Positions 1-64,000 of a stretch of DNA of 64,000 nucleotides are shown here, one piece after another; position 1 is the stretch's first letter; each line of letters opens with the position of its first letter. This DNA comes from Microbacterium sp. USTB-Y (GTDB lineage: Bacteria > Actinomycetota > Actinomycetes > Actinomycetales > Microbacteriaceae). Position numbers and translations under genes: made by a program. Location of the stretch: contig NZ_JAGMTU010000004.1 of NCBI RefSeq assembly GCF_023703415.1, positions 186,001 to 250,000 of the forward strand, given 5' to 3'. A model generated the notes under the pieces. That model made no database searches. It saw nothing but the letters and a program-made list of their open reading frames with translations, and was not told the DNA's origin.

Positions 1-1241
1 AGCGCCTGCTCGGTCGCGCGATGCGTGCCGATCACGATGCGCGCGGTCGTACTGTCCTCGCCGCGCTCGATCGTCTGCAACGCGGTGGCGATGGAGACGC
101 CGTGGTCGCTCAGCGTTCCGGCCACGGTCGCGAGAACGCCCGTGACGTCGGCGACCTCGATGGTGATCTGGTAGCGCGTGGTGATGTGACCGAACGGCGC
201 GATCGGCAGGCTCTGCCGGGCCGACTCGCCCACGCCCACGCCGCCCGCGATGTGCCGGCGCGCCGCGGAGACGACGTCCCCGAGCACGGCGGACGCGGTC
301 TGCACGCCGCCGGCGCCCGCTCCGTAGAACATGAGCGGCCCCGCCGCCTCCGCCTCGACGAACACGGCGTTGTTGCCGCCGTGCACGCTGGCCAGCGGAT
401 GCTCGCGATCGATGAGCGCCGGGTAGACGCGCACCGAGACCGCGTCGCCCTCCGGCTCCGAGAGGCGCTCGCACACGGCGAGCAGCTTGATCACGTACCC
501 GGCGCGCCGGGCGTCGTCGATCATGTCGGCGGTCACCGACGAGATGCCGTCGCGGTGCACGTCGTCGATCGAGACCTGGGTGTGGAACGCGAGGCTCGCG
601 AGGATCGCGGCCTTCTGCGCGGCGTCGTAGCCCTCGAGGTCCAGCGTCGGGTCGGCCTCGAGGTAGCCGAGCTCGGTCGCGATCCGCTGCGCCTCCTCGG
701 CGCTCAGGCCCTGACGGTCCATCGAGTCGAGGATGAAGTTCGTGCTGCCGTTGACGATGCCGAAGATCCGCTCGATGCGATCGCCGGCGAGGGAGTCGCG
801 CAGCGGCCGGATGATCGGGATCGCGGCGGCGACGGCCGCCTCGTACGAGACGGAAGCACCCACCTGGTCGGCGGCCTCGAAGATCTCGGCGCCGTGCGTC
901 GCGAGCAGCGCCTTGTTGCCGGTCACGACGTCGGCGCCGCTCTGCAGCGCCTGGAGGACATAGCCGCGTGCCGGCTCGATCCCGCCCATGAGCTCGATCA
1001 CGATGTCGGCGCCGAGGATCAGCGCATCGGCGTCGGTGGTGAGCAGCTCGCGCGGCAGCTCCGCGTCGCGCGGCGCGTCCACGTCGCGGACGAGGATCCC
1101 GGCGAGCTCGAGCGTCGCCCCGCTGCGCTCGGCGAGGTCGGCCTGGTGCTCGAGCAGCAGGCGCGCGACCTGGGATCCCACGGATCCGGCGCCGAGCAGG
1201 GCGACGCGGAGGGTGCGGCGGTGGCCGGCGAGTTCCGTCAT
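1..1241 (-). CDS. hom: Homoserine dehydrogenase (3' end cut by window edge)
   Basis: Catalyses NAD(P)H-dependent reduction of aspartate semialdehyde to homoserine, the branch point to threonine and methionine. The N-terminus shows a Rossmann motif (ALLGAGSVG, about residues 13-21). The mid-region carries the family's GYLEADPT and DVEGYDAAQK signature, and the last visible part reads as an ACT regulatory domain (ITIEVADVTGVL onward). The ATG overlaps the lysA stop in an ATGA junction, so it is the second gene of a lysA-hom operon. The C-terminal end lies beyond base 1. Identification is firm; only the terminus is missing. Confidence 0.95.
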   Translation of the reverse strand, partial: MTELAGHRRTLRVALLGAGSVGSQVARLLLEHQADLAERSGATLELAGILVRDVDAPRDAELPRELLTTDADALILGADIVIELMGGIEPARGYVLQALQSGADVVTGNKALLATHGAEIFEAADQVGASVSYEAAVAAAIPIIRPLRDSLAGDRIERIFGIVNGSTNFILDSMDRQGLSAEEAQRIATELGYLEADPTLDLEGYDAAQKAAILASLAFHTQVSIDDVHRDGISSVTADMIDDARRAGYVIKLLAVCERLSEPEGDAVSVRVYPALIDREHPLASVHGGNNAVFVEAEAAGPLMFYGAGAGGVQTASAVLGDVVSAARRHIAGGVGVGESARQSLPIAPFGHITTRYQITIEVADVTGVLATVAGTLSDHGVSIATALQTIERGEDSTTARIVIGTHRATEQA

Positions 1242-2683
1242 GCTTCTCCTTCTCCGGTGCGGGCACCGGTGCGCTCCGCCCCCGACGCGGCGATGCCGGC
1301 GTCCCGGGACAGGAGGTCGGCGAGGGTCTCCCCCCGCACGATCACCCGCGCCTGGCCGTCGCGCACGGCGACGACCGCGGGGCGCGGGGTGTGGTTGTAG
1401 TTGCTGGACAGCGCGTAGCAGTATGCGCCGGTCGCCGGCACCGCGAGCAGGTCGCCCGGGGTGACGTCGGAGGGGAGGTACTCGTGATCGACGACGATGT
1501 CCCCCGATTCGCAGTGCGAGCCCACGACGCGGGCGAGCACGGGAGCGCCCGTGCCCTCGCGCGAGGCGATGCGTGCCGAGTACTGGGATCCGTAGAGGGC
1601 CGGCCGTGCGTTGTCGCTCATGCCGCCGTCCACGCTCACGTAGAGCCGCTCGCCGCGGTCGCCGAGCGAGACCTCCTTGGTCGTGCCGACCTCGTAGACC
1701 GTCACTCCGGCCTGGCCCACCACGGCACGGCCGGGCTCGAAGGCCAGCGTCGGGACCGGGATGCCGCGCACTTCGCACTCGCGCGCGACCGCGTCGACGA
1801 TCGCGTCCGCGAGCTCTTCGATCGGGGTCGGGTCGTCGGCCGACGTATAGGCGATGCCGAAGCCTCCGCCGAGGTTGAGCAGGGGCAGCTCGCCGCCCTC
1901 CCGCAACGCCGCGTGCAGCTCGATCATCCGGGAGGCCGACTCGGCGAAGCCGCGGGATCCGAAGATCTGGGATCCGATGTGGCAGTGCAGGCCGCGCAGC
2001 TTGAGGCTGGGGATCTCGCGGATCCGCTCGACGAGCGCGGGCGCCGCCTCCAGCGGAGTCCCGAATTTCTGGTCCTCGTGCGCCGTGGCGAGGAAGTCGT
2101 GCGTCTCCGCGTGCACGCCGCTGTTGACGCGCAGCAGCACGCGCTGCACGGCGCCGCGGCGCTCCGCGATCGCTCCGAGGCGCTCGATCTCGATCGCGGA
2201 GTCGAGGATGATCGTGCCGACGCCCACCTCGACCGCGCGCTCCAGCTCGGACACGCTCTTGTTGTTGCCGTGGAAGCCGATCCGCGAAGGCTTGACGCCC
2301 GCGGCGAGGGCCGTCTCCAGCTCGCCGCGGCTGCAGACGTCGACCCGGAGCCCTTCCTGCGTCACCCAGCGCGCGACCTCGGTGCTGAGGAACGCCTTGC
2401 CCGCGTAGTACACGCGAGCCTTCGTCCCGTGGGCGGCCGCCGCGGCGTCGAACGCGCTCCTGATCCGGAGGGCGTGCGCGCGGACCTCGGCCTCGTCCAG
2501 CACGTAGAGGGGGGTGCCGAAACGGGCCCGGAGCTCCGCGACGCCGACGCCGCCGAGCTCCAGCTCTCCGTCGGCGTCCCGCCGGGCGGAAGCCGGCCAC
2601 ACCCCCGGGGCGAGATCGTTCGGATCGGCCGGTTCCTGCAGCCAGTCCGGGGCGAGCGCGTCGTCGGGCGATGCGGGAAGCAC
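1238..2683 (-). CDS. lysA: Diaminopimelate decarboxylase
   Basis: PLP enzyme that decarboxylates meso-diaminopimelate to L-lysine, the last lysine step. The PLP lysine is K96 in YYAGKAF. The alanine-racemase-like barrel shows LHCHIGSQ and NLGGGFG; the C-terminal domain shows the active-site CESGD and EPGRAVVG motifs. The length of 481 residues suits the actinobacterial form, which has a longer N-terminus. The start is GTG with no strong Shine-Dalgarno. A -10 hexamer (TAGAAT) lies about 65 bases upstream, giving a short leader. The stop overlaps hom by four bases, so the two aspartate-family genes are translationally coupled. Confidence 0.95.
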   Translation of the reverse strand: MLPASPDDALAPDWLQEPADPNDLAPGVWPASARRDADGELELGGVGVAELRARFGTPLYVLDEAEVRAHALRIRSAFDAAAAAHGTKARVYYAGKAFLSTEVARWVTQEGLRVDVCSRGELETALAAGVKPSRIGFHGNNKSVSELERAVEVGVGTIILDSAIEIERLGAIAERRGAVQRVLLRVNSGVHAETHDFLATAHEDQKFGTPLEAAPALVERIREIPSLKLRGLHCHIGSQIFGSRGFAESASRMIELHAALREGGELPLLNLGGGFGIAYTSADDPTPIEELADAIVDAVARECEVRGIPVPTLAFEPGRAVVGQAGVTVYEVGTTKEVSLGDRGERLYVSVDGGMSDNARPALYGSQYSARIASREGTGAPVLARVVGSHCESGDIVVDHEYLPSDVTPGDLLAVPATGAYCYALSSNYNHTPRPAVVAVRDGQARVIVRGETLADLLSRDAGIAASGAERTGARTGEGEA

Positions 2684-2748
2684 AGGGCACCAATCGTCGT
2701 GGGGGACTCGGGTTTCGAGCCCGACCCAGAGCGGGCCGGGTTCTGAGA

Positions 2749-2754
2749 ATTCTA
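2749..2754 (-). promoter_or_regulatory. Candidate -10 box of lysA-hom
   Basis: TAGAAT on the minus strand, about 65 bases before the lysA GTG. The leader between them contains a GC-rich self-complementary stretch. No clear -35 is visible. Confidence 0.35.
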
Positions 2755-2829
2755 AGGCACCGCACCGCCTCGCCCCGACGGGTGTGACGGTGCGGTGCGC
2801 GCCTGCGGGTCGTCTGATTGGATGACGGG

Positions 2830-3219
2830 ATGCGCGGCTTCCATCATGTCGAACTCTGGGTCGTCGACCTGGTACGCGCCGGCGCCGAGTGGGGCTGGCT
2901 GCTCGAGCAGATCGGGTTCGAGGCCGACGACGCCTGGGCCGACGGCTGTTCCTGGCGGGCGGGCGAGGCGTACCTCACGATCTGCTCCGCCCCCGCGCTG
3001 CATGGCGCGAGTCACGACCGGCGGCTCCCCGGCCTGAACCACCTGGCGTTCCACGGAGGCTCCCGCACCCAGGTCGATGCGCTGATGGCCGCCGCCGAGG
3101 CGCATGGATGGCGGACGTTGTACGGCGACCGCTACCCGCACGCCGGCGGGCCTGACCACTACGCCGGATGGCTCGAGAACAGCGACGGCTTCAAGGCGGA
3201 AGTCGTCGCGGGCCCCTGA
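2830..3219 (+). CDS. VOC-superfamily (glyoxalase/bleomycin-resistance fold) protein
   Basis: A single-module vicinal-oxygen-chelate protein of 129 residues. The N-terminal FHHVELWV holds the usual first metal-ligand histidine. LNHLAFH in the middle begins the second beta-alpha-beta-beta-beta unit. The end (DHYAGWLENSDGFKAEVV) has the terminal acidic ligand typical of glyoxalase-like proteins. The substrate cannot be told. ATG 2830 was chosen because VOC domains normally begin within a few residues of the start; a TTG at 2818 would add four residues. It is divergent from lysA and has no operon partner. Confidence 0.8.
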   Translation: MRGFHHVELWVVDLVRAGAEWGWLLEQIGFEADDAWADGCSWRAGEAYLTICSAPALHGASHDRRLPGLNHLAFHGGSRTQVDALMAAAEAHGWRTLYGDRYPHAGGPDHYAGWLENSDGFKAEVVAGP

Positions 3220-3437
3220 GGTCCGTCGGCGCGCGCGGTGCGCTTCCGCCGGAGATGTGCACCTTCGACGGAGGGATCCGGCGATTTCCTCCGAAGCAGA
3301 TGCACGACTCCGTGCGAAGCGCACGCCTCTCCGCGCGGGCCGGTGGTGCGCCCCGCCCTGCACCGCGCTTCTGCGGGCTGAGCTGACACGGAGCGGCCCC
3401 CGCGTCAAGCGCCTCCGTCCCGGCACTCTCCTCTCGC

Positions 3438-3443
3438 TACGCT
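3438..3443 (+). promoter_or_regulatory. Leaderless -10 box of the BrkB-type gene
   Basis: TACGCT followed by exactly six bases and then the ATG at 3450. There is no Shine-Dalgarno, which fits a transcript starting at the start codon. Confidence 0.45.
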
Positions 3444-3449
3444 CGACGC

Positions 3450-4493
3450 ATGGGTACCCGCACCGACTCCGAGCACGCACCGGCCGAGAAGACGCGGATC
3501 CAGAAGGGGATCGAGGCCGTGCTCGGCCGCGTGCTGAGCTGGCGTGTCGCACGCGCCTGGCTGCTCTACTCCGAGAAGCACGGCCCCGCCCTGGCGGACG
3601 GGATCACCTACCGGGCCCTCTTCAGCGTGTTCGCCGCGGTGCTGCTCGGCTTCTCGGCCGCGGGACTGTGGCTGGCCGGGAACCCCGAGGCTCTCGCCGC
3701 GCTCGCCCGAGCGGTCGACGCCGCGGTGCCGGGGCTCGTCGGATCCGGCGGACTCATCGACCCGGCGAAGATCACCGCACCCACCGGTCTCTCGATCGCG
3801 GGGATCGTGTCGCTCGCCGGGCTCATCGGCGCGGCGCTGGGCGCGATCGGGTCGCTGCGCATCGCCCTGCGCACGCTCGCCGGCGCCCTCGCCGACGACG
3901 TGCAGTGGTACTGGGTGATCGCACGCAACCTCGGACTCGCGCTCGGGATCGGGATCGGCTTCGCGCTGAGCGCCGCGGCCACCGTGATCGGATCTGTGGG
4001 GCTGGACCAGATCGCCGACCTGCTCGGCTTCCGGCACTCCCCCGCGACGGCCTGGATCGAGCGGCTGCTGTCGCTGCTCATCGTGTTCGCGCTGGACACC
4101 GCGCTCATCGCGGGACTCTTCTCCGTGCTCTCCGGAGTGCGCGCCCGAGCGCGCACCCTCTGGGCGGGATCCCTCCTCGGCGGCCTCGGCCTGCTCGTGC
4201 TGCAGCAGCTGTCGACCCTGTTCGTCGGAGGCGCTGCGTCGAATCCCCTGCTCGCGTCGTTCGCCGCGCTCATCGCGCTGCTGCTGTGGCTGAACCTGTC
4301 CGCGCAGGTCGTGCTGCTGGCCGGCGCCTGGATCATCACGGGGGTGGAGGACGACGAGGACCGCACGTCCGGGCGACCGCGAACGTTCGAGGAGCGGCGG
4401 CTGGATCGGGCGGAGCGACTGCTCGCGGCGACCACCGCCGAACGCGATGCCGCGCGCGAGGCGGTCTCCGCGCAGCAGCGCCCGTCGCGCTGA
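3450..4493 (+). CDS. YihY/BrkB-family inner membrane protein
   Basis: A 347-residue polytopic membrane protein. After a charged N-terminal segment comes the family's HGPALADGITYRALFS region at about residues 46-61. About six hydrophobic helices follow up to residue 285, ending in a long basic, coiled tail of about 60 residues. The YihY/BrkB family is widespread and has no settled biochemical role; the old ribonuclease BN label is not supported. Transcription is probably leaderless. It converges on the DUF2993 gene, leaving one base between the stops. Confidence 0.85.
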   Translation: MGTRTDSEHAPAEKTRIQKGIEAVLGRVLSWRVARAWLLYSEKHGPALADGITYRALFSVFAAVLLGFSAAGLWLAGNPEALAALARAVDAAVPGLVGSGGLIDPAKITAPTGLSIAGIVSLAGLIGAALGAIGSLRIALRTLAGALADDVQWYWVIARNLGLALGIGIGFALSAAATVIGSVGLDQIADLLGFRHSPATAWIERLLSLLIVFALDTALIAGLFSVLSGVRARARTLWAGSLLGGLGLLVLQQLSTLFVGGAASNPLLASFAALIALLLWLNLSAQVVLLAGAWIITGVEDDEDRTSGRPRTFEERRLDRAERLLAATTAERDAAREAVSAQQRPSR

Positions 4494-4494
4494 G

Positions 4495-5361
4495 TCAGCT
4501 CGCCGGGCAGGTGCCGTTCTCGAGCAGCTTCGGGTCGGTCGTGATCGCGCTGTCCGCAGAGAACGTCGCGACCAGGGCGTCGCCGTCCACCCGGAGTCCG
4601 CTGAGGTGCACGCCCGCCGGCAGCCGGTCGGCGATGCACAGCTTCTGCGTGGCGAACAGCGGCTTGAGGGCGCTCGCGAAGGGCGAGGAGGTGTCGGAGG
4701 CATCGAGCGTCATGGCGCCGATCGTCGCCGAGGTGGGCGTGAAGGTGAGCTCGCCGTCCACCGCCCCCGGAGTGAGCGCGAGGGAGAGCGGGACGCTCGC
4801 ACCGAACAGCGTCACGGATCCGGTCGCCTTCACGTCGGCGCCGACGAGTGTCACGGACTCGATCGGGGTGGATCCGGCGGCGGCCGTGATCGCCTTCTCG
4901 AGCTGATCCGCGGTGATCCGGAAGGTGCCCTTCGCGCTGCCCAGCTCGCCTCCGCGGATGGGCACGCCCGTCGCGTCGACCTGCACAGCGCTCGTGATCG
5001 GCCCGAGCGCGACGCTCTTCGAGGAGAGCCGGACGTCGTCCAGCCGCCCTGCCACCAGCTGCGGCAGCACGATCCCGCCCACGTTGACGTCCAGCTGCTG
5101 ATCGGCGGGCAGCTTCAGCGCCGTGATCACCTGCGAGCGGATCTGCTGCGCGACGACCGCGCGCGCCACGAACTCCCCGCCGACGGCGAGCGCCGCGAGC
5201 ACGACCACGACGATCCCCACCGCCCACGGCCAGCGAGCCCGTCGTCGCGGCGGCGGAACGGCGATGGGCGCGGACGGCAGCGGCCCGCCGGCGCGAGCCG
5301 GCGGAACGACGACGGGGTGCTCGGACCCGAGGTTCCGCGGATACGGCTCGGTCGGGTGCAT
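4495..5361 (-). CDS. DUF2993 (LmeA-like) membrane-anchored protein
   Basis: A 288-residue protein with a Pro-rich cytoplasmic start, one transmembrane helix (about residues 47-68, WAVGIVVVVLAALAVGG) and an extracytoplasmic domain of about 220 residues matching DUF2993. Mycobacterial LmeA in this family binds phospholipid and is needed for mature lipomannan; the same role here is inference. The ATG at 5361 was chosen because GGAGG sits five bases upstream. An in-frame GTG at 5382, one base after the argS stop, would add seven residues. It is transcribed with argS. Confidence 0.8.
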   Translation of the reverse strand: MHPTEPYPRNLGSEHPVVVPPARAGGPLPSAPIAVPPPRRRARWPWAVGIVVVVLAALAVGGEFVARAVVAQQIRSQVITALKLPADQQLDVNVGGIVLPQLVAGRLDDVRLSSKSVALGPITSAVQVDATGVPIRGGELGSAKGTFRITADQLEKAITAAAGSTPIESVTLVGADVKATGSVTLFGASVPLSLALTPGAVDGELTFTPTSATIGAMTLDASDTSSPFASALKPLFATQKLCIADRLPAGVHLSGLRVDGDALVATFSADSAITTDPKLLENGTCPAS

Positions 5362-5383
5362 GCCCTCCTCCGCGCCGCTCACG

Positions 5384-7051
5384 TCACATCCGCTCCGGAG
5401 CGGACACCCCGAGCAGGCCGAGCCCGTTGCGCAGCACCTGGCCGGTCGCGTCGTTCAGCCACAGGCGGGTGCGGTGCACGTCCTCGATCGGCTCGTCGCC
5501 CTGCGGGATCACCCGGCAGGTGTCGTACCAGCGGTGGTAGAGCCCGGCGAGCTCCTCCAGGTAGCGCGCGACGCGGTGCGGCTCGCGCACCTCGGCGGCG
5601 AAGGCCACGATCCGCGGGAACTCCTGCAGCGCGCCGAGCAGCGCGGACTCGGTCTCGTGGGTGAGCAGCTCCGGGGCGAACGCCGAGCGGTCCACGCCGG
5701 AGTCGGCCGCGTTGCGCGCCACGTTGTGCGTGCGGGCGTGCGCGTACTGCACGTAGAACACCGGGTTGTCGTTCGTCCGCTTCTGCAGGAGCTCGGGGTC
5801 CAGCGACAGCGGCGAGTCGGCCGGGAAGCGCCCGAGCGAGTACCGCAGCGCATCGGTGCCGAGCCACTCGCGCAGGTCGTCCATCTCGATGATGTTGCCC
5901 GCGCGCTTGCTGAGCCGCGCGCCGCCCACGGAGACGAGCTGGCCGATCAGCACCTCGACGTCCTTGTCCGGGTCGTCGCCGGCCGCGCCGGCGAGCGCCT
6001 TCAGGCGATGGACGTAGCCGTGGTGATCGGCGCCGAGCAGGTAGATCTTGTGCTCGAAGCCGCGATCGCCCTTGTTCAGGTAGTAGGCGGCATCCGCGGC
6101 GAAGTAGGTGTACTCGCCGTTGGAACGGCGGATGACGCGGTCCTTGTCGTCCCCGAAGTCCGTGGTGCGCACCCACACCGCGTCCTCCTGGTCGAAGACG
6201 TGCCCCTGCGCGCGCAGGCGGTCGACGGCCTGATCGACGAGGCTCGGCCCGCCGTCCTCGCCCTTGGCGTGCAGGATCCGCTCCGAGAACCACACGTCGA
6301 AGACGACGTTGAACTTCGCGAGCGACTCCTTCTGCTCCGCGAGCTGGTACCGGTAGCCGAGCTCGCGGGCGACGAGCTGCTGCTCGGCGTCATCGAGGGA
6401 GAGGAAGTCCGGTCGGTCCGCGAGCACGCGCTGCGCGATGTCGGCGATGTAACTGCCGGCGTAGCCGCCCTCCGGGGTCGGCTCCCCCTTCGCCGAGGCG
6501 ACGATCGACCCGGCGAAGCGCTCCATCTGCGCGCCGGCGTCGTTGATGTAGAACTCGCGGGCGACGTTCGCGCCGCTCGCGTCCAGGAGCCGCGCGATGG
6601 CGTCGCCGAGGGCCGCCCAGCGGGTGTGCCCGATGTGCAGCGGCCCGGTGGGGTTCGCCGACACGAACTCGACGTTGATCGAGCGCCCGGCCTGCGAGTC
6701 GTTGCGCCCGTACGCCTCTCCCGCGTCGACGATGACCTTCGCCAGGGCGCCGGCGGCGCCGGCCTCGAGACGCACGTTCAGGAAACCGGGGCCGGCCACC
6801 TCGGCGGAGGCGATGCCGTCCACCGCGACGAGACCGTCGGCGATCTGCTGTGCGAGCTCACGCGGGTTCGCGCCGAGCTGCTTGGCCAGTCGCATGGCGA
6901 CGTTGGTCGCCCAGTCGCCGTGATCCCGGTTGCGGGGGCGCTCGAGCACGATGTCGGTGGCGTCGAGCGCCAGCGGCTCCCCCGGTCGTCGCTCGTCCGC
7001 GATCGGGGCGAGGACGGACAGGATCGCTGCGGCGAGGGCTTCGGGGTTCAT
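5384..7051 (-). CDS. argS: Arginyl-tRNA synthetase
   Basis: Class I aminoacyl-tRNA synthetase that charges tRNA-Arg. The HIGH signature is in ANPTGPLHIGHTR (about residue 130), preceded by the Arg-tRNA-synthetase N-terminal domain. The C-terminal DALR anticodon-binding domain ends at LLGVSAPERM. The length of 555 residues is normal. A -10 hexamer TAGAAT lies nine bases before the ATG, so the 5' leader is only a few bases. A tRNA-Arg(CCG) gene lies at 28.0 kb in the same window. Confidence 0.97.
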   Translation of the reverse strand: MNPEALAAAILSVLAPIADERRPGEPLALDATDIVLERPRNRDHGDWATNVAMRLAKQLGANPRELAQQIADGLVAVDGIASAEVAGPGFLNVRLEAGAAGALAKVIVDAGEAYGRNDSQAGRSINVEFVSANPTGPLHIGHTRWAALGDAIARLLDASGANVAREFYINDAGAQMERFAGSIVASAKGEPTPEGGYAGSYIADIAQRVLADRPDFLSLDDAEQQLVARELGYRYQLAEQKESLAKFNVVFDVWFSERILHAKGEDGGPSLVDQAVDRLRAQGHVFDQEDAVWVRTTDFGDDKDRVIRRSNGEYTYFAADAAYYLNKGDRGFEHKIYLLGADHHGYVHRLKALAGAAGDDPDKDVEVLIGQLVSVGGARLSKRAGNIIEMDDLREWLGTDALRYSLGRFPADSPLSLDPELLQKRTNDNPVFYVQYAHARTHNVARNAADSGVDRSAFAPELLTHETESALLGALQEFPRIVAFAAEVREPHRVARYLEELAGLYHRWYDTCRVIPQGDEPIEDVHRTRLWLNDATGQVLRNGLGLLGVSAPERM

Positions 7052-7060
7052 AGGACTCCG

Positions 7061-7066
7061 ATTCTA
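7061..7066 (-). promoter_or_regulatory. -10 box of argS
   Basis: TAGAAT on the minus strand, nine bases before the argS ATG, leaving a leader of only about three bases. Confidence 0.4.
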
Positions 7067-7099
7067 CGGCGTGCGCCTCGCTGCCACCGCCGTCCCCGC

Positions 7100-7147
7100 G
7101 CCCGGCGGGCCGACCGTCCGGTGCCCGATCCGGATGCGCCGCCGGGC
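7100..7147 (-). terminator. Weak hairpin between the sugar kinase and argS
   Basis: A nine-base inverted repeat, GCCCGGCGG and CCGCCGGGC, with 30 bases between the arms, just after the kinase stop. There is no U-tract, so terminator function is uncertain. Confidence 0.25.
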
Positions 7148-7155
7148 TCCCGCCG

Positions 7156-8142
7156 TCAGGCGGGGATCCCGGCCCTGACCCGGCGCAGCGTCTCCTCGTC
7201 GACCTCGACGCCCGCGTGGCGCAGCGCGAGCATCGTCGCCCCGGCCGCGCCGCTGTCGACGAGCACGAACGACTGCCTGCCGAAAGCCGCGTCGAGGTGC
7301 GCGCGCAGCCGGTCCTGCGGGATCCCGCCGCGGGAGACGATGCTGCCGCCAGCGACGATCGGTCCCGGCGTCCCGCTCACGAGCTCGAGCGTCCGCACCA
7401 GCTGGTCTCCGGCTTCGGTGAGGATCCGCCTGGCCACGGGATCCTCCGCATCGGCCGCGTCGAACACGAGCGGGGCGAAGGCCGCGAGCTGCACCGGGCG
7501 CCGGGCGTAGAGCGCGCGGACGAGCTGCTCGAGGGCGACGGATCGTCCGTCCTCGCCGCCGTCCGCGTCGCGCGCCCCGGTCGCGCCGGTCGCCTGCAGC
7601 ACGAGCGGCGTCAGCGCGGTCGCCGGTCCGAGCCCGTCGAGCTCGTCGACCGCCGCCGCGGCCGCGGCGCGTCCGATCCAGAAGCCGCTGCCGCGGTCGC
7701 CGAGCAGCCAGCCCAGGCCGTCCGCCGTGGCCACGATCCGGCCGCCCTCCACGCGCACCGCGCTCGCCCCGGTGCCGCACACCAGTCCATAGCCCACGGG
7801 GGCGACGGCGCCGCTCGCGTACATCGCGAGCAGATCGGACTCGAAGGTCAGCGTTCCCGCGAAGCCGTCCTGCGTGAGCGGATCCAGGATCCAGTCCGAC
7901 GCGCCGCCGCGCGCATCGTGACCCGCCATGGCGACGACGATCCACGACACGTCGGCGAGAGTGGCTCCTGCCTCGTCCAGCGCGCCGGCGATCGCACGGC
8001 GGACCTCGGCGAGCGCCACGGGAATTCCCGATGACGTCGGATTTCCGCTGGCTCCGCGACCGAACCCGACGCACTCACCCCGGTCCGTCGCGAGCACCGC
8101 CCTGGTCGACGTCCCACCCGCGTCCACACCCATCACGAGCAT
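7156..8142 (-). CDS. BadF/BadG/BcrA/BcrD-type N-acetylhexosamine kinase
   Basis: ASKHA-fold sugar kinase of 328 residues, most like N-acetylglucosamine kinases. The phosphate-1 loop is GVDAGGTSTR at the N-terminus. The phosphate-2/adenosine region shows CGTGASAV and the GDRGSGFWIG motif typical of GlcNAc kinases. It would phosphorylate an imported amino sugar in the cytoplasm. It is divergent from the RpiR-SIS-ngcEFG operon, which supports a GlcNAc or MurNAc substrate. ATG 8142 was preferred because a G-rich site precedes it; ATG 8133 (MGVDAGG) is the alternative. A longer frame to 8229 would run through the shared AT-rich promoter and is unlikely. Confidence 0.85.
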   Translation of the reverse strand: MLVMGVDAGGTSTRAVLATDRGECVGFGRGASGNPTSSGIPVALAEVRRAIAGALDEAGATLADVSWIVVAMAGHDARGGASDWILDPLTQDGFAGTLTFESDLLAMYASGAVAPVGYGLVCGTGASAVRVEGGRIVATADGLGWLLGDRGSGFWIGRAAAAAAVDELDGLGPATALTPLVLQATGATGARDADGGEDGRSVALEQLVRALYARRPVQLAAFAPLVFDAADAEDPVARRILTEAGDQLVRTLELVSGTPGPIVAGGSIVSRGGIPQDRLRAHLDAAFGRQSFVLVDSGAAGATMLALRHAGVEVDEETLRRVRAGIPA

Positions 8143-8175
8143 GTTGAACCCCAATTTGTTATCTGTCCTACTTGA

Positions 8176-8213
8176 TTTTTCATCCGCGACCTGATGAGAA
8201 TGTTTTTCACCCG
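8176..8213. promoter_or_regulatory. AT-rich divergent control region with TTTTTCA repeats
   Basis: TTTTTCAYCCG occurs twice in direct orientation, starting at 8176 and 8203. The second copy is part of an imperfect palindrome, TGAGAATGTTTTTCA (8195-8209). TTGATT (8173) and GAGAAT (8196) are a possible -35/-10 pair 17 bases apart. This AT-rich stretch is the obvious binding region for the adjacent RpiR protein. Function is inferred. Confidence 0.35.
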
Positions 8214-8250
8214 AACCATGTCGATCCACGACGCGTTTTCACCGGAGGCA

Positions 8251-9195
8251 ATGGTGCCACTCATGCAGGACGTCGGCAACGAGTTGTCGATCACGCAGCG
8301 CATCTCGCTGCGGCGTCCGGCGATGCCCAGGGCCATGGCCAAGATCGCCGACGTGATCTCCGCCCACCCCACCGCCCCCGTCGAGCTCACCATCACCGAG
8401 CTGGCCGACCAGGCCGGCACCTCCGCCGCGACCGTCACCCGGTTCTGCCGGGCGATCGGCTTCGAGGGCTACACGCAGTTCCGCGTCGGAGTGGCCGCCG
8501 AGTCCGGGCGCGGCGACGCGGGCACCACCTGGCGCACCGACATCGCCGAGGACATCGGCCAGGATGACCCGGCGGACCGGGTGCTGCTGACGCTGCTCGG
8601 CCTGCACACGCGCAGCATGGAGGTCACCACCAGCCTGCTGGACCTCGACGACGTCCAGCTCGTGGCCGGCGCGATCGCCGAGGCCCGGCACGTCGACATC
8701 TACGGCGTCGGCGGCAGCGGCGTGATCGCCGACGAGTTCCGGGGCAGGCTCTACCGCATCGGCGTGAACGCGCACTCCTGGTCGGACGTGCACGACGGCC
8801 TCACCAGCGCGGTCCTGCAGGACGCCTCCTCCGTCGCCGTCGGCATCTCGAACACCGGCCGCACCGAGGAGACCATCGAGATGCTGTCCCACGCGCGAGC
8901 GGCGGGCGCACTCACGGTCGCGATCACCACCGACGCGGATTCCTGGCTCGCCTCCAGCGCCGACGTCGCCCTGATCACGGCCTCGGAGAACCCCGCCCAG
9001 CGCCCCGACGACCTCTCGATCAAGCACGCCCAGCTGCTCGTCATCGACCTGCTCTACGTGCTCGTCGCGCAGCGCACGCTCGGCGAGGCCGCCACCCGAC
9101 TCGCGGCCAGCGCCATGGCCGTGTCCGCCCACCGCCGCGGACTGTCCGCCCAGGACAAGCACGGCACGAACCGTCAGAAGGAGTCACACCGATGA
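8251..9195 (+). CDS. MurR/RpiR-family transcriptional regulator
   Basis: N-terminal HTH_6 domain (LTITELADQAGTSAATVTRFCRAIGF) and a C-terminal SIS sugar-phosphate-binding domain (DIYGVGGSGVIADEF; GISNTGRTEETIEM). RpiR proteins sense phosphosugars; here the likely ligand is the kinase product, such as GlcNAc-6-P, and the targets the divergent kinase and its own operon. The start is uncertain. ATG 8251 follows GGAGG closely. ATGs at 8218 and 8194 would lie in or upstream of the presumed promoter. It overlaps the next gene in an ATGA junction. Confidence 0.85.
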   Translation: MVPLMQDVGNELSITQRISLRRPAMPRAMAKIADVISAHPTAPVELTITELADQAGTSAATVTRFCRAIGFEGYTQFRVGVAAESGRGDAGTTWRTDIAEDIGQDDPADRVLLTLLGLHTRSMEVTTSLLDLDDVQLVAGAIAEARHVDIYGVGGSGVIADEFRGRLYRIGVNAHSWSDVHDGLTSAVLQDASSVAVGISNTGRTEETIEMLSHARAAGALTVAITTDADSWLASSADVALITASENPAQRPDDLSIKHAQLLVIDLLYVLVAQRTLGEAATRLAASAMAVSAHRRGLSAQDKHGTNRQKESHR

Positions 9196-9944
9196 GCGCC
9201 TCCCCCCAGGATCTGCTCCGCGAAGCCGAGACCCGCCTCGAGCGACTCGCCGCCGACGCGCAGGACGGACGGCTGGATCCCGCGATCGAGCTGCTCGTCG
9301 CCGCGCTCCGCGACGGAGGCGTGATCCAGGCGTTCGGCACCGGGCACTCCGAGGCCTTCGCGATGGAGATCGCCGGCCGCGCGGGCGGGCTCATCCCCAC
9401 CAACCGCATCGCCCTGCGCGACATCGTGCTGCACGGCGAGCGCAGCGCCGACGTGCTGACGGGCTCGCTCGAGCGCGAGCCGTGGGTCGTCGACGAGCTC
9501 ATGGCCGTCTCCCCCGTGACGGAGAACGACGTGTTCGTGATCGCCTCCAACTCCGGCGTGAACGGATCCATCGTCGGCGTCGCCCTGTGGGCGAAGGAGC
9601 ACGGCCACAAGGTCATCGCCGTCACCAGCCTCGAGCACACCGCACGGGTCGAGCCGAAGCACCCGAGCGGCAAGCGCCTCAGCGAGATCGCCGACGTCGT
9701 GATCGACAACCTGGCTCCCTACGGAGACTCCACGCTGCAGGTCACCGACACGATCTCGGCCGGGGCCATCTCGTCGATCACCGCCGCGTTCATCGCGCAG
9801 CTGCTCACGCTCGGCGTCGCCCGCACCCTCGCGGAGGCCGGCGAGGTTCCGCCGATGTACATCTCCGCCAACATCCCCGGCGGCGACGAGCACAACTCCG
9901 CGCTCGAAGCGCGCTACCTCGACCGGCTCCGCCGCGGCGCCTGA
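9192..9944 (+). CDS. SIS-domain sugar isomerase-like protein (UPF0309 type)
   Basis: A 250-residue single SIS-domain protein. The phosphosugar-binding loops are visible as QAFGTGHSEAF near residue 48 and FVIASNSGVNGSIVG near residue 118, plus a downstream VTSLEHTARV. The family resembles GmhA/MurQ-like SIS enzymes and is common beside amino-sugar transport genes. It may isomerise or otherwise process the imported phosphosugar, but the reaction is unknown. The start overlaps the regulator's stop (ATGA), and the ngcE binding protein follows after 53 bases. Confidence 0.8.
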   Translation: MSASPQDLLREAETRLERLAADAQDGRLDPAIELLVAALRDGGVIQAFGTGHSEAFAMEIAGRAGGLIPTNRIALRDIVLHGERSADVLTGSLEREPWVVDELMAVSPVTENDVFVIASNSGVNGSIVGVALWAKEHGHKVIAVTSLEHTARVEPKHPSGKRLSEIADVVIDNLAPYGDSTLQVTDTISAGAISSITAAFIAQLLTLGVARTLAEAGEVPPMYISANIPGGDEHNSALEARYLDRLRRGA

Positions 9945-9997
9945 GCGCCCACAGACTCATCCTCACCCTCACCACCCACTAGGAAGGCAACAATCAC

Positions 9998-11419
9998 ATG
10001 GAAACCAAGGACGCTTCCATCATCAGCCGGCGTTCGCTGCTTCGCGGTGCGGCGCTCGCGGCGGTCATGGTGCCGCTCGGCGTCAGCCTGGCATCCTGCG
10101 CCGGTCCGAGCGGCGGCTCCGGCAGCGGCAGCGCCGGAGGCACGAAGTCGGCGGACAACCCGTTCGGCGTCGCGGCGAACTCCAAGGTCGACGCGGTGAT
10201 CTTCGACGGCGGCTACGGCGTGGACTACGTCGAGAACGCGGCGAAGATCATGGGCGGCAACAAGAAGCTGGACGGCGCGACCGCCAAGATCTCCCCCTCC
10301 ACCAAGATCGCCCAGGAGCTGCAGCCGCGGTTCGTCGGCGGCAACCCGCCGGACCTCATCGACAACTCCGGTGCGAACTCGATCGGCTGGAACACGATCC
10401 TCGACCAGCTCGAGGACCTGACCGACGTGCTCGAGTCGAACAACCTCGAGGGCACCAAGATCAGCGACACGCTCTACGGCGGCGTCAAGGATCCGGGCAC
10501 CTTCGGCGGCAAGTTCGTGGCGATCAACTACTTCATGACCGTGTTCGGACTGTGGTACTCGTCGAGCCTGTTCGAGAAGGACGGCTACAAGGTCCCGACC
10601 AGCTGGCAGGACCTCAAGGACCTGGGCGCAGCGGCCAAGGCGAAGGGCAAGTACCTCTTCGTCTGGGGCAAGGAGGCGGCGACGTACTACCAGACGCTCG
10701 TCATCGACTCCGCGGTGATCCAGTCCGGCGACGACGTGCGCCTGCCGCTGGAGAACCTGAAGGAGAACTGCTGGTCGCACCCGACCCTGCAGTCGATCCT
10801 GACGATCCTGTACGACCTGATCCAGGCGGGCTACATGAAGCCCGGCGGATCCGGCACGCAGTTCACGCAGGCGCAGTCGCAGTGGAGCCTCGACGAGGCC
10901 GCCCTGCTCTACCCCTCGGGCTCGTGGATCGAGAACGAGATGAAGAAGCAGACCGCGGACGGCTTCAAGATGATGGGCATCCCGGAGCTCCCCCTCGACG
11001 ACAAGCAGACCACGCCGAAGGGCACCATGCGCGCCGAGGCCGGCGAGCCGTTCGTCGTCCCGACCAAGGCGAAGAACGCCGCCGGCGGCAAGGAGCTGCT
11101 GCGCACGATGCTGTCGAAGGAGGCCGCGACCTGGACCGCCAAGTCGAAGTTCGCGCCGACCATCGTCAAGGGCACCGTCCCGGACGACGCCTTCGGCTCG
11201 ACGGCGCTGGCCTCGCAGATCAAGATGCTGGACGCTGCGGGTGAGAACGTCTTCACCATCAAGTCGACCAACCTCTACGGCATGAACTCCGACCAGCTGC
11301 CGATCTGGAACTCGTTCCTGGACGGCAAGATGACGGTGGCCGAGATCACCAAGGCGCTGCAGGACCTGGTCGACAAGGTCCGTAACGACAGCTCTGTCAC
11401 GAAGATCGAGATCAAGTAA
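9998..11419 (+). CDS. ngcE: N-acetylglucosamine/chitobiose ABC transporter, binding lipoprotein
   Basis: Extracellular solute-binding protein of 473 residues. The start has a twin-arginine pattern (SRRSLLRG, residues 10-17) and a lipobox LASC with C34, so it is probably a Tat-exported lipoprotein. The sequence after the linker (NPFGV, VIFDGGYG, QPRFVGGNPPDLIDNSGAN) closely resembles the Streptomyces NgcE family, which binds GlcNAc and N,N'-diacetylchitobiose. Exact specificity here may differ, since the operon also holds a fucosidase. AGGAAGG lies about ten bases upstream of the ATG. ngcF overlaps its stop by one base. Confidence 0.88.
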   Translation: METKDASIISRRSLLRGAALAAVMVPLGVSLASCAGPSGGSGSGSAGGTKSADNPFGVAANSKVDAVIFDGGYGVDYVENAAKIMGGNKKLDGATAKISPSTKIAQELQPRFVGGNPPDLIDNSGANSIGWNTILDQLEDLTDVLESNNLEGTKISDTLYGGVKDPGTFGGKFVAINYFMTVFGLWYSSSLFEKDGYKVPTSWQDLKDLGAAAKAKGKYLFVWGKEAATYYQTLVIDSAVIQSGDDVRLPLENLKENCWSHPTLQSILTILYDLIQAGYMKPGGSGTQFTQAQSQWSLDEAALLYPSGSWIENEMKKQTADGFKMMGIPELPLDDKQTTPKGTMRAEAGEPFVVPTKAKNAAGGKELLRTMLSKEAATWTAKSKFAPTIVKGTVPDDAFGSTALASQIKMLDAAGENVFTIKSTNLYGMNSDQLPIWNSFLDGKMTVAEITKALQDLVDKVRNDSSVTKIEIK

Positions 11420-12447
11420 TGACCATAAGCGGTCCGGGAGTGTCCGGCGCGGAGTTGGACACCGCAGCCGTGACCGCTCCCCGCACGGGGCGCCGCAAGG
11501 CGCCCCGTGCGGGGCTTCCCCGGAAGCTCACCCCCGATTACATCTCGTTCCTCGCGGTCTTCTTCGTCCTCCCGGTCGCGCTCTTCCTGGTGTTCGTCAT
11601 CTGGCCGTTCATCCAGGCGGTCTATGTCTCGCTCACGAACTGGACCGGCTTCTCGCCCAACATGTCTTTCGTGGGGCTCGACAACTTCGTCCGGCTGTTC
11701 CAGGACTCGGCGTTCATGCAGGCCATGGCGAACAACGCGCTGCTCGCCGTCGTCGTCCCGCTCGTCACGATCGTGATCGCGCTCCTGTTCGCCAGCCTGA
11801 TCACCGTCGGCGGCCCGAGCCACGGCCAGGTCCGGGGGCTGAGGGGCTCGACCTTCTACCGCGTGGTGTCGTTCTTCCCGTACGTCATCCCCGCGATCGT
11901 CATCGCGATCCTGTGGAACATGATCTACGCCCCCAGTGGACTGCTCAACGGCGTCCTGGGCGTCTTCGGCATCGACACGAACCAGTTCGCGTGGCTGGGC
12001 GATCAGCGCACGGCGATGGCCGCCTCGATCTTCGTCATGGTCTGGGGAATGGTCGGCTTCTACATGGTGCTCTTCATCGCGGCCATCAAGGGGATCCCCG
12101 CGGAGACCCTCGAGGCCGCGCGCATCGACGGCGCCGGACGGTTCCGTACGGTGACGTCGATCATGCTGCCGCAGATCCGCGACAACGTGCAGACCTCGTA
12201 CATCTACCTGGGCATCGCCGCACTGGATGCCTTCGTCTACATGGCCGGCCTGAACTCGACAGGCGGTCCCAACAACTCGACCCTGGTGATGAGCCAGTAC
12301 CTGTTCCGCACGGCCTTCGAGAAGGGCCAGTTCGGTCTGGCGACCGCGATGGGCGTCGTGCTCGCCGTGCTCTCGCTGGCCTTCGCCGGAATCGTCATGC
12401 TGGTGTTCCGCCTCATCGGCGGCAAGGATGAAGGGGGACGCTCATGA
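11419..12447 (+). CDS. ngcF: NgcF-type sugar ABC transporter permease
   Basis: MalF-like inner membrane permease of 342 residues with six predicted helices. The cytoplasmic coupling (EAA) loop reads ETLEAARIDGAGRFRTVTSIMLPQI. The start forms a TAATG overlap with the ngcE stop. It pairs with the next permease as the transmembrane channel for the NgcE ligand. No ATPase is encoded here; such actinobacterial importers usually borrow the shared MsiK ATPase encoded elsewhere. Confidence 0.9.
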   Translation: MTISGPGVSGAELDTAAVTAPRTGRRKAPRAGLPRKLTPDYISFLAVFFVLPVALFLVFVIWPFIQAVYVSLTNWTGFSPNMSFVGLDNFVRLFQDSAFMQAMANNALLAVVVPLVTIVIALLFASLITVGGPSHGQVRGLRGSTFYRVVSFFPYVIPAIVIAILWNMIYAPSGLLNGVLGVFGIDTNQFAWLGDQRTAMAASIFVMVWGMVGFYMVLFIAAIKGIPAETLEAARIDGAGRFRTVTSIMLPQIRDNVQTSYIYLGIAALDAFVYMAGLNSTGGPNNSTLVMSQYLFRTAFEKGQFGLATAMGVVLAVLSLAFAGIVMLVFRLIGGKDEGGRS

Positions 12448-13343
12448 GCCTCGACACGCGCGCCGCGGTCACGGTCGGACGCAAGACGAACGACGTCCAC
12501 ATCACGAAGTCGACGACGAGCGACAAGGTGGTCGGCGGCGTCTCGCACGTCGTGCTGGCGCTCTGGTCGCTGGTCGTGATCCTTCCCCTGGTGTGGACGA
12601 TCATCGGCTCGTTCAAGACCACGAAAGAGATCTTCAAGTCGCCGTTCGGCCTGCCTGCGCAGTGGAACTTCGACAACTACGTCACCGCCTGGGTCGGGAA
12701 CAACTTCGGCGGGATGTTCCTGAACACGGTCATCGTCGTCGGCTTCTCGCTCTTCTTCGTGATGCTGCTGGGCGCGATGTGCGCCTACGTGCTCGCGAGG
12801 TTCGAGGTGCCGGGCAGCCGGGTCGTCTACTACCTGATGCTCGCGGGGCTCACCTTCCCGGTGTTCCTCGCGATCGTGCCCCTGTTCGGGATCCTGCAGA
12901 ACATCGGGCTGCTCGGGACCCTGCCCGGCCTGATCGTCGTGTACGTGGCCTACGCGCTGCCGTTCACCGTGTTCTTCCTGTACTCGTTCTTCAAGTCGCT
13001 GTCGTATGAGATCCAGGAGGCGGCCTACCTGGACGGCGCCAGCGAGTGGCGCACCTTCTTCCAGGTGATGCTGCCGATGGCCAAGCCCGGCCTCGCCGCG
13101 ATCGCGATCATGAACTTCCTCGGCCTGTGGAACCAGTTCCTGCTCCCGATCGCGTTGAACCCGAACAAGGACAACTACGTGCTCAGCCAGGGCATGGCGT
13201 CGTTCGCCTCGTCGGCGGGCTACTCCCTCGACTTCGGCGCGATGTTCGCCGCGGTGATCATCACCATCATCCCGGTGCTGATCATCTACATCCTGTTCCA
13301 GCGCCAGCTGCAGGGATCCGTCTCGCAGGGCACCTCGAAGTAG
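12444..13343 (+). CDS. ngcG: NgcG-type sugar ABC transporter permease
   Basis: MalG-like permease of 299 residues with six helices. The coupling loop is EIQEAAYLDGASEWRTFFQV. The ATGA overlap with ngcF implies coupled translation and equal stoichiometry. The gene ends just before a perfect 14-bp hairpin, after which the fucosidase gene begins. Confidence 0.9.
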   Translation: MSLDTRAAVTVGRKTNDVHITKSTTSDKVVGGVSHVVLALWSLVVILPLVWTIIGSFKTTKEIFKSPFGLPAQWNFDNYVTAWVGNNFGGMFLNTVIVVGFSLFFVMLLGAMCAYVLARFEVPGSRVVYYLMLAGLTFPVFLAIVPLFGILQNIGLLGTLPGLIVVYVAYALPFTVFFLYSFFKSLSYEIQEAAYLDGASEWRTFFQVMLPMAKPGLAAIAIMNFLGLWNQFLLPIALNPNKDNYVLSQGMASFASSAGYSLDFGAMFAAVIITIIPVLIIYILFQRQLQGSVSQGTSK

Positions 13344-13346
13344 TCC

Positions 13347-13379
13347 GTGGGACGGATGGCCTGGAGCCATCCGTCCCAC
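13347..13379 (+). terminator. Perfect 14-bp hairpin after ngcG
   Basis: Arms GTGGGACGGATGGC and GCCATCCGTCCCAC around a five-base loop, starting four bases after the ngcG stop. There is no U-tract. It may be a terminator or an mRNA-stabilising stem that lowers expression of the downstream fucosidase. Confidence 0.65.
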
Positions 13380-13445
13380 CCCCTCGTCCGCAGCGCCGAG
13401 CGCTCGCACCCGCCGCGCCGCCGCCGGCGCACCCACTGGAGAACG

Positions 13446-14729
13446 ATGTCGATTTCCGCAGACACCGCTGCACACCACCCGACCCCCGCACAGCTGCGCT
13501 GGCAGCGCGGCGGCATCGGGGTCTTCCTGCATTTCGGGCTGAACACCTTCGCCGGTGTGGAGTGGAGCGACGGAACGCTGTCCCCGGCGAGTTTCGACCC
13601 GCGACGGCTCGACGCCCGGCAGTGGGTCGCGGCAGCGCGGGTGGCGGGCGCGACCTACGTCGTGCTGACGGCCAAGCATCACGACGGCTTCTGCCTGTGG
13701 CCCACGTCCACGACCGACTACTCCGTGGCTTCGAGCCCCTGGCGCGACGGGGCGGGCGACGTCGTCCGGGAGCTCGCCGATGCGTGCGCCGAGGCGGGGA
13801 TGGGCCTCGGGCTCTATCTCTCGCCGTGGGACCGTCACGAGCCCCGCTACTCCGACGCTGCGGCCTATGACGACTTCTACTGCGCGCAGCTCACCGAGCT
13901 GTGCACGCAGTACGGAGATCTCGTCGAGATCTGGTTCGACGGCGCAGGCTCCGCCGGCCGGAGCTACGACTGGAAGAAGATCATCGAGGTGGTCCGCACC
14001 CACCAGCCCGGCGCCGTGGTCTTCAACATGGGCGATCCCGACATCCGATGGGTCGGCAACGAAGACGGCCTCGCCGCGGATCCCGTCGAGTACGTCGTCG
14101 ACGTGACGCGCAACGATGTCCACACCGACGAGGTCCTCGACTTCGGCGAGCGCTATCTGCCTCCCGAGTGCGACGTCTCGCTGCGCCACGGCTGGTTCTG
14201 GCACCCCGACGACGCCCCCAAGACCCTGGAGCACCTGCTGGCGATCCACTACCGGTCCGTGGGGCTGGGCGCCAACCTGCTGCTGAACGTTCCCCCGAAC
14301 CGGGACGGACTCATCGACGATGCGGACCTGACCCGCCTGCAGGAGTATTCGGACGAGCTCGAACGCCGCTTCGCGGCACCGCGCACGGCCGCTCTCACGG
14401 CTGTCGCGCCCGGTCGGTGGCGGGCGGACTTCGGCTCCGAGGTCACGCTCGATCACCTCGAGCTCGTCGAGGATCTCGAGGGCGGTCAACGCGTCGCCGC
14501 GCACCGCATCGTGGCGTCCGGCGCGGAGATCGCCGCGGGTCAGACCATCGGCGCCGGACGACTGCACGCGTTCCCCGCGCTCACGCTGTCCGAGGTCGAG
14601 ATCGAGCTGACCGGGCCCGATCCCGTCCTCACCTCGGTACGCGGTTTCCGCACCGGGAGCGAGAGCATCCCCGTTCCGCCCTCCGTCGAGGAGTACCGCG
14701 CGGCCGACGGGGACATGATCCTCATGTGA
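13446..14729 (+). CDS. Cytoplasmic alpha-L-fucosidase (GH29), first copy
   Basis: Retaining GH29 alpha-L-fucosidase of 427 residues. Conserved features are HFGLNTF (about 29-35), TAKHHDGFCLWP (75-86) and the nucleophile D165 in IWFDGAG. There is no signal peptide, so it acts on imported oligosaccharide. GGAG five bases upstream marks the ATG. Its place after ngcEFG suggests the imported ligand is fucosylated GlcNAc, giving fucose plus GlcNAc for the divergent kinase. Lactobacillus casei has a comparable arrangement for fucosyl-GlcNAc. A bidirectional terminator follows. Confidence 0.88.
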   Translation: MSISADTAAHHPTPAQLRWQRGGIGVFLHFGLNTFAGVEWSDGTLSPASFDPRRLDARQWVAAARVAGATYVVLTAKHHDGFCLWPTSTTDYSVASSPWRDGAGDVVRELADACAEAGMGLGLYLSPWDRHEPRYSDAAAYDDFYCAQLTELCTQYGDLVEIWFDGAGSAGRSYDWKKIIEVVRTHQPGAVVFNMGDPDIRWVGNEDGLAADPVEYVVDVTRNDVHTDEVLDFGERYLPPECDVSLRHGWFWHPDDAPKTLEHLLAIHYRSVGLGANLLLNVPPNRDGLIDDADLTRLQEYSDELERRFAAPRTAALTAVAPGRWRADFGSEVTLDHLELVEDLEGGQRVAAHRIVASGAEIAAGQTIGAGRLHAFPALTLSEVEIELTGPDPVLTSVRGFRTGSESIPVPPSVEEYRAADGDMILM

Positions 14730-14774
14730 CCCTCGTCACGAAAGCTCCCGCAGGGCGTTCGAAGCAGCGCTCTT

Positions 14775-14817
14775 CGACGAAGGAGGGCCGTCCCCTGGGG
14801 ACGGCCCTCCTTCGTCG
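14775..14817. terminator. Bidirectional terminator between convergent genes
   Basis: Perfect inverted repeat of 21 bases (CGACGAAGGAGGGCCGTCCCC with one spacer base), between the fucosidase and the oxidoreductase that face each other. It would fold with a small CCTGG-type loop. Confidence 0.8.
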
Positions 14818-14835
14818 TCTCGGCCCGGACCCCGC

Positions 14836-16041
14836 TCAGCGGCGCGCGGGCTGGTGCGCCGCGAAGTAGGCGAGCACCTCGTCGGGCAGCGCAGGGATCT
14901 CCTGCGGACGGGATCCGGATCGGATCGAGATCGCGCCGGCGATCCCCGCGGCGACCGCGTCGCGCGCGGCCACCGGGCTGGTGTCGGTCGGGCTGCCGTG
15001 GCGCACGAAGGCGACGAACTCGGCGACCGTGAGCGGATCCGCTCCCCCGTGCCCTCCCTCGCCGCCGTCCTCGATCGGATAGCGCACGTGCCCCTTCTCG
15101 AGGTAGTCGCTGCGCGCGTTCCAGAGGCGGATCTCGCCGCCCGTGCCGTCGTCGAAGTTCTCGATGCGCCCCTCGGTGCCGATCACCGTGTAGTTGCGCC
15201 AATAGTCCGGCGTGAAGTGGCACTGCTGGTAGCTCAGGAGGACACCGGAGTCCGTCCGCATCATGATCATCGAGATGTCCTCGACGTCGATGACCGGATT
15301 CAGATCCTGCTGCGCACGCGGTGGCCAGCTGTCCATCGAGAACCAGTCCCCCATGCGCCGGTCGGAGTTGTCCCGCCGGGACTCGACATCCCCGTACACC
15401 GCGAGGTCGCCGACTCCGACCACCGTGCGGGACGACGTCCCCGCGAGCCAGTGCATGACGTCGATGTCGTGGGCGCCCTTCTGCAGCAGCAGGCTCATGG
15501 CCTTGTCCCGCTCGGCGTGCCAGTCCTTGAAGTAGTAATCGCCCCCGTGACCGACGAAGTGGCGGCACCAGATCGCCTTGACCTCGCCGACCTCGCCCCG
15601 GTCGACGATGTCCTTCATCATGCGCACCACTCGCATGTGCCGCATGTTGTGCCCCACGTAGAGCTTGGATCCCGTCCGATACGCGGTCTGCAGGATCCGA
15701 TCGGCGTCCTCGATCGAGATCGCGAGGGGCTTCTCCAGGTAGACGGGGACGCCGCCCTCCAGAAGCTCGACAGAGATGTCGGCATGCGTGAAGTCGGGCG
15801 TCGTGACGAAGGCTCCGTCGAGCACGACGCCGGAGGCGAGCAGCTCGGTCACGGAGGCGAACACCGGCACGTCGCCGAACAGCTGCGCCGCCCGCGCACC
15901 GGACTGCGGTGCGGGGTCGACCGCAGCGACCACACGGCCGTCCACGGCCTCGACGTGCCGGGCGACCCCGGCCCGGGCCCCCACGCCGACCACCGCCGCG
16001 CGGAACGGCTCGGCCGACGGGGTCTGGTCGGGTTCTGTCAT
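14836..16041 (-). CDS. Gfo/Idh/MocA-family NAD(P)-dependent oxidoreductase
   Basis: A 401-residue sugar or cyclitol dehydrogenase. The Rossmann domain starts FRAAVVGVGARAG. The family EKP motif is in YLEKPLAIS, and the C-terminal half has the HDIDVMHW catalytic-region signature (lysine plus Asp-His). The gene is the last of the leftward island-2 operon, following an intercistronic hairpin. It probably oxidises a released sugar or sugar acid; the substrate is unknown. AAAGGAAAG lies just ahead of the ATG. Confidence 0.85.
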   Translation of the reverse strand: MTEPDQTPSAEPFRAAVVGVGARAGVARHVEAVDGRVVAAVDPAPQSGARAAQLFGDVPVFASVTELLASGVVLDGAFVTTPDFTHADISVELLEGGVPVYLEKPLAISIEDADRILQTAYRTGSKLYVGHNMRHMRVVRMMKDIVDRGEVGEVKAIWCRHFVGHGGDYYFKDWHAERDKAMSLLLQKGAHDIDVMHWLAGTSSRTVVGVGDLAVYGDVESRRDNSDRRMGDWFSMDSWPPRAQQDLNPVIDVEDISMIMMRTDSGVLLSYQQCHFTPDYWRNYTVIGTEGRIENFDDGTGGEIRLWNARSDYLEKGHVRYPIEDGGEGGHGGADPLTVAEFVAFVRHGSPTDTSPVAARDAVAAGIAGAISIRSGSRPQEIPALPDEVLAYFAAHQPARR

Positions 16042-16068
16042 GTCTTTCCTTTCGGATCTGGTTCGGCG

Positions 16069-16097
16069 AGGCCGGACCGGCGGTCCCGGTCCGGCCT
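16069..16097 (-). terminator. Intercistronic hairpin after the secreted protein
   Basis: Perfect 11-bp stem (AGGCCGGACCG / CGGTCCGGCCT) with a seven-base loop, between the secreted protein stop and the oxidoreductase start on the same strand. It could be a partial terminator or an mRNA-stability element. Confidence 0.55.
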
Positions 16098-16109
16098 CCC
16101 GCGAGGGGA

Positions 16110-18272
16110 CTATCGCACGGTCAGCGTCACGTACTGCGTCGTGTCACCCTGTGCCTGCTGCTCCAGCCGCATCCGCTCGTTGACGTACTGCAGAGCGAGG
16201 CCGCTGTTGCGGTTGACCAGGCGATAGGTGGTGGAGCCGTCGAGCGAGGTGCCGTCGGTCGCCACCCGCTGCAGGTACCACTGGTCGCTGCCGCCCGGGG
16301 TGCCGAGGCCCGCCGAGGTCAGCGGCTGGGCGTCGGCCTCCCGCGCCCCCACGGTGACGACGGCGTCGACCGCGCGCTTCGCGGCCGGGGTGCTGCCGGC
16401 GACCTGCAGGGTGCGGCCGGTGGACGAGTCGACGAGCCGGTAGAACCCGCTGTTCCCGCCGTCGCCCCTGGTGTCCTCGACCGGCTGGAGCTTCCAGGTG
16501 GAGACACCCGTCGCCGCACCGTTTCCGCCGTCCAGACCGGGCCCGCGGTTCGCGGTCACCGCCTTGCCTCCGACGCGCAGCACGTAGGCCGAGTCCGCGG
16601 TCACGGCATCGCCGGCAGTGTCCCGCGGCGCGTACTCCGTGCTCACGGCGGCGCTCCCGTCGCCGGCCGTCTGCGCGATGTCCACGACCTTGCCGTTCAG
16701 ATCCGAGATCGTCAGGAAGGAGCGCCCCGTGACGTTCTGGTTCGTCAGGCTGCCGTTGTCGAGAGAGGTGAGATAGCCGCCGTTGGAGCCGGCGGGCATG
16801 AGCCCGACGACCTTCCAGGAGTTCGGATCGCCCAGATCCGCCGTCTCGTACACGTTTCCGTCGTACCCCACGATCCGGTAGAGCCCCGAGAACGCGTTGT
16901 AGGAGATCGCCGACTCGTTGTTCGCCGACGGCAGGTACAGATGCTTCGAGATCGGATCCTTGTAGTACGCGCTGTTCGTGATGAGGTCGACGGTCTGCGC
17001 GGCGCCGGAGGACGGGTCCGTCTGGGTGACGTAGATGCCGCCCGTGACGACCTTGACGCCGTTCTCGTACTTGTCGTCGACGGCCTTGAGGGTCATGTCC
17101 TGCCCCGTCACCGGGTCGCGGTAGGAGACCGTGCGATCCGGCGCGGACTGCCCCGTCGCGTCGTTCACGATCGTGTGCGCCAGGGTGTTCGCCGTGTACG
17201 TCGCGCCGGAGGCGTCGGCGAACGCGATCAGATGGTCGGCGCCGACCTTCGCCGCCTGGTACGAGGCGTCGGCGTGCTCCCCCGAGCCGCGCCAGGCGAT
17301 GACGTCGGTCGTGGGGTCGTACGACACGTTCAGGCCGCCGATGGAGTTGACGTTCCCGTCGATGCCGCCGATCCCCGGCTGCGACCACGACCCGTCGTGC
17401 CACTTCTGCCAGGTGCCGCTGGCCATTCCGCCGCTGATCGGCGCGCGCGCCATCTCGGTCCAGCTGGCCAGGGTCGACGACGCCGGCTTCTTGTAGATCT
17501 TCACGTTGTAGGTGATGTAGAAGTAGCCGGTGGAGTAGTCGATGAACAGCCGGCACCCGGAGTTCCCGAACGGGTAGGACTGTCCCGGTGAGGCGGTGGC
17601 GTCGATGACCTGGTCGTCATCCCACGCCGACGTGAGCGCCGGCCCGGCGTACTGCCAGGTGCCGCCCTCGTCCTTGGAGGTCGCGAGCAGGATCCGGTTG
17701 TTGTGGTGGCCGGTGGAGACCTTGTCGGCGATCGTGGCGTTCGCGCCCTTGGTCTGCCAGGGGTCGAACTGGTACTCGTCGTTGAGCAGCGCATGCCAGG
17801 TGCCCTGGGGATCCACCCACACGCCGATGACGTCGCAGTGGTCGTCCTGCTGCGGCGACGGGATGGGGAACACCGGGTCCTTGTCGAGCTGGTAGCAGAT
17901 CGTGCCCGCGTCGGCGTAGTACGCGGGCGCCTCCGCCTTCTGCGTCGTGGTGCCCATGCCGGCGGACACCGCGCTCATGTCGGTGTTCGTGAAGGTGCGG
18001 GCCCACGCACTGGCGGGGTTCGTGCTGTACGCCGTGAGCGCGTTGGTCCAGTGGAACCGTCCGTCTCTGCCGAGGTAGGCGGATCCGGCGATGTCGCTGG
18101 TCAGGCCGCCCTTCATCGTCGTGCTGCCCGCAGCGACGTACTGCGGCGGGGACGGGACGGTGTCGGCCTGCGCGGCGGCGGGCAGAGCGAGCGCGAGGAC
18201 GGCGCCGGCGGCGAGAGCCGGGGTCATCCGCCACCAGCGGGCTTTGCGATGTGCGGTGCGGTGCGGTTTCAT
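16110..18272 (-). CDS. Secreted beta-propeller-like protein with C-terminal ricin-type lectin domain
   Basis: A 720-residue exported protein with a long Sec-type signal (basic n-region, hydrophobic core, cleavage near AQA-DT at about 36). Residues 45 to about 430 resemble five-bladed propeller glycosidase-like proteins (repeated WxDPxG and DYSTGYFYITYN strands). The last 180 residues have ricin B-like repeats (STWKLQPV, FYRLVDSSTGRTLQV, DQWYLQRV, YRLVNRNSGLALQ). It may be the extracellular glycan-degrading or glycan-binding part of island 2. Catalytic residues could not be assigned, so the enzyme activity is inference. Confidence 0.7.
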   Translation of the reverse strand: MKPHRTAHRKARWWRMTPALAAGAVLALALPAAAQADTVPSPPQYVAAGSTTMKGGLTSDIAGSAYLGRDGRFHWTNALTAYSTNPASAWARTFTNTDMSAVSAGMGTTTQKAEAPAYYADAGTICYQLDKDPVFPIPSPQQDDHCDVIGVWVDPQGTWHALLNDEYQFDPWQTKGANATIADKVSTGHHNNRILLATSKDEGGTWQYAGPALTSAWDDDQVIDATASPGQSYPFGNSGCRLFIDYSTGYFYITYNVKIYKKPASSTLASWTEMARAPISGGMASGTWQKWHDGSWSQPGIGGIDGNVNSIGGLNVSYDPTTDVIAWRGSGEHADASYQAAKVGADHLIAFADASGATYTANTLAHTIVNDATGQSAPDRTVSYRDPVTGQDMTLKAVDDKYENGVKVVTGGIYVTQTDPSSGAAQTVDLITNSAYYKDPISKHLYLPSANNESAISYNAFSGLYRIVGYDGNVYETADLGDPNSWKVVGLMPAGSNGGYLTSLDNGSLTNQNVTGRSFLTISDLNGKVVDIAQTAGDGSAAVSTEYAPRDTAGDAVTADSAYVLRVGGKAVTANRGPGLDGGNGAATGVSTWKLQPVEDTRGDGGNSGFYRLVDSSTGRTLQVAGSTPAAKRAVDAVVTVGAREADAQPLTSAGLGTPGGSDQWYLQRVATDGTSLDGSTTYRLVNRNSGLALQYVNERMRLEQQAQGDTTQYVTLTVR

Positions 18273-18320
18273 GGTGATGCCCTTTCCTTTTCCTCTTCGA
18301 AGCGGAGGGTTGGGGTGTGT

Positions 18321-18359
18321 CCTTCCCGTTCCCCACGTCGCAAGCGCGGAACGGGAAGG
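18321..18359 (-). terminator. Intercistronic hairpin after fucosidase 2
   Basis: Perfect 12-bp stem CCTTCCCGTTCC / GGAACGGGAAGG with a 15-base loop, between the fucosidase and the secreted-protein gene of the same operon. Confidence 0.5.
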
Positions 18360-18374
18360 CGCCCGCTCATGCGT

Positions 18375-19766
18375 TCACACGAGCGCGACGTCGGGGTTGG
18401 GCTCGATCGGGCCGCTCGCCGGGGCCGCAGGCGCCGTCTCGAGCACGAGCACGGACGGCATGCCGGTCGATGCCGGTGCCGGGAGCTGGACGGTGTGGCC
18501 GTCCAGCGGGGTGAAGGGCAGCTCTGCGCCGTCGGCCAGGGCGCGCACGGCGCGGAGGGCGATGCCGGCGGGCAGCGCGATGGTGAGCAGACCGGACACC
18601 GGGATGCGGACGACGATCGCATGCACGACGCCCGCCGGTCCTCGTTCCGGGGTCCCCGTCCCGAGGGGCGCCGTGTAGAAGCCCCATCCGGGGTAGGCCC
18701 ACCCGTCCGCGGGGCCGCTGTCGTGGACGGCCGCCCCGTTCGCCGCCATCCACGCGCCGACCTCGTCGGCCAGGGCGACCTCGACGGGGGCGAGGGAGCC
18801 GTCGCCGCGCGGCCCGAAGTTCAGCAGCAGGTTCCCGCCGAGGCTCACGGTCTGCGCGAGCTGCTCCACGACCTGCGCCGGGGTCTTGCGCCCGTGCTCG
18901 GCCCAGGCGGAGTCGTGGAAGCCCCAGCTCGCCTGCGTGAGCGTGGCGCAGGCCTCCCAGTCGTGCGCGGTCACGGACAGGTCCCAGGGTGCGGGGAGGC
19001 GCCGCTCGTAGCCGCTCTCGTAGTCGCCCATGAGGACGCCGTTCGAGTCGAAGTGCCGCGCTCCGCGATCGTCGGCGCGCAGGCGGCTGTTCACGATCGC
19101 CCCCGGGATCCGCTCCTTGAGCAGCCGCTCGATCTCGTGCGTCCAGCCGCCGCTCGCCTTGACCGACTCGTCCCAGGTGCCGTCGAACCAGAAGCCGCGC
19201 ACGTGGGGATACCTCTCTGCGAGCTCGAGGAGCTGATCGGTCGCGAAGCGGAGGTAGCGCTCGAAGGCCTCGCGGTCCTCGTCGGACTCGAGGGCGGAGC
19301 GCCAGTCGGGGTGATGCCAGTCCAGCACCGAGTAGTAGAGGTGCGTGGAGAGTCCCTCGGCGCGATAGGCGTCGAGGATCTCGCCGAGCACATCTCGACC
19401 GGAGGGCGTGGCGGCGACGGAGAAGTCGGTGTAGGCGCTCGGCCACAGGCAGAAGCCGTCGTGGTGCTTGGTCGTGACGGTCACGTAGCGCGCGCCCATC
19501 CGCTTCGCCGTGCGCGCCCACTCACCGGGATCGAACCCCTCGAGGGTGAAGTCCGCGGTGAGCACCGCCCAGTCCTCGCGGCTCACGTCGGCGGACTGCA
19601 TGAGGAACTCGGAGGCGAACTCGATCGTGCGCCCCCGCCAGGTGCCGGCGGGGAGCGCGTAGAGGCCCCAGTGCACGAACTGACCGAGCCGATCGGCGCG
19701 GAAGGCCCGCATCGTCGGATCCTCGCGGCGCCCGAGGCCGTCCGCGCCGTATTGCAGCGGGATCAC
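18375..19766 (-). CDS. Alpha-L-fucosidase (GH29), second copy
   Basis: GH29 enzyme of 463 residues without a signal peptide. QFVHWGLYALPAG (about 29-41) and TTKHHDGFCLWPS (98-110) are conserved, and the nucleophile is D195 in FWFDGTWDE. A C-terminal beta-sandwich follows from about residue 360. It is only distantly similar to the copy at 13.4 kb and so is a different subgroup rather than a recent duplicate. GTG 19766 was chosen because it overlaps the DUF2264 stop (GTGA) and has GGAGG four bases upstream; longer frames would run into that gene. Confidence 0.88.
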   Translation of the reverse strand: MIPLQYGADGLGRREDPTMRAFRADRLGQFVHWGLYALPAGTWRGRTIEFASEFLMQSADVSREDWAVLTADFTLEGFDPGEWARTAKRMGARYVTVTTKHHDGFCLWPSAYTDFSVAATPSGRDVLGEILDAYRAEGLSTHLYYSVLDWHHPDWRSALESDEDREAFERYLRFATDQLLELAERYPHVRGFWFDGTWDESVKASGGWTHEIERLLKERIPGAIVNSRLRADDRGARHFDSNGVLMGDYESGYERRLPAPWDLSVTAHDWEACATLTQASWGFHDSAWAEHGRKTPAQVVEQLAQTVSLGGNLLLNFGPRGDGSLAPVEVALADEVGAWMAANGAAVHDSGPADGWAYPGWGFYTAPLGTGTPERGPAGVVHAIVVRIPVSGLLTIALPAGIALRAVRALADGAELPFTPLDGHTVQLPAPASTGMPSVLVLETAPAAPASGPIEPNPDVALV

Positions 19767-21778
19767 CGCGCCTCCCCTCTCGGACCGGTGAGCCCGGGAT
19801 GACCGTCCCAGGGGACGAAGGTCGCGAGGTCGAACTCCGCGCGGCGGCCCGAGGCCCAGTCGACGCGGACGTGCGTGCGGTCGACATGGACGCGGACCCG
19901 GTCGCGCCAGCCCTGCGGATCGACGGCGCCGCCCCGCTCCAGCACGTGAAGCGTCACGACGACGGTGTCGCCGGTGCCGGTCCGGCCCCGCAGCGCGGGG
20001 GTCGCGGAGTGCGAACCCATCGCGTTCGCGTCGCGGTAGGCGAACACCTGAGCGCGCTCCGGAGCCTCTCCCCCGGCAGCACCCGGTTCGGGGGCGTCCC
20101 AGCCGTGCAGCCCGATGACCGCGGCGAGCAGACCGTCGCGGCCCTGGGCCCATGCCCCGTCCTCGAAGACGCCGGCCGGGAGTCCGCGGTCATCCGCGAC
20201 CATCCAGCCCCCCTCGCGCATCGGCCACGGCCGATCGGTCTGCACGAGATGCGCGCGCACCTCCGCCGTGCCGTCGCCCGCGGTCACCGTCGTCACGGCC
20301 GTCCCCGGCAGGGCGCGGCGGTGCAGCTGGGGCACGTGGACGGATCCGGCGAGCTCTCCCTCGACCCGCATGGCGCGCAGCGCACTGCGCCGGCTGCCGG
20401 CTCCCTCGTCGTCGAGGAGCGCGAGATGGGAGTCGATCGCGTCCTCCCAGGCCGCTCCCGTCCCCGGCGCCGTGTGCGTCGAGTAGGCGAACTTCGCGTA
20501 GTGCGGGTCGTCGCGGTCCTCGTCCTCGCCGACGGGCAGCGTGGCGTGGTCCGACCCGTGGTTCGCCATCCGCACGATGCCGTCCTCCGCGGCGCGGAGC
20601 ACCCAGCCGACGGGCTCGACGGGCACGGTGAACGCGCCGCGATCGGCGGGCAGCGCCTCCTCCACCGCGGTCCAGACGGATGCGGTCGCGGGCTGCGCGA
20701 GCCCGAGGAACCCGATTCCCGCCAGGTACGGGGATCCGAAGCCGCTGTAGTCCTGGCACATCGGCTCGAACGCGTCGTACCACCCGAGGGTCAGCGGCGC
20801 GTCGACGCCGACCCCGTGGGCGGTGAAGCGCGCGAGCGCGCCGGAGGCGAGCCGCCGGGTCTGCCCGGGGGTGAGCGCGCTCGCCCCCGACGCGTCCGCG
20901 CACCAGAAGGCGGCGAGCGCGGCCGTGCGGTAGGTCAGCGACCGGCCCTGATGAAGGAGCGAGCCGTCGGCGGCGACCATGTGCGCCTGGGACGCGGTGA
21001 AGTCGTGCAGCCGCTCGAGGTGCCGCTGCCCCTCGGGCGTGTGCACGGCATCGGTCATGCGGTACCAGGCCCACAGGTAGGGATGGATCGCCCAGGCGTT
21101 GTAGTAGTCGACCGCGTGCTCGGGGCCGTCGGTGTACCAGCCGTCGCCGAGGTACCAGCTCTCCACCCGGGCCACGTTGCGGGGCGTCTGCAGACCGCGC
21201 ACGTCTTCGCCGACCGAGCGCAGGAACCCCTCGGCCATCGCGGGGAACAGCTGCCAGTTGTTCTGCCACACCTCGCAGCGGGCGTGATGACGCAGCCACT
21301 CCGCGATCTGGAGTTGCTCAGGACGCGTGAGCCCCGCCCACAGCCGTTCCCGGCTGACGTGCAGGGAGAACGCGATGTTCGCGGCCTCGACGATCGAGTT
21401 CGTGATCCCGGTCAGCGGCAGCCGGCAGCTGACGCCCCGGGGCCACTCCTCCCCACCGCCGGGCCTGGTGCCGGCGAGGAGCGCCCGGGAGTAGTACTCC
21501 AGGTGCTCCTGGACCGCGGGCTCCGCGGGGTCGGCGGCACCGGCGATCCGCGGGGCGGCGAGCAGGAACGACCGGCCGACGGCCTCCATCCCCTCGCGGC
21601 GCACCCCGTCGCCCGTGATGCGTCCCGGCAGGCGCGGCAGGGCGCCCTCCGCGCTGGCGTGCCGGCGCACCTGGCCCAGCCAGTCGTCCGCCACCGCCTC
21701 CCAGCGCGCCCTGCCCCAGCCCGTGAACGGGGAGAGGACCGGATCCATCGCGATCGTCGTCGAGATGTCTTCCCTCAC
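19763..21778 (-). CDS. DUF2264-domain protein
   Basis: A 671-residue cytoplasmic protein matching DUF2264 (COG4289): N-terminal SPFTGWGRARWEAVADDW, a (alpha/alpha)-barrel-like middle with WQNNWQLFPAMAEGF and DGWYTDGPEHAVDYYNAWAI, and the diagnostic DYSGFGSPYLAG. A C-terminal beta domain follows. The fold resembles heparinase/unsaturated-glycan lyases and hydrolases, and the family sits beside oligosaccharide importers; its reaction is not established. GTG 21778 is preceded by AGAGGAG at suitable spacing; ATG 21748 is the alternative. It is coupled to the fucosidase downstream. Confidence 0.75.
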   Translation of the reverse strand: MREDISTTIAMDPVLSPFTGWGRARWEAVADDWLGQVRRHASAEGALPRLPGRITGDGVRREGMEAVGRSFLLAAPRIAGAADPAEPAVQEHLEYYSRALLAGTRPGGGEEWPRGVSCRLPLTGITNSIVEAANIAFSLHVSRERLWAGLTRPEQLQIAEWLRHHARCEVWQNNWQLFPAMAEGFLRSVGEDVRGLQTPRNVARVESWYLGDGWYTDGPEHAVDYYNAWAIHPYLWAWYRMTDAVHTPEGQRHLERLHDFTASQAHMVAADGSLLHQGRSLTYRTAALAAFWCADASGASALTPGQTRRLASGALARFTAHGVGVDAPLTLGWYDAFEPMCQDYSGFGSPYLAGIGFLGLAQPATASVWTAVEEALPADRGAFTVPVEPVGWVLRAAEDGIVRMANHGSDHATLPVGEDEDRDDPHYAKFAYSTHTAPGTGAAWEDAIDSHLALLDDEGAGSRRSALRAMRVEGELAGSVHVPQLHRRALPGTAVTTVTAGDGTAEVRAHLVQTDRPWPMREGGWMVADDRGLPAGVFEDGAWAQGRDGLLAAVIGLHGWDAPEPGAAGGEAPERAQVFAYRDANAMGSHSATPALRGRTGTGDTVVVTLHVLERGGAVDPQGWRDRVRVHVDRTHVRVDWASGRRAEFDLATFVPWDGHPGLTGPRGEAR

Positions 21779-21828
21779 GGTTCCCACTCCTCTGTCGCCC
21801 TCTCCCGCGTCCACGGATCCTCTGCGTC

Positions 21829-23490
21829 TCAGGCGCTCGGGGACGGGCTGGCCGTCGCGCCGCTCAGCGCCTTCTGGAACTCGGAGCGGATGGTGTCGCC
21901 GCCCGCGCTCTTCCACGTGGAGATCGCGCTCTTCACATCGTTCAGCGAACCACGCCCGGCGATGAAGTTGGTCACCGCGTCCGAGACGGGCTTCGCGATC
22001 GTGAGGCCCTGCTTCGCGTTCGTCGGGCTGAACAGGCCCAGGGTCGGATCCGCGACGCCGATCGGCACGAGCTTCGCATACGCGTCGTGGAGCACCTTGA
22101 TGGCGTCCGGGAACTGCGGCGAGTACAGCGTGTTCGGGCCCGCCGCGAGGTACTTCCACGGCACGGCGGTGTTCAGGGCCGCCGCGGGAGTCGGGATCGG
22201 GTTGCCCTTATCGTCGCGGGTGTAGTCGGTGCCCTCGGCGCCGTAGTTCATGAGGAGATACTCCTCGCTGCCGAACGGCGCCGCGAGGAAGTTCGCGACC
22301 TGCAGCACCTGCCTGATGTGGTCGGCGCTGCCCTTCTTCACCATCGTCCAGGCGAAGTCGATGTTGTCGAGCCAGACCGTGGCCTTGCCGCCCGTGGCGC
22401 TGAACGGGATGAACGGGACGACCTTGTTCGCGGGGTTCGCCGCGGGCACGGTCTGCTGATAGCCGCCCGGCTTTCCGAACGCCGGCAGCCCGTCGTAGAT
22501 CTGCGCGACCTGGCCGGAGATGAACGCGTTCGACATCTGCGACTTCGTCCAGCCCTCGCTGCCGGGGGCGAAGCAGCCGGCAGCGTAGAGCTTCTGCACG
22601 AAGGACACCATCTCCAGGTACTCCGGCGTCTCGATGTCCTTCACCAGCTTGCCGTTCTTCATCGTCCAGTTGAACGGGACGTGGAAGATGTGCTCGAACG
22701 GGACGAGCCCGAACTTCGTGCTGCCGAGCGCCCAGCGGTTGGCGCCGGTGAGCTGCTTCGCGAGGGAGAGGTAGTCGTCCGCGTTCTTGATGGCCGACGT
22801 GTCCGTGACGCCCGCGGCCTCGAAGAACGTCTGGTTGATGAAACCGGATCCGCCGGTCATTCCGCGCGGGATCGGGATGCCGTAGAGCTTTCCGTTCTGC
22901 ACCGCCGGCTTCCAGAACGCCTGCGGGATGTTGGCGAGGTTCGGGTAGTCCTTGGACTTGTCGCCTGCGAGGAACGGGGTGAGGTCCTGACAGGCCGACT
23001 CCAGGAAGCCGATGATGTCGGCGATCGCGGCGCCGTCGTTGAGCATGAGATCGGGCATGTCGCCACCCGCGATCACGGTGTTGAGCTTGGTGTCGTAGTC
23101 GTCGCTCGACACCGCGGTGATGTCGACCGTCCCGCCGAGGCGCTTGTCGATCTCCTGCCAGGCCGGGTTCGACGCCATCGGGGTCGGCGGCGGCCCGAAG
23201 ATGTTCGTGATCGCGGTGATCTTCTGCCCCTTCAGGAACGGCGCCGGCACCGAGCGGAAGGGCTTCGCCGGGTAGTTGAAGAAGGCCGCGGGGACGCCCT
23301 CCGCGGTCCCGGCGAGGTCGGGCGTGGCGCCGTTCAGCGGGATGTACTTCGGCAGCACGGAGGCCGAGGCGGCGGACGCGTTCAGTGCGCCCTTCGTGCC
23401 GCAGCCGGCGAGCGAGCCCGCGGTGGCGACGCCGAGGACGCTGAGGGCGGCGAAGGACAGGAAGGTCCGCCGGTTCGTTTCGAGAGCCAC
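21829..23490 (-). CDS. Oligosaccharide ABC transporter, LplA/YtcQ-type binding lipoprotein
   Basis: Solute-binding protein of 553 residues. The start is GTG with AAGGAG six bases upstream; a longer frame is not credible. A twin-arginine-like NRRTFLSFAAL and a lipobox (SLAGC) give a lipid-anchored protein. Family 1-type features follow: GGDMPDLMLNDGA, GIPIPRGMTGGSG, GWTKSQMSNAF and a long C-terminal lobe. Together with the two upstream permeases it matches LplABC/YtcQP-like importers, which commonly carry plant or host oligosaccharides. Confidence 0.87.
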   Translation of the reverse strand: MALETNRRTFLSFAALSVLGVATAGSLAGCGTKGALNASAASASVLPKYIPLNGATPDLAGTAEGVPAAFFNYPAKPFRSVPAPFLKGQKITAITNIFGPPPTPMASNPAWQEIDKRLGGTVDITAVSSDDYDTKLNTVIAGGDMPDLMLNDGAAIADIIGFLESACQDLTPFLAGDKSKDYPNLANIPQAFWKPAVQNGKLYGIPIPRGMTGGSGFINQTFFEAAGVTDTSAIKNADDYLSLAKQLTGANRWALGSTKFGLVPFEHIFHVPFNWTMKNGKLVKDIETPEYLEMVSFVQKLYAAGCFAPGSEGWTKSQMSNAFISGQVAQIYDGLPAFGKPGGYQQTVPAANPANKVVPFIPFSATGGKATVWLDNIDFAWTMVKKGSADHIRQVLQVANFLAAPFGSEEYLLMNYGAEGTDYTRDDKGNPIPTPAAALNTAVPWKYLAAGPNTLYSPQFPDAIKVLHDAYAKLVPIGVADPTLGLFSPTNAKQGLTIAKPVSDAVTNFIAGRGSLNDVKSAISTWKSAGGDTIRSEFQKALSGATASPSPSA

Positions 23491-23537
23491 GAGGGGCTCC
23501 TTTCTGTACAGGGTGGATCGATCGGGTGGAGCGGGCC

Positions 23538-24488
23538 TCAGCCCTTGACGGCGCCGGTGAGGACGCCCTTGGTGAAGTACTTCTGCAGAAACGGGTAGAC
23601 GAGCAGGATCGGGATGACGCTGATCACGACGACGGCCATCTGGATCGCCTGGGACGGCGCGGAGATCTCGCCGACCGAGGCGGTGTCGAGCGGGGATCCC
23701 AGCAGCACGTACTGGCGCAGGATCATCGACAGCGGCCACATGTCGCTGTCGAGGTAGAGCATCGCGTTGAAGAACGCGTTCCAGTAGGCGACCGCGTAGA
23801 ACAGGCCGACGACCGCGAGGACGCCCTTCGACAGCGGCAGCACGATCCTCACGAGGATGCGGAAGTCGCCGGCGCCGTCGATCCTCGCCGCTTCGAAGAG
23901 CTCCTGCGGAAGCCCCATGAAGAACGAGCGGACGACGACGAGGTTGAACGCCGAGATCAGCGTCGGCAGCACGAGCGCCGCATAGCTGCCGAGCAGTCCG
24001 AGCTGCTTGACCATGAGGAAGCTCGGGATGATGCCCGGCGTGAAGAGCATCGTGAACAGCGCCGTCAGCAGGATGAACCGGCCGAAGGCGAGATCGCGGC
24101 GGGAGAGCCCGTAGGCCATGCCGACCGTCGCGGCGAGCGAGCACAGCGTGCCGATCACGGTGATGAGCATGCTGCGCACGAGCGCGGCGGTGACGATGCC
24201 GCCCGAGAAGATCGTCTCGTAGGCCGCGAGCGTCGGGTGCAGCGGGAAGAGCACCAGGCCGTTGGCGTTCGCGATGTCGGTGCTGTCCGAGAGGCTCGTC
24301 GAGATCACCGTGAGGAACGGGTAGATGGTCGCGATGCAGATGAGCACGACGACGAGTGCTTTGCCCGCGGTCCCGAGGCGGCTGGGCTTCTCCATCCAGG
24401 CGGGCCGCGCGGACTCGGTCCTGCGCCGCCCGCGTCGCGTGCGGGGCATGACGACCGCCCTGGTCGTGAGCTGAGCGTCACTTGCCAC
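23538..24488 (-). CDS. Carbohydrate ABC transporter permease, YtcP type
   Basis: MalG-like permease of 316 residues. The first helix follows a basic tail. Family features are YPFLTVISTSLSD near residue 55 and the coupling loop ELFEAARIDGAGDFRILVRIVLP. GTG 24488 overlaps the preceding permease by 11 bases, with AAGGGG upstream. It pairs with the next gene to form the membrane channel of the island-2 importer. As with ngcEFG, no ATPase gene is present. Confidence 0.88.
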   Translation of the reverse strand: MASDAQLTTRAVVMPRTRRGRRRTESARPAWMEKPSRLGTAGKALVVVLICIATIYPFLTVISTSLSDSTDIANANGLVLFPLHPTLAAYETIFSGGIVTAALVRSMLITVIGTLCSLAATVGMAYGLSRRDLAFGRFILLTALFTMLFTPGIIPSFLMVKQLGLLGSYAALVLPTLISAFNLVVVRSFFMGLPQELFEAARIDGAGDFRILVRIVLPLSKGVLAVVGLFYAVAYWNAFFNAMLYLDSDMWPLSMILRQYVLLGSPLDTASVGEISAPSQAIQMAVVVISVIPILLVYPFLQKYFTKGVLTGAVKG

Positions 24489-25536
24489 GGGAGTACACCC
24501 CTTCCTGGCCGAACAGATGCGCGACCTTGTTGGCGCCGAGCACGAGCGCGAGGCCCACGACGCCCTTCACGAGACCGACGGCGGCCGCCGGGCCCCACTG
24601 CCCGTTCTGGATGCCGTGGTAGTAGACCCAGGTGTCGAGCACCTCGCCCGCGCCCGCGCCGACGTTGTCGCGCTGCAGGACGATCTGCTCGAAGCCGACG
24701 GAGAGGATGCTCCCCAGGTTCAGGATGAGCAGCAGGATGATGACCGGCATGATCCCGGGGATCGTGATCGTCTTCATGCGCTGCCAGGGACCCGCGCCGT
24801 CCACGGCGGCCGCCTCGTACAGCTCCTGGTCGATGTTCATGAGGGCGGCGAGGAAGATGATCGTGCCCCAGCCGGCGTCCTTCCAGGCGGACTGGATCGA
24901 CACCAGGAACGGGAAGAACCAGGGCGTGGTCATCGCCTCGAACGGCTGCAGGCCCATCGCCTGCATGAGATGCGGCACGACCCCGGTCGCACCGAGCACC
25001 TGTCCGAAGATCGACACGATGATGACCCAGCCGAGGAAGTGCGGCAGGTAGACGACGCTCTGCACGAACTTGCGGATCCGGTTCGACATGATGCTGTTCA
25101 GCAGTAGCGCCAGCATGATCGGGATCGGGAAGAACAGCACGAGCTGGAGACCGGTGATCACCAGCGTGTTGCGCAGCGCCTGCCAGAACGTGGGATCCCC
25201 GAAGATCTTCACGAAGTTGTCGAATCCGACCCATGCGCTGTCGATGAAGCCGAGGTAGGGCTGGTAGTCCTCGAACGCGATGATGTTGCCCGGCAGCGGC
25301 AGCCAGTGGAACACGACGAAGTACAGGAATCCCGGGGCGATGAGCAGGAGCATCACCCGGTCGCGCTTGATCCGTTCCCAGAGGCTGCGCTTGCGGTGCG
25401 CCGGCACGCCGGCCGTCGCGGCGGTACGGCGGCGGCCCTTCGACGCGGGACGTGCGGGGTGCGCGGGGCGCATGTCCGCGGCGCCTTCGCCCGGAGTCGT
25501 CGTGCTCTGCACGAGCGGCTCGCTGTAACTGCTCAT
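24478..25536 (-). CDS. Carbohydrate ABC transporter permease, LplB type
   Basis: MalF/LplB-like permease of 352 residues. The N-terminal tail is long and polar, followed by VFHWLPLPGNIIAFEDYQPY, typical of this subfamily. Six helices and a coupling loop (ELYEAAAVDGAGPWQRMKTITIP) are visible. It is the first gene of the leftward island-2 operon; a LacI-type operator lies about 50 bases upstream of its ATG. Confidence 0.88.
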   Translation of the reverse strand: MSSYSEPLVQSTTTPGEGAADMRPAHPARPASKGRRRTAATAGVPAHRKRSLWERIKRDRVMLLLIAPGFLYFVVFHWLPLPGNIIAFEDYQPYLGFIDSAWVGFDNFVKIFGDPTFWQALRNTLVITGLQLVLFFPIPIMLALLLNSIMSNRIRKFVQSVVYLPHFLGWVIIVSIFGQVLGATGVVPHLMQAMGLQPFEAMTTPWFFPFLVSIQSAWKDAGWGTIIFLAALMNIDQELYEAAAVDGAGPWQRMKTITIPGIMPVIILLLILNLGSILSVGFEQIVLQRDNVGAGAGEVLDTWVYYHGIQNGQWGPAAAVGLVKGVVGLALVLGANKVAHLFGQEGVYSRGK

Positions 25537-25583
25537 CTTCGACCTCGACCTGCGACGGGAAACTTCATCGTTGTCCGCAAGAG

Positions 25584-25601
25584 CTAGAAAGCGCTTGCTG
25601 T
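25584..25601. promoter_or_regulatory. LacI-type operator O2 (leftward operon)
   Basis: CTAGAAAGCGCTTGCTGT, centred on the palindrome AAGCGCTT. It matches operator O1 at 25718 in 13 of 18 positions and lies about 50 bases before the first permease. Confidence 0.6.
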
Positions 25602-25705
25602 GTTGCGAACGTACCCGACGGGATCCGGGCTGTCAACGATCACGCGAGTTTTCGTCGAAACGTTGATTTTCAGAGCATCGGATCCCGCAAGTTCCACAAC
25701 TGCGG

Positions 25706-25735
25706 TGGACGCACGGCATAGTATGCGCTTACTAT
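25706..25735 (+). promoter_or_regulatory. Dehydrogenase promoter with LacI-type operator O1
   Basis: O1 is ATAGTATGCGCTTACTAT (25718-25735), an 18-bp palindrome with only one mismatched pair of positions. It covers a plausible -10 (TACTAT, 25730) paired with TGGACG (25706) at 18 bases, so bound repressor would block initiation. Confidence 0.6.
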
Positions 25736-25760
25736 CTGGATGCAGAAAGAAAGGATCGCC

Positions 25761-26783
25761 GTGGATCACACCGCCCCGTCCTCCCGTCCTTCCGCCGTGA
25801 TCGTCATGGCGGAGCAGTCGTTCCGGGAGGTCTTCTCCGAGACCGCGCTCGCCCGGCTGAGCGCGGTCGTCGAGCTCGTGGGACCTCTGCCGATCACCGA
25901 CCTCGACTCCCCCGCGAGCAGGGACGCCCTGCGCGCCGCGCGGGTCATGCTGACAGGCTGGGGAGCCCCCCGCATCGACGCCGCCGTGCTCGACGCCGCC
26001 CCGCGCCTGGAGGCCGTCGTGCACACCGCCGGCACGGTCAAGACCTTCCTCGACGCGGAGGCGTTCCGCCGCGGCATCCGGGTGAGCACGGCCGCCGCGG
26101 CGAACGCCACGCCCGTCGCGGAGTTCACGCTCGCCGCCATCGTGTTCGGTCTCAAGCGCGCGAGCCGGTTCGCCCACCAGCTGCGCACCACGCGACGTCA
26201 TCGCTCCGTGGACGGCATGCCGCCGGTCGGCGCGAACGGCGTCACGATCGGCATCCTCGGCGCCTCCCGGGTGGGACGCGAGGTGATCCGGCTCGTCTCG
26301 CGCCTCGACGCCCGCATCCTCGTCTGCGATCCGTACCTGTCCGCCGCGGATGCCTCGCGGCTCGGCGTCGAAGCCGTCCCGCTCGACGAACTGTGCCGGC
26401 GCAGCGACGTCCTCACCCTCCACGCCCCGAGCACGCCGGACACCCGGCACATCATCGGAGCGGCGGAGCTGGCGCTGCTGCACGACGGCGCCGTCGTGGT
26501 GAACACCGCCCGCGGCGCCCTCATCGACACCGAGGCGCTCACCGCCGAGCTCGTCCGCGGCCGTCTGGACGCTTACCTGGATGTGACGGATCCCGAGCCG
26601 CTGCCGGGGGACTCCCCCCTCTATGCGCTGCCGAACGTCGTGCTCACGCCGCACATCGCGGGCGCGCTGGGCAACGAGATCCACCGGCTGGGCGACTCGG
26701 CCGTGCGCGAGGTCGAGCAGTACGTTGGTCGAGGGATCCTCGCGCACGAACTCCGTGCCGACGAGCTGGCGTACACCGCCTGA
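25761..26783 (+). CDS. D-2-hydroxyacid dehydrogenase family protein
   Basis: NAD-dependent 2-hydroxyacid dehydrogenase of 340 residues. The Rossmann core shows GILGASRVGREV. The substrate-binding arginine lies in VVNTARGALIDTEAL, the acidic residue in DVTDPEPL, and the catalytic histidine in LTPHIAGA. It may reduce or oxidise an acid formed from the imported sugar. GTG 25761 was chosen because AAAGGA lies five bases upstream; ATG 25740 would coincide with the transcription start. The operator on its promoter and the LacI gene 56 bases downstream tie it to island 2. Confidence 0.85.
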   Translation: MDHTAPSSRPSAVIVMAEQSFREVFSETALARLSAVVELVGPLPITDLDSPASRDALRAARVMLTGWGAPRIDAAVLDAAPRLEAVVHTAGTVKTFLDAEAFRRGIRVSTAAAANATPVAEFTLAAIVFGLKRASRFAHQLRTTRRHRSVDGMPPVGANGVTIGILGASRVGREVIRLVSRLDARILVCDPYLSAADASRLGVEAVPLDELCRRSDVLTLHAPSTPDTRHIIGAAELALLHDGAVVVNTARGALIDTEALTAELVRGRLDAYLDVTDPEPLPGDSPLYALPNVVLTPHIAGALGNEIHRLGDSAVREVEQYVGRGILAHELRADELAYTA

Positions 26784-26839
26784 CCGGTAGAACGCGCGAT
26801 GAGACGGAGCGGACCTCGGGTCCACGAACGGAGGCTGGG

Positions 26840-27943
26840 ATGAGGGCGCAGGAGGACCGCTCGGGAGCGGGCTCGGGGCACACCGTGACGATGTCCGACG
26901 TCGCCGAACGGGCCGGCGTCTCCTCGGCGACGGTCTCCCGGGTGCTCAACGGCAACTACCCCGTGGCGCAGGCCACGCGGGACGCGGTGAACCGGGCGAT
27001 CGACGACCTCGGCTACACCGCGAACGCGCACGCGCGGGCGCTCGCCAGCTCGGCCACGCACAGCGTCGGCATCATCGTCAACGACCTCGTCGACCCGTTC
27101 TTCTCCTACATCGTGCGCGGTGTGGAGCAGGAGGCATCGACCACCGGCCGGCTGTGCATCGTGGCGGCATCGCAGGGCGACGTCGATCGTGAGATCGAGC
27201 TCATCGATCGCATGATCAGCCAGCGCACCGACGCGGTGATCGTGGTGGGCGGCGGCTACGACGATCCGCGCGCCCGCCGCCGCATGGCGGAGCGCGCCCG
27301 CACGCTCGCCGGCATCGGCTCCACCCTCGTGCTCTGCGGCCGCCCCTCCGTCGGGGAGCAGGCGCCGACGAAGATCGTGGGCTACGACAACGAGGGCGGC
27401 GCCTTCGCGGTCACCCAGCACCTCATCGCCCAGGGGCATCGCCGGATCCTCTATCTCGGCGGCCCGGTCGGCCTGTCCACGAGCGTCGCGCGGCTCGCCG
27501 GCTTCCGTCATGCGATGCAGTCCCACGGCTTCGAGGTGCCGCCGGAGCTCGTGCACCAGGGCGCCTTCGGACGCCGGTTCGGGCACGCGGCGATGAGCGA
27601 GATCCTGGACGGGCAGCCCGACTTCACGGCCGTGTTCGCCGCGAACGACCTCGTCGCCGCCGGCGCCCTCGACGCGATGACCGCGCGCGGGATCCGCGTG
27701 CCCGAGGACATGTCCCTCGTGGGCTACGACGACATCCCGCAGTCCAGCGAGCTCACGCCGAAGCTCACCACCGTGCACGTCCCGCTGGAGGACATGGGGC
27801 GGGAGAGCGTCCGCCTGGCGCTCAGCCGCACCGACGACGCCTTCGGACGTCACGCCGAGGGCGAGATCATCGTCGGCACCCGGCTCATCGTGCGGGACTC
27901 GGTCGCCGCTCCCCCCGCGACGCCGTGGCGTCCGGAGCGTTGA
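26840..27943 (+). CDS. LacI-family transcriptional regulator
   Basis: A 367-residue repressor. The N-terminal HTH is VTMSDVAERAGVSSATVSRVLNG with the hinge helix at about residue 65 (ANAHARALASS). The periplasmic-binding-like core runs VGIIVNDLVDPFFSYIV to VPEDMSLVGYDDI. GGAGG five bases before the ATG fixes the start; longer frames run back into the dehydrogenase. It very likely binds the two AAGCGC-type operators in the divergent region and represses both arms until a sugar inducer binds. Confidence 0.92.
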   Translation: MRAQEDRSGAGSGHTVTMSDVAERAGVSSATVSRVLNGNYPVAQATRDAVNRAIDDLGYTANAHARALASSATHSVGIIVNDLVDPFFSYIVRGVEQEASTTGRLCIVAASQGDVDREIELIDRMISQRTDAVIVVGGGYDDPRARRRMAERARTLAGIGSTLVLCGRPSVGEQAPTKIVGYDNEGGAFAVTQHLIAQGHRRILYLGGPVGLSTSVARLAGFRHAMQSHGFEVPPELVHQGAFGRRFGHAAMSEILDGQPDFTAVFAANDLVAAGALDAMTARGIRVPEDMSLVGYDDIPQSSELTPKLTTVHVPLEDMGRESVRLALSRTDDAFGRHAEGEIIVGTRLIVRDSVAAPPATPWRPER

Positions 27944-27977
27944 GGGAACGCGACTTGCCGGCAGGGCCAAGAGACGA

Positions 27978-28005
27978 AGAAGGCCGCCCGGATGGGCGGC
28001 CTTCT
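27978..28005. terminator. Shared terminator of lacI gene and tRNA-Arg
   Basis: Perfect 12-bp stem AGAAGGCCGCCC / GGGCGGCCTTCT with loop GGAT. Pyrimidine-rich sequence follows on the plus side. It sits between the convergent regulator and tRNA and can serve both. Confidence 0.8.
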
Positions 28006-28012
28006 CTCTTCG

Positions 28013-28085
28013 TGCCCCCGACAGGAATCGAACCTGCGACCTACGGTACCGGAAACCGGCGCTCTATCCGCTGAGCTACGGAGGC
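28013..28085 (-). tRNA. tRNA-Arg, anticodon CCG
   Basis: A 73-nt cloverleaf read from the minus strand. The acceptor stem is GCCTCCG/CGGGGGC with one G-U pair; the D arm is GCTC/GAGC; the anticodon loop is TTCCGGT with CCG at 34-36; the T arm is GCAGG-TTCGAAT-CCTGT. It decodes CGG, a frequent codon in this genome. The 3' CCA is not encoded. Positions 27 and 43 (C and U) cannot pair, leaving a four-pair anticodon stem. Confidence 0.95.
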
Positions 28086-28095
28086 GTACCGGACG

Positions 28096-28101
28096 AGCCT
28101 A
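28096..28101 (-). promoter_or_regulatory. -10 box of tRNA-Arg
   Basis: TAGGCT on the minus strand, ten bases before the mature tRNA 5' end. Confidence 0.4.
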
Positions 28102-28178
28102 GCATCGGATCCGCCTCCTCTCCGACCGTGGCGGATCCCGGTAGTGTCGCGAGGAGCCGACCGATCGATGAGGACCCG

Positions 28179-28772
28179 ATGAGCGCTTCCGTTCCCCCTT
28201 CTCCCTGGCCTCCCGCCGTCGCCGCGGAGCCCCGTGTCCCCCACGGAACGCCGGTCTACACCGCTTGGGGATGGGTGACCGCCTGGACAACGGTGGCGGC
28301 GGTCGTCGCCTCGGCCCTCATGATGTGGCTGATGTCCGGGCCGACGCTCGACTACGTGCGACGCATCGTCGAGCTGAGCACCCTGTCTGCCACGGGAACG
28401 AGGGTGCCACCCGGCGTGGTCCTCTCGATCATGTCCGATGTGATGCCGGGTCTCGTGATGGCGTCGCTGGTCGGCACTCTCCTGAGCTGGGCCCTCTATG
28501 CGCTCGCCATCGTCGCCGGGTACCGTGACTACGTCGAACTCGGCCGTCTCGGCTATCCGAAGCGCTTCCACTGGGCGTGGAGCTTCCTCTCCCCGGTGTA
28601 TCCGATCGGCCGCGCCGTCGTCGTGCGCCGGCAGGCGGGGGCGGGCTCGGCCACGATGTGGATCGCTCTCGCGGCGACCGCGGCGAGCCTCCTGGTCAGC
28701 TTCGGCTGGACGTTCTGGCTCATGTTCGCGATGTTCGACGTCATGCGCGCGGGACTGGGCACGATCGCCTGA
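28179..28772 (+). CDS. Uncharacterised membrane protein
   Basis: A 197-residue protein that I do not assign to a named family. After a Pro-rich N-terminal tail of about 28 residues there are three or four hydrophobic segments (AWTTVAAVVASALMMWLM; the VMASLVGTLLSWALYALAIVAGY region; and a C-terminal ALAATAASLLVSFGWTFWLMF). A basic loop with GYPKRFHWAW lies between them. ATG 28179 has GAGG five bases upstream. It stands alone between the tRNA and a convergent DUF1304 gene. Confidence 0.6.
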   Translation: MSASVPPSPWPPAVAAEPRVPHGTPVYTAWGWVTAWTTVAAVVASALMMWLMSGPTLDYVRRIVELSTLSATGTRVPPGVVLSIMSDVMPGLVMASLVGTLLSWALYALAIVAGYRDYVELGRLGYPKRFHWAWSFLSPVYPIGRAVVVRRQAGAGSATMWIALAATAASLLVSFGWTFWLMFAMFDVMRAGLGTIA

Positions 28773-28805
28773 CCGCCGAGCGCCCTCCGTCCCGCCGCGC
28801 GCCGG

Positions 28806-29192
28806 TCAGACGAGCGCGAGGACCAGCAGCACCACCGCGATCAGGGGGAACAGTCCCTGCACGGCCGCCGCGCGCGCCTTGGACCGATCGGAGAGGATCA
28901 GCACGAGGGCGGCCGCGAGCATCGACCCCGTGGCGGCCAGCATCAGCACGAGGCCGGCGGTGGCGGAGCCGGCCGCGGCGAGCACGATGCCGATCACCGC
29001 GATGACGGCGAGGAACAGGTTGTAGAAGCCCTGGTTGAACGCCAGCGGCCGGGTGATCTCCGCGTCCTCGGCGGAGGTGCCGAAGACGCGCCGCGTGGAG
29101 GGATGCGTCCAGCGCACCGACTCCAGCACGAAGATGTAGACGTGGACCAGGGCGGCGAGCCCCGCGAAGACGGATCCGATCAGCAGGAACAT
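28806..29192 (-). CDS. DUF1304 small membrane protein
   Basis: A 128-residue protein with four hydrophobic helices. It has the family features HVYIFVLESVRW near residue 17 and the conserved NQGFYNLFLAV after helix 1, followed by two further helices. The function of DUF1304 is unknown. No good ribosome site precedes the ATG. It begins 26 bases after the trmB stop and is presumably cotranscribed with trmB; a slightly upstream GTG is a possible start. Confidence 0.78.
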   Translation of the reverse strand: MFLLIGSVFAGLAALVHVYIFVLESVRWTHPSTRRVFGTSAEDAEITRPLAFNQGFYNLFLAVIAVIGIVLAAAGSATAGLVLMLAATGSMLAAALVLILSDRSKARAAAVQGLFPLIAVVLLVLALV

Positions 29193-29218
29193 GGTGCGAT
29201 TGTCCCGCACCCGGCGCC

Positions 29219-29944
29219 TCAGGCCCGCGCGACGCGGCGGTACGCGAGGTCGCGGATGTCGCGTCCCTTCGCGATGCCCTTGCGCTCGAACGCGGTCATC
29301 ACCCGCCCGTCGAAGCGCTCGGCCCACTCCCCCTCGAAGGCGCGCTCGAACTCGGGCGCCTCGTCGAGCACCTCGCGCATCTGCAGGGCGTAGTCCTCCC
29401 AGTCGGTCGCGAGGCGCAGCAGCCCGCCGTCGCGGAGCGCGGCGCCCGCGGTGGCGCCGAAGCCGGGGCGCACGAGGCGGCGCTTCGTGTGCCGCTTCTT
29501 GTGCCACGGGTCGGGGAAGAAGATCCACGCCTCGTCGGCCGCGCCCGCGGGAAGGTACGTCGCGAGCACCTCCGGGGCGTTGGCCTCGATCAGCCGGAGG
29601 TTGCGCACACCGTCGCGATCCGCATCGAGCATCGTCCGGGCGAGGCCGGCGCGGAACACCTCGACCGCGAGGAAGTCCCGCTCCGGATGCGCTGCGGCGG
29701 CGGAGACGATCGCGTGCCCCTGCCCCGAGCCGATCTCCACGGTCAACGGAGCCTCGCGTCCATACGCGGCGGCCGGATCGAGCCGCGCCTCCGGGTGCAC
29801 CGAGGTCCAGGCGACGTCGCGGGGCACGTCCAGCACGTAGAACTCCGCGAGCTCGGCGAAGGCCCGCTCCTGTGCCTCGGACATGCGGCCGCTGCGGCGC
29901 ACGAAGGAGACGGGCTCGTCGCGGAAGGTACGGGGTTCGGGCAT
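29219..29944 (-). CDS. trmB: tRNA (guanine-N7-)-methyltransferase
   Basis: SAM-dependent enzyme making m7G46 in tRNA. The protein is 241 residues, with the SAM loop VEIGSGQGHAIV, acidic VEVFRAG, and the diagnostic FFPDPWHKKRHTKRR. The C-terminal TDWEDYALQM is also typical. The ATG is placed by the -10 hexamer TATCCT six bases upstream (leaderless); the G-rich bases between are too close to act as a ribosome site. Longer frames extend into the DUF3097 gene and are not real. Confidence 0.93.
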   Translation of the reverse strand: MPEPRTFRDEPVSFVRRSGRMSEAQERAFAELAEFYVLDVPRDVAWTSVHPEARLDPAAAYGREAPLTVEIGSGQGHAIVSAAAAHPERDFLAVEVFRAGLARTMLDADRDGVRNLRLIEANAPEVLATYLPAGAADEAWIFFPDPWHKKRHTKRRLVRPGFGATAGAALRDGGLLRLATDWEDYALQMREVLDEAPEFERAFEGEWAERFDGRVMTAFERKGIAKGRDIRDLAYRRVARA

Positions 29945-29950
29945 CCCTCC

Positions 29951-29956
29951 AGGATA
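29951..29956 (-). promoter_or_regulatory. Leaderless -10 box of trmB
   Basis: TATCCT on the minus strand, six bases before the trmB ATG. Confidence 0.4.
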
Positions 29957-30009
29957 TCCGCCGTCCCTCGCGTTCCCGGCTCTCCCGGCGCCCCGGGCCG
30001 ACCGGCCGC

Positions 30010-30873
30010 TCATCGTCCTGCCCCCGGGGCGGCGGCGATCGGTTCCGTCACGAAGTCGATGAGCTCCTCCACGCGGCCCAGCAGCGACGGCTCCAGGTCG
30101 CGGTAGCTCGACACGCGGGACAGGATGCGCTTCCAGGCGTGCGCGATGTCGGCCTGCGAGTCCGCGGGCCAGCCGAACGCGCGGCAGATCCCGGTCTTCC
30201 AGTCGGTGCCGCGCGGGATCTGCGGCCACGCGCGGATGCCCATCGCCGCCGGCGTGACGCACTGCCACACGTCGATATAGGGGTGACCGACGATGCGCAG
30301 GTGCGCCCCGTGCGGTCCGCGCAGGATCTGCTCCACGATCCGGGTCTCCTTCGATCCCGGGACGAGGTGGTCCACGAGCACGCCGTACCGGCGATCGCGC
30401 CGCGGCGGAGCCTCGGCGAGGAGTTCCTCGAGCAGGTCGACCCCCTGCAGGTACTCGACGACCACGCCTTCGACCCGCAGGTCGTCCCCCCACACCTTCT
30501 CGACGAGCTCGGCGTCGTGCCGGCCCTCGACGAGGATCCGGCTCGGCAGAGCGGTGCGCGCGCGGGAGTCCGCGACGGCGAACGATCCCGAGGCGGTCCG
30601 CCGGGAGCCGCCGCCCGAGGCCTTGGACGGATGCACGAGCCGCACCGGCTCGCCGTCGATCATGAAACCCGCGCCGAGAGGGAAGAGCCGCCGACGGCCC
30701 TTGTAGTCCTCGAGCTCGACCTGGCCCGATTCGATGCGCGTCACCGCCCCGCAGAACCCGTCGACGGCGACCTCGACCACGAGATCGCGTTCGGCGGGGA
30801 CGTCCACGGCGACCTTGGCGCCGCGCTCCCGCCATCCGGCTGCGAGCACATCGGATCCGTACCTGTCGTCCAT
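30010..30873 (-). CDS. DUF3097 protein
   Basis: A 287-residue actinobacterial protein matching DUF3097: YGSDVLAAGWRERGAKV at the start, LVEGRHDAELVEKVWGDDLR and GVLVDHLVPGSKETRI in the middle, and VGHPYIDVWQCVTP before the C-terminus. The middle region looks like a TOPRIM-type acidic site (EGRHDAE, LVDH), hinting at nucleic-acid or nucleotide chemistry, but the role is unknown. The ATG lies seven bases after a TAGGCT -10 box, so translation is probably leaderless. Confidence 0.85.
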   Translation of the reverse strand: MDDRYGSDVLAAGWRERGAKVAVDVPAERDLVVEVAVDGFCGAVTRIESGQVELEDYKGRRRLFPLGAGFMIDGEPVRLVHPSKASGGGSRRTASGSFAVADSRARTALPSRILVEGRHDAELVEKVWGDDLRVEGVVVEYLQGVDLLEELLAEAPPRRDRRYGVLVDHLVPGSKETRIVEQILRGPHGAHLRIVGHPYIDVWQCVTPAAMGIRAWPQIPRGTDWKTGICRAFGWPADSQADIAHAWKRILSRVSSYRDLEPSLLGRVEELIDFVTEPIAAAPGAGR

Positions 30874-30880
30874 CGGCTTC

Positions 30881-30886
30881 AGCCTA
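30881..30886 (-). promoter_or_regulatory. Leaderless -10 box of the DUF3097 gene
   Basis: TAGGCT on the minus strand, seven bases before the ATG. Confidence 0.4.
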
Positions 30887-30952
30887 CCGAGCGGACGCCC
30901 CGGCCCCGATGAGCTCCGGTCCGCGGCAGGGGAAACACAGGAAGACACGCCC

Positions 30953-30958
30953 TAGACT
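30953..30958 (+). promoter_or_regulatory. -10 box of the TPM-PspA operon
   Basis: TAGACT, about 38 bases before the TPM gene ATG, giving a leader of about 32 bases that ends in GGAGG. A GGAAAC (30931) upstream could belong to an ECF-type -35, but this is weak. Confidence 0.35.
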
Positions 30959-30996
30959 CGCTCCCAGGGGCTTTCCGGGCCCCGGGAGGAGCGAAG

Positions 30997-33027
30997 ATGC
31001 GGGCGCGCTGGGCTGTCGTCGTGGGTGTGATCCTGGGTGTGCTGGGCCTGTCGCTCGCCGTCTCCCCCGCATCCGCCGCCCCTCGTGCGCCACTGACGAC
31101 CTCCGTCCCCGCCACCGCTCCGGTGACCCTGGGCTCGGACTTCGTCACGGACCTCGTGGGCGCGCTCGGATCCTCGGAGACCGAGGAGCTGAACGGCCGG
31201 CTCGAAGAGCTGAGCCGCACGCAGAACATCCAGCTCTTCGTCGTCTTCGTCGACACGTTCACGACCCCCGCCAACAGCCAGGAGTGGACCAACCAGGTCG
31301 CGATCGACAACGGCCTCGGCCAGCAGCAGTACCTCCTGGCCGTCGCGACGCAGTCGCGGCAGTTCTATCTTTCCGCCGACAAGGCCGGCCCGGTCCCGCT
31401 GTCGCGCGTCGACCAGATCTCGCAGTCGCTCGTGAACGACCTGCGCACGAAAGACTGGGCGGGCGCCGTCCGCACCGCCGCCGACGGGTTCTCCGGATCC
31501 GGCTCCTCGGACATCGGCGGCATCCTGCTCATCGTCCTCTGCGTGCTCGCGGTGATCGGGGCGATCATCGTCCTGGTCGTGATGCGCCGCCGGGCGGCCG
31601 CCCGCGTCAGGCGGGCGACACCGACCCCGACGGGCGATCCCCTCGACGCCATCAGCGATGAGGAGCTGACCCGCCGGGCCGGTCTGGCCCTCGTGCACAC
31701 CGACGACGCCATCACCTCGTCGACCGAGGACCTCGGCTTCGCGACGGCCCAGTTCGGCGAGACCGCGACGAGCTCGTTCACCGAGGTGGTGAACAAGGCG
31801 AAGGCCAAGCTCGACGAGGCGTTCTCGCTCAAGCAGAAGCTCGACGACGAGATCCCCGACACCGATCAGCAGCGCCGCGACTGGCTTCTCCAGATCATCC
31901 GGCTGTGCGAGAGCGCCGACACCGCGCTGGACGCGAACGTCACCGCCTTCGACGAGCTCCGCAAGCTGGAGCAGGACGCCGAGCAGGCCCTGACGCAGCT
32001 GAAGGCCCATCGGGAGGCCGCGGCCACCGCCGTCGCCGCCGCCCCCGCGGCCCTCCAGACGCTGTCGGCGGTTTACGACCCCACCGCCCTGCAGACCGTC
32101 GCGGGCAACCCCGCCGAAGCCGCGAGCCGGCTCGAGCTCGCCGACGCGAACATCGCCTCCGCCGGCGACCTCATCGCTCAGGGGAAGCGCGGCGAGGCGG
32201 CCTTCGCGATCCGCACCGGAGAGGAGGGCGTGCTGCAGGCCGCCCAGCTGGCCGGCGCCATCACGACGCTGCAGGCCGACCTCGCGGCGGCCGAGGCGCA
32301 GTCTCAGGCGCTCATCGCGAACCTGGAACAGGATCTCGCAGGCGCCGCGGCGCTGCCGGCCTCCCCCGAGCTGAACGCCGCGGTCGCCGCGACGCGCACC
32401 GCCCTCGACCAGGCCCGCACCGACGCGACCGGCACCGGCCGTCGCCCGCAGGCGGTGCTGGAGTCGCTCACGGCGGCGAACTCGCGCATCGACAGCACGG
32501 TGGATGCGATCCGCAACGCCCGGCAGCAGGCCGAGCGCGCGCAGCAGGTGCTGGAGCAGACGCTCACCCAGGCCCGCGCCGAGATCTCGACGGCGAACAG
32601 CTACATCACGACCCACCGAGGCGCGATCGGCCCCGACGCCCGTACCAGGGCCGCGCAGGCGTCCGCCGAGTACGACCAGGCCGAGGCAGCCCGCGTCGCG
32701 GATCCGAACGCGGCGCTGCAGCACGCGCAGCGCGCGATCGCGCTCGCCCGCGAGGCCACGCAGCTCGCCGCGGGCTCCATCGACTCGTGGGGCTCGGGCG
32801 GCGGCTGGGGCGGCGGAGGCGGCTGGAGCGGCGGAAACCGCAGCGGCATGGGCGACGCGATCCTCGGCGGCATCATCGGCGGCATCCTGTCCGGCGGAGG
32901 CGGAGGCAGGAGCAGCGGAGGCTGGGGCGGTGGAGGCGGCGGCTGGCGCTCCAGCGGCGGAGGCGGCGGATTCCGTCCCTCCAGCTTCGGAGGCGGCAGC
33001 CGCGGCGGATCGGGCGGTCGCTTCTGA
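30997..33027 (+). CDS. TPM-domain (YgcG/DUF4350-region type) membrane protein with coiled coil and Gly-rich tail
   Basis: A 676-residue membrane protein. Signal peptide at residues 1-28 (ends ASAAP), extracytoplasmic TPM domain at about 45-165, a single membrane helix at 174-196 followed by RRRAAARVRR, then about 390 residues of Ala/Gln/Glu-rich helical coiled coil. The last 85 residues are Gly/Ser/Trp-rich with few other residues. GGAGG precedes the ATG at seven bases. TPM proteins are linked to photosystem repair in plants and to membrane stress in bacteria. The PspA gene follows directly, suggesting that the cytoplasmic coiled coil works with PspA at the membrane. Confidence 0.82.
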   Translation: MRARWAVVVGVILGVLGLSLAVSPASAAPRAPLTTSVPATAPVTLGSDFVTDLVGALGSSETEELNGRLEELSRTQNIQLFVVFVDTFTTPANSQEWTNQVAIDNGLGQQQYLLAVATQSRQFYLSADKAGPVPLSRVDQISQSLVNDLRTKDWAGAVRTAADGFSGSGSSDIGGILLIVLCVLAVIGAIIVLVVMRRRAAARVRRATPTPTGDPLDAISDEELTRRAGLALVHTDDAITSSTEDLGFATAQFGETATSSFTEVVNKAKAKLDEAFSLKQKLDDEIPDTDQQRRDWLLQIIRLCESADTALDANVTAFDELRKLEQDAEQALTQLKAHREAAATAVAAAPAALQTLSAVYDPTALQTVAGNPAEAASRLELADANIASAGDLIAQGKRGEAAFAIRTGEEGVLQAAQLAGAITTLQADLAAAEAQSQALIANLEQDLAGAAALPASPELNAAVAATRTALDQARTDATGTGRRPQAVLESLTAANSRIDSTVDAIRNARQQAERAQQVLEQTLTQARAEISTANSYITTHRGAIGPDARTRAAQASAEYDQAEAARVADPNAALQHAQRAIALAREATQLAAGSIDSWGSGGGWGGGGGWSGGNRSGMGDAILGGIIGGILSGGGGGRSSGGWGGGGGGWRSSGGGGGFRPSSFGGGSRGGSGGRF

Positions 33028-33091
33028 CAGCCGGATCCTGATCCCTTACACGTGCACGACCCATCGACCGGACATCTGGAAAGGACATCCC

Positions 33092-33832
33092 ATGACCAAG
33101 CAGTCCATCTTCGGCCGCATCTCCACCCTGGTGAAGGCCAACGTCAACGCGCTCATCGATTCCGCGGAGGACCCGCAGAAGATGATCGATCAGCTGGTTC
33201 GCGACTACACCAACAACGTCGCGGACGCCGAGTCGGCCATCGCCGAGACCATCGGAAACCTGCGCCTCCTCGAGCGCGACCACCAGGAGGACGTGCAGTC
33301 CGCCGCGGAGTGGGGCAACAAGGCCCTCGCCGCCAGCCGCAAGGCCGACGAGCTGCGCGGGGCCGGCAACACCGCCGATGCCGACAAGTTCGACAACCTC
33401 GCCAAGGTCGCACTGCAGCGTCAGATCAGCTCCGAGCAGGAGGCGCGGACGGCCGAGCCGCAGATCGCGGCCCAGACCGAGATCGTCGACAAGCTCAAGA
33501 CCGGCCTGAACGGCATGAAGGACAAGCTCGGCGAGCTCAAGAACAAGCGCAGCGAGCTGCTCGCCCGCGCCAAGGTCGCCGAGGCGCAGACCAAGGTGCA
33601 GGACGCGGTCTCGTCGATCAACGTGCTCGACCCGACCAGCGAGCTGGGGCGTTTCGAGGACAAGGTGCGCCGCCAGGAGGCCCTCGCCCAGGGCAAGGCG
33701 GAGCTTGCGGCGTCGAGCCTGGACGCGCAGTTCGAGAGCCTCGAGGACATCGGCCAGCTGACCGAGGTCGAAGCCCGCCTGGCGGAGCTGAAGGCCGGAT
33801 CCACGAAGCCCCAGGAAGCCCTCGAGGGCTGA
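33092..33832 (+). CDS. PspA/IM30-family membrane-stress protein
   Basis: A 246-residue, almost fully helical ESCRT-III-like protein. The amphipathic N-terminal helix (SIFGRISTLVKANVNALIDSAEDP) is the membrane-binding part; EDPQKMIDQLVRDY is a family signature. Long coiled coils (about residues 26-190) follow, then a short C-terminal helix. It protects or remodels the inner membrane under stress. It is cotranscribed with the TPM-domain gene 64 bases upstream, with GGAAAGGA near the ATG, and the arginase-fold gene starts two bases downstream. Confidence 0.92.
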   Translation: MTKQSIFGRISTLVKANVNALIDSAEDPQKMIDQLVRDYTNNVADAESAIAETIGNLRLLERDHQEDVQSAAEWGNKALAASRKADELRGAGNTADADKFDNLAKVALQRQISSEQEARTAEPQIAAQTEIVDKLKTGLNGMKDKLGELKNKRSELLARAKVAEAQTKVQDAVSSINVLDPTSELGRFEDKVRRQEALAQGKAELAASSLDAQFESLEDIGQLTEVEARLAELKAGSTKPQEALEG

Positions 33833-33833
33833 G

Positions 33834-34646
33834 ATGACCCGCTTCCTCGTCGTCCCGCAGTGGCAGGGCTCCCCTGCCCCGCGGGCGATGCTGCTCACCG
33901 AGGGGGCCGCCGCCATCGCCGGCGACCTCCCCAGCGCGCGGACCACCGTGCTGGAGGTCCCGCTCGAGGCCGGAGACGCGGAGGGCACCGGCGTGCACAG
34001 GCTCAGCAGCCTGCGGCGCACCCGGGAGCTCATCGAGGAAGCGATCACGGCGCATGCCGAGCCCACGCTCGTGGTGGGCGGTGACTGCGGAGTCAGCGTG
34101 GCCGCGGTCGCCGCCCTCCCGGGCGCCCTGCACGACGTCGCGATCGTCTGGTTCGACGCGCACCCGGATCTGCACACCCCGGAGTCGTCGGTCTCCGGCG
34201 CCTATGCGGGCATGGCCCTGCGCGCCCTGCTCGGCCACGACTCGTTCCCGCTCGAGGGGCCGCCGGGCCTCAGCGCCGAGCGCACGGTGCTCGTCGGCGC
34301 GCGTTCGGAGGACGACGCGGAGACCGAGTACCTCGGCTCGTCGGAGATCGTGCGCATCGACGGGCTCGACGACGTCGAAGCGCTCGCCGAGGCGGTCGCC
34401 GCGACCGGCGCCACGCGGGTGTACGTGCACATCGACGTCGACGTGCTGGATCCGTCGGAGCTCGCCGGCGTCTCCTCCGCCGTGCCCTTCGGCCTGCGCA
34501 CGGCCGACGTCGTCGGCGCGGTGAAGGCGCTGCGCGAGCGGCTGCCGCTCGCCGGAGCGACCATCGCGGGCTTCGCCCCGCGCTCCCCCGGCGATGCCGT
34601 GCAGGACCTGGGCGCCATCCTGCGCCTGATCGGCGCCCTCGCGTGA
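33834..34646 (+). CDS. Arginase/agmatinase/formiminoglutamase-fold protein with altered metal site
   Basis: A 270-residue ureohydrolase-fold protein. The metal motifs are DAHPDLHT (about residues 107-114) and HIDVDVLDP (about 201-209), both intact. The first motif, normally GGDHS, reads GGDCG, so the histidine that usually binds Mn(A) is cysteine. The amidine-hydrolase activity is therefore uncertain, as is the substrate. The gene follows pspA by two bases and overlaps the next gene by four bases, so it is part of the same transcription unit. Confidence 0.8.
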   Translation: MTRFLVVPQWQGSPAPRAMLLTEGAAAIAGDLPSARTTVLEVPLEAGDAEGTGVHRLSSLRRTRELIEEAITAHAEPTLVVGGDCGVSVAAVAALPGALHDVAIVWFDAHPDLHTPESSVSGAYAGMALRALLGHDSFPLEGPPGLSAERTVLVGARSEDDAETEYLGSSEIVRIDGLDDVEALAEAVAATGATRVYVHIDVDVLDPSELAGVSSAVPFGLRTADVVGAVKALRERLPLAGATIAGFAPRSPGDAVQDLGAILRLIGALA

Positions 34647-35098
34647 CGGCGGGCGACGCCGCCCGCATCGCCGCGATCGAGGCCGAGGCCGCCGAGATCC
34701 TGGAGCGCGGACGTCGGCAGGACCTGCGCCTGCCGACGGTGCTGCTGCGCTCGCCGGTCAGCCGGATCGGCTACGCCTGGGGAATGGCCGTGGGCTGGAT
34801 CTGGGGCGGCCTGTGGAGCACCGGTCCCGTGGAACGACGCGAGGGCCTGTGGATCTTCCGGGGCATGCCCGCGTGGACCTTCGCCCGGGGCGGCGTCTGC
34901 GTGGCGGGCTGCTACCTGACCGGCGACCACGTGCCGGACGACCGGGTGCTGCGGCACGAAGCCGTGCACAAGCGGCAATGGCTGCGCTACGGCTTCCTCA
35001 TGCCGTTCCTGTACCTGTTCGCGGGGCGGGATCCGCTGCGCAACCGCTTCGAGATCGAAGCCGGCCTGGAGGACGGGCACTACCTGCCGCGCCGGTGA
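34643..35098 (+). CDS. Small protein with HEAVH motif
   Basis: A 151-residue protein of no family I can name firmly; close relatives in Microbacteriaceae are often labelled Fe-S oxidoreductase without obvious iron-sulfur motifs. It has a helical charged N-terminus, a possible membrane-associated stretch (YAWGMAVGWIWGGLW) and an HExxH-like HEAVHKRQW at about residues 110-118, followed by a hydrophobic PFLYLFAG and a conserved acidic end. HExxH with a downstream Glu (FEIEAGLED) suggests a zinc site. The GTG start overlaps the preceding stop (GTGA). Confidence 0.6.
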   Translation: MTAGDAARIAAIEAEAAEILERGRRQDLRLPTVLLRSPVSRIGYAWGMAVGWIWGGLWSTGPVERREGLWIFRGMPAWTFARGGVCVAGCYLTGDHVPDDRVLRHEAVHKRQWLRYGFLMPFLYLFAGRDPLRNRFEIEAGLEDGHYLPRR

Positions 35099-35130
35099 CC
35101 CGCGCCCCGGACGCGGACCGCGGAGTCTTC

Positions 35131-35200
35131 CGACGCGCGCCGGGACGGGTGGACTCAGAGCAGGCCGACGCGCGCCGGGACGGATGGACTCAGAGCAGGC
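35131..35200. repeat. 35-bp tandem duplication
   Basis: Two adjacent 35-base units (35131-35165 and 35166-35200) differ at one base. The unit carries the stop codon and last codons of the SIP-domain gene, so a second, unused copy of that gene end lies just downstream of it. Confidence 0.85.
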
Positions 35201-35654
35201 CGAAGCGCTCCGGGGCGGTGATGCGCTCGGGAGCCATGCCGAGGCGCTCGGTGAGGTGCTCGGCGATGTCGGCCGTGCCGAGGAAGCCGCCGAGCAGCGT
35301 GACCGTGGTGTGATCCTCGGCCCCGTCGCAGAGCATCTCGTCGGCCCAGGCGATCGCGGCGCGCGATGCCGCCGCCCCCGGGGTGCAGCGGCGTCCGGTC
35401 CCGGGCGCACCGCTGCGCGTCGCACGCGGCAGCCAGGTGACCGTCATCCGGGGCGGGACCGAGACCGCGGAGATCGAGGCGGCATCGGGCACCTCGATGA
35501 ACACGCGGCCGGTCGCGCACAGCGGCAGGGTGGCCAGCACCGCCTCTAGCTCGGCGAAGGAGGCCTCGTCGGCGACGACGAGGTGCTGGGCCTTCGACGA
35601 GCGGCGCTGGGCGCGGCGTCCTGCGCGCGCTGTGGTGCGGATCGCGGTGGTCAT
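35190..35654 (-). CDS. SIP (siderophore-interacting protein) domain protein
   Basis: A 154-residue protein consisting of the C-terminal NAD(P)H-binding half of siderophore-interacting flavoproteins (HLVVADEASFAELEAVLATLP; VFIEVPDA). The N-terminal FAD domain of full-length ferric-siderophore reductases is missing. It could be a stand-alone reductase subunit or a regulator of siderophore iron release. The start has GGAGG four bases upstream. A DtxR/IdeR-type iron box overlaps the -35 region, so expression is probably iron-repressed. The reverse-strand end lies inside a tandem duplication. Confidence 0.78.
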   Translation of the reverse strand: MTTAIRTTARAGRRAQRRSSKAQHLVVADEASFAELEAVLATLPLCATGRVFIEVPDAASISAVSVPPRMTVTWLPRATRSGAPGTGRRCTPGAAASRAAIAWADEMLCDGAEDHTTVTLLGGFLGTADIAEHLTERLGMAPERITAPERFGLL

Positions 35655-35678
35655 GATGCCTCCAGGATACCACCGGAT

Positions 35679-35697
35679 GAAGGGTTGCCTAACCTAC
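35679..35697 (-). promoter_or_regulatory. DtxR/IdeR iron box
   Basis: GAAGGGTTGCCTAACCTAC (plus strand) matches the IdeR/DtxR consensus in 14 of 19 positions. It covers the -35 region of the SIP gene, whose -10 (TATCCT, 35669-35664) lies downstream of it. Confidence 0.65.
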
Positions 35698-35728
35698 CCC
35701 CGCACGGCCCGAGGGCCGCTCACCGTGA

Positions 35729-36433
35729 TCATCCGACGAGCGCGGTCCCCAGCGCCTCGAGCTCCGCCCTCGTCAGGCCGGATGCCAGCAGGTAGTCGGC
35801 GGCGGATCCGTGCTCGGCGTCGATGGTCTCGAGCAGCTCGCGCATGACCGGCGCCGGAGACTGGGTCGCCACGGCGATGGCGTCGTGCGCGATCGGCAGG
35901 CGCTCCTCCAGCCACTTGGCGATCGCCCGATTGCGCGACTCCGGCAGCTGCGACGCGGTCAGCGCGTAGTCCTCCACGATCGCATCGCGATCGGCGCCGA
36001 CCGCGGCGAGCGCGAGTGCGACGCTCACGCCGGTGCGGTCCTTGCCGAGCGTGCAGTGGACGAGCGTGGACTCCCCCTCGGAGAGGATCCGGACGACCTG
36101 CACGATGCGATCCGCGCCGCCGGTGACGATGTGGCGGTACAGCCCGGTCAGGCTCACGTCGCCGAGGAGGAAGGAGGCCACCGAACCCGAGAAGAGCGGC
36201 ACGCGGTCGATCCGCAGTCCCGGCAGCGCACACGGCTCGGCGCCGACCTCGCTGTCGTCGCGGAGGTCGATGACCCGCGCGACCCGGGCGGCGAGGAACT
36301 CCTCCGCCTCCGCGCCGGCGTGCGCGAGGTTGCCGGAGCGGAACAGCACGCCCTCCCGGACGCGCGAGGAGCCGACGGGGATGCCTCCGACGTCGCGCAG
36401 GTTCGTGATCCCCGGCACCGTCAGGACCGTCAT
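35729..36433 (-). CDS. Tyrosine-protein phosphatase (MptpB-like)
   Basis: A 234-residue phosphatase with the P-loop HCTLGKDRTGVSVAL, the arrangement of the Y_phosphatase3 group, which includes mycobacterial MptpB. The N-terminus NLRDVGGIPVG and the Asp-containing DLRDDSEV are typical. It may remove phosphate from proteins or phosphoinositides; the target is unknown. ATG 36433 has GAGG seven bases upstream and overlaps the end of an 11-codon leader ORF (ATGA). The SIP gene lies on the same strand but has its own promoter. Confidence 0.88.
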   Translation of the reverse strand: MTVLTVPGITNLRDVGGIPVGSSRVREGVLFRSGNLAHAGAEAEEFLAARVARVIDLRDDSEVGAEPCALPGLRIDRVPLFSGSVASFLLGDVSLTGLYRHIVTGGADRIVQVVRILSEGESTLVHCTLGKDRTGVSVALALAAVGADRDAIVEDYALTASQLPESRNRAIAKWLEERLPIAHDAIAVATQSPAPVMRELLETIDAEHGSAADYLLASGLTRAELEALGTALVG

Positions 36434-36465
36434 CCGCGCACCTCGGCTCCTTGCATCCGGATCAT
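36430..36465 (-). CDS. Leader ORF (11 codons) upstream of the phosphatase
   Basis: Short frame reading MIRMQGAEVRG, whose ATG lies six bases after a TAGGCT -10 box and whose TGA overlaps the phosphatase ATG (ATGA). This is the layout of leaderless, translationally coupled leader ORFs described in mycobacteria. It could gate access to the phosphatase ribosome site, which lies within it. Not shown to be translated. Confidence 0.4.
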   Translation of the reverse strand: MIRMQGAEVRG

Positions 36466-36471
36466 GGCTCC

Positions 36472-36477
36472 AGCCTA
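36472..36477 (-). promoter_or_regulatory. -10 box of the leader ORF-phosphatase unit
   Basis: TAGGCT on the minus strand, six bases before the leader ORF ATG. Confidence 0.4.
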
Positions 36478-36652
36478 GGGTGTGCCCACCGGCGCCTGGG
36501 TCGCCCGCGGGACGCGTGCACGGGCGGGTGCGGAATCCTCTCGGGATCGATATGTCCACTCATCAATGTCAGATCATCGGGAAAGCGTCAGCTCTGGATG
36601 GCAACAGTTGGTCATATTGATCTCGCGAGTCGCGTCGGCAGCGCGACGGGAG

Positions 36653-36658
36653 CACAAT
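36653..36658 (+). promoter_or_regulatory. Leaderless -10 box of the alpha/beta hydrolase
   Basis: CACAAT, six bases before GTG 36665, at the end of an unusually AT-rich 80-base stretch. Confidence 0.35.
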
Positions 36659-36664
36659 GAAGGC

Positions 36665-37600
36665 GTGTCCCCCCTCGCATCAGAAGAGACCTCCGAGTTC
36701 TCCTTCCTCGCCGGTCAGGCCCGCGCCCTGCACGTCGAGGTGCCGCCCGTGCGCCGCGTGTCGCTGCCCCTCCCGGACGGCCGCACGCTGAGCGCGCTGC
36801 GCTACGGCGACGACCCCGTCGAGGTCACCCTGCTGCACGGCGCGGGACTGAACGCGCACACCTGGGACACCACCGTGCTCGCGCTCGGCCGTCCTGCCCT
36901 CTCGATCGACCTCGCCGGGCACGGCGACTCCTCGTGGCGCGAGGACGCCGACTACACCGGGCGGACGCTCGCCGCCGATGTCATCGAGGCGCTGCGCATC
37001 TGGACCGACCGACCGCAGGTGCTCGTCGGTCAGTCGCTCGGCGGCCTCACGGCCGCAGCCGTCGCCGCACACGCTCCGGAGCTCGTACGGGATCTCATCG
37101 TCGTCGACATCACGCCGGGTGTCGATCAGAGCGTCGGCCCCGCCGCGCTCCGGGAGTTCTACCGTGTGGTCGACGGCGCCTCCCGCGACGAGCTCGTCGA
37201 CCGCGCCCAGCAGTTCGGGTTCGGCGGCTCCCGGGACGACACCGCCCGCGGCGTGTTCCTGAACACTCGGGTGCGCCCCGACGGCCGCGTGGAGTGGAAG
37301 CACCACTTCGCGCACATCGCCGCGCAACTGCTGACGGCGGCTCCCTCCGACGTCGCCTCGCCCGCCGCCACGACGGGCATCCTCGGCGAGCACGGCTGGT
37401 CGGATCTCGGGGCGGCCGCCGCTCCGATCGCCCTGGTGCGCGCTTCGCACGGCTTCGTCTCGGAGGATGCCGAGGCCGAGTTCCGCACCCGGGTGCCCTC
37501 CGCGCAGGTACTGCACCTCGACGGCAGCCACAACCTGCAGGAGACCGCCCCCACAGCTCTCGCCGAGATCATCCGCACCGCCGTCGACGCCCGTCCCTGA
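36665..37600 (+). CDS. Alpha/beta-hydrolase
   Basis: A 311-residue alpha/beta-hydrolase. The oxyanion region is LLHGAGLNAHTW, the nucleophile serine is in VGQSLGGLT (about residue 125), and a C-terminal GSHN supplies the histidine. The substrate is unknown. GTG 36665 follows a CACAAT -10 by six bases; an upstream frame would run through the AT-rich promoter. A five-gene ABC importer follows, but a separate -10 box lies before that operon. Confidence 0.85.
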   Translation: MSPLASEETSEFSFLAGQARALHVEVPPVRRVSLPLPDGRTLSALRYGDDPVEVTLLHGAGLNAHTWDTTVLALGRPALSIDLAGHGDSSWREDADYTGRTLAADVIEALRIWTDRPQVLVGQSLGGLTAAAVAAHAPELVRDLIVVDITPGVDQSVGPAALREFYRVVDGASRDELVDRAQQFGFGGSRDDTARGVFLNTRVRPDGRVEWKHHFAHIAAQLLTAAPSDVASPAATTGILGEHGWSDLGAAAAPIALVRASHGFVSEDAEAEFRTRVPSAQVLHLDGSHNLQETAPTALAEIIRTAVDARP

Positions 37601-37653
37601 ACGGTTTGTGACGCCGCGTTCCGCACCCGCGTCGACGAGGCACAGGCCCCGCC

Positions 37654-37659
37654 TAGGCT
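37654..37659 (+). promoter_or_regulatory. -10 box of the peptide/nickel-type ABC operon
   Basis: TAGGCT, about 53 bases before the binding-protein ATG. Confidence 0.35.
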
Positions 37660-37712
37660 CGACCGCACAGCACCCACCGCACCACACAGCCCCCGCCCGA
37701 GAGGATCCCCTC

Positions 37713-39245
37713 ATGCACCGCACCCGCGCTGCTCTCACCCCGCGCCGCCGCACCGTCGGCGCCGTGCTCGCCGGCCTCACCGCGGCCGCCCTGCTGTTCA
37801 CCGCCTGCTCCGGATCCGCCTCGCCCTCGAAGAGCGGCGCGACCGGCGCCGCGGACGAGAACGCCACCCTCACCGTGGGTCTCGTGCTCGAGCCGTCGAG
37901 CCTCGACCTTCGGCACACCGCCGGGGCGGCGCTCGAGCAGGTGCTCGTCGACAACATCTACGAAGGCCTGGTCACCCGCACGCAGGACAACAAGATCGTC
38001 GACCGCCTCGCGAAGAGCCACGAGATCTCCGCGGACGGACTCACCTACACGTTCGTGCTGAACGACGGCATCACCTTCCACGACGGCGCGAAGCTCACTT
38101 CCGCAGACGTCGTCTCGTCGCTGCAGACGGCGAAGGACGACCCGACTGTGCAGGGTCACGCCGACCTCGCCGGCGTCGCATCGATCACCGCGACCGATGA
38201 CAAGACCGTCACCATCACGCTCATCCAGCCGAGCCAGAACTTCCTGTTCAGCCTCACGGGCACCGCGGGTCTGGTGTTCCAGAAGGGCGACACCACCGAC
38301 CTGCAGGCCGCGGAGAACGGCACCGGGCCGTTCACGCTCACCCAGTGGAAGAAGGGCGACTCGCTCACCTTCGCCCGCAACGACCAGTACTGGGGCACGA
38401 AGGCGGGTGTGAAGAGCATCGTGTTCGACTACATCCCCGACTTCACCGCGGGGGTCAACGCCGCGCAGAGCGGCACCCTGGACGTGCTCACCGCCGTCGA
38501 CGCGAACCTCGCCCCGCAGCTGGAGAAGAAGTTCACCCTCACCAAGGGACGCACCACCGACAAGGGGACGCTCGCGTTCAACAACGCGAAGGCGCCGCTC
38601 GACGATCAGCGCGTGCGCGAGGCGCTGCGCCTCGCGATCGACCACAAGGCGATCATCGAGGCCCGCGGCATCGGCACGACGCTGTACGGCCCGATCCCCC
38701 AGCTCGACCCCGGCTACCAGGATCTCTCCGGCACCGCGCCGTACGACCCGGACAAGGCGAAGGCGCTGCTGAAGGAGGCCGGCCAGGAGAACCTCGCCCT
38801 CACCCTCACGATCCCGTCGTTCTACGGATCCACCGTCCCGCAGCTGCTCACCAGCGACTTCAAGAAGGTCGGCGTCAAGCTCACGGTGAACTCGGTCGAG
38901 TTCCCCGCCTGGCTCGACTCGGTGTACACGAAGCACGACTACGACCTCAGTTTCGTGCTGCACGTCGAGCCGCGCGACTTCGGCAACTTCGCCAACCCCG
39001 ACTACTACTTCGGCTACGACAACCCCGAGGTGCAGAAGCTGTACGCGCAGTCGCAGACCGAGCTCGACGCGAAGAAGTCGGCGCAGCTGCTCTCCCAGGC
39101 GGCCGAGATCGTCGCGAAGGACGCCGCCGCCGACTGGCTGTACGAGGACGAGACCCTGACCGCGGTGCGCCCCGGGGTGCACGGCTTCCCGAAGGAGTCG
39201 ATCAACTCGCGGCTGGATCTGCGCGGCGTGACCGTCACGAAGTAA
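37713..39245 (+). CDS. ABC transporter binding lipoprotein, SBP_bac_5 (dipeptide/nickel/opine) type
   Basis: A 510-residue family-5 solute-binding protein. It has a signal peptide with lipobox FTAC (C32). Domain I starts with LTVGLVLEPSSLDLRHTAG and includes TFVLNDGITFHDGAKLTSADVVSSLQ, the strong SBP_bac_5 signature. AGAGGA lies before the ATG. It delivers peptide, nickel or a related ligand to the two permeases that follow; the ligand cannot be told from sequence. Confidence 0.9.
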   Translation: MHRTRAALTPRRRTVGAVLAGLTAAALLFTACSGSASPSKSGATGAADENATLTVGLVLEPSSLDLRHTAGAALEQVLVDNIYEGLVTRTQDNKIVDRLAKSHEISADGLTYTFVLNDGITFHDGAKLTSADVVSSLQTAKDDPTVQGHADLAGVASITATDDKTVTITLIQPSQNFLFSLTGTAGLVFQKGDTTDLQAAENGTGPFTLTQWKKGDSLTFARNDQYWGTKAGVKSIVFDYIPDFTAGVNAAQSGTLDVLTAVDANLAPQLEKKFTLTKGRTTDKGTLAFNNAKAPLDDQRVREALRLAIDHKAIIEARGIGTTLYGPIPQLDPGYQDLSGTAPYDPDKAKALLKEAGQENLALTLTIPSFYGSTVPQLLTSDFKKVGVKLTVNSVEFPAWLDSVYTKHDYDLSFVLHVEPRDFGNFANPDYYFGYDNPEVQKLYAQSQTELDAKKSAQLLSQAAEIVAKDAAADWLYEDETLTAVRPGVHGFPKESINSRLDLRGVTVTK

Positions 39246-39255
39246 CCTCGGCCCT

Positions 39256-40209
39256 GTGCTCCGCTACGCGCTCACCCGGGGAGCCCTGCTCATCGTGGGG
39301 CTCCTCGTCGCGAGCGTGCTGATCTTCCTCGCGCTGCGGGTGTTCCCCGGCGACGTGGCGCAGCTGCTCGCCGGGGACAAGGCCACGCCGGCGCAGGTCG
39401 AGGCGATCCGTCAGGGACTCGGTCTGGATCAGCCCCTGGTGCTGCAGTACCTGGGCTGGATCGGCGGGGTGCTGCGCGGCGATCTCGGCACGTCGCAGCT
39501 CAACGGCGCCTCCGTCGCCGCCGAGCTCGCGCAGAAGGCGCAGGTGACCGTGCCGCTCGCCGCGCTCGCGCTGATCATCGCCCTGCTCATCGCGGTGCCT
39601 TCGGGCATCGGATCCGCGATGCTGCGCGGCCGGGCCGCCGGCACCGCGCTGAACGTCGCGGCGCAGGCCGTCGCGGCGGTGCCGGTCGTCTGGGCCGGCA
39701 TGATGCTCGTCGTGGTGTTCGCGGTCTGGCTGGGCTGGCTGCCCGCCCAGGGCTTCCCGCGGGACGGCTGGGCGGATCCCGGCGCGGCGTTCCAGGCGCT
39801 CCTCCTGCCGGCGCTCACCATCGGCGTCGTCGAGGGCGCCCTGCTGCTGCGCTTCGTGCGCAGCGCGACCCTGCAGGCCGCCTCCCAGGACTTCGTGCGC
39901 ACCGCGGCGGCGAAGGGCCTCACCCGCAACCGTGCCCTGCTGCTGCACGGGCTGCCCGCCGTCGGGCTCTCCGTCATCACCGTGCTCGGCATCCAGGTCG
40001 CGGGCATCATCGTCGGCTCGGTCGTCGTGGAGCAGCTGTTCACCCTGCCGGGCATCGGGCGCATGCTCGTCGCGGACGTCGGCACGCGCGACCTCGTGAA
40101 GGTGCAGGGCGAGCTGCTGGTGCTGACCGGCATGGTGCTGATCATCGGCTTCGTGGTCGACCTGGTGCACCGCGCCCTCGACCCGAGGCAGCGGGAGGCC
40201 GACGAATGA
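39256..40209 (+). CDS. ABC transporter permease, DppB/NikB type
   Basis: A 317-residue permease with six helices, starting at GTG. DppB features include a long periplasmic loop after helix 1 (GDVAQLLAGDKATPAQVEAIRQGLGLDQP) and the coupling region DFVRTAAAKGLTRNRALLLHGLP. It is separated from the binding protein by ten bases and overlaps the next permease by four (ATGA). Confidence 0.92.
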   Translation: MLRYALTRGALLIVGLLVASVLIFLALRVFPGDVAQLLAGDKATPAQVEAIRQGLGLDQPLVLQYLGWIGGVLRGDLGTSQLNGASVAAELAQKAQVTVPLAALALIIALLIAVPSGIGSAMLRGRAAGTALNVAAQAVAAVPVVWAGMMLVVVFAVWLGWLPAQGFPRDGWADPGAAFQALLLPALTIGVVEGALLLRFVRSATLQAASQDFVRTAAAKGLTRNRALLLHGLPAVGLSVITVLGIQVAGIIVGSVVVEQLFTLPGIGRMLVADVGTRDLVKVQGELLVLTGMVLIIGFVVDLVHRALDPRQREADE

Positions 40210-41093
40210 CCGCGCTGCGACGGCTCTGCTCCTCTGCCGCGGGACTGTTCGGTCTGATCGTGGTGGCGCTCATCCTCGTCACGGCCCTGGTGTCGCTGTT
40301 CTGGACGCCGTTCGACCCCCGCGCGACGGATGTCACGTCCCGCTGGCTGCCGCCCGACTGGCCGCATCTGCTCGGCACCGATCTGACCGGCCGCGACATC
40401 CTGAGCCTGCTCATGGCGGGCGCACGCACGACCGTGCTCGTCTCGGCCGGGGCGGGCCTGGTGGCCACCCTGATCGGCATCGCGCTCGGCGCGCTGGGCG
40501 CCCTCACGGCACGCTGGGTGCGCGAAACGATCGCCGTGTTCGTCGACATCCTCATCGCCTTCCCCGTGCTGATCATCGCCATGCTCATCTCCACCGTGCA
40601 GGGAGGCTCCCTGTGGGTCGTCGTATGGGCGGTCGGGATCGGCTTCGGCGTCAACGTCGCCCGGGTGACCCGTCCGGAGCTGCGTCGCGTGCAGCACAGC
40701 GACTTCGTCGTCGCCGGACGGGCCTCCGGGCTGACCCCCGCGCAGAACCTCGTGCAGCACCTGCTGCCCAACGTCGCACCGGTGTTCATCGTGCAGCTGA
40801 GCTGGGCGATGGCGACCGCCGTGCTCGCCGAGGCCGGGCTCTCCTACCTCGGATTCGGCGCCTCCGTCGTGGATCCGTCCTGGGGGATCCTGCTGGCCGA
40901 CCTGCAGCGCTACATCCAGGTGCGTCCGCTCTCGGTCGTGTGGCCCGGTCTCACGATCACGGTCACGGTGCTCGCCTTCAACCTGCTCGGCGACGCCCTG
41001 CGCGACGCCACGGATCCGACCCTGCGCACGGGGAAGCGCTCGGCCCGGCAAGGGCGTCGCGGCCCCGCGCCGCTCCCGGAGGTGACCGCATGA
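40206..41093 (+). CDS. ABC transporter permease, DppC/NikC type
   Basis: A 295-residue permease. DppC features are HLLGTDLTGRDILSLLMAGARTT and the coupling loop DFVVAGRASGLTPAQNLVQHLLPN. It forms the second half of the channel. The C-terminus is basic, and its stop overlaps the next gene's start (ATGA). Confidence 0.92.
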   Translation: MTALRRLCSSAAGLFGLIVVALILVTALVSLFWTPFDPRATDVTSRWLPPDWPHLLGTDLTGRDILSLLMAGARTTVLVSAGAGLVATLIGIALGALGALTARWVRETIAVFVDILIAFPVLIIAMLISTVQGGSLWVVVWAVGIGFGVNVARVTRPELRRVQHSDFVVAGRASGLTPAQNLVQHLLPNVAPVFIVQLSWAMATAVLAEAGLSYLGFGASVVDPSWGILLADLQRYIQVRPLSVVWPGLTITVTVLAFNLLGDALRDATDPTLRTGKRSARQGRRGPAPLPEVTA

Positions 41094-41878
41094 GCCTGGA
41101 GGTGACCGACCTGGTCGTCGAGATCGACGGCCGCCGGGTCGTCGACGGGGTGTCCTTCGCCGTTCCCGACGGCGCCCGCGTGGGGCTCATCGGCGAGTCC
41201 GGGTCGGGCAAGTCGCTCACCGCCCTCGCCGTCATGGGACTGCTTCCCGACGGCGCCACCGCATCCGGCAGCGTGCGCTGGAACGGCCGCGAGATCCTGG
41301 GGATGCCGGACCGCGAGCTCGCGGGCATCCGCGGCGACGAGATCGGGATGGTGTTCCAGGAGCCGCGCACCGCCCTCAACCCGATCCGCACGATCGGCCG
41401 TCAGATCGCGGAGACGATCCGGATCCACGAGCGGGTCGACCGGCGCGCGGCCCGCGCCCGCGCCGTCGCCGAGGCCGCGCGCGTCGCGCTGCCCGACCCC
41501 GAGCGGATCGTCGACCGCTACCCGCACCAGCTCAGCGGCGGTCAGCGCCAGCGGGCGGCGATCGCGATCGCGCTCGCGGCCCGTCCGCGGCTGCTCATCG
41601 CGGACGAGCCCACCACCGCCCTGGACGTCACGATCCAGGCGGGGGTGCTGCGGCTGCTGCTGTCGCTCGTGGAGTCGGACGGCATGTCGCTGGTGTTCAT
41701 CACGCACGATCTCGCGGTGCTGGCCCAGGTCGCGACGCACGCGGTCGTGCTCGCACACGGCCGCGTGGTCGAGTCCGGGCCCCTCGAGGCGCTGCTCACC
41801 GCGCCGACCTCGCCGATCACGCAAGGGCTGCTGCGCGACGCCACCGCCACGCTGTGGCGCGGCGAGGAGGAGGCATGA
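41090..41878 (+). CDS. ABC transporter ATPase, DppD/NikD type
   Basis: A 262-residue nucleotide-binding subunit. Walker A GESGSGKS, Q-loop VFQEPRTALNP, ABC signature LSGGQRQR, Walker B LLIADEPTTALD and H-loop FITHDLAV are all intact. It ends about 60 residues before the C-terminal extension of oligopeptide ATPases, as in the shorter NikD-like proteins. Both junctions are ATGA overlaps, fixing the start at 41090. Confidence 0.92.
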   Translation: MSLEVTDLVVEIDGRRVVDGVSFAVPDGARVGLIGESGSGKSLTALAVMGLLPDGATASGSVRWNGREILGMPDRELAGIRGDEIGMVFQEPRTALNPIRTIGRQIAETIRIHERVDRRAARARAVAEAARVALPDPERIVDRYPHQLSGGQRQRAAIAIALAARPRLLIADEPTTALDVTIQAGVLRLLLSLVESDGMSLVFITHDLAVLAQVATHAVVLAHGRVVESGPLEALLTAPTSPITQGLLRDATATLWRGEEEA

Positions 41879-42699
41879 GCGACGTGACGACGAACCCCGA
41901 CGAGGCCTCCGCCCCGCCGCTGATCCGCGCCCGCGGGCTGCGCCGGGAGTATCTGGCCGCACGGAAGGAGCCGTTCGCCCGGCGCACACGCACGGTCGCG
42001 CTCGACGATGTCGACCTCGACGTCGCCGCGGGCCGCGCGCTCGGCATCATCGGCGAGTCCGGATCCGGCAAGTCCACGCTGATCCGGCTGCTGCTCGGCC
42101 TCGACCGGCCCACCGCGGGCACCGTGAGCGTCGGCGGCCGCCCGGTCGAGGCCTCGGCCTCGGCGCGGGCGCTGCACTGGCTGCGCCGCGAGACCGGGCT
42201 GGTGTTCCAGGATCCCTATGCATCGCTGGATCCGCGGCAGTCGGTGGGCCGCATCGTGTCCGAGCCGCTGCGCGCGCTCGGCATCGCGGGCGATCATCGC
42301 GCGCGCGTCGCCGAGGTGCTCGGGCGCGTGGGGCTGGACCCGGCGATGGCCGACCGCTACCCGCACGAGTTCTCCGGCGGCCAGCGTCAGCGCGTCGCCC
42401 TGGCCCGCGCGATCGCGCACCGGCCGCGCATCCTCGTCGGCGACGAGCCCATGTCGGCGCTCGACGTCACCGTGCGCGCGCAGATCCTCGATCTGCTCCG
42501 TGAGCTGAGCGCGGACGGCATGACGCTGGTGCTCGTCTCCCACGACATCGGCGTGGTGCAGAACCTCTGCGACGACGTCGCCGTGATGACCGAGGGCCGC
42601 ATCGTCGAGCACGGGCCGACCGCGCGGGTGCTGCACCACCCCGCGCATGAGTACACCCAGCGGCTGCTCGCGGCGATCCCGGTCATCCCCGGGCGCTGA
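41875..42699 (+). CDS. ABC transporter ATPase, DppF/NikE type
   Basis: A 274-residue second ATPase. Walker A GESGSGKST, Q-loop VFQDPYASLDP, signature FSGGQRQR, Walker B ILVGDEPMSALD and VSHDIGVV are intact. It pairs with the previous ATPase as a heterodimer. GGAGG lies just before the ATG, which overlaps the previous stop. It ends the operon, facing the racemase gene. Confidence 0.92.
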   Translation: MSDVTTNPDEASAPPLIRARGLRREYLAARKEPFARRTRTVALDDVDLDVAAGRALGIIGESGSGKSTLIRLLLGLDRPTAGTVSVGGRPVEASASARALHWLRRETGLVFQDPYASLDPRQSVGRIVSEPLRALGIAGDHRARVAEVLGRVGLDPAMADRYPHEFSGGQRQRVALARAIAHRPRILVGDEPMSALDVTVRAQILDLLRELSADGMTLVLVSHDIGVVQNLCDDVAVMTEGRIVEHGPTARVLHHPAHEYTQRLLAAIPVIPGR

Positions 42700-42720
42700 G
42701 CCGGGCGGACCGGAGCGCGG

Positions 42721-43413
42721 TCATCCCGCCGCGGCCCGCAGCGCCGCGGCGACGTGCAGGGCCGTGCTGGGGAACACACGCACCGAGACGTCCGTAGCCT
42801 TCACGAGCAGTTCGATCTCGGTGCAGCCCAGGACGATCCCCTCAGCACCCCGGCCCACGAGGTCCGCGATGACCTCCCGATAGCGATGCCGCGACTGCTC
42901 GAGGACCACGCCCTGAACGAGTTCGTCGTAGATGATCCGGTGCACGTCGCGACGGCCCTCCGCATCGGGGACGAGCACGTCGAAGCCGTGCTGGGCCAGC
43001 CGGTCACGATAGAACGGCTGCTCCATCGTGAAGGCGGTGCCGAGCAGGCCGATCGTACGGATGCCGCCGGCTCCCGCGATCGCCGTGGCCACGACGTCGG
43101 CGATGTGCAGGAAGGGCACGCCGAGCGCCGCCTCGATCTCGTCGGCGACGATGTGCATCGTGTTCGTGCAGAGCACGACGAGCTCCGCCCCTGCCTGTTC
43201 CAGTCGGACGGCGTGCGCTGCGAGGATTCGTCCCGCCGCTTCCCAGTCCCCTTCGGCCTGGAGCGCTTCGATCTCGGCGAAGTCGAGGGAGTCGAGCAGA
43301 ATCGGAGCGGAGTGATATCCCCCGTGCTCCGCCCTCACCTGCTCGTTGGCCAGGCGGTACCACTCCAGGGAAGACTCCCAGCTCATGCCGCCGAGAACGC
43401 CGATCGTCTTCAC
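42721..43413 (-). CDS. Aspartate/glutamate racemase family protein
   Basis: A 230-residue two-domain Asp/Glu racemase. The cysteines of the two-base mechanism are both present: LCTNTMH (N-terminal half) and GCTEIELL (C-terminal half). [14 protein letters not shown] opens the protein, as in YgeA/aspartate racemases. GTG 43413 overlaps the GNAT stop (GTGA). It is the last gene of the leftward SDR-S51-ung-GNAT operon. Confidence 0.9.
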   Translation of the reverse strand: MKTIGVLGGMSWESSLEWYRLANEQVRAEHGGYHSAPILLDSLDFAEIEALQAEGDWEAAGRILAAHAVRLEQAGAELVVLCTNTMHIVADEIEAALGVPFLHIADVVATAIAGAGGIRTIGLLGTAFTMEQPFYRDRLAQHGFDVLVPDAEGRRDVHRIIYDELVQGVVLEQSRHRYREVIADLVGRGAEGIVLGCTEIELLVKATDVSVRVFPSTALHVAAALRAAAG

Positions 43414-43985
43414 TCCGGGTTCCCTGCGGCGTCGTCCCCCGTGCGCGGCAGCGATTTCTGCAGGAACAGCACGTCGAGCGAGCGCCCGAACTTGACGCCG
43501 ACGTTCTTCAGGTGCCCGGCGTCCACGAAGCCGTAGCGGCGGTGCAGGGCGATGGACGCTCCGGCCGCCGTGGGCTCGATCATCGCGATGAGCTCGCGGA
43601 GCCCGGCCGCGGCGCTCGCGTCCAGCAGCGCCTCGAGCAGGGCCTTGCCGAGCCCGCGCCCCGCCGCCTCGGGGCTCAGGTAGATCGTGTTCTCGGCGCT
43701 GAACCGATAGGCCGACTTCGCACGCCAGTGCTGCGCGTACGCGAAGCCGAGCACGGCGCCGTCCGCGTCCTCGGCGGTGAGGAACGGCAGCCCGGTTTCC
43801 GCGAGCAGCTCGTGCTTGTGCTCCCAGACCGCCTGCTCCGTCTCCTCCTCGTCGAAGGTCACGGTGCTGGTGCGCACGTAGTGGTTGTAGATGTCGCGGA
43901 TCGCGGCGAGATCGTCGGATCGGGTGGGCCGGATCCGGACCCCCTGACCCCCCTCGGCGGACGGCGCGGTCCCGGTGTCGCTCAT
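43410..43985 (-). CDS. GNAT N-acetyltransferase, phosphinothricin-acetyltransferase-like
   Basis: A 191-residue GNAT acetyltransferase. [20 protein letters not shown] is typical of the bar/pat group, followed by the acetyl-CoA loop [18 protein letters not shown] and [26 protein letters not shown]. Such proteins may act on amino acid analogues or methionine sulfone; the natural substrate is unknown. GGAGG five bases upstream fixes ATG 43985, which overlaps the ung stop. Confidence 0.87.
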
Positions 43986-44671
43986 GCGATCCTCCAGTCG
44001 ACGGGCGCGGCGCCCTGCTCCTCGAGCAGCGCGTTCGCACGGGAGAACGGACGGGATCCGAAGAAGCCCCGGCTCGCCGACAGCGGCGACGGGTGGGCCG
44101 AGGAAATCACCGGCGTGTCGCCGAGCATCGGGCGCAGCCCCTCGGCGTCCCTCCCCCAGAGCACCGCGACGAGCGGCGCGTCCCGGGCGACGAGCGCGCG
44201 GATCGCGAGCTCGGTGACCTTCTCCCACCCCCAGCCGCGGTGCGAGGCGGGCGCGCCCGGTCGCACCGTGAGCACCCGGTTCAGCAGCAGCACGCCCTGA
44301 TCGCTCCAGCTCGACAGGTCCCCGTGCGCGGCGGGCGGGATCCCGAGATCGCTCTCCAGCTCGCGGTAGATGTTGCCGAGACTGCGCGGCAGCGGCCGCA
44401 CCTCGCGATCGACGGCGAAGGACAGGCCGATCGGATGCCCCGGCGTCGGATAGGGATCCTGGCCGACGATGAGCACCTTCACGTCGGCGAGCGGCCGGGA
44501 GAAGGCGCGCAGCACGTTCGCTCCGGCGGGGAGATAGCCGCGGCCCGCGGCGGTCTCGGCGCGCAGCCGGTCGCCGAGCTCCGCCACCAGCGGGGCGACC
44601 GGATCCAGTGCCTCCGCCCAGCCCGGATCGAGCTGTCCCTCGGCCGCGAGCGCGGCCAGCGACTTCGGCAT
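43982..44671 (-). CDS. ung: Uracil-DNA glycosylase (family 1)
   Basis: A 229-residue DNA repair enzyme that removes uracil from DNA. The catalytic loop is [14 protein letters not shown] and the Leu-intercalation loop [11 protein letters not shown]. Both are complete. The ATG forms a one-base TGATG overlap with the S51 peptidase stop, and the stop overlaps the GNAT gene, so translation is coupled to unrelated neighbours. Confidence 0.96.
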
Positions 44672-45390
44672 CAGCGTGCGGCCCGGTCGCTCGAGACGGT
44701 CACGCCGTCGGATCCGGCGAAGACCCGCCACACGCTGCCCGCACCGGCGATGCGCAGCCCCTCGGCGTCCGCGATGAGGGCGGTGCTCTCATCGATGCCG
44801 ACGCCGCCGTCCACGGCCGCGGACTCGGTCGCCGCGATGAGGCGGGTGAGCGTGCCCCACTGGGCGACGTGCACGTCGACCGAGACGTCGACGAGGCCGA
44901 TGCCGGGCACAACGGTGATCTCGTCGAGGTCCTCCGCGGTCTCCTCGGGCGCGACGGCGACGCCGCCGATCCGCCAGCCGCCGAGGATCGCATGCTCGGC
45001 GGCGATCATCGCGCCCGCCGAGAAGCCGAGGTACGGGACTCCGCCCTGCACCGCGGCGCGGATGACGTCGTAGCCGCCCTCCAGCGCCGCATGGTAGGCC
45101 GGGGTGAGTCCGCCGCCGATGACGATGCCGTCGGCGCCGGCGAAGACGCCCGGATCGACGAAGTCGCTCTCCCCCACGGCGACGACCTTCGCGTCGACGG
45201 GGATCGCGCCGTCGTCGGTCAGCGCGTCGACGAGATCGCCGGCGTGCTTCGCCGACGCGTCCTCGCGCACCGTCACCACCACGACCGACGGCCGCTGCCG
45301 CCCGTCCGCCGCGGCGAGGGCGACGACCTCCGCCGTGAACGCGGCGAAAGCGGCACGGCCGAACCCGCCGCCGACCAGGTGCACCCCCAC
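44671..45390 (-). CDS. Peptidase S51 (dipeptidase E/cyanophycinase-like) protein
   Basis: A 239-residue protein of the class-I amidotransferase-like S51 fold. The nucleophile serine is in [14 protein letters not shown], with the oxyanion [12 protein letters not shown] before it. Family members cleave Asp- or Glu-containing dipeptides; the neighbouring Asp/Glu racemase makes an acidic amino acid substrate plausible. GTG 45390 follows the SDR stop by two bases. Confidence 0.82.
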
Positions 45391-45392
45391 GG

Positions 45393-46199
45393 TCAGTCCT
45401 CCCCGCGCGGACGCAGCGGACCGCGCGCGAGCAGGTGCGCCGCGGCCTGCGCCACGGGCCGGATCACGACGAGATCGAGATTCACGTGGCCCGGCGCGTT
45501 GAGCGCGTACGCGATCACATCGGCCACGTCCTCGGCCAGGAGTGGAGCCTCGACGCCCGCGTAGACGGCCTCGGCGGCGACCGCATCGCCGCCGAGGCGG
45601 CGCAGGGCGAACTCCTCGGTGCGCACGAGACCCGGCGCGATCTCGGTCACCCGGATCGGCTCGCCGCTGAGCTCCTGGCGCAGCACCTGCGGGATCATCG
45701 CCTCGGCGGCCTTCGCGGCGTTGTAGCCCGCTCCGCCGGGGTACGCCTGACGCGCCGCAGTCGAAGTCAGGAACAGCAGATCGGCATGACCGCCGCCGCC
45801 CGCCGCCGCCCGCAGCTGCGGCAGCAGGGCCGCGGTGAGCTGCTGCACCGCGAGCACGTTCGCCTCGAACATCCAGCGCCAGGTCGAGGCGGAGCCGTCC
45901 TCCACGCGGTCCGTGCCGCGGGCGCCGCCGGCGACGTGCACGACGGCGTGCACGGGTCCCGTCTCGGCCAGGTGCGCGGCAAGTCCGGCGATCTGCTCCG
46001 GGTCGGTGAGGTCGGCGGCGTAGGCGGTGGATCCGGTCTCCGCGGCCAGCGCCTGCAGGCGGTCCTCGCGACGGGCGACGCCGACGACGTCCCAGCCACC
46101 GGCCCGGAGGGCCCGCACCGTCGCCTCGCCGATCCCGGTGCTCGCCCCGGTCACGACTGCTCGTCGGCGTTCTCCTGCCGCAGGAATGCTGGTGGTCAT
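45393..46199 (-). CDS. Short-chain dehydrogenase/reductase
   Basis: A 268-residue SDR. The cofactor loop is TGASTGIG, the acidic pocket ADLTD, and the catalytic YxxxK is YNAAK with an upstream serine (TSTAA). This first gene of the leftward operon has a TAGCGT -10 box six bases before the ATG, so it is probably leaderless. The substrate is unknown. Confidence 0.9.
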   Translation of the reverse strand: MTTSIPAAGERRRAVVTGASTGIGEATVRALRAGGWDVVGVARREDRLQALAAETGSTAYAADLTDPEQIAGLAAHLAETGPVHAVVHVAGGARGTDRVEDGSASTWRWMFEANVLAVQQLTAALLPQLRAAAGGGGHADLLFLTSTAARQAYPGGAGYNAAKAAEAMIPQVLRQELSGEPIRVTEIAPGLVRTEEFALRRLGGDAVAAEAVYAGVEAPLLAEDVADVIAYALNAPGHVNLDLVVIRPVAQAAAHLLARGPLRPRGED

Positions 46200-46205
46200 G
46201 CGACC

Positions 46206-46211
46206 ACGCTA
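46206..46211 (-). promoter_or_regulatory. Leaderless -10 box of the SDR operon
   Basis: TAGCGT on the minus strand, six bases before the SDR ATG. Confidence 0.45.
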
Positions 46212-46248
46212 CGGGATCCCCCTGTTACGTCACATTTCCCGCGCCTTG

Positions 46249-46275
46249 TTGACAGGTGCCCGCGGTTCGTACTCT
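46249..46275 (+). promoter_or_regulatory. Candidate metY promoter
   Basis: TTGACA (46249-46254) and TACTCT (46270-46275), 15 bases apart, about 93 bases before metY. No SAM riboswitch could be recognised in the leader. Confidence 0.4.
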
Positions 46276-46367
46276 CGATGCAATGCCGCGGCCCCCGAGC
46301 CCGTCGACGGGAGCGGCCCACCTACCCTGCGACGCGGTTCGGTGTCGCTCACCCCCAAGGAGACATC

Positions 46368-47690
46368 ATGACCGCTGCCGAGAACTGGCGCTTCGAGACC
46401 AAGCAGATCCACTCGGGCGCCGCACCCGACCCGGTCACCAAGGCCCGGGCGACGCCGATCTACCAGACCACGTCGTACGTCTTCGACAACGCCGACCACG
46501 CGGCGAACCTCTTCGCGCTCGCCGAGTTCGGCAACATCTACACCCGGATCCAGAACCCCACCCAGGACGTGCTCGAGCAGCGCCTCGCCGCGCTCGAGGG
46601 CGGCACCGGTGCGCTCGTGCTCTCCAGCGGGCAGGCGGCCTCGACGTTCGCGATCCTCAACATCGCCCAGGCCGGCGACCACTTCGTGTCGAGCTCGTCG
46701 ATCTACGGCGGCACCTACAACCTCTTCAAGTACACGCTCGCCAAGCTCGGCATCGAGGTCACGTTCGTCGAGAACCAGGACGACATCGACGAGTGGCGCC
46801 GCGCCGTCCGCCCGAACACGAAGCTGTTCTTCGCGGAGACCATCGGCAACCCGCAGATCAACGTGCTCGACATCCGCGGCGTGGCCGACGCCGCGCACGA
46901 GGCCGGCGTGCCCCTCATCGTCGACAACACGATCGCGACCCCGTACCTGATCCGCCCGTTCGAGCACGGCGCCGACATCGTCGTGCACTCCGTCACCAAG
47001 TTCCTCGGCGGCCACGGCACCACGATCGGCGGCGCGATCATCGACGGCGGGAAGTTCGCCTGGTCGCAGAACGTGGAGAAGTTCCCGGGCCTCACCGAGC
47101 CCGACCCCTCCTACCACGGCGCCAGCTACACCACCGCGGTCGGCGACGCCCTCGCCTACGTGATCAAGGCGCGCGTGCAGCTGCTCCGCGACCTCGGCTC
47201 CGCGATCGCGCCGCAGAGCGCCTGGAACCTCATCCAGGGCATCGAGACGCTGTCCCTGCGCATCGAGCGCCACGTGCAGAACGCCCAGGAGATCGCCGAG
47301 TGGCTCGACGCCCGCGACGACGTCGCCAGCGTCAACTACTCGGGCCTGCCCACCTCGCCCTGGTACGCCGCGGCGAACACCTACGCGCCGAAGGGCGTGG
47401 GCGCCGTGCTCTCGTTCGAGCTGAAGGGCGGCGTGGACGCCGGCCGCGAGTTCGTGAACAGCCTCACTCTGTTCAGCCACCTCGCCAACATCGGCGACGT
47501 GCGCTCGCTGGTCATCCACCCCGCCTCCACCACGCACGCCCAGCTCACCCCGGAGCAGCAGCTCACCACCGGCGTGACGCCGGGCCTGGTGCGCCTGTCG
47601 GTCGGCCTCGAGAACATCGACGACCTCAAGGCGGACCTCGACCAGGCCCTCGCCGCCGCGCGCAAGGTCTCCGAGGCCGCGCGCGCCTGA
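46368..47690 (+). CDS. metY: O-acetylhomoserine aminocarboxypropyltransferase (sulfhydrylase)
   Basis: PLP enzyme that makes homocysteine from O-acetylhomoserine and sulfide, feeding methionine synthesis. The PLP lysine is K211 in HSVTKFLGGHG. Cys/Met-metabolism family features include IYTRIQNPTQDVLEQRLAALEGG and LIVDNTIATPYL. The length of 440 residues is usual. AAGGAG sits five bases before the ATG. It works with metX, 1.6 kb downstream; the two are split here by an AbiEi-like gene and have a strong terminator between them. Confidence 0.96.
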   Translation: MTAAENWRFETKQIHSGAAPDPVTKARATPIYQTTSYVFDNADHAANLFALAEFGNIYTRIQNPTQDVLEQRLAALEGGTGALVLSSGQAASTFAILNIAQAGDHFVSSSSIYGGTYNLFKYTLAKLGIEVTFVENQDDIDEWRRAVRPNTKLFFAETIGNPQINVLDIRGVADAAHEAGVPLIVDNTIATPYLIRPFEHGADIVVHSVTKFLGGHGTTIGGAIIDGGKFAWSQNVEKFPGLTEPDPSYHGASYTTAVGDALAYVIKARVQLLRDLGSAIAPQSAWNLIQGIETLSLRIERHVQNAQEIAEWLDARDDVASVNYSGLPTSPWYAAANTYAPKGVGAVLSFELKGGVDAGREFVNSLTLFSHLANIGDVRSLVIHPASTTHAQLTPEQQLTTGVTPGLVRLSVGLENIDDLKADLDQALAAARKVSEAARA

Positions 47691-47701
47691 CGACTCCTCC
47701 T

Positions 47702-47751
47702 CAGAGACGGGAGCGCCCCGGGTCTTCGGATCCGGGGCGCTCCCGTCTCTG
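47702..47751 (+). terminator. Long metY terminator
   Basis: Perfect 20-bp stem (CAGAGACGGGAGCGCCCCGG on the left) with a ten-base loop that can itself close on a cTTCGg tetraloop. It starts 11 bases after the metY stop and would separate metY from metX transcription. Confidence 0.85.
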
Positions 47752-47788
47752 CGCGCGCGCTTCGCGTCGACGGCCCCTCCATCTCCGC

Positions 47789-47866
47789 GTTTCCCTCCCC
47801 CGGTCGCCTTTCCCTCCCCTGGTTCGCGTCGCTGAGGGGAGGGAAAGAAGCTGCGGGGAGGGAAAC
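47789..47866. repeat. 78-bp nested palindrome, copy A
   Basis: Outer arms GTTTCCCTCCCC (47789-47800) and GGGGAGGGAAAC (47855-47866); inner arms CTTTCCCTCCCC (47808-47819) and GGGGAGGGAAAG (47836-47847); 16-base loop. It matches copy B at 49062-49139 in about 63 of 78 positions without gaps. The rest of the 302-base gap after metY holds only its terminator and GC-rich sequence without other features. Confidence 0.8.
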
Positions 47867-47992
47867 AGGGGCTCGGGGGCAAGGGGCGGGGACGGACGGG
47901 TGTCGCTCCGCACACGGCTGCAGCCGGGCCGGCTCTCCACCGGGTTCGTGAACGACGTCCCCTGAGCTGTGCCGCCCACGCACGATCGCGTG

Positions 47993-48976
47993 ATGACGAA
48001 CCCTCTCGGGATCTCCGACGCCCGCGCGCTCCTGCGCACTCGTGCGCAGCTGCGTTCGGCCGGGACGAGCGAACGCGCGATCGACGCGGCCCTCGCGGCG
48101 GGCGAGCTGCTGCGGCTGCGACGCGATCGCTATGTCGATGCAGCCGCGTACGAGGCGCTGTGGAGCGAAGGCCGCCACCTCGTCCAGACCGTCGCCGCTG
48201 CGAAGAACCTGGACGATCACGGCGCAGTATTCTGGGGTCCGTCCGCCGCCGTGCTGCACGGCTTGCCGCTCTACCGCCTCCGCCCGGCGAGCGTGCACAC
48301 GGTGATCCTCGGCGGCCACCACGGCCGCGTACGGGCCGGCGTCCGGCAGCACGAGGTGTCTCTCGGCGTCGGAGACGTGATCGACATCGACGGGATCCTG
48401 TGCACCTCGCTGGACCGCACGATCCTGGACCTCGCCTGCACGGTCCCGGCCGAGGCGGCCGTGTGCGCCGCCGACGCCGCGCAGCGCCGCGAGACGGTGG
48501 TGGGGAACGAGTTCCGCGCGGATCGCGCCGCACTCTGGCACGCGCGCCTGGCCGACCGCGCCGCAGCGAGCCGGGCGTGGGGCATCCGGGGCGCTCGCGA
48601 ACTGCTCGCGTTCGCCGACGGCCGCGCGCAGCTGCCCGGAGAGAGCGTCAGCAGGCTGCAGCTGCATCGTCTCGGGTTTCGCGGTCTGCTCCTCCAGGTG
48701 CCGGTCACCGGTGCGGACGGCGATCGATACTGGCTGGATTTCGGATTTCCGCGTGCGAAGGTGTTCGGAGAGTTCGACGGCCGGGGCAAGTACCTCGACG
48801 ATGATCTTCGCGAGGGGCGTGCCGCGGACGAGGTCGTCCTCGATGAGAAGCGGCGTGAAGATGACGTGCGCGGCGTGACCGGCTGGCGCTTCGCGCGCTG
48901 GGACAGCACGCACATCGGCACTGCGGAGATCCTGGGCCGACGCCTCGCCCGCTTCGGCGTGCGCCCGCCGGGATGA
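47993..48976 (+). CDS. AbiEi-like winged-helix protein with DUF559/PD-(D/E)xK-like C-terminus
   Basis: A 327-residue protein. The N-terminus (RTRAQLRSAGTSERAIDAALAAGELLRLRRDRYVDA) resembles the AbiEi-type antitoxin winged helix. The middle includes GPSAAVLHGLPL. The C-terminal 100 residues have a nuclease-like set: ESVSRLQLH, DFGFP, EFDGRGKY and a REDDVR helix, as in DUF559/very-short-patch-repair-like folds. No partner toxin gene is adjacent. Its usual annotation is type IV TA AbiEi family; nuclease activity is inference. It may be leaderless (CACGAT six bases before the ATG). Palindromic repeats flank it on both sides. Confidence 0.7.
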   Translation: MTNPLGISDARALLRTRAQLRSAGTSERAIDAALAAGELLRLRRDRYVDAAAYEALWSEGRHLVQTVAAAKNLDDHGAVFWGPSAAVLHGLPLYRLRPASVHTVILGGHHGRVRAGVRQHEVSLGVGDVIDIDGILCTSLDRTILDLACTVPAEAAVCAADAAQRRETVVGNEFRADRAALWHARLADRAAASRAWGIRGARELLAFADGRAQLPGESVSRLQLHRLGFRGLLLQVPVTGADGDRYWLDFGFPRAKVFGEFDGRGKYLDDDLREGRAADEVVLDEKRREDDVRGVTGWRFARWDSTHIGTAEILGRRLARFGVRPPG

Positions 48977-49061
48977 GTCGCGCTCACTCGCCCACTCCTG
49001 CGCCACGCCTGGGTTCGCATGTGCCGCGCTCGGGCACTTATTCTGCCGGGTGCAGGATCGT

Positions 49062-49139
49062 GTTTCCCTCCCTCGGCCGCCTTTCCCTCGCCTGATTTGC
49101 GCTGCTCCGGGGAGGGAAAGGCGACGGAGGGAGGGAAAC
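49062..49139. repeat. 78-bp nested palindrome, copy B
   Basis: Same architecture as copy A: outer arms extend to 16 bases (49059-49074 and 49127-49142), inner arms CGCCTTTCCCTC (49078-49089) and GAGGGAAAGGCG (49112-49123). It lies in the 297-base gap between the AbiEi-like gene and metX, which otherwise holds a 14-bp tandem repeat and the metX promoter. Confidence 0.8.
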
Positions 49140-49182
49140 ACGAATGAGGCGAGGACACGGGGCAGGCGCCGACGCAACAAGC

Positions 49183-49210
49183 CCGCACCGCGATCCCCGC
49201 ACCGCGATCC
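49183..49210. repeat. 14-bp tandem repeat upstream of metX
   Basis: CCGCACCGCGATCC occurs twice head to tail, 64-91 bases before metX. Confidence 0.7.
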
Positions 49211-49261
49211 CCGCGACGCACGAGGATCCGTAACCTTCCGCGCTCTGCCGCCCGCACCCGC

Positions 49262-49267
49262 GAGAAT
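49262..49267 (+). promoter_or_regulatory. Leaderless -10 box of metX
   Basis: GAGAAT followed by six bases and the metX ATG. Confidence 0.35.
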
Positions 49268-49273
49268 GGATCC

Positions 49274-50482
49274 ATGGACTGGCAGACGACCTCGGAGGAC
49301 ACGGTGCCCTCGGCGCGCGTCTCGGAGGCGGATGCCCGCCTGCTGCGTGCGCGTCCGCCGGCCACGGGCGCCTGGCGCGACGGCGATCCCGCCGGAGACC
49401 GCCGGTTCGAGGCATTCGGGCCGTTCCGCACCGAGGGCGGCGAGCAGCTGCCGCTCATCCGGCTCGCCTACGAGTCCTGGGGCGAGCTGAACGAGGCGCG
49501 GGACAACGCGATCCTGATCCTGCACGCGCTCACGGGCGACAGCCACGTGGTGGGCGAGGCCGGCCGCGGTCACGCGACGAGCGGCTGGTGGGGCGAGATC
49601 GTCGGACCCGGCTGCGCGATCGACACCGACGAGTGGTTCGTGATCGCGCCGAACATGCTCGGCGGATGCCAGGGGTCCACGGGCCCCTCCAGCATCGCGC
49701 CCGACGGCTACGAGTGGGCCTCGCGCTTCCCCTACCTCACGATCCGCGACCAGGTCGCCGCGCAGGTGCTGCTGGCCGACGCCCTCGGCATCGACCGCTG
49801 GGGGGCCGTGATCGGCGGATCCATGGGCGGCATGCACGCCCTGGAGTGGGCGGTCGGGCACCCCGACCGCGTCGAGCGTCTCGCCATCCTGTCCTCTCCC
49901 CCGGTGACGACGGCCGACCAGCTCGCACTGAACTTCGTACAGCTCGAGACGGTGCGGATGGATCCGCGCTTCGCCGGCGGCGAGTACTACGACGCGCCCG
50001 TCGGCGAGGGGCCCCACCGCGGCCTCGCGCTGGCGCGCCGCATGGCGCTGCTGAACTACCGCAGCCCGATCGAGCTGAACCAGCGGTTCCAGCGATCGTG
50101 GCAGTCCGACGTGTCGCCCCTCGGACAGGGCGGCCGGTTCGCCGTGGAGAGCTATCTCGACTTCCACGGCAACAAGTTCACCCGCCGCTTCGACGCGAAC
50201 AGCTACCTGACGCTCGTGGAGGCGATGAACTCGCACGACATCGGGCGCGACCGCGGCGGTGTCGAGGACGCCCTGAAGCGGGTCAGCGCGACGACGCTCG
50301 TGCTCGGCATCGACACCGACCGGTTGTTCCCCGTGGACGGCCAGCACCGCATCGCCCGGGGCATCCCGCGGACGCTCGACGGAGCCGAGGCCGTGGTGCT
50401 CGCGAGCGACTTCGGCCACGACGGCTTCCTCATCGAGACCGACGAGGTCGGCCGGCACCTCACGAGGCTGCTCTCGTCCTGA
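49274..50482 (+). CDS. metX: Homoserine O-acetyltransferase
   Basis: Alpha/beta-hydrolase-fold enzyme that acetylates homoserine with acetyl-CoA for the direct sulfhydrylation route. The nucleophile is S183 in GGSMGGMHALEW; LTGDSHVVG, GGCQGSTGPSS and the C-terminal FGHDGFL supply the other family and catalytic motifs. The length of 402 residues is normal. Its product feeds metY upstream; hom at the left edge makes its substrate. Confidence 0.96.
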   Translation: MDWQTTSEDTVPSARVSEADARLLRARPPATGAWRDGDPAGDRRFEAFGPFRTEGGEQLPLIRLAYESWGELNEARDNAILILHALTGDSHVVGEAGRGHATSGWWGEIVGPGCAIDTDEWFVIAPNMLGGCQGSTGPSSIAPDGYEWASRFPYLTIRDQVAAQVLLADALGIDRWGAVIGGSMGGMHALEWAVGHPDRVERLAILSSPPVTTADQLALNFVQLETVRMDPRFAGGEYYDAPVGEGPHRGLALARRMALLNYRSPIELNQRFQRSWQSDVSPLGQGGRFAVESYLDFHGNKFTRRFDANSYLTLVEAMNSHDIGRDRGGVEDALKRVSATTLVLGIDTDRLFPVDGQHRIARGIPRTLDGAEAVVLASDFGHDGFLIETDEVGRHLTRLLSS

Positions 50483-50495
50483 CGCCCTGGCGCGA

Positions 50496-51143
50496 TCAGG
50501 GGCCTTCGAACCGCCAGACCGGATCCTCGGCGATCAACCGCTCGCGGGCGCCCTGCGGCGCTCCGGCGAGCTCGTCGCCGTCCCAGAAGAGCAGCATGCC
50601 CGCCTTCGTGGGCGTGGCCCGCGTGCGGAACAGGACTGCGTCGCCGACCCGTGCCAGGGCATGCTCCACCCGGGTCGTCCCCTGCAACGCGTGCAGGGTG
50701 CGCCAGGTCGGCGGCATGAGGGCGATCTCCCCCGCGTCCCGGGCGGCGAGCGCCGCCTCCGGAGTCAGCCAGCGGGTCTCGACGACCTCGTCCAGGGCCG
50801 GACGGATCGCCCCGCCGGGATCCGCGGCGACGAAGAACCAGGTGCGCACGCGCTTCGGGATGCCGGACGGCGGCACCCAGCACGACAGCAGCGCCAGGCG
50901 CTCCAGGGCGAGCCCGACCTCCTCGACGGTCTCGCGCACCGCGGCGCGTCCGGCGTCCTCGCTCTCGTCGGCGCCCGCGATCCGGTCCTCGGGCTCCACC
51001 ATGCCCCCGGGGAACACCCATGCGCCCGCGAACGACCCTCTGTCCGGTCGCCGCAGCAGCAGCGCCTCGATGCCGTCCGCTGCGTCGCGCAGGATCACCG
51101 CGGTGCCCGCGACGGGCAGGTCGTCGTCCTCGGCGGAGCTCAT
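50496..51143 (-). CDS. NUDIX hydrolase (NUDT19-like)
   Basis: A 215-residue NUDIX protein. LLLRRPDRGSFAGAWVFPGG leads to a NUDIX box with an insertion between the GG and the REXXEEXG core (RETVEEVGL), as in the NUDT19/RP2 subgroup, which can hydrolyse CoA-type diphosphates. The substrate is unproven. The ATG lies six bases after a TAGCAT -10 box, so the gene is probably leaderless. It converges on metX with 13 bases between the stops. Confidence 0.87.
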   Translation of the reverse strand: MSSAEDDDLPVAGTAVILRDAADGIEALLLRRPDRGSFAGAWVFPGGMVEPEDRIAGADESEDAGRAAVRETVEEVGLALERLALLSCWVPPSGIPKRVRTWFFVAADPGGAIRPALDEVVETRWLTPEAALAARDAGEIALMPPTWRTLHALQGTTRVEHALARVGDAVLFRTRATPTKAGMLLFWDGDELAGAPQGARERLIAEDPVWRFEGP

Positions 51144-51149
51144 CCGCCC

Positions 51150-51155
51150 ATGCTA
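51150..51155 (-). promoter_or_regulatory. Leaderless -10 box of the NUDIX gene
   Basis: TAGCAT on the minus strand, six bases before the NUDIX ATG. Confidence 0.45.
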
Positions 51156-51202
51156 GGACGCACCCACGACGCGGTGCGCGACGACGGACCGATCCGGCCG
51201 GC

Positions 51203-52444
51203 TCAGGCCAGGTCGCGAACCCGCACGGATCCGGTCTCGGTGTGGTACCGGCGCTGCACCGCGTAGGACGCGATCGCGATTCCGAGACCGAGCACCGCAA
51301 GGCCGGCGCCCACCCAGGACGGCGCGGCGAAACCCCAGCCCCAGGCGATCACGAGCCCGCCGAGGAAGGCGCCCAGGCTGTTGCCGATGTTCAGCGCCGA
51401 GTGGTTCAGCGCCGCCGCGATGGACTGGTTGTCCCCCGCGACCTCCATGAGCCGCGTCTGGATCGCCGGGCTCAGGATCGAGGACAGCAGGGCCATGATG
51501 GACGAGAGCGGCACGAGCAGCCAGATCGAGAACGACAGGATCGCGAGCAGCACGAGCACGACGGCCATCGCCCCGAGGCCGACCAGCAGCGTGAGCCGGA
51601 GATTGCGGTCGCCGAAGACGCCGCCCAGCAGGTTGCCGACGGTCATCCCCAGCCCGAACACCACGAGCGTGATCGGCACCATCCATTCGGGAGCCCCCGC
51701 CCGCTCCGTGACGACGGGGGCGATGTAGCTGTAGACGGCGAAGAACCCGCCGAAGCCGATGGCGCCGGTCGCGAGCGCGAACCAGACCTGGGGACGCCGG
51801 AACACGCGCAGCTCCGCGCGGAACGTGCGTCCGGGATCCCCCTCGTGCTGCGGCACGAAGAAGGCGATGCACACCGTGGCGAGCGCGAACACGATCGTGA
51901 CGACGAGGAACGCGCTGCGCCAGCCGACGTGCTGCCCGAGGTAGGTTCCCGCCGGCACGCCCACCACGTTCGCGATGGTGAGACCGGTGAGGATGAACGC
52001 CACGCCCTTGGCGCGCTTGCCCGGGCCGAGCACGTCGGAGGCCACGAGGGCGCCGATCCCGAAGTAGGCTCCGTGCGGCAGACCCGCGATGAAGCGCGCG
52101 AGGCCCACGGTCTCGAACGTGGGCAGCACCATGGCCAGGCCGTTGCCGAGGGTCAGCGCGATCGCGAGCCCGACCATCACGCGGTGGCGGGGGAAGCGCG
52201 CGACGAGGCCGGCGATGGTGGGAGCGCCGAGCACCACGCCCAGCGCGTAGAGCGACACCAGCAGGCCGGCGCGGCCGATCGCCTCGTCGGGGTTCTGCGC
52301 CCACAGCTCGGGCAGCAGGTCCTGCGCGATGTTGGGGAGCAGGCCCATGGCGACGAACTCGGTCATGCCGATGCCGAAGCTGCCGATGGCGAGGGAGAGG
52401 AGCGCCCGCATCGCCGCACCCCTCGAGAGGCTCGAGGGTTTCAT
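51203..52444 (-). CDS. MFS transporter (DHA1, AraJ/YdhP-like)
   Basis: A 413-residue protein with 12 predicted helices. Helix 1 carries GSFGIGMTEFVAMGLLPNIA, the DHA1 feature of AraJ/YdhP/Cmx-like drug or sugar exporters. The motif after helix 2 reads GLVARFPRHRV. The ligand is unknown. It is probably leaderless: TAAGCT lies six bases before the ATG. Confidence 0.9.
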   Translation of the reverse strand: MKPSSLSRGAAMRALLSLAIGSFGIGMTEFVAMGLLPNIAQDLLPELWAQNPDEAIGRAGLLVSLYALGVVLGAPTIAGLVARFPRHRVMVGLAIALTLGNGLAMVLPTFETVGLARFIAGLPHGAYFGIGALVASDVLGPGKRAKGVAFILTGLTIANVVGVPAGTYLGQHVGWRSAFLVVTIVFALATVCIAFFVPQHEGDPGRTFRAELRVFRRPQVWFALATGAIGFGGFFAVYSYIAPVVTERAGAPEWMVPITLVVFGLGMTVGNLLGGVFGDRNLRLTLLVGLGAMAVVLVLLAILSFSIWLLVPLSSIMALLSSILSPAIQTRLMEVAGDNQSIAAALNHSALNIGNSLGAFLGGLVIAWGWGFAAPSWVGAGLAVLGLGIAIASYAVQRRYHTETGSVRVRDLA

Positions 52445-52450
52445 CCGTCC

Positions 52451-52456
52451 AGCTTA
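52451..52456 (-). promoter_or_regulatory. Leaderless -10 box of the MFS gene
   Basis: TAAGCT on the minus strand, six bases before the MFS ATG. It overlaps the last codons of the thiamine-binding gene. Confidence 0.45.
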
Positions 52457-52786
52457 GAGGCTGCCGGAGTCGTCGATCGCCCGCTCGAGGCGCGCGATCT
52501 TGCCGTCGATCTCGCCGGTGTAGCCCGGGCGGATGTCGGCCTTGAGCACGAGCGAGACGCGGGATCCGAACGGCATCACGGCCTCGGTGGCGCGCTTGAC
52601 GACGTCCATGACCGTGTCCCAGTCGGGACCCTCGATCTCGGTGAACATGCTCGTGGTGCGGTGCGCGAGCCCGGAGGCGCGGACCACGGCCACCGCGGCG
52701 GCGACCGCGTCGTGCACCGAGGCATCGGCGCTCTCGGGGCGATCGGGGGCGGATCCGCTGGGGGCGACGGAGAAGGCGACGAGCAT
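52454..52786 (-). CDS. Thiamine-binding protein (MTH1187/YkoF family)
   Basis: A 110-residue ferredoxin-like protein of the Thiamine_BP family. It opens with MLVAFSVAPSGSA, has HRTTSMFTEIEGPDWDTVMDVVKRA in the centre and VSLVLKADIRPG near the end. Family members bind thiamine or its pyrimidine moiety. AGGAGG is five bases before the ATG, which overlaps the upstream glycosyltransferase stop by one base. It is the last gene of a three-gene leftward unit with that gene and nnrD. Confidence 0.85.
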   Translation of the reverse strand: MLVAFSVAPSGSAPDRPESADASVHDAVAAAVAVVRASGLAHRTTSMFTEIEGPDWDTVMDVVKRATEAVMPFGSRVSLVLKADIRPGYTGEIDGKIARLERAIDDSGSL

Positions 52787-54144
52787 CAGGACCTCCTGGT
52801 TTCGGGGAGCTCGGGGGTGGGGGACGAGGGGCGGCGCACCGGCGTGCGCACGATCGCGCGGATCGCGACCACGCAGATGACCACGACGAGGATGTTGCGC
52901 GCGCTCAGCAGAGCGATCGGAAGCGCCTGCGCCGCCAGCAGCTGGTCGTACACGACCGGGTAGACCGCCTGGGTCAGCGCGTAGTCGACGAGGAGGAGGA
53001 TCGCGGGGATCCGCACGCGAGGGCCGTCGAGCAGACACCACAGCACGACGGGGGCGAGCATCCACACCTGGAACTGCGGCGAGCCGACCTTGTTGCACGC
53101 GATCAGCACGGCGACCAGGGCGAGCATGGTCGCCGGCAGCAGGCGCCGCGCGGAGGCTCCGGCCCGGAGCTTCCACAGCGCCAGCGCGGCGATGACGACG
53201 ACGCTGAGCGCCATCAGCGGGGTGAGCACGGCGGCGACGAGATCCACTCCGGGCCCGGTGAGCTGGAAGGTGAGGATGTCGCGGCTGTACTCGATCCGCG
53301 TCACGCCGATCTGGGTGAGCCACAGCAGCGGCGTCGCGCCGACCGCCTCGATCTGCAGGCCGCGGCCGCTCATCTGGCTGAGGAAGCCGAGGAGGTTCTT
53401 GGATCCGCCCAGCAGCACGAGGCCCAGCACGACGACGAAGGTCACGATCGCGGCGGAGGCGATCATCCGGATCCGCCCGCGCAGGAGCGCGAGACCGGCC
53501 ACGAACAGGGCGCCAGGCCAGATCTTGATCCAGGCGCCGATCGTGAACAGGGCGCTCGCCACCGCCGGCCGGGAGAACAGCCACAGTCCGCCGATGATCG
53601 CGAGCGGCACGGTGATCGCGTCGATCCGGAACATCGCGATGGGACCGAGCAGCAGGAGCGCGAGCATCCAGAGCAGGGCCGCGGTCCTGCGGCCCCGGCT
53701 GCGGCGAGCCCGCGTGCCGCGCAGCAGGAACGCGAAGCCGATCGCGTCGAGCGCCGTCACCAGGATCGACCAGGCGACGACGTAGCTCGCGGATCCGACC
53801 GCGTACGCCCCCGGGAACAGCGGATGGATCAGCTGCGAGATCCCCTGCGCGATCAGCATGGGCACGAGCGCGAGCTGCGGGTAGACCCAGCTCTCGGTGA
53901 CGCCGACGATCGCTCCCCCGCCGAGCGCGTTCCTCGCCCACGGCTCGTACACGAACACGGTGTCGCCCATCGGCAGCGCCGGCATCCACCACCCGATCAT
54001 CGCGACGTACAGGTGCGCGACGACGAAGGCCAGCCAGAGCACCGAGAGCGGCAGGCCCGCCCGGCGCAGAGCCGCGGATGCGCGACGCTCGCCGCCTCGG
54101 GTCGGTTCGGCACGGGTCGCGCCCGTCGGCTCGGCACCGCTCAC
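52786..54144 (-). CDS. Integral membrane glycosyltransferase-like protein (DUF2029/GT87 type)
   Basis: A 452-residue protein with ten or more helices, resembling actinobacterial alpha-mannosyltransferases that use polyprenyl-phosphate donors. An acidic loop after helix 1 (MGDTVFVYEPWAR) would hold the catalytic Asp on the outer face; AWIKIWPGALFVAGL is also family-like. It could add mannose to cell-wall lipids or glycans. GTG 54144 overlaps the nnrD stop (GTGA) with GGAGG seven bases upstream, so longer frames are rejected. Confidence 0.75.
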   Translation of the reverse strand: MSGAEPTGATRAEPTRGGERRASAALRRAGLPLSVLWLAFVVAHLYVAMIGWWMPALPMGDTVFVYEPWARNALGGGAIVGVTESWVYPQLALVPMLIAQGISQLIHPLFPGAYAVGSASYVVAWSILVTALDAIGFAFLLRGTRARRSRGRRTAALLWMLALLLLGPIAMFRIDAITVPLAIIGGLWLFSRPAVASALFTIGAWIKIWPGALFVAGLALLRGRIRMIASAAIVTFVVVLGLVLLGGSKNLLGFLSQMSGRGLQIEAVGATPLLWLTQIGVTRIEYSRDILTFQLTGPGVDLVAAVLTPLMALSVVVIAALALWKLRAGASARRLLPATMLALVAVLIACNKVGSPQFQVWMLAPVVLWCLLDGPRVRIPAILLLVDYALTQAVYPVVYDQLLAAQALPIALLSARNILVVVICVVAIRAIVRTPVRRPSSPTPELPETRRS

Positions 54145-55106
54145 ACGCGGCCCTCCTCGGTCTCTTCGTGGTGTTCGTTCTCGTCGGGGTCGCCATCGCC
54201 GGCGAGCACCCCCGCGATGGCGGCGGGCAGCGCCTCCGCGACGTCCAGGGCGACGAGGGGGTGCCCCGGGGATCCGTCCGCCGGGTCGGCCTCGGCGGCG
54301 ATCCGTCCGGCCGCTCCGTGCAGCCACGCCGCACTCGCGGCGAGATCGGCCAGCGGAGTCCCACGCCCGGCGGCCCGATCGGCGGCGACGAGTGCGCCGA
54401 GCACACCCGCGAGCACGTCTCCGGTGCCCGCCGCGGCGAGCCAGGCGGTGCCGGCGTCCACCGCGATCGCATACCCGGCCCCGGACTCGGCGACGAGGGT
54501 CGTCGCGCCCTTGAGCAGCACGGTGCCGCCGAGCGCGCCCGCCGTCTCGACCACGGCCGCCGCGCGCCGGACGGGGTCGTCCAGGATCTCCGGCCCGGCG
54601 GAGGCCAGGCCCAGCGTCTCGCGCAGCCGGGCGAACTCCCCGGCGTGCGGGGTGGCGACCACCGGGGCGGAGGACGGGAGCAGCCCCAGCGCGCCGGCGT
54701 CGACGACGACCGCTGCAGTACCGGAGAGCACGCGGCGCAGCGCGTCCGTCTCCTCGGCGGAGCGCAGCGCGGGGTCGGTGCCGGATCCGATCACCCAGGC
54801 GTCGGCCCGTGCCTCCTCCCCCGCTGCCGGCTCGGAGACGACGGTCTCAGGGCGGCGTGCGAGCACCAGATCCACGGCACGGCGCGGTCCGACGTAGCGC
54901 ACATAGCCCGATCCGGCGCGCCATGCCGCCTCGACGCCGAGCACGGCGGCACCGGGATACGCATCGGATCCGGTGCGCAGCGCGACGACGCCGCGACTGC
55001 GCTTGTCGTCGGTCCGGCCGGGCACGCGCAGCAGGTGGCGGACGTCCCGGCGCGTCCACACGAGGCGGCCGTGCGCGTCGAGGACGCCGGCGGGCGGAGA
55101 AGGCAT
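54141..55106 (-). CDS. nnrD: ADP-dependent NAD(P)H-hydrate dehydratase
   Basis: A 321-residue ribokinase-fold repair enzyme that converts S-NAD(P)HX back to NAD(P)H. It shows VATPHAGEFARL, LLKGATTLVA and the diagnostic AAGTGDVLAGVLGAL with the catalytic Asp. It lacks the N-terminal epimerase domain of bifunctional YjeF proteins. The ATG lies seven bases after a TACCGT -10 box (leaderless). It is divergent from an Old Yellow Enzyme gene. Confidence 0.9.
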   Translation of the reverse strand: MPSPPAGVLDAHGRLVWTRRDVRHLLRVPGRTDDKRSRGVVALRTGSDAYPGAAVLGVEAAWRAGSGYVRYVGPRRAVDLVLARRPETVVSEPAAGEEARADAWVIGSGTDPALRSAEETDALRRVLSGTAAVVVDAGALGLLPSSAPVVATPHAGEFARLRETLGLASAGPEILDDPVRRAAAVVETAGALGGTVLLKGATTLVAESGAGYAIAVDAGTAWLAAAGTGDVLAGVLGALVAADRAAGRGTPLADLAASAAWLHGAAGRIAAEADPADGSPGHPLVALDVAEALPAAIAGVLAGDGDPDENEHHEETEEGRV

Positions 55107-55113
55107 GGGATCC

Positions 55114-55119
55114 ACGGTA
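55114..55119 (-). promoter_or_regulatory. Leaderless -10 box of nnrD
   Basis: TACCGT on the minus strand, seven bases before the nnrD ATG. Confidence 0.45.
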
Positions 55120-55201
55120 CTGGGCCGCGGCTGTGCGCGCCGTCGCATCGCCTCGAGGCACGGAAACGACGACGACGGATCCGCACCCCCTCCACGGCGG
55201 G

Positions 55202-55207
55202 TAGCGT
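55202..55207 (+). promoter_or_regulatory. Leaderless -10 box of the Old Yellow Enzyme gene
   Basis: TAGCGT, six bases before GTG 55214. Confidence 0.45.
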
Positions 55208-55213
55208 CGTCGC

Positions 55214-56281
55214 GTGAGCCTTCTGTTCTCCCCGATGACCATCCGCTCCCTCACCCTGCGCAACCGCCTGTGGGTCTCCCCCATGTGCATGTACAGCGCC
55301 GTCGACGGCCTGCCGCAGGAGTGGCACCACACGCACCTCGCGCAGTTCGCCTCGGGCGGCGCCGGCCTCATCGTCGCCGAAGCCACCGCGGTGCTGCCCG
55401 AGGGCCGGATCAGCCCGCGCGACACGGGTCTGTGGAACGACGCCCAGCGCGACGCCTGGGCGCCGATCGTGGCGGCCGCGCACGCCCGCGGCGCGCACAT
55501 CGGCGTGCAGCTCGCCCACGCCGGACGCAAGGCGTCGACGTGGTGGCCGTGGGCCGGGGAGTCCGGATCGGTGCCCGCGACCGAGGGCGGATGGCCGACG
55601 GTCGCCCCGTCCGCGATCGCCTTCGAGGGCTTCGCGGAGCCTGCGGCACTCGACGACGCCGGGATCGCCGCCGTCGTCGCGGGTTTCGCCGACGCTGCGC
55701 GCCGCGCGCTGGACGCGGGCTTCGACGTGCTGGAGATCCACGGCGCGCACGGCTACCTGCTGCACCAGTTCCTGTCGCCGCTGAGCAACCACCGCGAGGA
55801 CGCCTACGGCGGGACCCTGGAGAATCGCGCACGGCTGCTGCTCGAGGTCACCGCGGCCGTGCGCGCGGTCGCGGGCGAGGAGGTCCCCGTCTTCGTGCGG
55901 ATCTCGGCCACCGACCACGCTCCCGGCGGCTTCACCCCCGACGAGGCGGCGATCGTGGCCGACTGGGCGGTGGCCCGCGGGGCCGATCTCATCGACGTGT
56001 CCAGCGGCGGGCTCGTCGCCCATCAGCGGATCGACGTGCACCCCGGGTATCAGGTCCCGCTCGCCGCCACGGTGCGCCAGGGCGGCCGCATCCCGTCCTC
56101 CGCGGTCGGACTGCTGACCGACGGCGCCCAGGCCGAGGCCGTGCTCCAGAGCGGCGCCGCCGACGCGGTCTTCGCGGGCCGGGAGTGGCTGCGCGACCCG
56201 CATTTCGGCCTGCGGGCCGCGCACGAGCTCGGCGACGCCGTCGCCTGGCCCGATCAGTACCTCCGCGCGCGCTGGCGCTGA
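55214..56281 (+). CDS. NADH:flavin oxidoreductase (Old Yellow Enzyme, YqjM-like)
   Basis: FMN-dependent ene-reductase of 355 residues. The start LLFSPMTIRSLTLRNRLWVSPMCMYSA carries the YqjM-class cysteine/Met flavin environment. HIGVQLAHAGRK, EIHGAHGYLLHQFLSPLSNHR and AVFAGREWLRDPHF are all conserved. It reduces activated C=C bonds. GTG 55214 is leaderless by -10 spacing. Its stop touches the convergent CNNM gene end. Confidence 0.93.
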   Translation: MSLLFSPMTIRSLTLRNRLWVSPMCMYSAVDGLPQEWHHTHLAQFASGGAGLIVAEATAVLPEGRISPRDTGLWNDAQRDAWAPIVAAAHARGAHIGVQLAHAGRKASTWWPWAGESGSVPATEGGWPTVAPSAIAFEGFAEPAALDDAGIAAVVAGFADAARRALDAGFDVLEIHGAHGYLLHQFLSPLSNHREDAYGGTLENRARLLLEVTAAVRAVAGEEVPVFVRISATDHAPGGFTPDEAAIVADWAVARGADLIDVSSGGLVAHQRIDVHPGYQVPLAATVRQGGRIPSSAVGLLTDGAQAEAVLQSGAADAVFAGREWLRDPHFGLRAAHELGDAVAWPDQYLRARWR

Positions 56282-57343
56282 TCAGCGTCCGAAGCCGCGC
56301 CGCGTGATGTCGCGCACCTCGCCGACGAGCTCCTCGATGATGTCCTCCAGGAACAGGATCGCGGTGGTCTCGCCGGAGGCGTCGCGCACCTGCGCGAGGT
56401 GACGCCCCGCGCGCCGCATGATCGCGAGCGCGTCCTCCAGGTCGGTGTCCTCCTGCATCGGCACCATCTGATGGATCCGCTTCGCGGGGATCGGCAGCCC
56501 GGCCCGTGCCGCGGCCTCCGGCCCCTCGGCGGAGCGGATGACGTCCTTCAGGTGCACGTAGCCGACCGGCACCCCTTCGGCGTCGACCATCACATAGCGG
56601 GAGAAGCCGTGCTTGGCGACCGCGCGCTCCACGTCGTCCGGGGTCGCGCCGAGCGGCAGCGTCACCAGGTCCGCCAGCGGCACCGCGACGTCGCGCGCGT
56701 CCTTGTCGGTGAACTCCACCACCGCGCTCACCGTGCCCGCCGAGTCGGCGAGCACGCCCTCGCGCCGGGACTGGTCCACGATCGTCGCGACCTCGTCGAG
56801 CGTGAAGGTCGAGGCGGCCTCGTCCTTCGGCTCCACGCGGAACAGCCGCACGACGCCGTTGGCCGTCGCGTTCAGCCCGCGGATCACCGGGTAGAACACC
56901 TTCGAGATCCACACCAGCGGGGTCGCGAGGATGAGCACGGCGCGGTCCGGCACCGAGAAGGCGAGGTTCTTCGGCACCATCTCGCCGAAGACCACGTGCA
57001 GGAACGACACGATCACCAGGGTGATGATGAACGCGATCGCGTCCACCGCCGCCTCGGCGAGTCCGATGGCCCCCAGGGGCGCGGCGAGCAGGTGGTGCAT
57101 CGCCGGTTCCGAGACGTTCAGGATCAGCAGCGAGCACACCGTGATGCCCAGCTGCGAGGTCGCGAGCATGAGCGTCGCATGCTCCATCGCGTACAGGGCG
57201 GTGCGCGCGGATCGGGATCCGCGTTCGGCGAGCGGCTCGATCTGCGAACGGCGCGCCGAGATCACCGCGAACTCCGCGGCGACGAAGAAGGCGTTGAAGG
57301 CGAGCAGCACGAACAGCCATGCGATTCCGGCCCAGTCGTTCAT
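56282..57343 (-). CDS. CNNM/hemolysin-family protein without CorC domain
   Basis: A 353-residue membrane protein. The DUF21 domain (about residues 1-190, four helices; NAFFVAAEFAVISARRSQIEPLAERG) is followed by a CBS pair ending ILFLEDIIEELVGEV. The C-terminal CorC_HlyC domain found in its upstream neighbour is absent. CNNM proteins are linked to Mg2+ or Co2+ efflux and homeostasis. The ATGA overlap with the full-length paralogue suggests a heteromeric partner. Confidence 0.9.
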   Translation of the reverse strand: MNDWAGIAWLFVLLAFNAFFVAAEFAVISARRSQIEPLAERGSRSARTALYAMEHATLMLATSQLGITVCSLLILNVSEPAMHHLLAAPLGAIGLAEAAVDAIAFIITLVIVSFLHVVFGEMVPKNLAFSVPDRAVLILATPLVWISKVFYPVIRGLNATANGVVRLFRVEPKDEAASTFTLDEVATIVDQSRREGVLADSAGTVSAVVEFTDKDARDVAVPLADLVTLPLGATPDDVERAVAKHGFSRYVMVDAEGVPVGYVHLKDVIRSAEGPEAAARAGLPIPAKRIHQMVPMQEDTDLEDALAIMRRAGRHLAQVRDASGETTAILFLEDIIEELVGEVRDITRRGFGR

Positions 57344-58656
57344 CGCTCACCCCCTTCCTCGACGGCCGGATCCGCGACGAAGCGGATCCGATCCACGCGG
57401 CGGCCCTGCATGCGCACGACGTGCAGCGTCCCGCCGGCCACGGGCACCTCGTCCCCGGCCTTGGGCAGGCGCTCGAGCACGCTCATCACGTACCCGCCGA
57501 CGGTGTCGTAGACGTCGCCCTCCGGCACCTCGATGCCGGTGCTGGCCCGCAGCTCGTCGGGGCGCAGCTCGGCGGGGAAGGTGATGCCGTCACGGCCCCG
57601 GACCACGCCGGCGCGGGTGCGGTCGTGCTCGTCGGAGACCTCGCCGACGATCTCCTCGACCAGATCCTCGAGCGTGACGATCCCGGCGGTGCCGCCGTAC
57701 TCGTCCACGACGATCGCGAGCTGGTAGCCGCCGCCGCGCAGCTCGGCCACGAGCGCGTCCAGGTGCACCGTCTCGGGCACCCGCAGCGGCTCGGAGGAGA
57801 GCGCGCCGACCGGCACCTCCGTGCGCCGGTCGCGCGGCACCGACACCGCGGCCTTGAGGTGCACGACGCCGGTGATGTCGTCGAGGTCCTCGTCGTACAC
57901 GGGGAAGCGGCTGTGGCCGGTGCGCCGGGCCAGGCCGATCACGTCATCGGCGGACTCGGCGGCGGCGATCGCGTGCATGCTGGGGCGCGGGGTCATCACG
58001 TCGCCGGCGGTGAGGCGCGCGAACCCGAGGCTGCGGTCCAGCAGGGTCGCGGTGTCCTCCTCGAGAACGCCGGCGCTGGCGGAGCGTCGTACGAGCGAAC
58101 TGAGCTCCTCGGCCGAGCGGGCGCCGCTGAGCTCCTCCTTGGGCTCGATGCCCATCGCCCGCAGCACCCCGTTCGCGCTGCCGTTGAGCAGCGCCACGAT
58201 CGGCCGGAAGACCGTGGTGAAGGCGGTCTGGAACGGGATCACGACCTTCGCGGTCGCGACCGGCAGCGCCATCGCGAAGTTCTTCGGCACGAGCTCCCCG
58301 AGGATCATCGAGAGCATCGTGGCGACGGTCATGGCCACGATCACCGCGATGGTCACCGTGACCGGCTCGGGCAGGCCCCAGGACGACAGCACGGGGCGCA
58401 GCAGGTTCGACAGCGCCGGCTCCATGGTGAAACCGGTGAGCAGCGTCGTCAGGGTGATGCCCAGCTGCGCCGACGACAGATGCGTCGAGGTGATCTTGAG
58501 AGCGGCGATGGTCATGCCCAGCCGGCTCTCGCCGCGATCCCGCCGCGCCTCCAGATCGGCGCGGTCCAGGTTCACCAGCGCGAACTCGCTGGCGACGAAC
58601 AGGCCCGTCCCGACGATGAGCAGAAGCCCCACGCCCAACCAGATGTAGTCCATCAC
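57340..58656 (-). CDS. CNNM/hemolysin-family protein with CBS pair and CorC_HlyC domain
   Basis: A 438-residue CNNM-type transporter: DUF21 domain (about residues 1-200; [23 protein letters not shown]), CBS pair (about 215-340; [20 protein letters not shown]), [22 protein letters not shown], and a terminal CorC_HlyC domain with [11 protein letters not shown]. Likely role is Mg2+ or other divalent cation transport. GTG 58656 has GGAGG seven bases upstream and overlaps the stop of a 23-codon leader ORF (GTGA); ATG 58653 is the next codon. Confidence 0.9.
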
Positions 58657-58724
58657 GGTGTCACCTCCGACGAAGCGGAGAGCGGGCAGTGGGGCGAGGT
58701 ACTACACGAGGGAGGGTCGTCCAT
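58653..58724 (-). CDS. Pro/Asp-starting leader ORF (23 codons) of the CNNM operon
   Basis: Small frame beginning MDDPP, ending in a TGA that overlaps the CNNM GTG (GTGA). It lies ten bases after a TAGAAT -10 box, so it is the first thing translated on the transcript. Acidic-plus-proline starts are known to destabilise ribosomes at low Mg2+, as in the enterobacterial MgtL leader. Regulation here is inference; translation is not shown. Confidence 0.45.
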   Translation of the reverse strand: MDDPPSCSTSPHCPLSASSEVTP

Positions 58725-58734
58725 GGTGGCACCG

Positions 58735-58740
58735 ATTCTA
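58735..58740 (-). promoter_or_regulatory. -10 box of the CNNM operon
   Basis: TAGAAT on the minus strand, ten bases before the leader ORF. Confidence 0.45.
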
Positions 58741-58790
58741 CTGTCCCTCGGCGGCGGCGAAGCTGAACGGATGCCCGATCGCTCCCGTGC

Positions 58791-60254
58791 TCACCAGCTG
58801 ACCGGCAGCGCCTTGCCCTCTTCATACCCCGCGGCCGACTGCAGTCCGACCAGCGCCCGCTCGTGGAACTCCGGGACGGACGAGGCGCCCGCGTAGGTGA
58901 ACGAGGACCGCACTCCCGAGGTGATCATGTCGACCAGGTCCTCGACGCCGGGCCGGAGCGGATCCAGGTAGATCCTCGACGACGAGATGCCCTCGGCGAA
59001 CAGCTCCTTGCGCGCCCGCTCGTAGGCGTCGAGGCGTCCGAAGCGCGCCTGCACGGCCTTGGTCGACGCCATCCCCCAGGACTCCTTGTAGATCCGCCCC
59101 TCGGCGTCCGCCTGCAGCTCGCCCGGAGCCTCGATCGTGCCCGCGAACCAGGAGCCGATCATCACCGACGCGGCGCCCGCGGCGAGCGCCAGGGCGACGT
59201 CGCGCGGATAGCGCACCCCGCCGTCCGCCCACACGTGCGCGCCCAGCTCCGCGGCGGCCTGCGCCGTCTCCAGCACGGCCGAGAACTGCGGGCGGCCGAC
59301 CGCCGTCATCATGCGGGTGGTGCACATCGCACCGGGTCCCACGCCGACCTTGAGGATCGATGCGCCGGCATCGACGAGATCGCGCACGCCGTCCGCCGTG
59401 ACGATGTTGCCCGCCACGATCGGGATGCCCAGCTCGAGCGCCGCGACCGTGCGCAGGGCGCGCAGCATGCCCTCCTGGTGGCCGTGCGCCGTGTCCACCA
59501 CGAGCACGTCGACACCGGCGGCCGCCAGCGCCCTCGCCTTGGCCGCGACGTCGCCGTTGATGCCGACCGCCGCGGCGACCGCGAGGCGCCCCGACGCGTC
59601 GACCGCCGGGCGGTACAGAGTGGAGCGCAGCGCGCCGCGCGCGGTCTGCGTGCCGACGAGGTGACCGTGCTGCAGCACCGTCACCATCTCGGCGTCCACG
59701 GCCGTGATCGCGTCGAATGCGGCACGCGGGTCCGCCACGTCCTCGGCGTCCAGGGACGGGGTGTCCGCGCGGGTCAGGTCGCCCAGCTGCGCGTCGCGCA
59801 GCGCGGTCGCGAGCCGGGCGGCCGGGAGGATTCCGTGGATCGCGTCGATGTGCAGGCCGTCCGGACCGCCGGGCGCCTCCGCGACGACGATGCCGTGCCC
59901 GTCGGTCGCCGGCATCAGCCGCAGCGCGTCCTCCACGGTCGCGAGCGGCGAGAGCACGATCGGGGTGTCCCAGGCGACCGGCTGGCGCTTGACCCAGCGG
60001 ATCGCCTCGTCCAGCTCCTGCAGCGGCATGTCCTGCGGGAGCACGCCGATGCCCCCGCGGCGGGCCAGGGTGGCGGCGAGCCGGGGGCCGGTCACGGAGT
60101 TCATGTTCGAGGACACCAGCGGGATGGTCGCGGGGGTCCCGTCCTGCGGCGCCAGATCCACCTGCAGGCGGCTCGTCACATCGGAGCGACGCGGCACCAG
60201 GAACACGTCGGAGTAGGTGAGATCGACCATCGGGAGTTCGCCGGAGAACTGCAT
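58791..60254 (-). CDS. guaB1: GuaB1-family IMP dehydrogenase-related protein (probable GMP reductase)
   Basis: A 487-residue IMPDH/GMPR-family barrel. LTYSDVFLVP and PLVSSNMNSVTG open it; a CBS region lies at about residues 95-200. The catalytic cysteine is C311 in GPGAMCTTRMMT, followed by WADGGVRYPRDVALALAAGA. Actinobacterial GuaB1 has been reported to be a GMP reductase with CBS control (Mycobacterium smegmatis), so the IMPDH-like label would mislead. The ATG lies six bases after a TACCCT -10 box (leaderless). Confidence 0.92.
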   Translation of the reverse strand: MQFSGELPMVDLTYSDVFLVPRRSDVTSRLQVDLAPQDGTPATIPLVSSNMNSVTGPRLAATLARRGGIGVLPQDMPLQELDEAIRWVKRQPVAWDTPIVLSPLATVEDALRLMPATDGHGIVVAEAPGGPDGLHIDAIHGILPAARLATALRDAQLGDLTRADTPSLDAEDVADPRAAFDAITAVDAEMVTVLQHGHLVGTQTARGALRSTLYRPAVDASGRLAVAAAVGINGDVAAKARALAAAGVDVLVVDTAHGHQEGMLRALRTVAALELGIPIVAGNIVTADGVRDLVDAGASILKVGVGPGAMCTTRMMTAVGRPQFSAVLETAQAAAELGAHVWADGGVRYPRDVALALAAGAASVMIGSWFAGTIEAPGELQADAEGRIYKESWGMASTKAVQARFGRLDAYERARKELFAEGISSSRIYLDPLRPGVEDLVDMITSGVRSSFTYAGASSVPEFHERALVGLQSAAGYEEGKALPVSW

Positions 60255-60260
60255 GCTCTC

Positions 60261-60266
60261 AGGGTA
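60261..60266 (-). promoter_or_regulatory. Leaderless -10 box of guaB1
   Basis: TACCCT on the minus strand, six bases before the guaB1 ATG. Confidence 0.4.
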
Positions 60267-60321
60267 GCCGTCCCCCGCCGGAACGCCTCGGGTGCCGCGG
60301 GTGCCGGCTCGCCCGCCCTGC

Positions 60322-60356
60322 GGATCCGGAATGCCGTGATCCGGATCCGGAATGCC
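60322..60356. repeat. Direct repeat of GGATCCGGAATGCC
   Basis: Two identical 14-base units start at 60322 and 60343, 21 bases apart (two helical turns), in the guaB1-kgd divergent region. Regular spacing suggests a regulator site. Confidence 0.55.
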
Positions 60357-60414
60357 TCCCGTGACCGGGCCGTCGCGCGCCCATGTCGGCGACCGCGGAG
60401 CCCCGCAGACCCGT

Positions 60415-60420
60415 TAGGCT
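60415..60420 (+). promoter_or_regulatory. -10 box of kgd
   Basis: TAGGCT, 81 bases before the kgd GTG. A 28-codon frame (60431-60517) starts just after it and overlaps the kgd start by 16 bases. Confidence 0.4.
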
Positions 60421-60501
60421 TGATACCCGGATGAGTGGCCATACCCGGAGATCACCGGGGACGGATCCCACCGCTTCAGCGACGAAAGAGGGCGATCGAG
60501 C

Positions 60502-63500
60502 GTGTCGAGCCAGGTGACCGGCGTCGGGACTTCTGGAGATGGAGAGTTCGGAGCCAATTCCTGGCTCGTCGACGAGCTGTACGAGCAGTTCAAGGTCGAC
60601 CGCAACTCCGTCGACAAGGAGTGGTGGCCGGTTCTCGAGAACTACCGTCCGTCGGAAGCCGGATCCCCCGCCCCCGCCGCGTCGCCCGCACCGGCCGCGG
60701 CCGCCGAGGTCACGCACCCGGTGACGGCGCCGATCCCGGTGATCGGCCAGCAGCCGGTCGCCCGCACCACGACGAAGCCGGCCCGGCAGGCGCCGATCCC
60801 GGCACAGGCCCAGGACCGCACGGCCGCCGAGCCCGGCGCCGAGCAGCACGAGGACCTCGTGACGCCGCTGCGCGGCATGCCCAAGACCCTCGCCGCCAAC
60901 ATGGACGAGTCTCTGACCGTGCCCACCGCGACGAGCGTGCGCACCGTGCCGGCGAAGCTGATGATCGACAACCGGATCGTCATCAACAACCACATGTCCC
61001 GCACCCGCGGCGGCAAGGTCTCCTTCACGCACCTCATCGGCTGGGCGCTGATCCAGGCACTGAAGGAGTTCCCGAGCCAGAACGTGTACTACGCGGAGGT
61101 CGACGGCAAGCCGAGCGTGGTCGCACCCGCGCACGTCAACCTGGGCATCGCGATCGACATCCCCAAGCCCGACGGCACCCGCGCCCTCCTCGTCCCCTCG
61201 ATCAAGCGCGCCGAGACGCTCACCTTCAGCGAGTACCTCTCCGCCTACGAGGACCTCATCGGGCGCGCCCGCGGCAACAAGCTGACGGCCGCCGACTTCC
61301 AGGGCACCACGCTCTCGCTCACCAACCCGGGCGGCATCGGCACCGTGCACTCGGTGCCGCGTCTGATGAAGGGCCAGGGCTGCATCATCGGCGCCGGCGC
61401 CCTCGAGTACCCGGCCGAGTTCCAGGGATCCAGCCAGAAGACGATCGACGTCCTCGGCATCGGCAAGACGATCACGCTCACCAGCACCTACGACCACCGG
61501 GTCATCCAGGGCGCCGGATCCGGCGAGTTCCTGAAGAAGGTGCACGAGCTCCTCATCGGCGAGCGCGGCTTCTACGAGGGTGTCTTCCGCGCGCTGCGCA
61601 TCCCCTACGCTCCGATCCACTGGAGCAAGGACATCGCGGTCGACCTCGCCGAGCGCATCGACAAGACCGCACGCGTGCAGGAGCTCATCAACTCCTACCG
61701 GGTGCGCGGACATCTCATGGCCGACATCGACCCGCTCGAGTACGTGCAGCGCACGCACCCCGACCTCGAGATCGAGACCCACGGCCTGACGTTCTGGGAC
61801 CTCGACCGAGAGTTCGTCACGAACGGCTTCGGCGGCCAGCGCCAGCTCAAGCTCCGCGAGATCCTCGGTGTCCTGCGCGACTCCTACTGCCGCACGATCG
61901 GCATCGAGTACATGCACATCCAGGATCCGGAGCAGCGCCGCTGGTTCCAGGACAAGGTCGAGGTCAAGTACGTCAAGCCCGGCCACGACGAGCAGCTGCG
62001 CGTGCTCAGCAAGCTCAACGAGGCCGAGGCCTTCGAGACCTTCCTGCAGACCAAGTACGTCGGCCAGAAGCGCTTCTCGCTCGAGGGCGCGGAGTCGCTC
62101 GTGCCGCTGCTCGACGAGATCCTGCAGGGCGCGGCCGGGGCGGGCCTCGACGGCGCCGCGATCGGCATGGCGCACCGAGGCCGGCTGAACGTGCTCGCGA
62201 ACATCGCGGGCAAGACCTATGGTCAGGTCTTCCGCGAGTTCGAGGGCTCCATGCAGCCGGGCAACCAGCGCGGATCCGGCGACGTGAAGTACCACCTGGG
62301 TAAGGAAGGCACCTTCGTCGCCGATGACGGCGCCGAGCTGCCGATCCTCCTCGCGGCCAACCCGTCGCACCTGGAGACCGTGGACGGGGTGCTCGAGGGC
62401 ATCACGCGGGCCAAGCAGGACCGCAAGCCGATCGGGACCTTCACCTGGCTGCCGATCCTCGTGCACGGCGACGCGGCCTTCGCCGGCCAGGGCGTCGTCG
62501 TGGAGACCCTGCAGATGTCGCAGCTGCGCGGCTACCGCACCGGCGGGACCGTGCACGTCGTGGTCAACAACCAGGTCGGCTTCACCACGCTGCCGAACGA
62601 CTCGCGCACCTCCGTGTACGCGACCGACGTCGCCAAGACCATCCAGGCGCCCGTGCTGCACGTGAACGGCGACGACCCCGAGGCCGTGGTGCACGTCGCC
62701 CAGCTCGCCTTCGAGTACCGCGAGCGCTTCCACCGCGACATCGTGATCGACCTCGTCTGCTACCGCCGCCGCGGGCACAACGAGGGCGACGACCCGTCGA
62801 TGACGCAGCCGCTGATGACCGACCTGATCCAGGCGAAGCGCTCCGTCCGCAGTCTGTACACGGACGCGCTCGTCGGCCGCGGCGACATCACCCAGGAAGA
62901 GTACGACCAGGCCAAGGCCGACTTCCAGAACCGCCTGGAGATCGCGTTCGCCGAGACGCACGCGGCGGAGACCGGCGCCACGCCGATCATGCCCGACCTT
63001 CCCCCGGTCGACGCGCAGACGGGATCCCTGGAGTTCTCCGGCGTGCCCGTCGAGGTCGTCCACCTCATCGGCGACGCGCACGCGAACAAGCCCGAGGGCT
63101 TCACCGTGCACCCGAAGCTGCAGCAGGCGATGGCCAAGCGCGTCGACATGAGCCGCAACGGCGGGATCGACTGGGGCTTCGGCGAGCTGCTCGCCTTCGG
63201 GTCCCTGCTGGTCGAGGGCATCCCGGTGCGCCTCGCCGGCCAGGACTCCCGTCGCGGCACCTTCGTGCAGCGCCACGCCGTGCTGCACGACCGCGCGAAC
63301 GGCCAGGAGTGGCTGCCGCTGGCGAACCTCTCCGACAACCAGGCCCGCTTCTTCGTGTACGACTCGCTGCTCAGCGAGTACGCCGCGCTCGGCTTCGAGT
63401 ACGGCTACTCGGTGGAGCGTCCCGAGGCGCTGGTGCTCTGGGAGGCGCAGTTCGGCGACTTCGTCAACGGCGCGCAGTCGGTCATCGACGAGTACATCTC

Positions 63501-64000
63501 CGCGGCCGAGCAGAAGTGGGGCCAGCAGTCGAGCGTCGTGCTGCTGCTGCCGCACGGCTACGAGGGTCAGGGACCGGACCACTCCTCGGCGCGCATGGAG
63601 CGCTTCCTGCAGCTGTGCGCGCAGGACAACATGACGGTCGCGCGCCCGTCCACCCCGGCAAGCTACTTCCACCTGCTCCGCCGGCAGGCGTACGCGCGTC
63701 CGCGCCGACCGCTGATCGTCTTCACGCCGAAGGCCATGCTGCGTCTGCGCGGCGCGACCAGCCCGGTGGAGGACTTCACGCAGGGCCGGTTCGAGACGGT
63801 GATCGACGACAGCCGCGAGCTGGACCGGAACGCCGTCAAGCGCGTGATCTTCCACTCCGGCAAGGTGCACTGGGACCTGGTGTCGGAGCTCGAGAAGAAC
63901 CCCAACCCCGAGGTCGCCCTGGTGCGGGTCGAGCAGCTCTACCCGGTGCCGCTGCGCGCCCTGAAGACCGTAGCCGACACATACCCGAACGCCGAGATCG
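60502..64000 (+). CDS. kgd: Multifunctional 2-oxoglutarate metabolism enzyme Kgd (3' end cut by window edge)
   Basis: Actinobacterial fusion that serves as E1o of 2-oxoglutarate dehydrogenase, 2-oxoglutarate decarboxylase and carboligase. About 1,166 residues are visible. After a short start with WLVDELYEQF and an Ala/Pro linker comes an E2-like acyltransferase domain with TSTYDHRVIQGAGSG (H332). The thiamine-diphosphate E1 part follows (IGMAHRGRLNVLANI, HGDAAFAGQGVV, RRRGHNEGDDPSMTQP). In relatives it is inhibited by GarA/OdhI. GTG 60502 has a weak AGAGGG site upstream. Confidence 0.95.
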   Translation, partial: MSSQVTGVGTSGDGEFGANSWLVDELYEQFKVDRNSVDKEWWPVLENYRPSEAGSPAPAASPAPAAAAEVTHPVTAPIPVIGQQPVARTTTKPARQAPIPAQAQDRTAAEPGAEQHEDLVTPLRGMPKTLAANMDESLTVPTATSVRTVPAKLMIDNRIVINNHMSRTRGGKVSFTHLIGWALIQALKEFPSQNVYYAEVDGKPSVVAPAHVNLGIAIDIPKPDGTRALLVPSIKRAETLTFSEYLSAYEDLIGRARGNKLTAADFQGTTLSLTNPGGIGTVHSVPRLMKGQGCIIGAGALEYPAEFQGSSQKTIDVLGIGKTITLTSTYDHRVIQGAGSGEFLKKVHELLIGERGFYEGVFRALRIPYAPIHWSKDIAVDLAERIDKTARVQELINSYRVRGHLMADIDPLEYVQRTHPDLEIETHGLTFWDLDREFVTNGFGGQRQLKLREILGVLRDSYCRTIGIEYMHIQDPEQRRWFQDKVEVKYVKPGHDEQLRVLSKLNEAEAFETFLQTKYVGQKRFSLEGAESLVPLLDEILQGAAGAGLDGAAIGMAHRGRLNVLANIAGKTYGQVFREFEGSMQPGNQRGSGDVKYHLGKEGTFVADDGAELPILLAANPSHLETVDGVLEGITRAKQDRKPIGTFTWLPILVHGDAAFAGQGVVVETLQMSQLRGYRTGGTVHVVVNNQVGFTTLPNDSRTSVYATDVAKTIQAPVLHVNGDDPEAVVHVAQLAFEYRERFHRDIVIDLVCYRRRGHNEGDDPSMTQPLMTDLIQAKRSVRSLYTDALVGRGDITQEEYDQAKADFQNRLEIAFAETHAAETGATPIMPDLPPVDAQTGSLEFSGVPVEVVHLIGDAHANKPEGFTVHPKLQQAMAKRVDMSRNGGIDWGFGELLAFGSLLVEGIPVRLAGQDSRRGTFVQRHAVLHDRANGQEWLPLANLSDNQARFFVYDSLLSEYAALGFEYGYSVERPEALVLWEAQFGDFVNGAQSVIDEYISAAEQKWGQQSSVVLLLPHGYEGQGPDHSSARMERFLQLCAQDNMTVARPSTPASYFHLLRRQAYARPRRPLIVFTPKAMLRLRGATSPVEDFTQGRFETVIDDSRELDRNAVKRVIFHSGKVHWDLVSELEKNPNPEVALVRVEQLYPVPLRALKTVADTYPNAEI

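Follow-up and report, generated by a model that had tools for sequence, protein, structure and literature searches.

In Microbacterium sp. USTB-Y, a single gene encoding a predicted DNA-binding and nuclease fusion protein lies between metY and metX, with a large nested palindrome on each side (Table 1). The window is the whole 64-kb stretch of DNA (64,000 nucleotides) that was analysed around this locus, and all positions refer to it. An earlier note on this DNA had named the two neighbours metY and metX, and NCBIfam agrees with both names; it had also described one gene between two repeats, and the gene is indeed one uninterrupted open reading frame, starting at ATG 47993 or GTG 47969 with a stop codon that ends at 48976. 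The simple hairpin 3' of metY is probably the metY terminator, and hairpins like it are present in the gene-free metY–metX gaps of relatives. No AbiEii-type (DUF1814) toxin partner adjoins the fusion gene in the window, its neighbours being metY and metX. Likewise, we found no evidence supporting a defence role for the gene, which has no other defence gene as an immediate neighbour in the window.

Table 1. Features of the metY–metX locus in the window
Feature	Coordinates	Strand	Remark
metY (O-acetylhomoserine sulfhydrylase), left neighbour, outside the system	46368..47690	+	ORF; NCBIfam NF005872 above cut-off
Simple 23-bp hairpin 3' of metY, outside the system	47702..47751	+	
Left four-site nested palindrome	47785..47867	.	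words 47790-47799, 47809-47818, 47837-47846, 47856-47865
AbiEi-nuclease fusion gene	47993..48976	+	327 aa from ATG 47993; 335 aa if GTG 47969
N-terminal helix-turn-helix region, residues 1-55	47993..48157	+	boundary set from predicted structure
AbiEi C-terminal (nucleotidyltransferase-like) domain, residues 56-209	48158..48619	+	
Vsr/EDxHD-like nuclease domain, residues 210-327	48620..48973	+	
Right four-site nested palindrome	49058..49143	.	words 49063-49072, 49082-49091, 49110-49119, 49129-49138
metX (homoserine O-acetyltransferase), right neighbour, outside the system	49274..50482	+	ORF; NCBIfam NF047917 and NF001209 above cut-off; orthologues

Two four-site palindromes bracket the gene

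Each palindrome contains four copies of a word of about 10 bases: TTTCCCTCCC occurs twice in the left arm, followed by its complement twice in the right arm, and in both palindromes the copy-to-copy distance inside each arm is 19 bases. Among these copies there is one variant, TTTCCCTCGC. The arms are 81% complementary in the left palindrome (47789–47820 with 47835–47866) and 89% complementary in the right one (49058–49095 with 49106–49143), and the left copy (47786–47867) aligns without gaps to the right copy (49059–49140) at 80% identity over 82 nt. These values bear out the pair of nested palindromes of about 78 bases that the earlier note had seen bracketing the gene, each being an inverted repeat. 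Both have strong predicted folding. We considered whether they could be terminators and rejected this, as neither of them coincides with a scored terminator-like site; no Rfam family was found in 47600–49300.

To score such structures we used a four-site detector with a word of 9 bases, two words per arm and a permitted step of 14–26, whose strict rule allows a total of at most 3 mismatches. In the 64-kb window, the strict detector returned the two gene-flanking palindromes alone, and it returned none in 5 Markov-simulated windows. When up to 4 mismatches were allowed, two further chance-like places appeared in the window, with 1–2 in each simulated window.

The fusion protein and its constraint

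No Pfam or NCBIfam model matched the window protein above threshold, and no transposase model was among the Pfam or NCBIfam matches. PADLOC AbiEi models match its residues 10–192, and they match 81 of 81 aligned members of the family. An AlphaFold model made from the 81-sequence alignment has a mean pLDDT of 91. When this model was compared with known structures by VIA-align, residues 11–209 aligned to AbiEi of Streptococcus agalactiae (6y8q) with Z 9.6, while residues 212–325 aligned to I-Bth0305I (Z 9.5, rmsd 3.1 over 92) and to Vsr (Z 9.5, rmsd 2.8 over 105); TnsA scored Z 6.5. Foldseek returned E < 0.001 for the AbiEi match alone, the nuclease half being weak (Vsr, E 0.6). As modelled, the window gene product resembles an AbiEi-type DNA-binding module joined to a Vsr/I-Bth0305I-like nuclease. 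Five residues, E217, D249, E260, D262 and K266, are invariant across the 81 sequences; these are putative catalytic residues and may correspond to the EDxHD pattern.

The earlier note had read the protein as AbiEi joined to a DUF559/PD-(D/E)xK domain. The AbiEi half and the Vsr-like kind of nuclease held up, but the Pfam family did not: DUF559 (PF04480) does not match the window protein and is absent from the Pfam families of the 81 members. The DUF559 gathering score was exceeded by one distant homologue alone (L035), and the C-termini of three distant homologues (L032, L033 and L035) match the MTES_1575 / DUF559 Pfam models, neither of which matches the window protein.

The fusion gene is under purifying selection. 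No stop codons occur in the 80 matched homologue stretches, and when USTB-Y is compared with L069 and L070, dN/dS is ~0.2 for the whole gene and ~0.1 for the nuclease domain. In 10 of the 12 pairs compared, the nuclease is under tighter constraint than the AbiEi part.

Palindromes and their words at homologous genes

Our homologue sample comprised the best 80 of 307 relatives, mostly from Microbacterium, with two from Humibacter and some from MAGs. A four-site palindrome lies within 350 bp of the gene in 56 of these 80 (upstream in 48, downstream in 42) and on both sides in 34, so that other repeat-bounded copies of the gene family, which the earlier note had named as support, are in fact common. 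Elsewhere in the same 80 loci there are 17 palindromes in ~1,330 kb, a background that leads to ~0.8 expected in the examined flanks. Although steps of 14–26 were permitted, 91 of 92 palindromes have a word step of 19. The median distance from the upstream palindrome to the matched start of the gene is 115 bp. In the remaining 24 homologues, neither flank has a strict palindrome; at 7 of the 80 loci, less than 300 bp of sequence is available upstream, and L070 carries degenerate palindromes on both sides. A scoring of simple hairpins at the 80 loci is weaker than the four-site detector: it found them upstream in 26, downstream in 27 and on both sides in 15, with 32 elsewhere in 1,330 kb. One four-site match, in L029, begins at the gene start and was taken as chance; this locus has long hairpins on both sides of the gene.

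The words themselves are diverse among homologues, including CGAGACCCC, CGAGATGAC, CGAGTGCAC, CGCCCCCTC, CGACGCCCC, TTTCCCTC and more. Within a locus, left and right words have a resemblance of 0.80, compared with 0.595 between loci (35 loci, being the 34 plus USTB-Y), and the highest of 20,000 permutations in the left–right test reached 0.68. Word similarity also tracks protein identity (Mantel rho 0.68, 0 of 5,000 permutations). Since linkage alone would give part of this word–protein correlation, we place more weight on the left–right match and on the dispersal tests below. Taken domain by domain over 57 loci, the correlation with the word was highest for residues 101–120 of the AbiEi C-domain, with a small partial correlation (0.3), and a link between these residues and the palindrome word may serve as a weak lead only.

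The words change together at a conserved place

The gene is found at the same metY–metX place in 10 of the 80 loci. Flanking DNA of the metY–metX loci aligns to that of USTB-Y at 67–93%, and the palindromes therefore occupy the same places across lineages. The word is TTTCCCTCCC on both sides in USTB-Y, L069 and L070; CGCCCCCTC or GGCCCCCTC on both sides in L071, L072, L074, L075 and L083, and on the one side available in L073; GA(G/A/T)ACCCCCAC-like on both sides in L080, with the left one at 4 mismatches; and GA(G/A)ACCCCCTC in L082. Thus, in the ten metY–metX relatives, palindrome positions are kept, and the words are lineage-specific and alike on both sides wherever both are available. Protein identity to the USTB-Y gene at this place is 54–83%, as compared with 86–97% for MetX.

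A separate comparison covered 30 metX loci, among which the fusion gene was found in the examined flank of USTB-Y alone; with the other 29 lacking the gene in the flank, we regard it as an addition in one clade. In 11 of the 30, metX follows metY after a short gap (124–412 bp) that lacks the gene, so that sites of the kind that the earlier note had named as support do exist. Another 12 have 950–1,221 bp between metY and metX, several with another gene, and in 7, USTB-Y included, metY lies beyond the examined flank. The metY–metX interval is a variable site, with other genes in L044, L048–L054, L056, L058, L062 and L067; those seen here elsewhere in the genus are SDR-like, endonuclease/exonuclease/phosphatase-like or DUF2332-like, as named by eye from translations. 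Three of the 11 short gaps hold other large palindromes, L045 (genome G049), L064 (G048) and L066 (G061), with yet other words (ATCTCGCAG, CTTCGCAGA-like and ACTCCGCAG), and those of L045 and L066 satisfy the four-site rule.

Gene-less palindromes across genomes

In the USTB-Y genome, a DNA query together with a pattern search located the TTTCCCTCCC palindrome at six places, two of them at the gene. Gene-less copies elsewhere in the genome thus exist. The earlier note would have counted genome-wide repeats with no tie to the gene family as a refutation, but the repeats, though they occur at other places in the genome, are tied to that family. The gene-less copies of USTB-Y (3–4, in L002, L004, L005 and L253) are degenerate, and none satisfies the strict rule: L004 was accepted at 4 mismatches and L005 at 5, and the copy in L253 (C3:73861) is a BLAST match alone, without a four-site score.

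Among 16 genomes with 28 candidates scored per genome, the TTTCCCTCCC palindrome query found at least 13 places in G134, at least 18 in G135 and at least 4 in G141, counts that are lower bounds and that include, for G134 and G135, two places each at the gene and, for G135, two places in a doubtful contig. In the other 12 of the 16 genomes, no match at the palindrome was found among the candidates scored. The genes of G134 and G135 are 83% and 80% identical to the USTB-Y gene, respectively, and have the same word; G141 has TTTCCCTCCC palindromes despite its own gene being flanked by GAGACCCCCAC-like words. Most stretches around the TTTCCCTCCC places hold a four-site palindrome at no more than 3 mismatches, many at 2, whereas L260, L265, L269 and L270 have one at 4–5 mismatches only and L259 has none. 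A short TTTCCCTCCC pattern gave a single stray match each in five of 22 further genomes, never as a four-site palindrome, and its backward control matched in three genomes. Arrangements that look like local amplification are seen in L258 (G134:C7) and L264 (G135:C45), namely a series of three palindromes spaced ~200 bp apart and a palindrome in which additional copies of the word are present. An apparent inverted pair of palindromes in L263 (G135 contig 25) is symmetric about the middle of a contig of 5,980 bases and is probably an assembly artefact; its two places are included in the 18 of G135 but not in the placing count below.

For other words, too, dispersal goes with the cognate gene. 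The six genomes whose metY–metX gene has the word CGCCCCCTC contain 7, 13, 25, 29, 27 and 14 pattern matches to it; in these counts, the inner and outer pairs of one palindrome may both count, and gene places are included. In 12 other genomes there were 5 matches in USTB-Y, one each in G141, G006 and G015, and none in eight. The USTB-Y palindromes with this word of its relatives, in L240 (C2) and L250 (C3), are perhaps relics of an earlier word. For CGAATCACC, three palindromes were found in G015, one of them near the gene, and none in 22 other genomes.

The broadest comparison used GAGTGCAC. At least 2 palindrome matches occur in 7 of 7 genomes with a homologue of at least 59% identity, as opposed to 11 of 112 others (Fisher p 6e-7), where identity was measured to the second gene copy of USTB-Y and USTB-Y is among the seven. 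These seven cognate genomes have 2–8 matches each, counts that include one match at the gene in G048 and two in G102. At least one match occurs in 23 of the other 112 genomes, with 11 in G092, 9 in G132, 6 in G075 and 6 in G106, and G065, which has a 56% homologue, has zero. G092 and G075, with their 11 and 6 palindromes, have no homologue at E 1e-30, and their palindromes are orphans in this sense. The backward control for GAGTGCAC matched in four genomes, with 38 of its matches in G069.

Several further observations concern these genomes. GAGTGCAC palindromes are abundant without a close cognate homologue in G092 (L177), G132 (L185) and G075 (L172), and contig 26 of G092 holds two identical inner pairs 158 bp apart. 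The backward control pattern is itself palindromic, and its 38 matches in G069 perhaps belong to another palindromic repeat family. The second gene copy of USTB-Y (G000:C5:201307-202245, L036) has the word CGAGTGCAC and two palindrome matches elsewhere, and a third, more distant homologue lies at G000:C6:145867-146709.

Placing and shared addresses

Gene-less palindromes are largely extragenic. Outside predicted genes lie 33 of 35, and the two inside genes are both in L246. Between divergent genes there are none among the 20 with both neighbours known, and for 12 of 13 extragenic palindromes with one known neighbour, that neighbour excludes a divergent placing. This count covers 48 loci, 13 of them without a strict palindrome; it leaves out palindromes of L255 (two) and L237 (one), both of which hold the gene, and of L263 (two), and genes were predicted with a GC3 rule made for this analysis.

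Some gene-less palindromes have counterparts at the same address in relatives. At the L005 address, six relatives carry palindromes with GAGRCCCCCTC- or GARACCCCCAC-like words; five of them satisfy the strict rule, and the sixth is accepted when 5 mismatches are allowed. L004 and L267 (G135) form a second shared address, both with TTTCCCTCCC. At the L002 address, USTB-Y, G138 and G140 each carry a palindrome, with words of their own, and G136, G137 and G141 have none; G136 and G137 have a palindrome ~1 kb further on. The G135 contig ends at this address, and the next gene differs. We saw no insertion with target duplication, and the neighbouring genes also differ at the L002 address. For this reason, copying of the palindromes is something we infer, and slow co-evolution of binding sites could also yield the word switch.

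Breadth of the association

In a profile search of the class, a relative at E 1e-10 was found in 108 of 148 genomes and 67 of 81 genera. Among 30 loci of this search, the strict four-site form was found at L273 (the second copy of USTB-Y), L274, L289 and L295. L274 belongs to the same family and has four-site palindromes on both sides, and L289 and L295 are the only two outside the family to show this form. Simple hairpins occur in 7 of 52 flanks, compared with 0 in 57 kb elsewhere (26 loci, counted without L289 and L300, one of which had been seen before and one of which is of the same genus). At L299, a sequence is common to both sides of the gene. Because the four-site form is rare among class loci, any partnership outside the family is weak or of another shape, and the four-site partnership is seen mainly in Microbacterium and near relatives. 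We found no homologue at E 1e-5 among 72,556 plasmid or 50,697 phage records, and a plasmid or phage origin of the gene was dismissed on this ground.

In the open-licence literature, at the level of titles and abstracts, we found no AbiEi, DUF559 or Vsr-like nuclease paired with dispersed palindromes, which does not establish absence from print. The findings point to a previously undescribed partnership of a nuclease with a genomic repeat family.

Discussion

The association of palindromes with the gene, the left–right word match, the 19-bp step, the genome-matched dispersal and the joint word change are computed directly. The fusion gene is vertically inherited at metY–metX and the gene-less palindromes vary and disperse, as follows from the same metY–metX place in 10 loci and from word changes that are alike on both sides. 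We lean, with modest confidence, towards a repeat–nuclease partnership that works like REP/RAYT systems with unrelated parts; its binding, cleavage, copying and autoregulation we infer. Exceptions to the pattern are the orphan palindromes, the foreign words found in USTB-Y and G141, the 24 homologues lacking a strict palindrome and the rarity of the four-site form outside the family; copy numbers far lower than those given for REPs also speak against this reading.

AbiEi antitoxins are described as autoregulators that bind inverted repeats, and the homologue Rv2827c as binding four, in two pairs (PMC7319586). On this basis, we take the AbiEi module as the word reader, and the fixed 19-bp step as a sign that several protomers form a rigid complex. 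The module would read the ~10-bp word at a 19-bp step, two per arm, in the ~78-bp palindrome. Protomers would occupy the four words, and the nuclease, of the Vsr / I-Bth0305I fold, would nick or cut the palindrome, either as a duplex or extruded. Repair or replication would then copy palindromes to new places or convert old ones, such that a genome's palindromes would end up with the word read by its current protein. Palindromes would disperse without the gene into 3' extragenic regions, and the upstream palindrome, by analogy with AbiEi, is probably also the operator of the fusion gene. Copying or conversion would account jointly for dispersal, joint word change and shared addresses. That the nuclease may act on the palindromes, as the earlier note had guessed, is now better motivated by the word matching together with the fold.

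Of the other readings, one in which the protein is an AbiEi-like transcription regulator, with four-word operators upstream of the fusion gene and at the ends of others, deserves the most attention, improbable as we consider it. The nuclease domain would then act elsewhere or have been recruited, and words would shift by co-evolution of regulator and operator, giving a joint change on both sides and at the gene-less L005 address. The inverted repeats bound by AbiEi autoregulators, four in Rv2827c (PMC7319586), and the upstream palindrome at its median of 115 bp before the gene start are in keeping with such a regulon. But while a regulon explains the joint word change, it leaves unexplained the 3' extragenic placing, with 0 of 20 copies between divergent genes where operators would be expected, and the copy numbers, with matches ranging from 7 to 29 between relatives that share CGCCCCCTC. 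It also leaves the downstream palindrome without a role, and it is difficult to reconcile with putative catalytic residues that are invariant and with the tighter constraint on the nuclease, relative to the AbiEi part, in 10 of the 12 pairs.

Two further readings are, in our estimation, quite unlikely. In one, chromosomal palindromes would hold or mark the nuclease, which would be freed or redirected against invading DNA with or without the word. Such a role in defence or self-recognition would suit the PADLOC AbiEi matches in 81 of 81 homologues, the other genes that relatives carry at the metY–metX site, and a gene that diverges more than its neighbour (54–83% against 86–97% for MetX); it is at odds with the lack of a toxin partner or defence gene directly beside the gene in the window, with the one place kept in 10 loci, and with the empty search of plasmid and phage records at E 1e-5. 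In the other, gene and palindromes would move as a unit with the palindromes as terminal repeats, as the earlier note had supposed, and like-worded palindromes on both sides in 34 of 80 homologues and gene-free metY–metX sites in 11 of 30 loci are what such a cassette would leave. Since the gene stays in place at metY–metX, we rejected this as the main reading, and the idea of a gene moving with its repeats finds no support in that same place in 10 of 80 loci or in a nuclease dN/dS of ~0.1. Flanking DNA is common to most of the closest homologue pairs, genomes searched with the USTB-Y palindrome have more gene-less copies than copies of the gene, and the plasmid and phage records gave no matches, all of which speak against a cassette. 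That we are dealing with ordinary hairpin terminators, or with generic repeats that have nothing to do with the gene, is hardly credible: the palindromes are 3' of genes and fold strongly, but this coincidence is refuted by the enrichment at homologues and the left–right word match, and is at variance with the 19-bp step, with dispersed words that match the genome's own gene, and with the absence of a terminator-like site at the window palindromes.

The repeat–nuclease partnership may, more specifically and more tentatively, be a selfish or domesticated system, in which an AbiEi reader with a Vsr-fold nuclease spreads and homogenises palindromes by homing-like cut-and-copy, and 'word dynasties' turn over at conserved addresses; this we regard as possible, somewhat short of probable. 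If true, reader specificity and the genomic copies of the word would be replaced together, in successive dynasties. If a different nuclease with a rigid four-site element of 19-bp step proved to be an independent solution, the pairing of one resident enzyme with scattered palindromes would be seen to have evolved more than once. As a natural series of matched protein–word pairs, the homologues would also allow the rewriting of DNA specificity to be studied.

Comparison with known systems

With AbiEi of type IV toxin–antitoxin systems, the window protein shares sequence and fold in its DNA-binding region and C-terminal domain, and the palindrome upstream of the window gene would, by analogy, be compatible with autoregulation; unlike AbiEi, the window gene has no adjacent AbiEii toxin, carries an extra nuclease domain and has palindromes downstream and dispersed. 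The MTES_1575 REase is described as a Vsr-fold domain of Microbacterium testaceum (PMC3710099). It and DUF559 differ from the window protein, which matches neither model, and the consulted part of the MTES_1575 description mentions no repeat partnership (PMC3710099). With regard to insertion sequences, whose units of gene and repeats would lie at different places in close relatives, with target duplication, most close homologue pairs here have a genomic context in common.

In fold, residues 212–325 are like the EDxHD homing endonuclease I-Bth0305I and like Vsr. In homing endonucleases, sequence-specific cutting drives copying, and this is the model for the step that we propose. In contrast with a homing endonuclease gene, the window gene interrupts no target: the palindromes are whole on both sides, and the targets would be the repeated palindromes.

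REP elements are widespread bacterial repeats, and to our knowledge RAYTs are the sole kind of enzyme known to partner them. RAYTs are described as IS200/IS605-related tyrosine transposases, and REPs as 20–40 bp long and in many cases tagged with GTAG (PMC2817692, PMC3733652), with more than 100 per genome (PMC2817692). The system described here differs in its enzyme, which has an AbiEi and a Vsr-like PD-(D/E)XK fold and no HUH tyrosine transposase; in its repeats, which are four-word palindromes of ~78 bp with a 19-bp step and lineage-specific words, in place of 20–40 bp with GTAG; and in its copy number, which is far lower. It is like REP/RAYT in that a single gene is flanked by palindromes, gene-less copies are extragenic, the repeat is specific to a gene lineage, and repeats without a resident enzyme also occur. 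In the window gene family, as in RAYT/REP systems, the repeats that flank the gene thus also occur dispersed in gene-less form.
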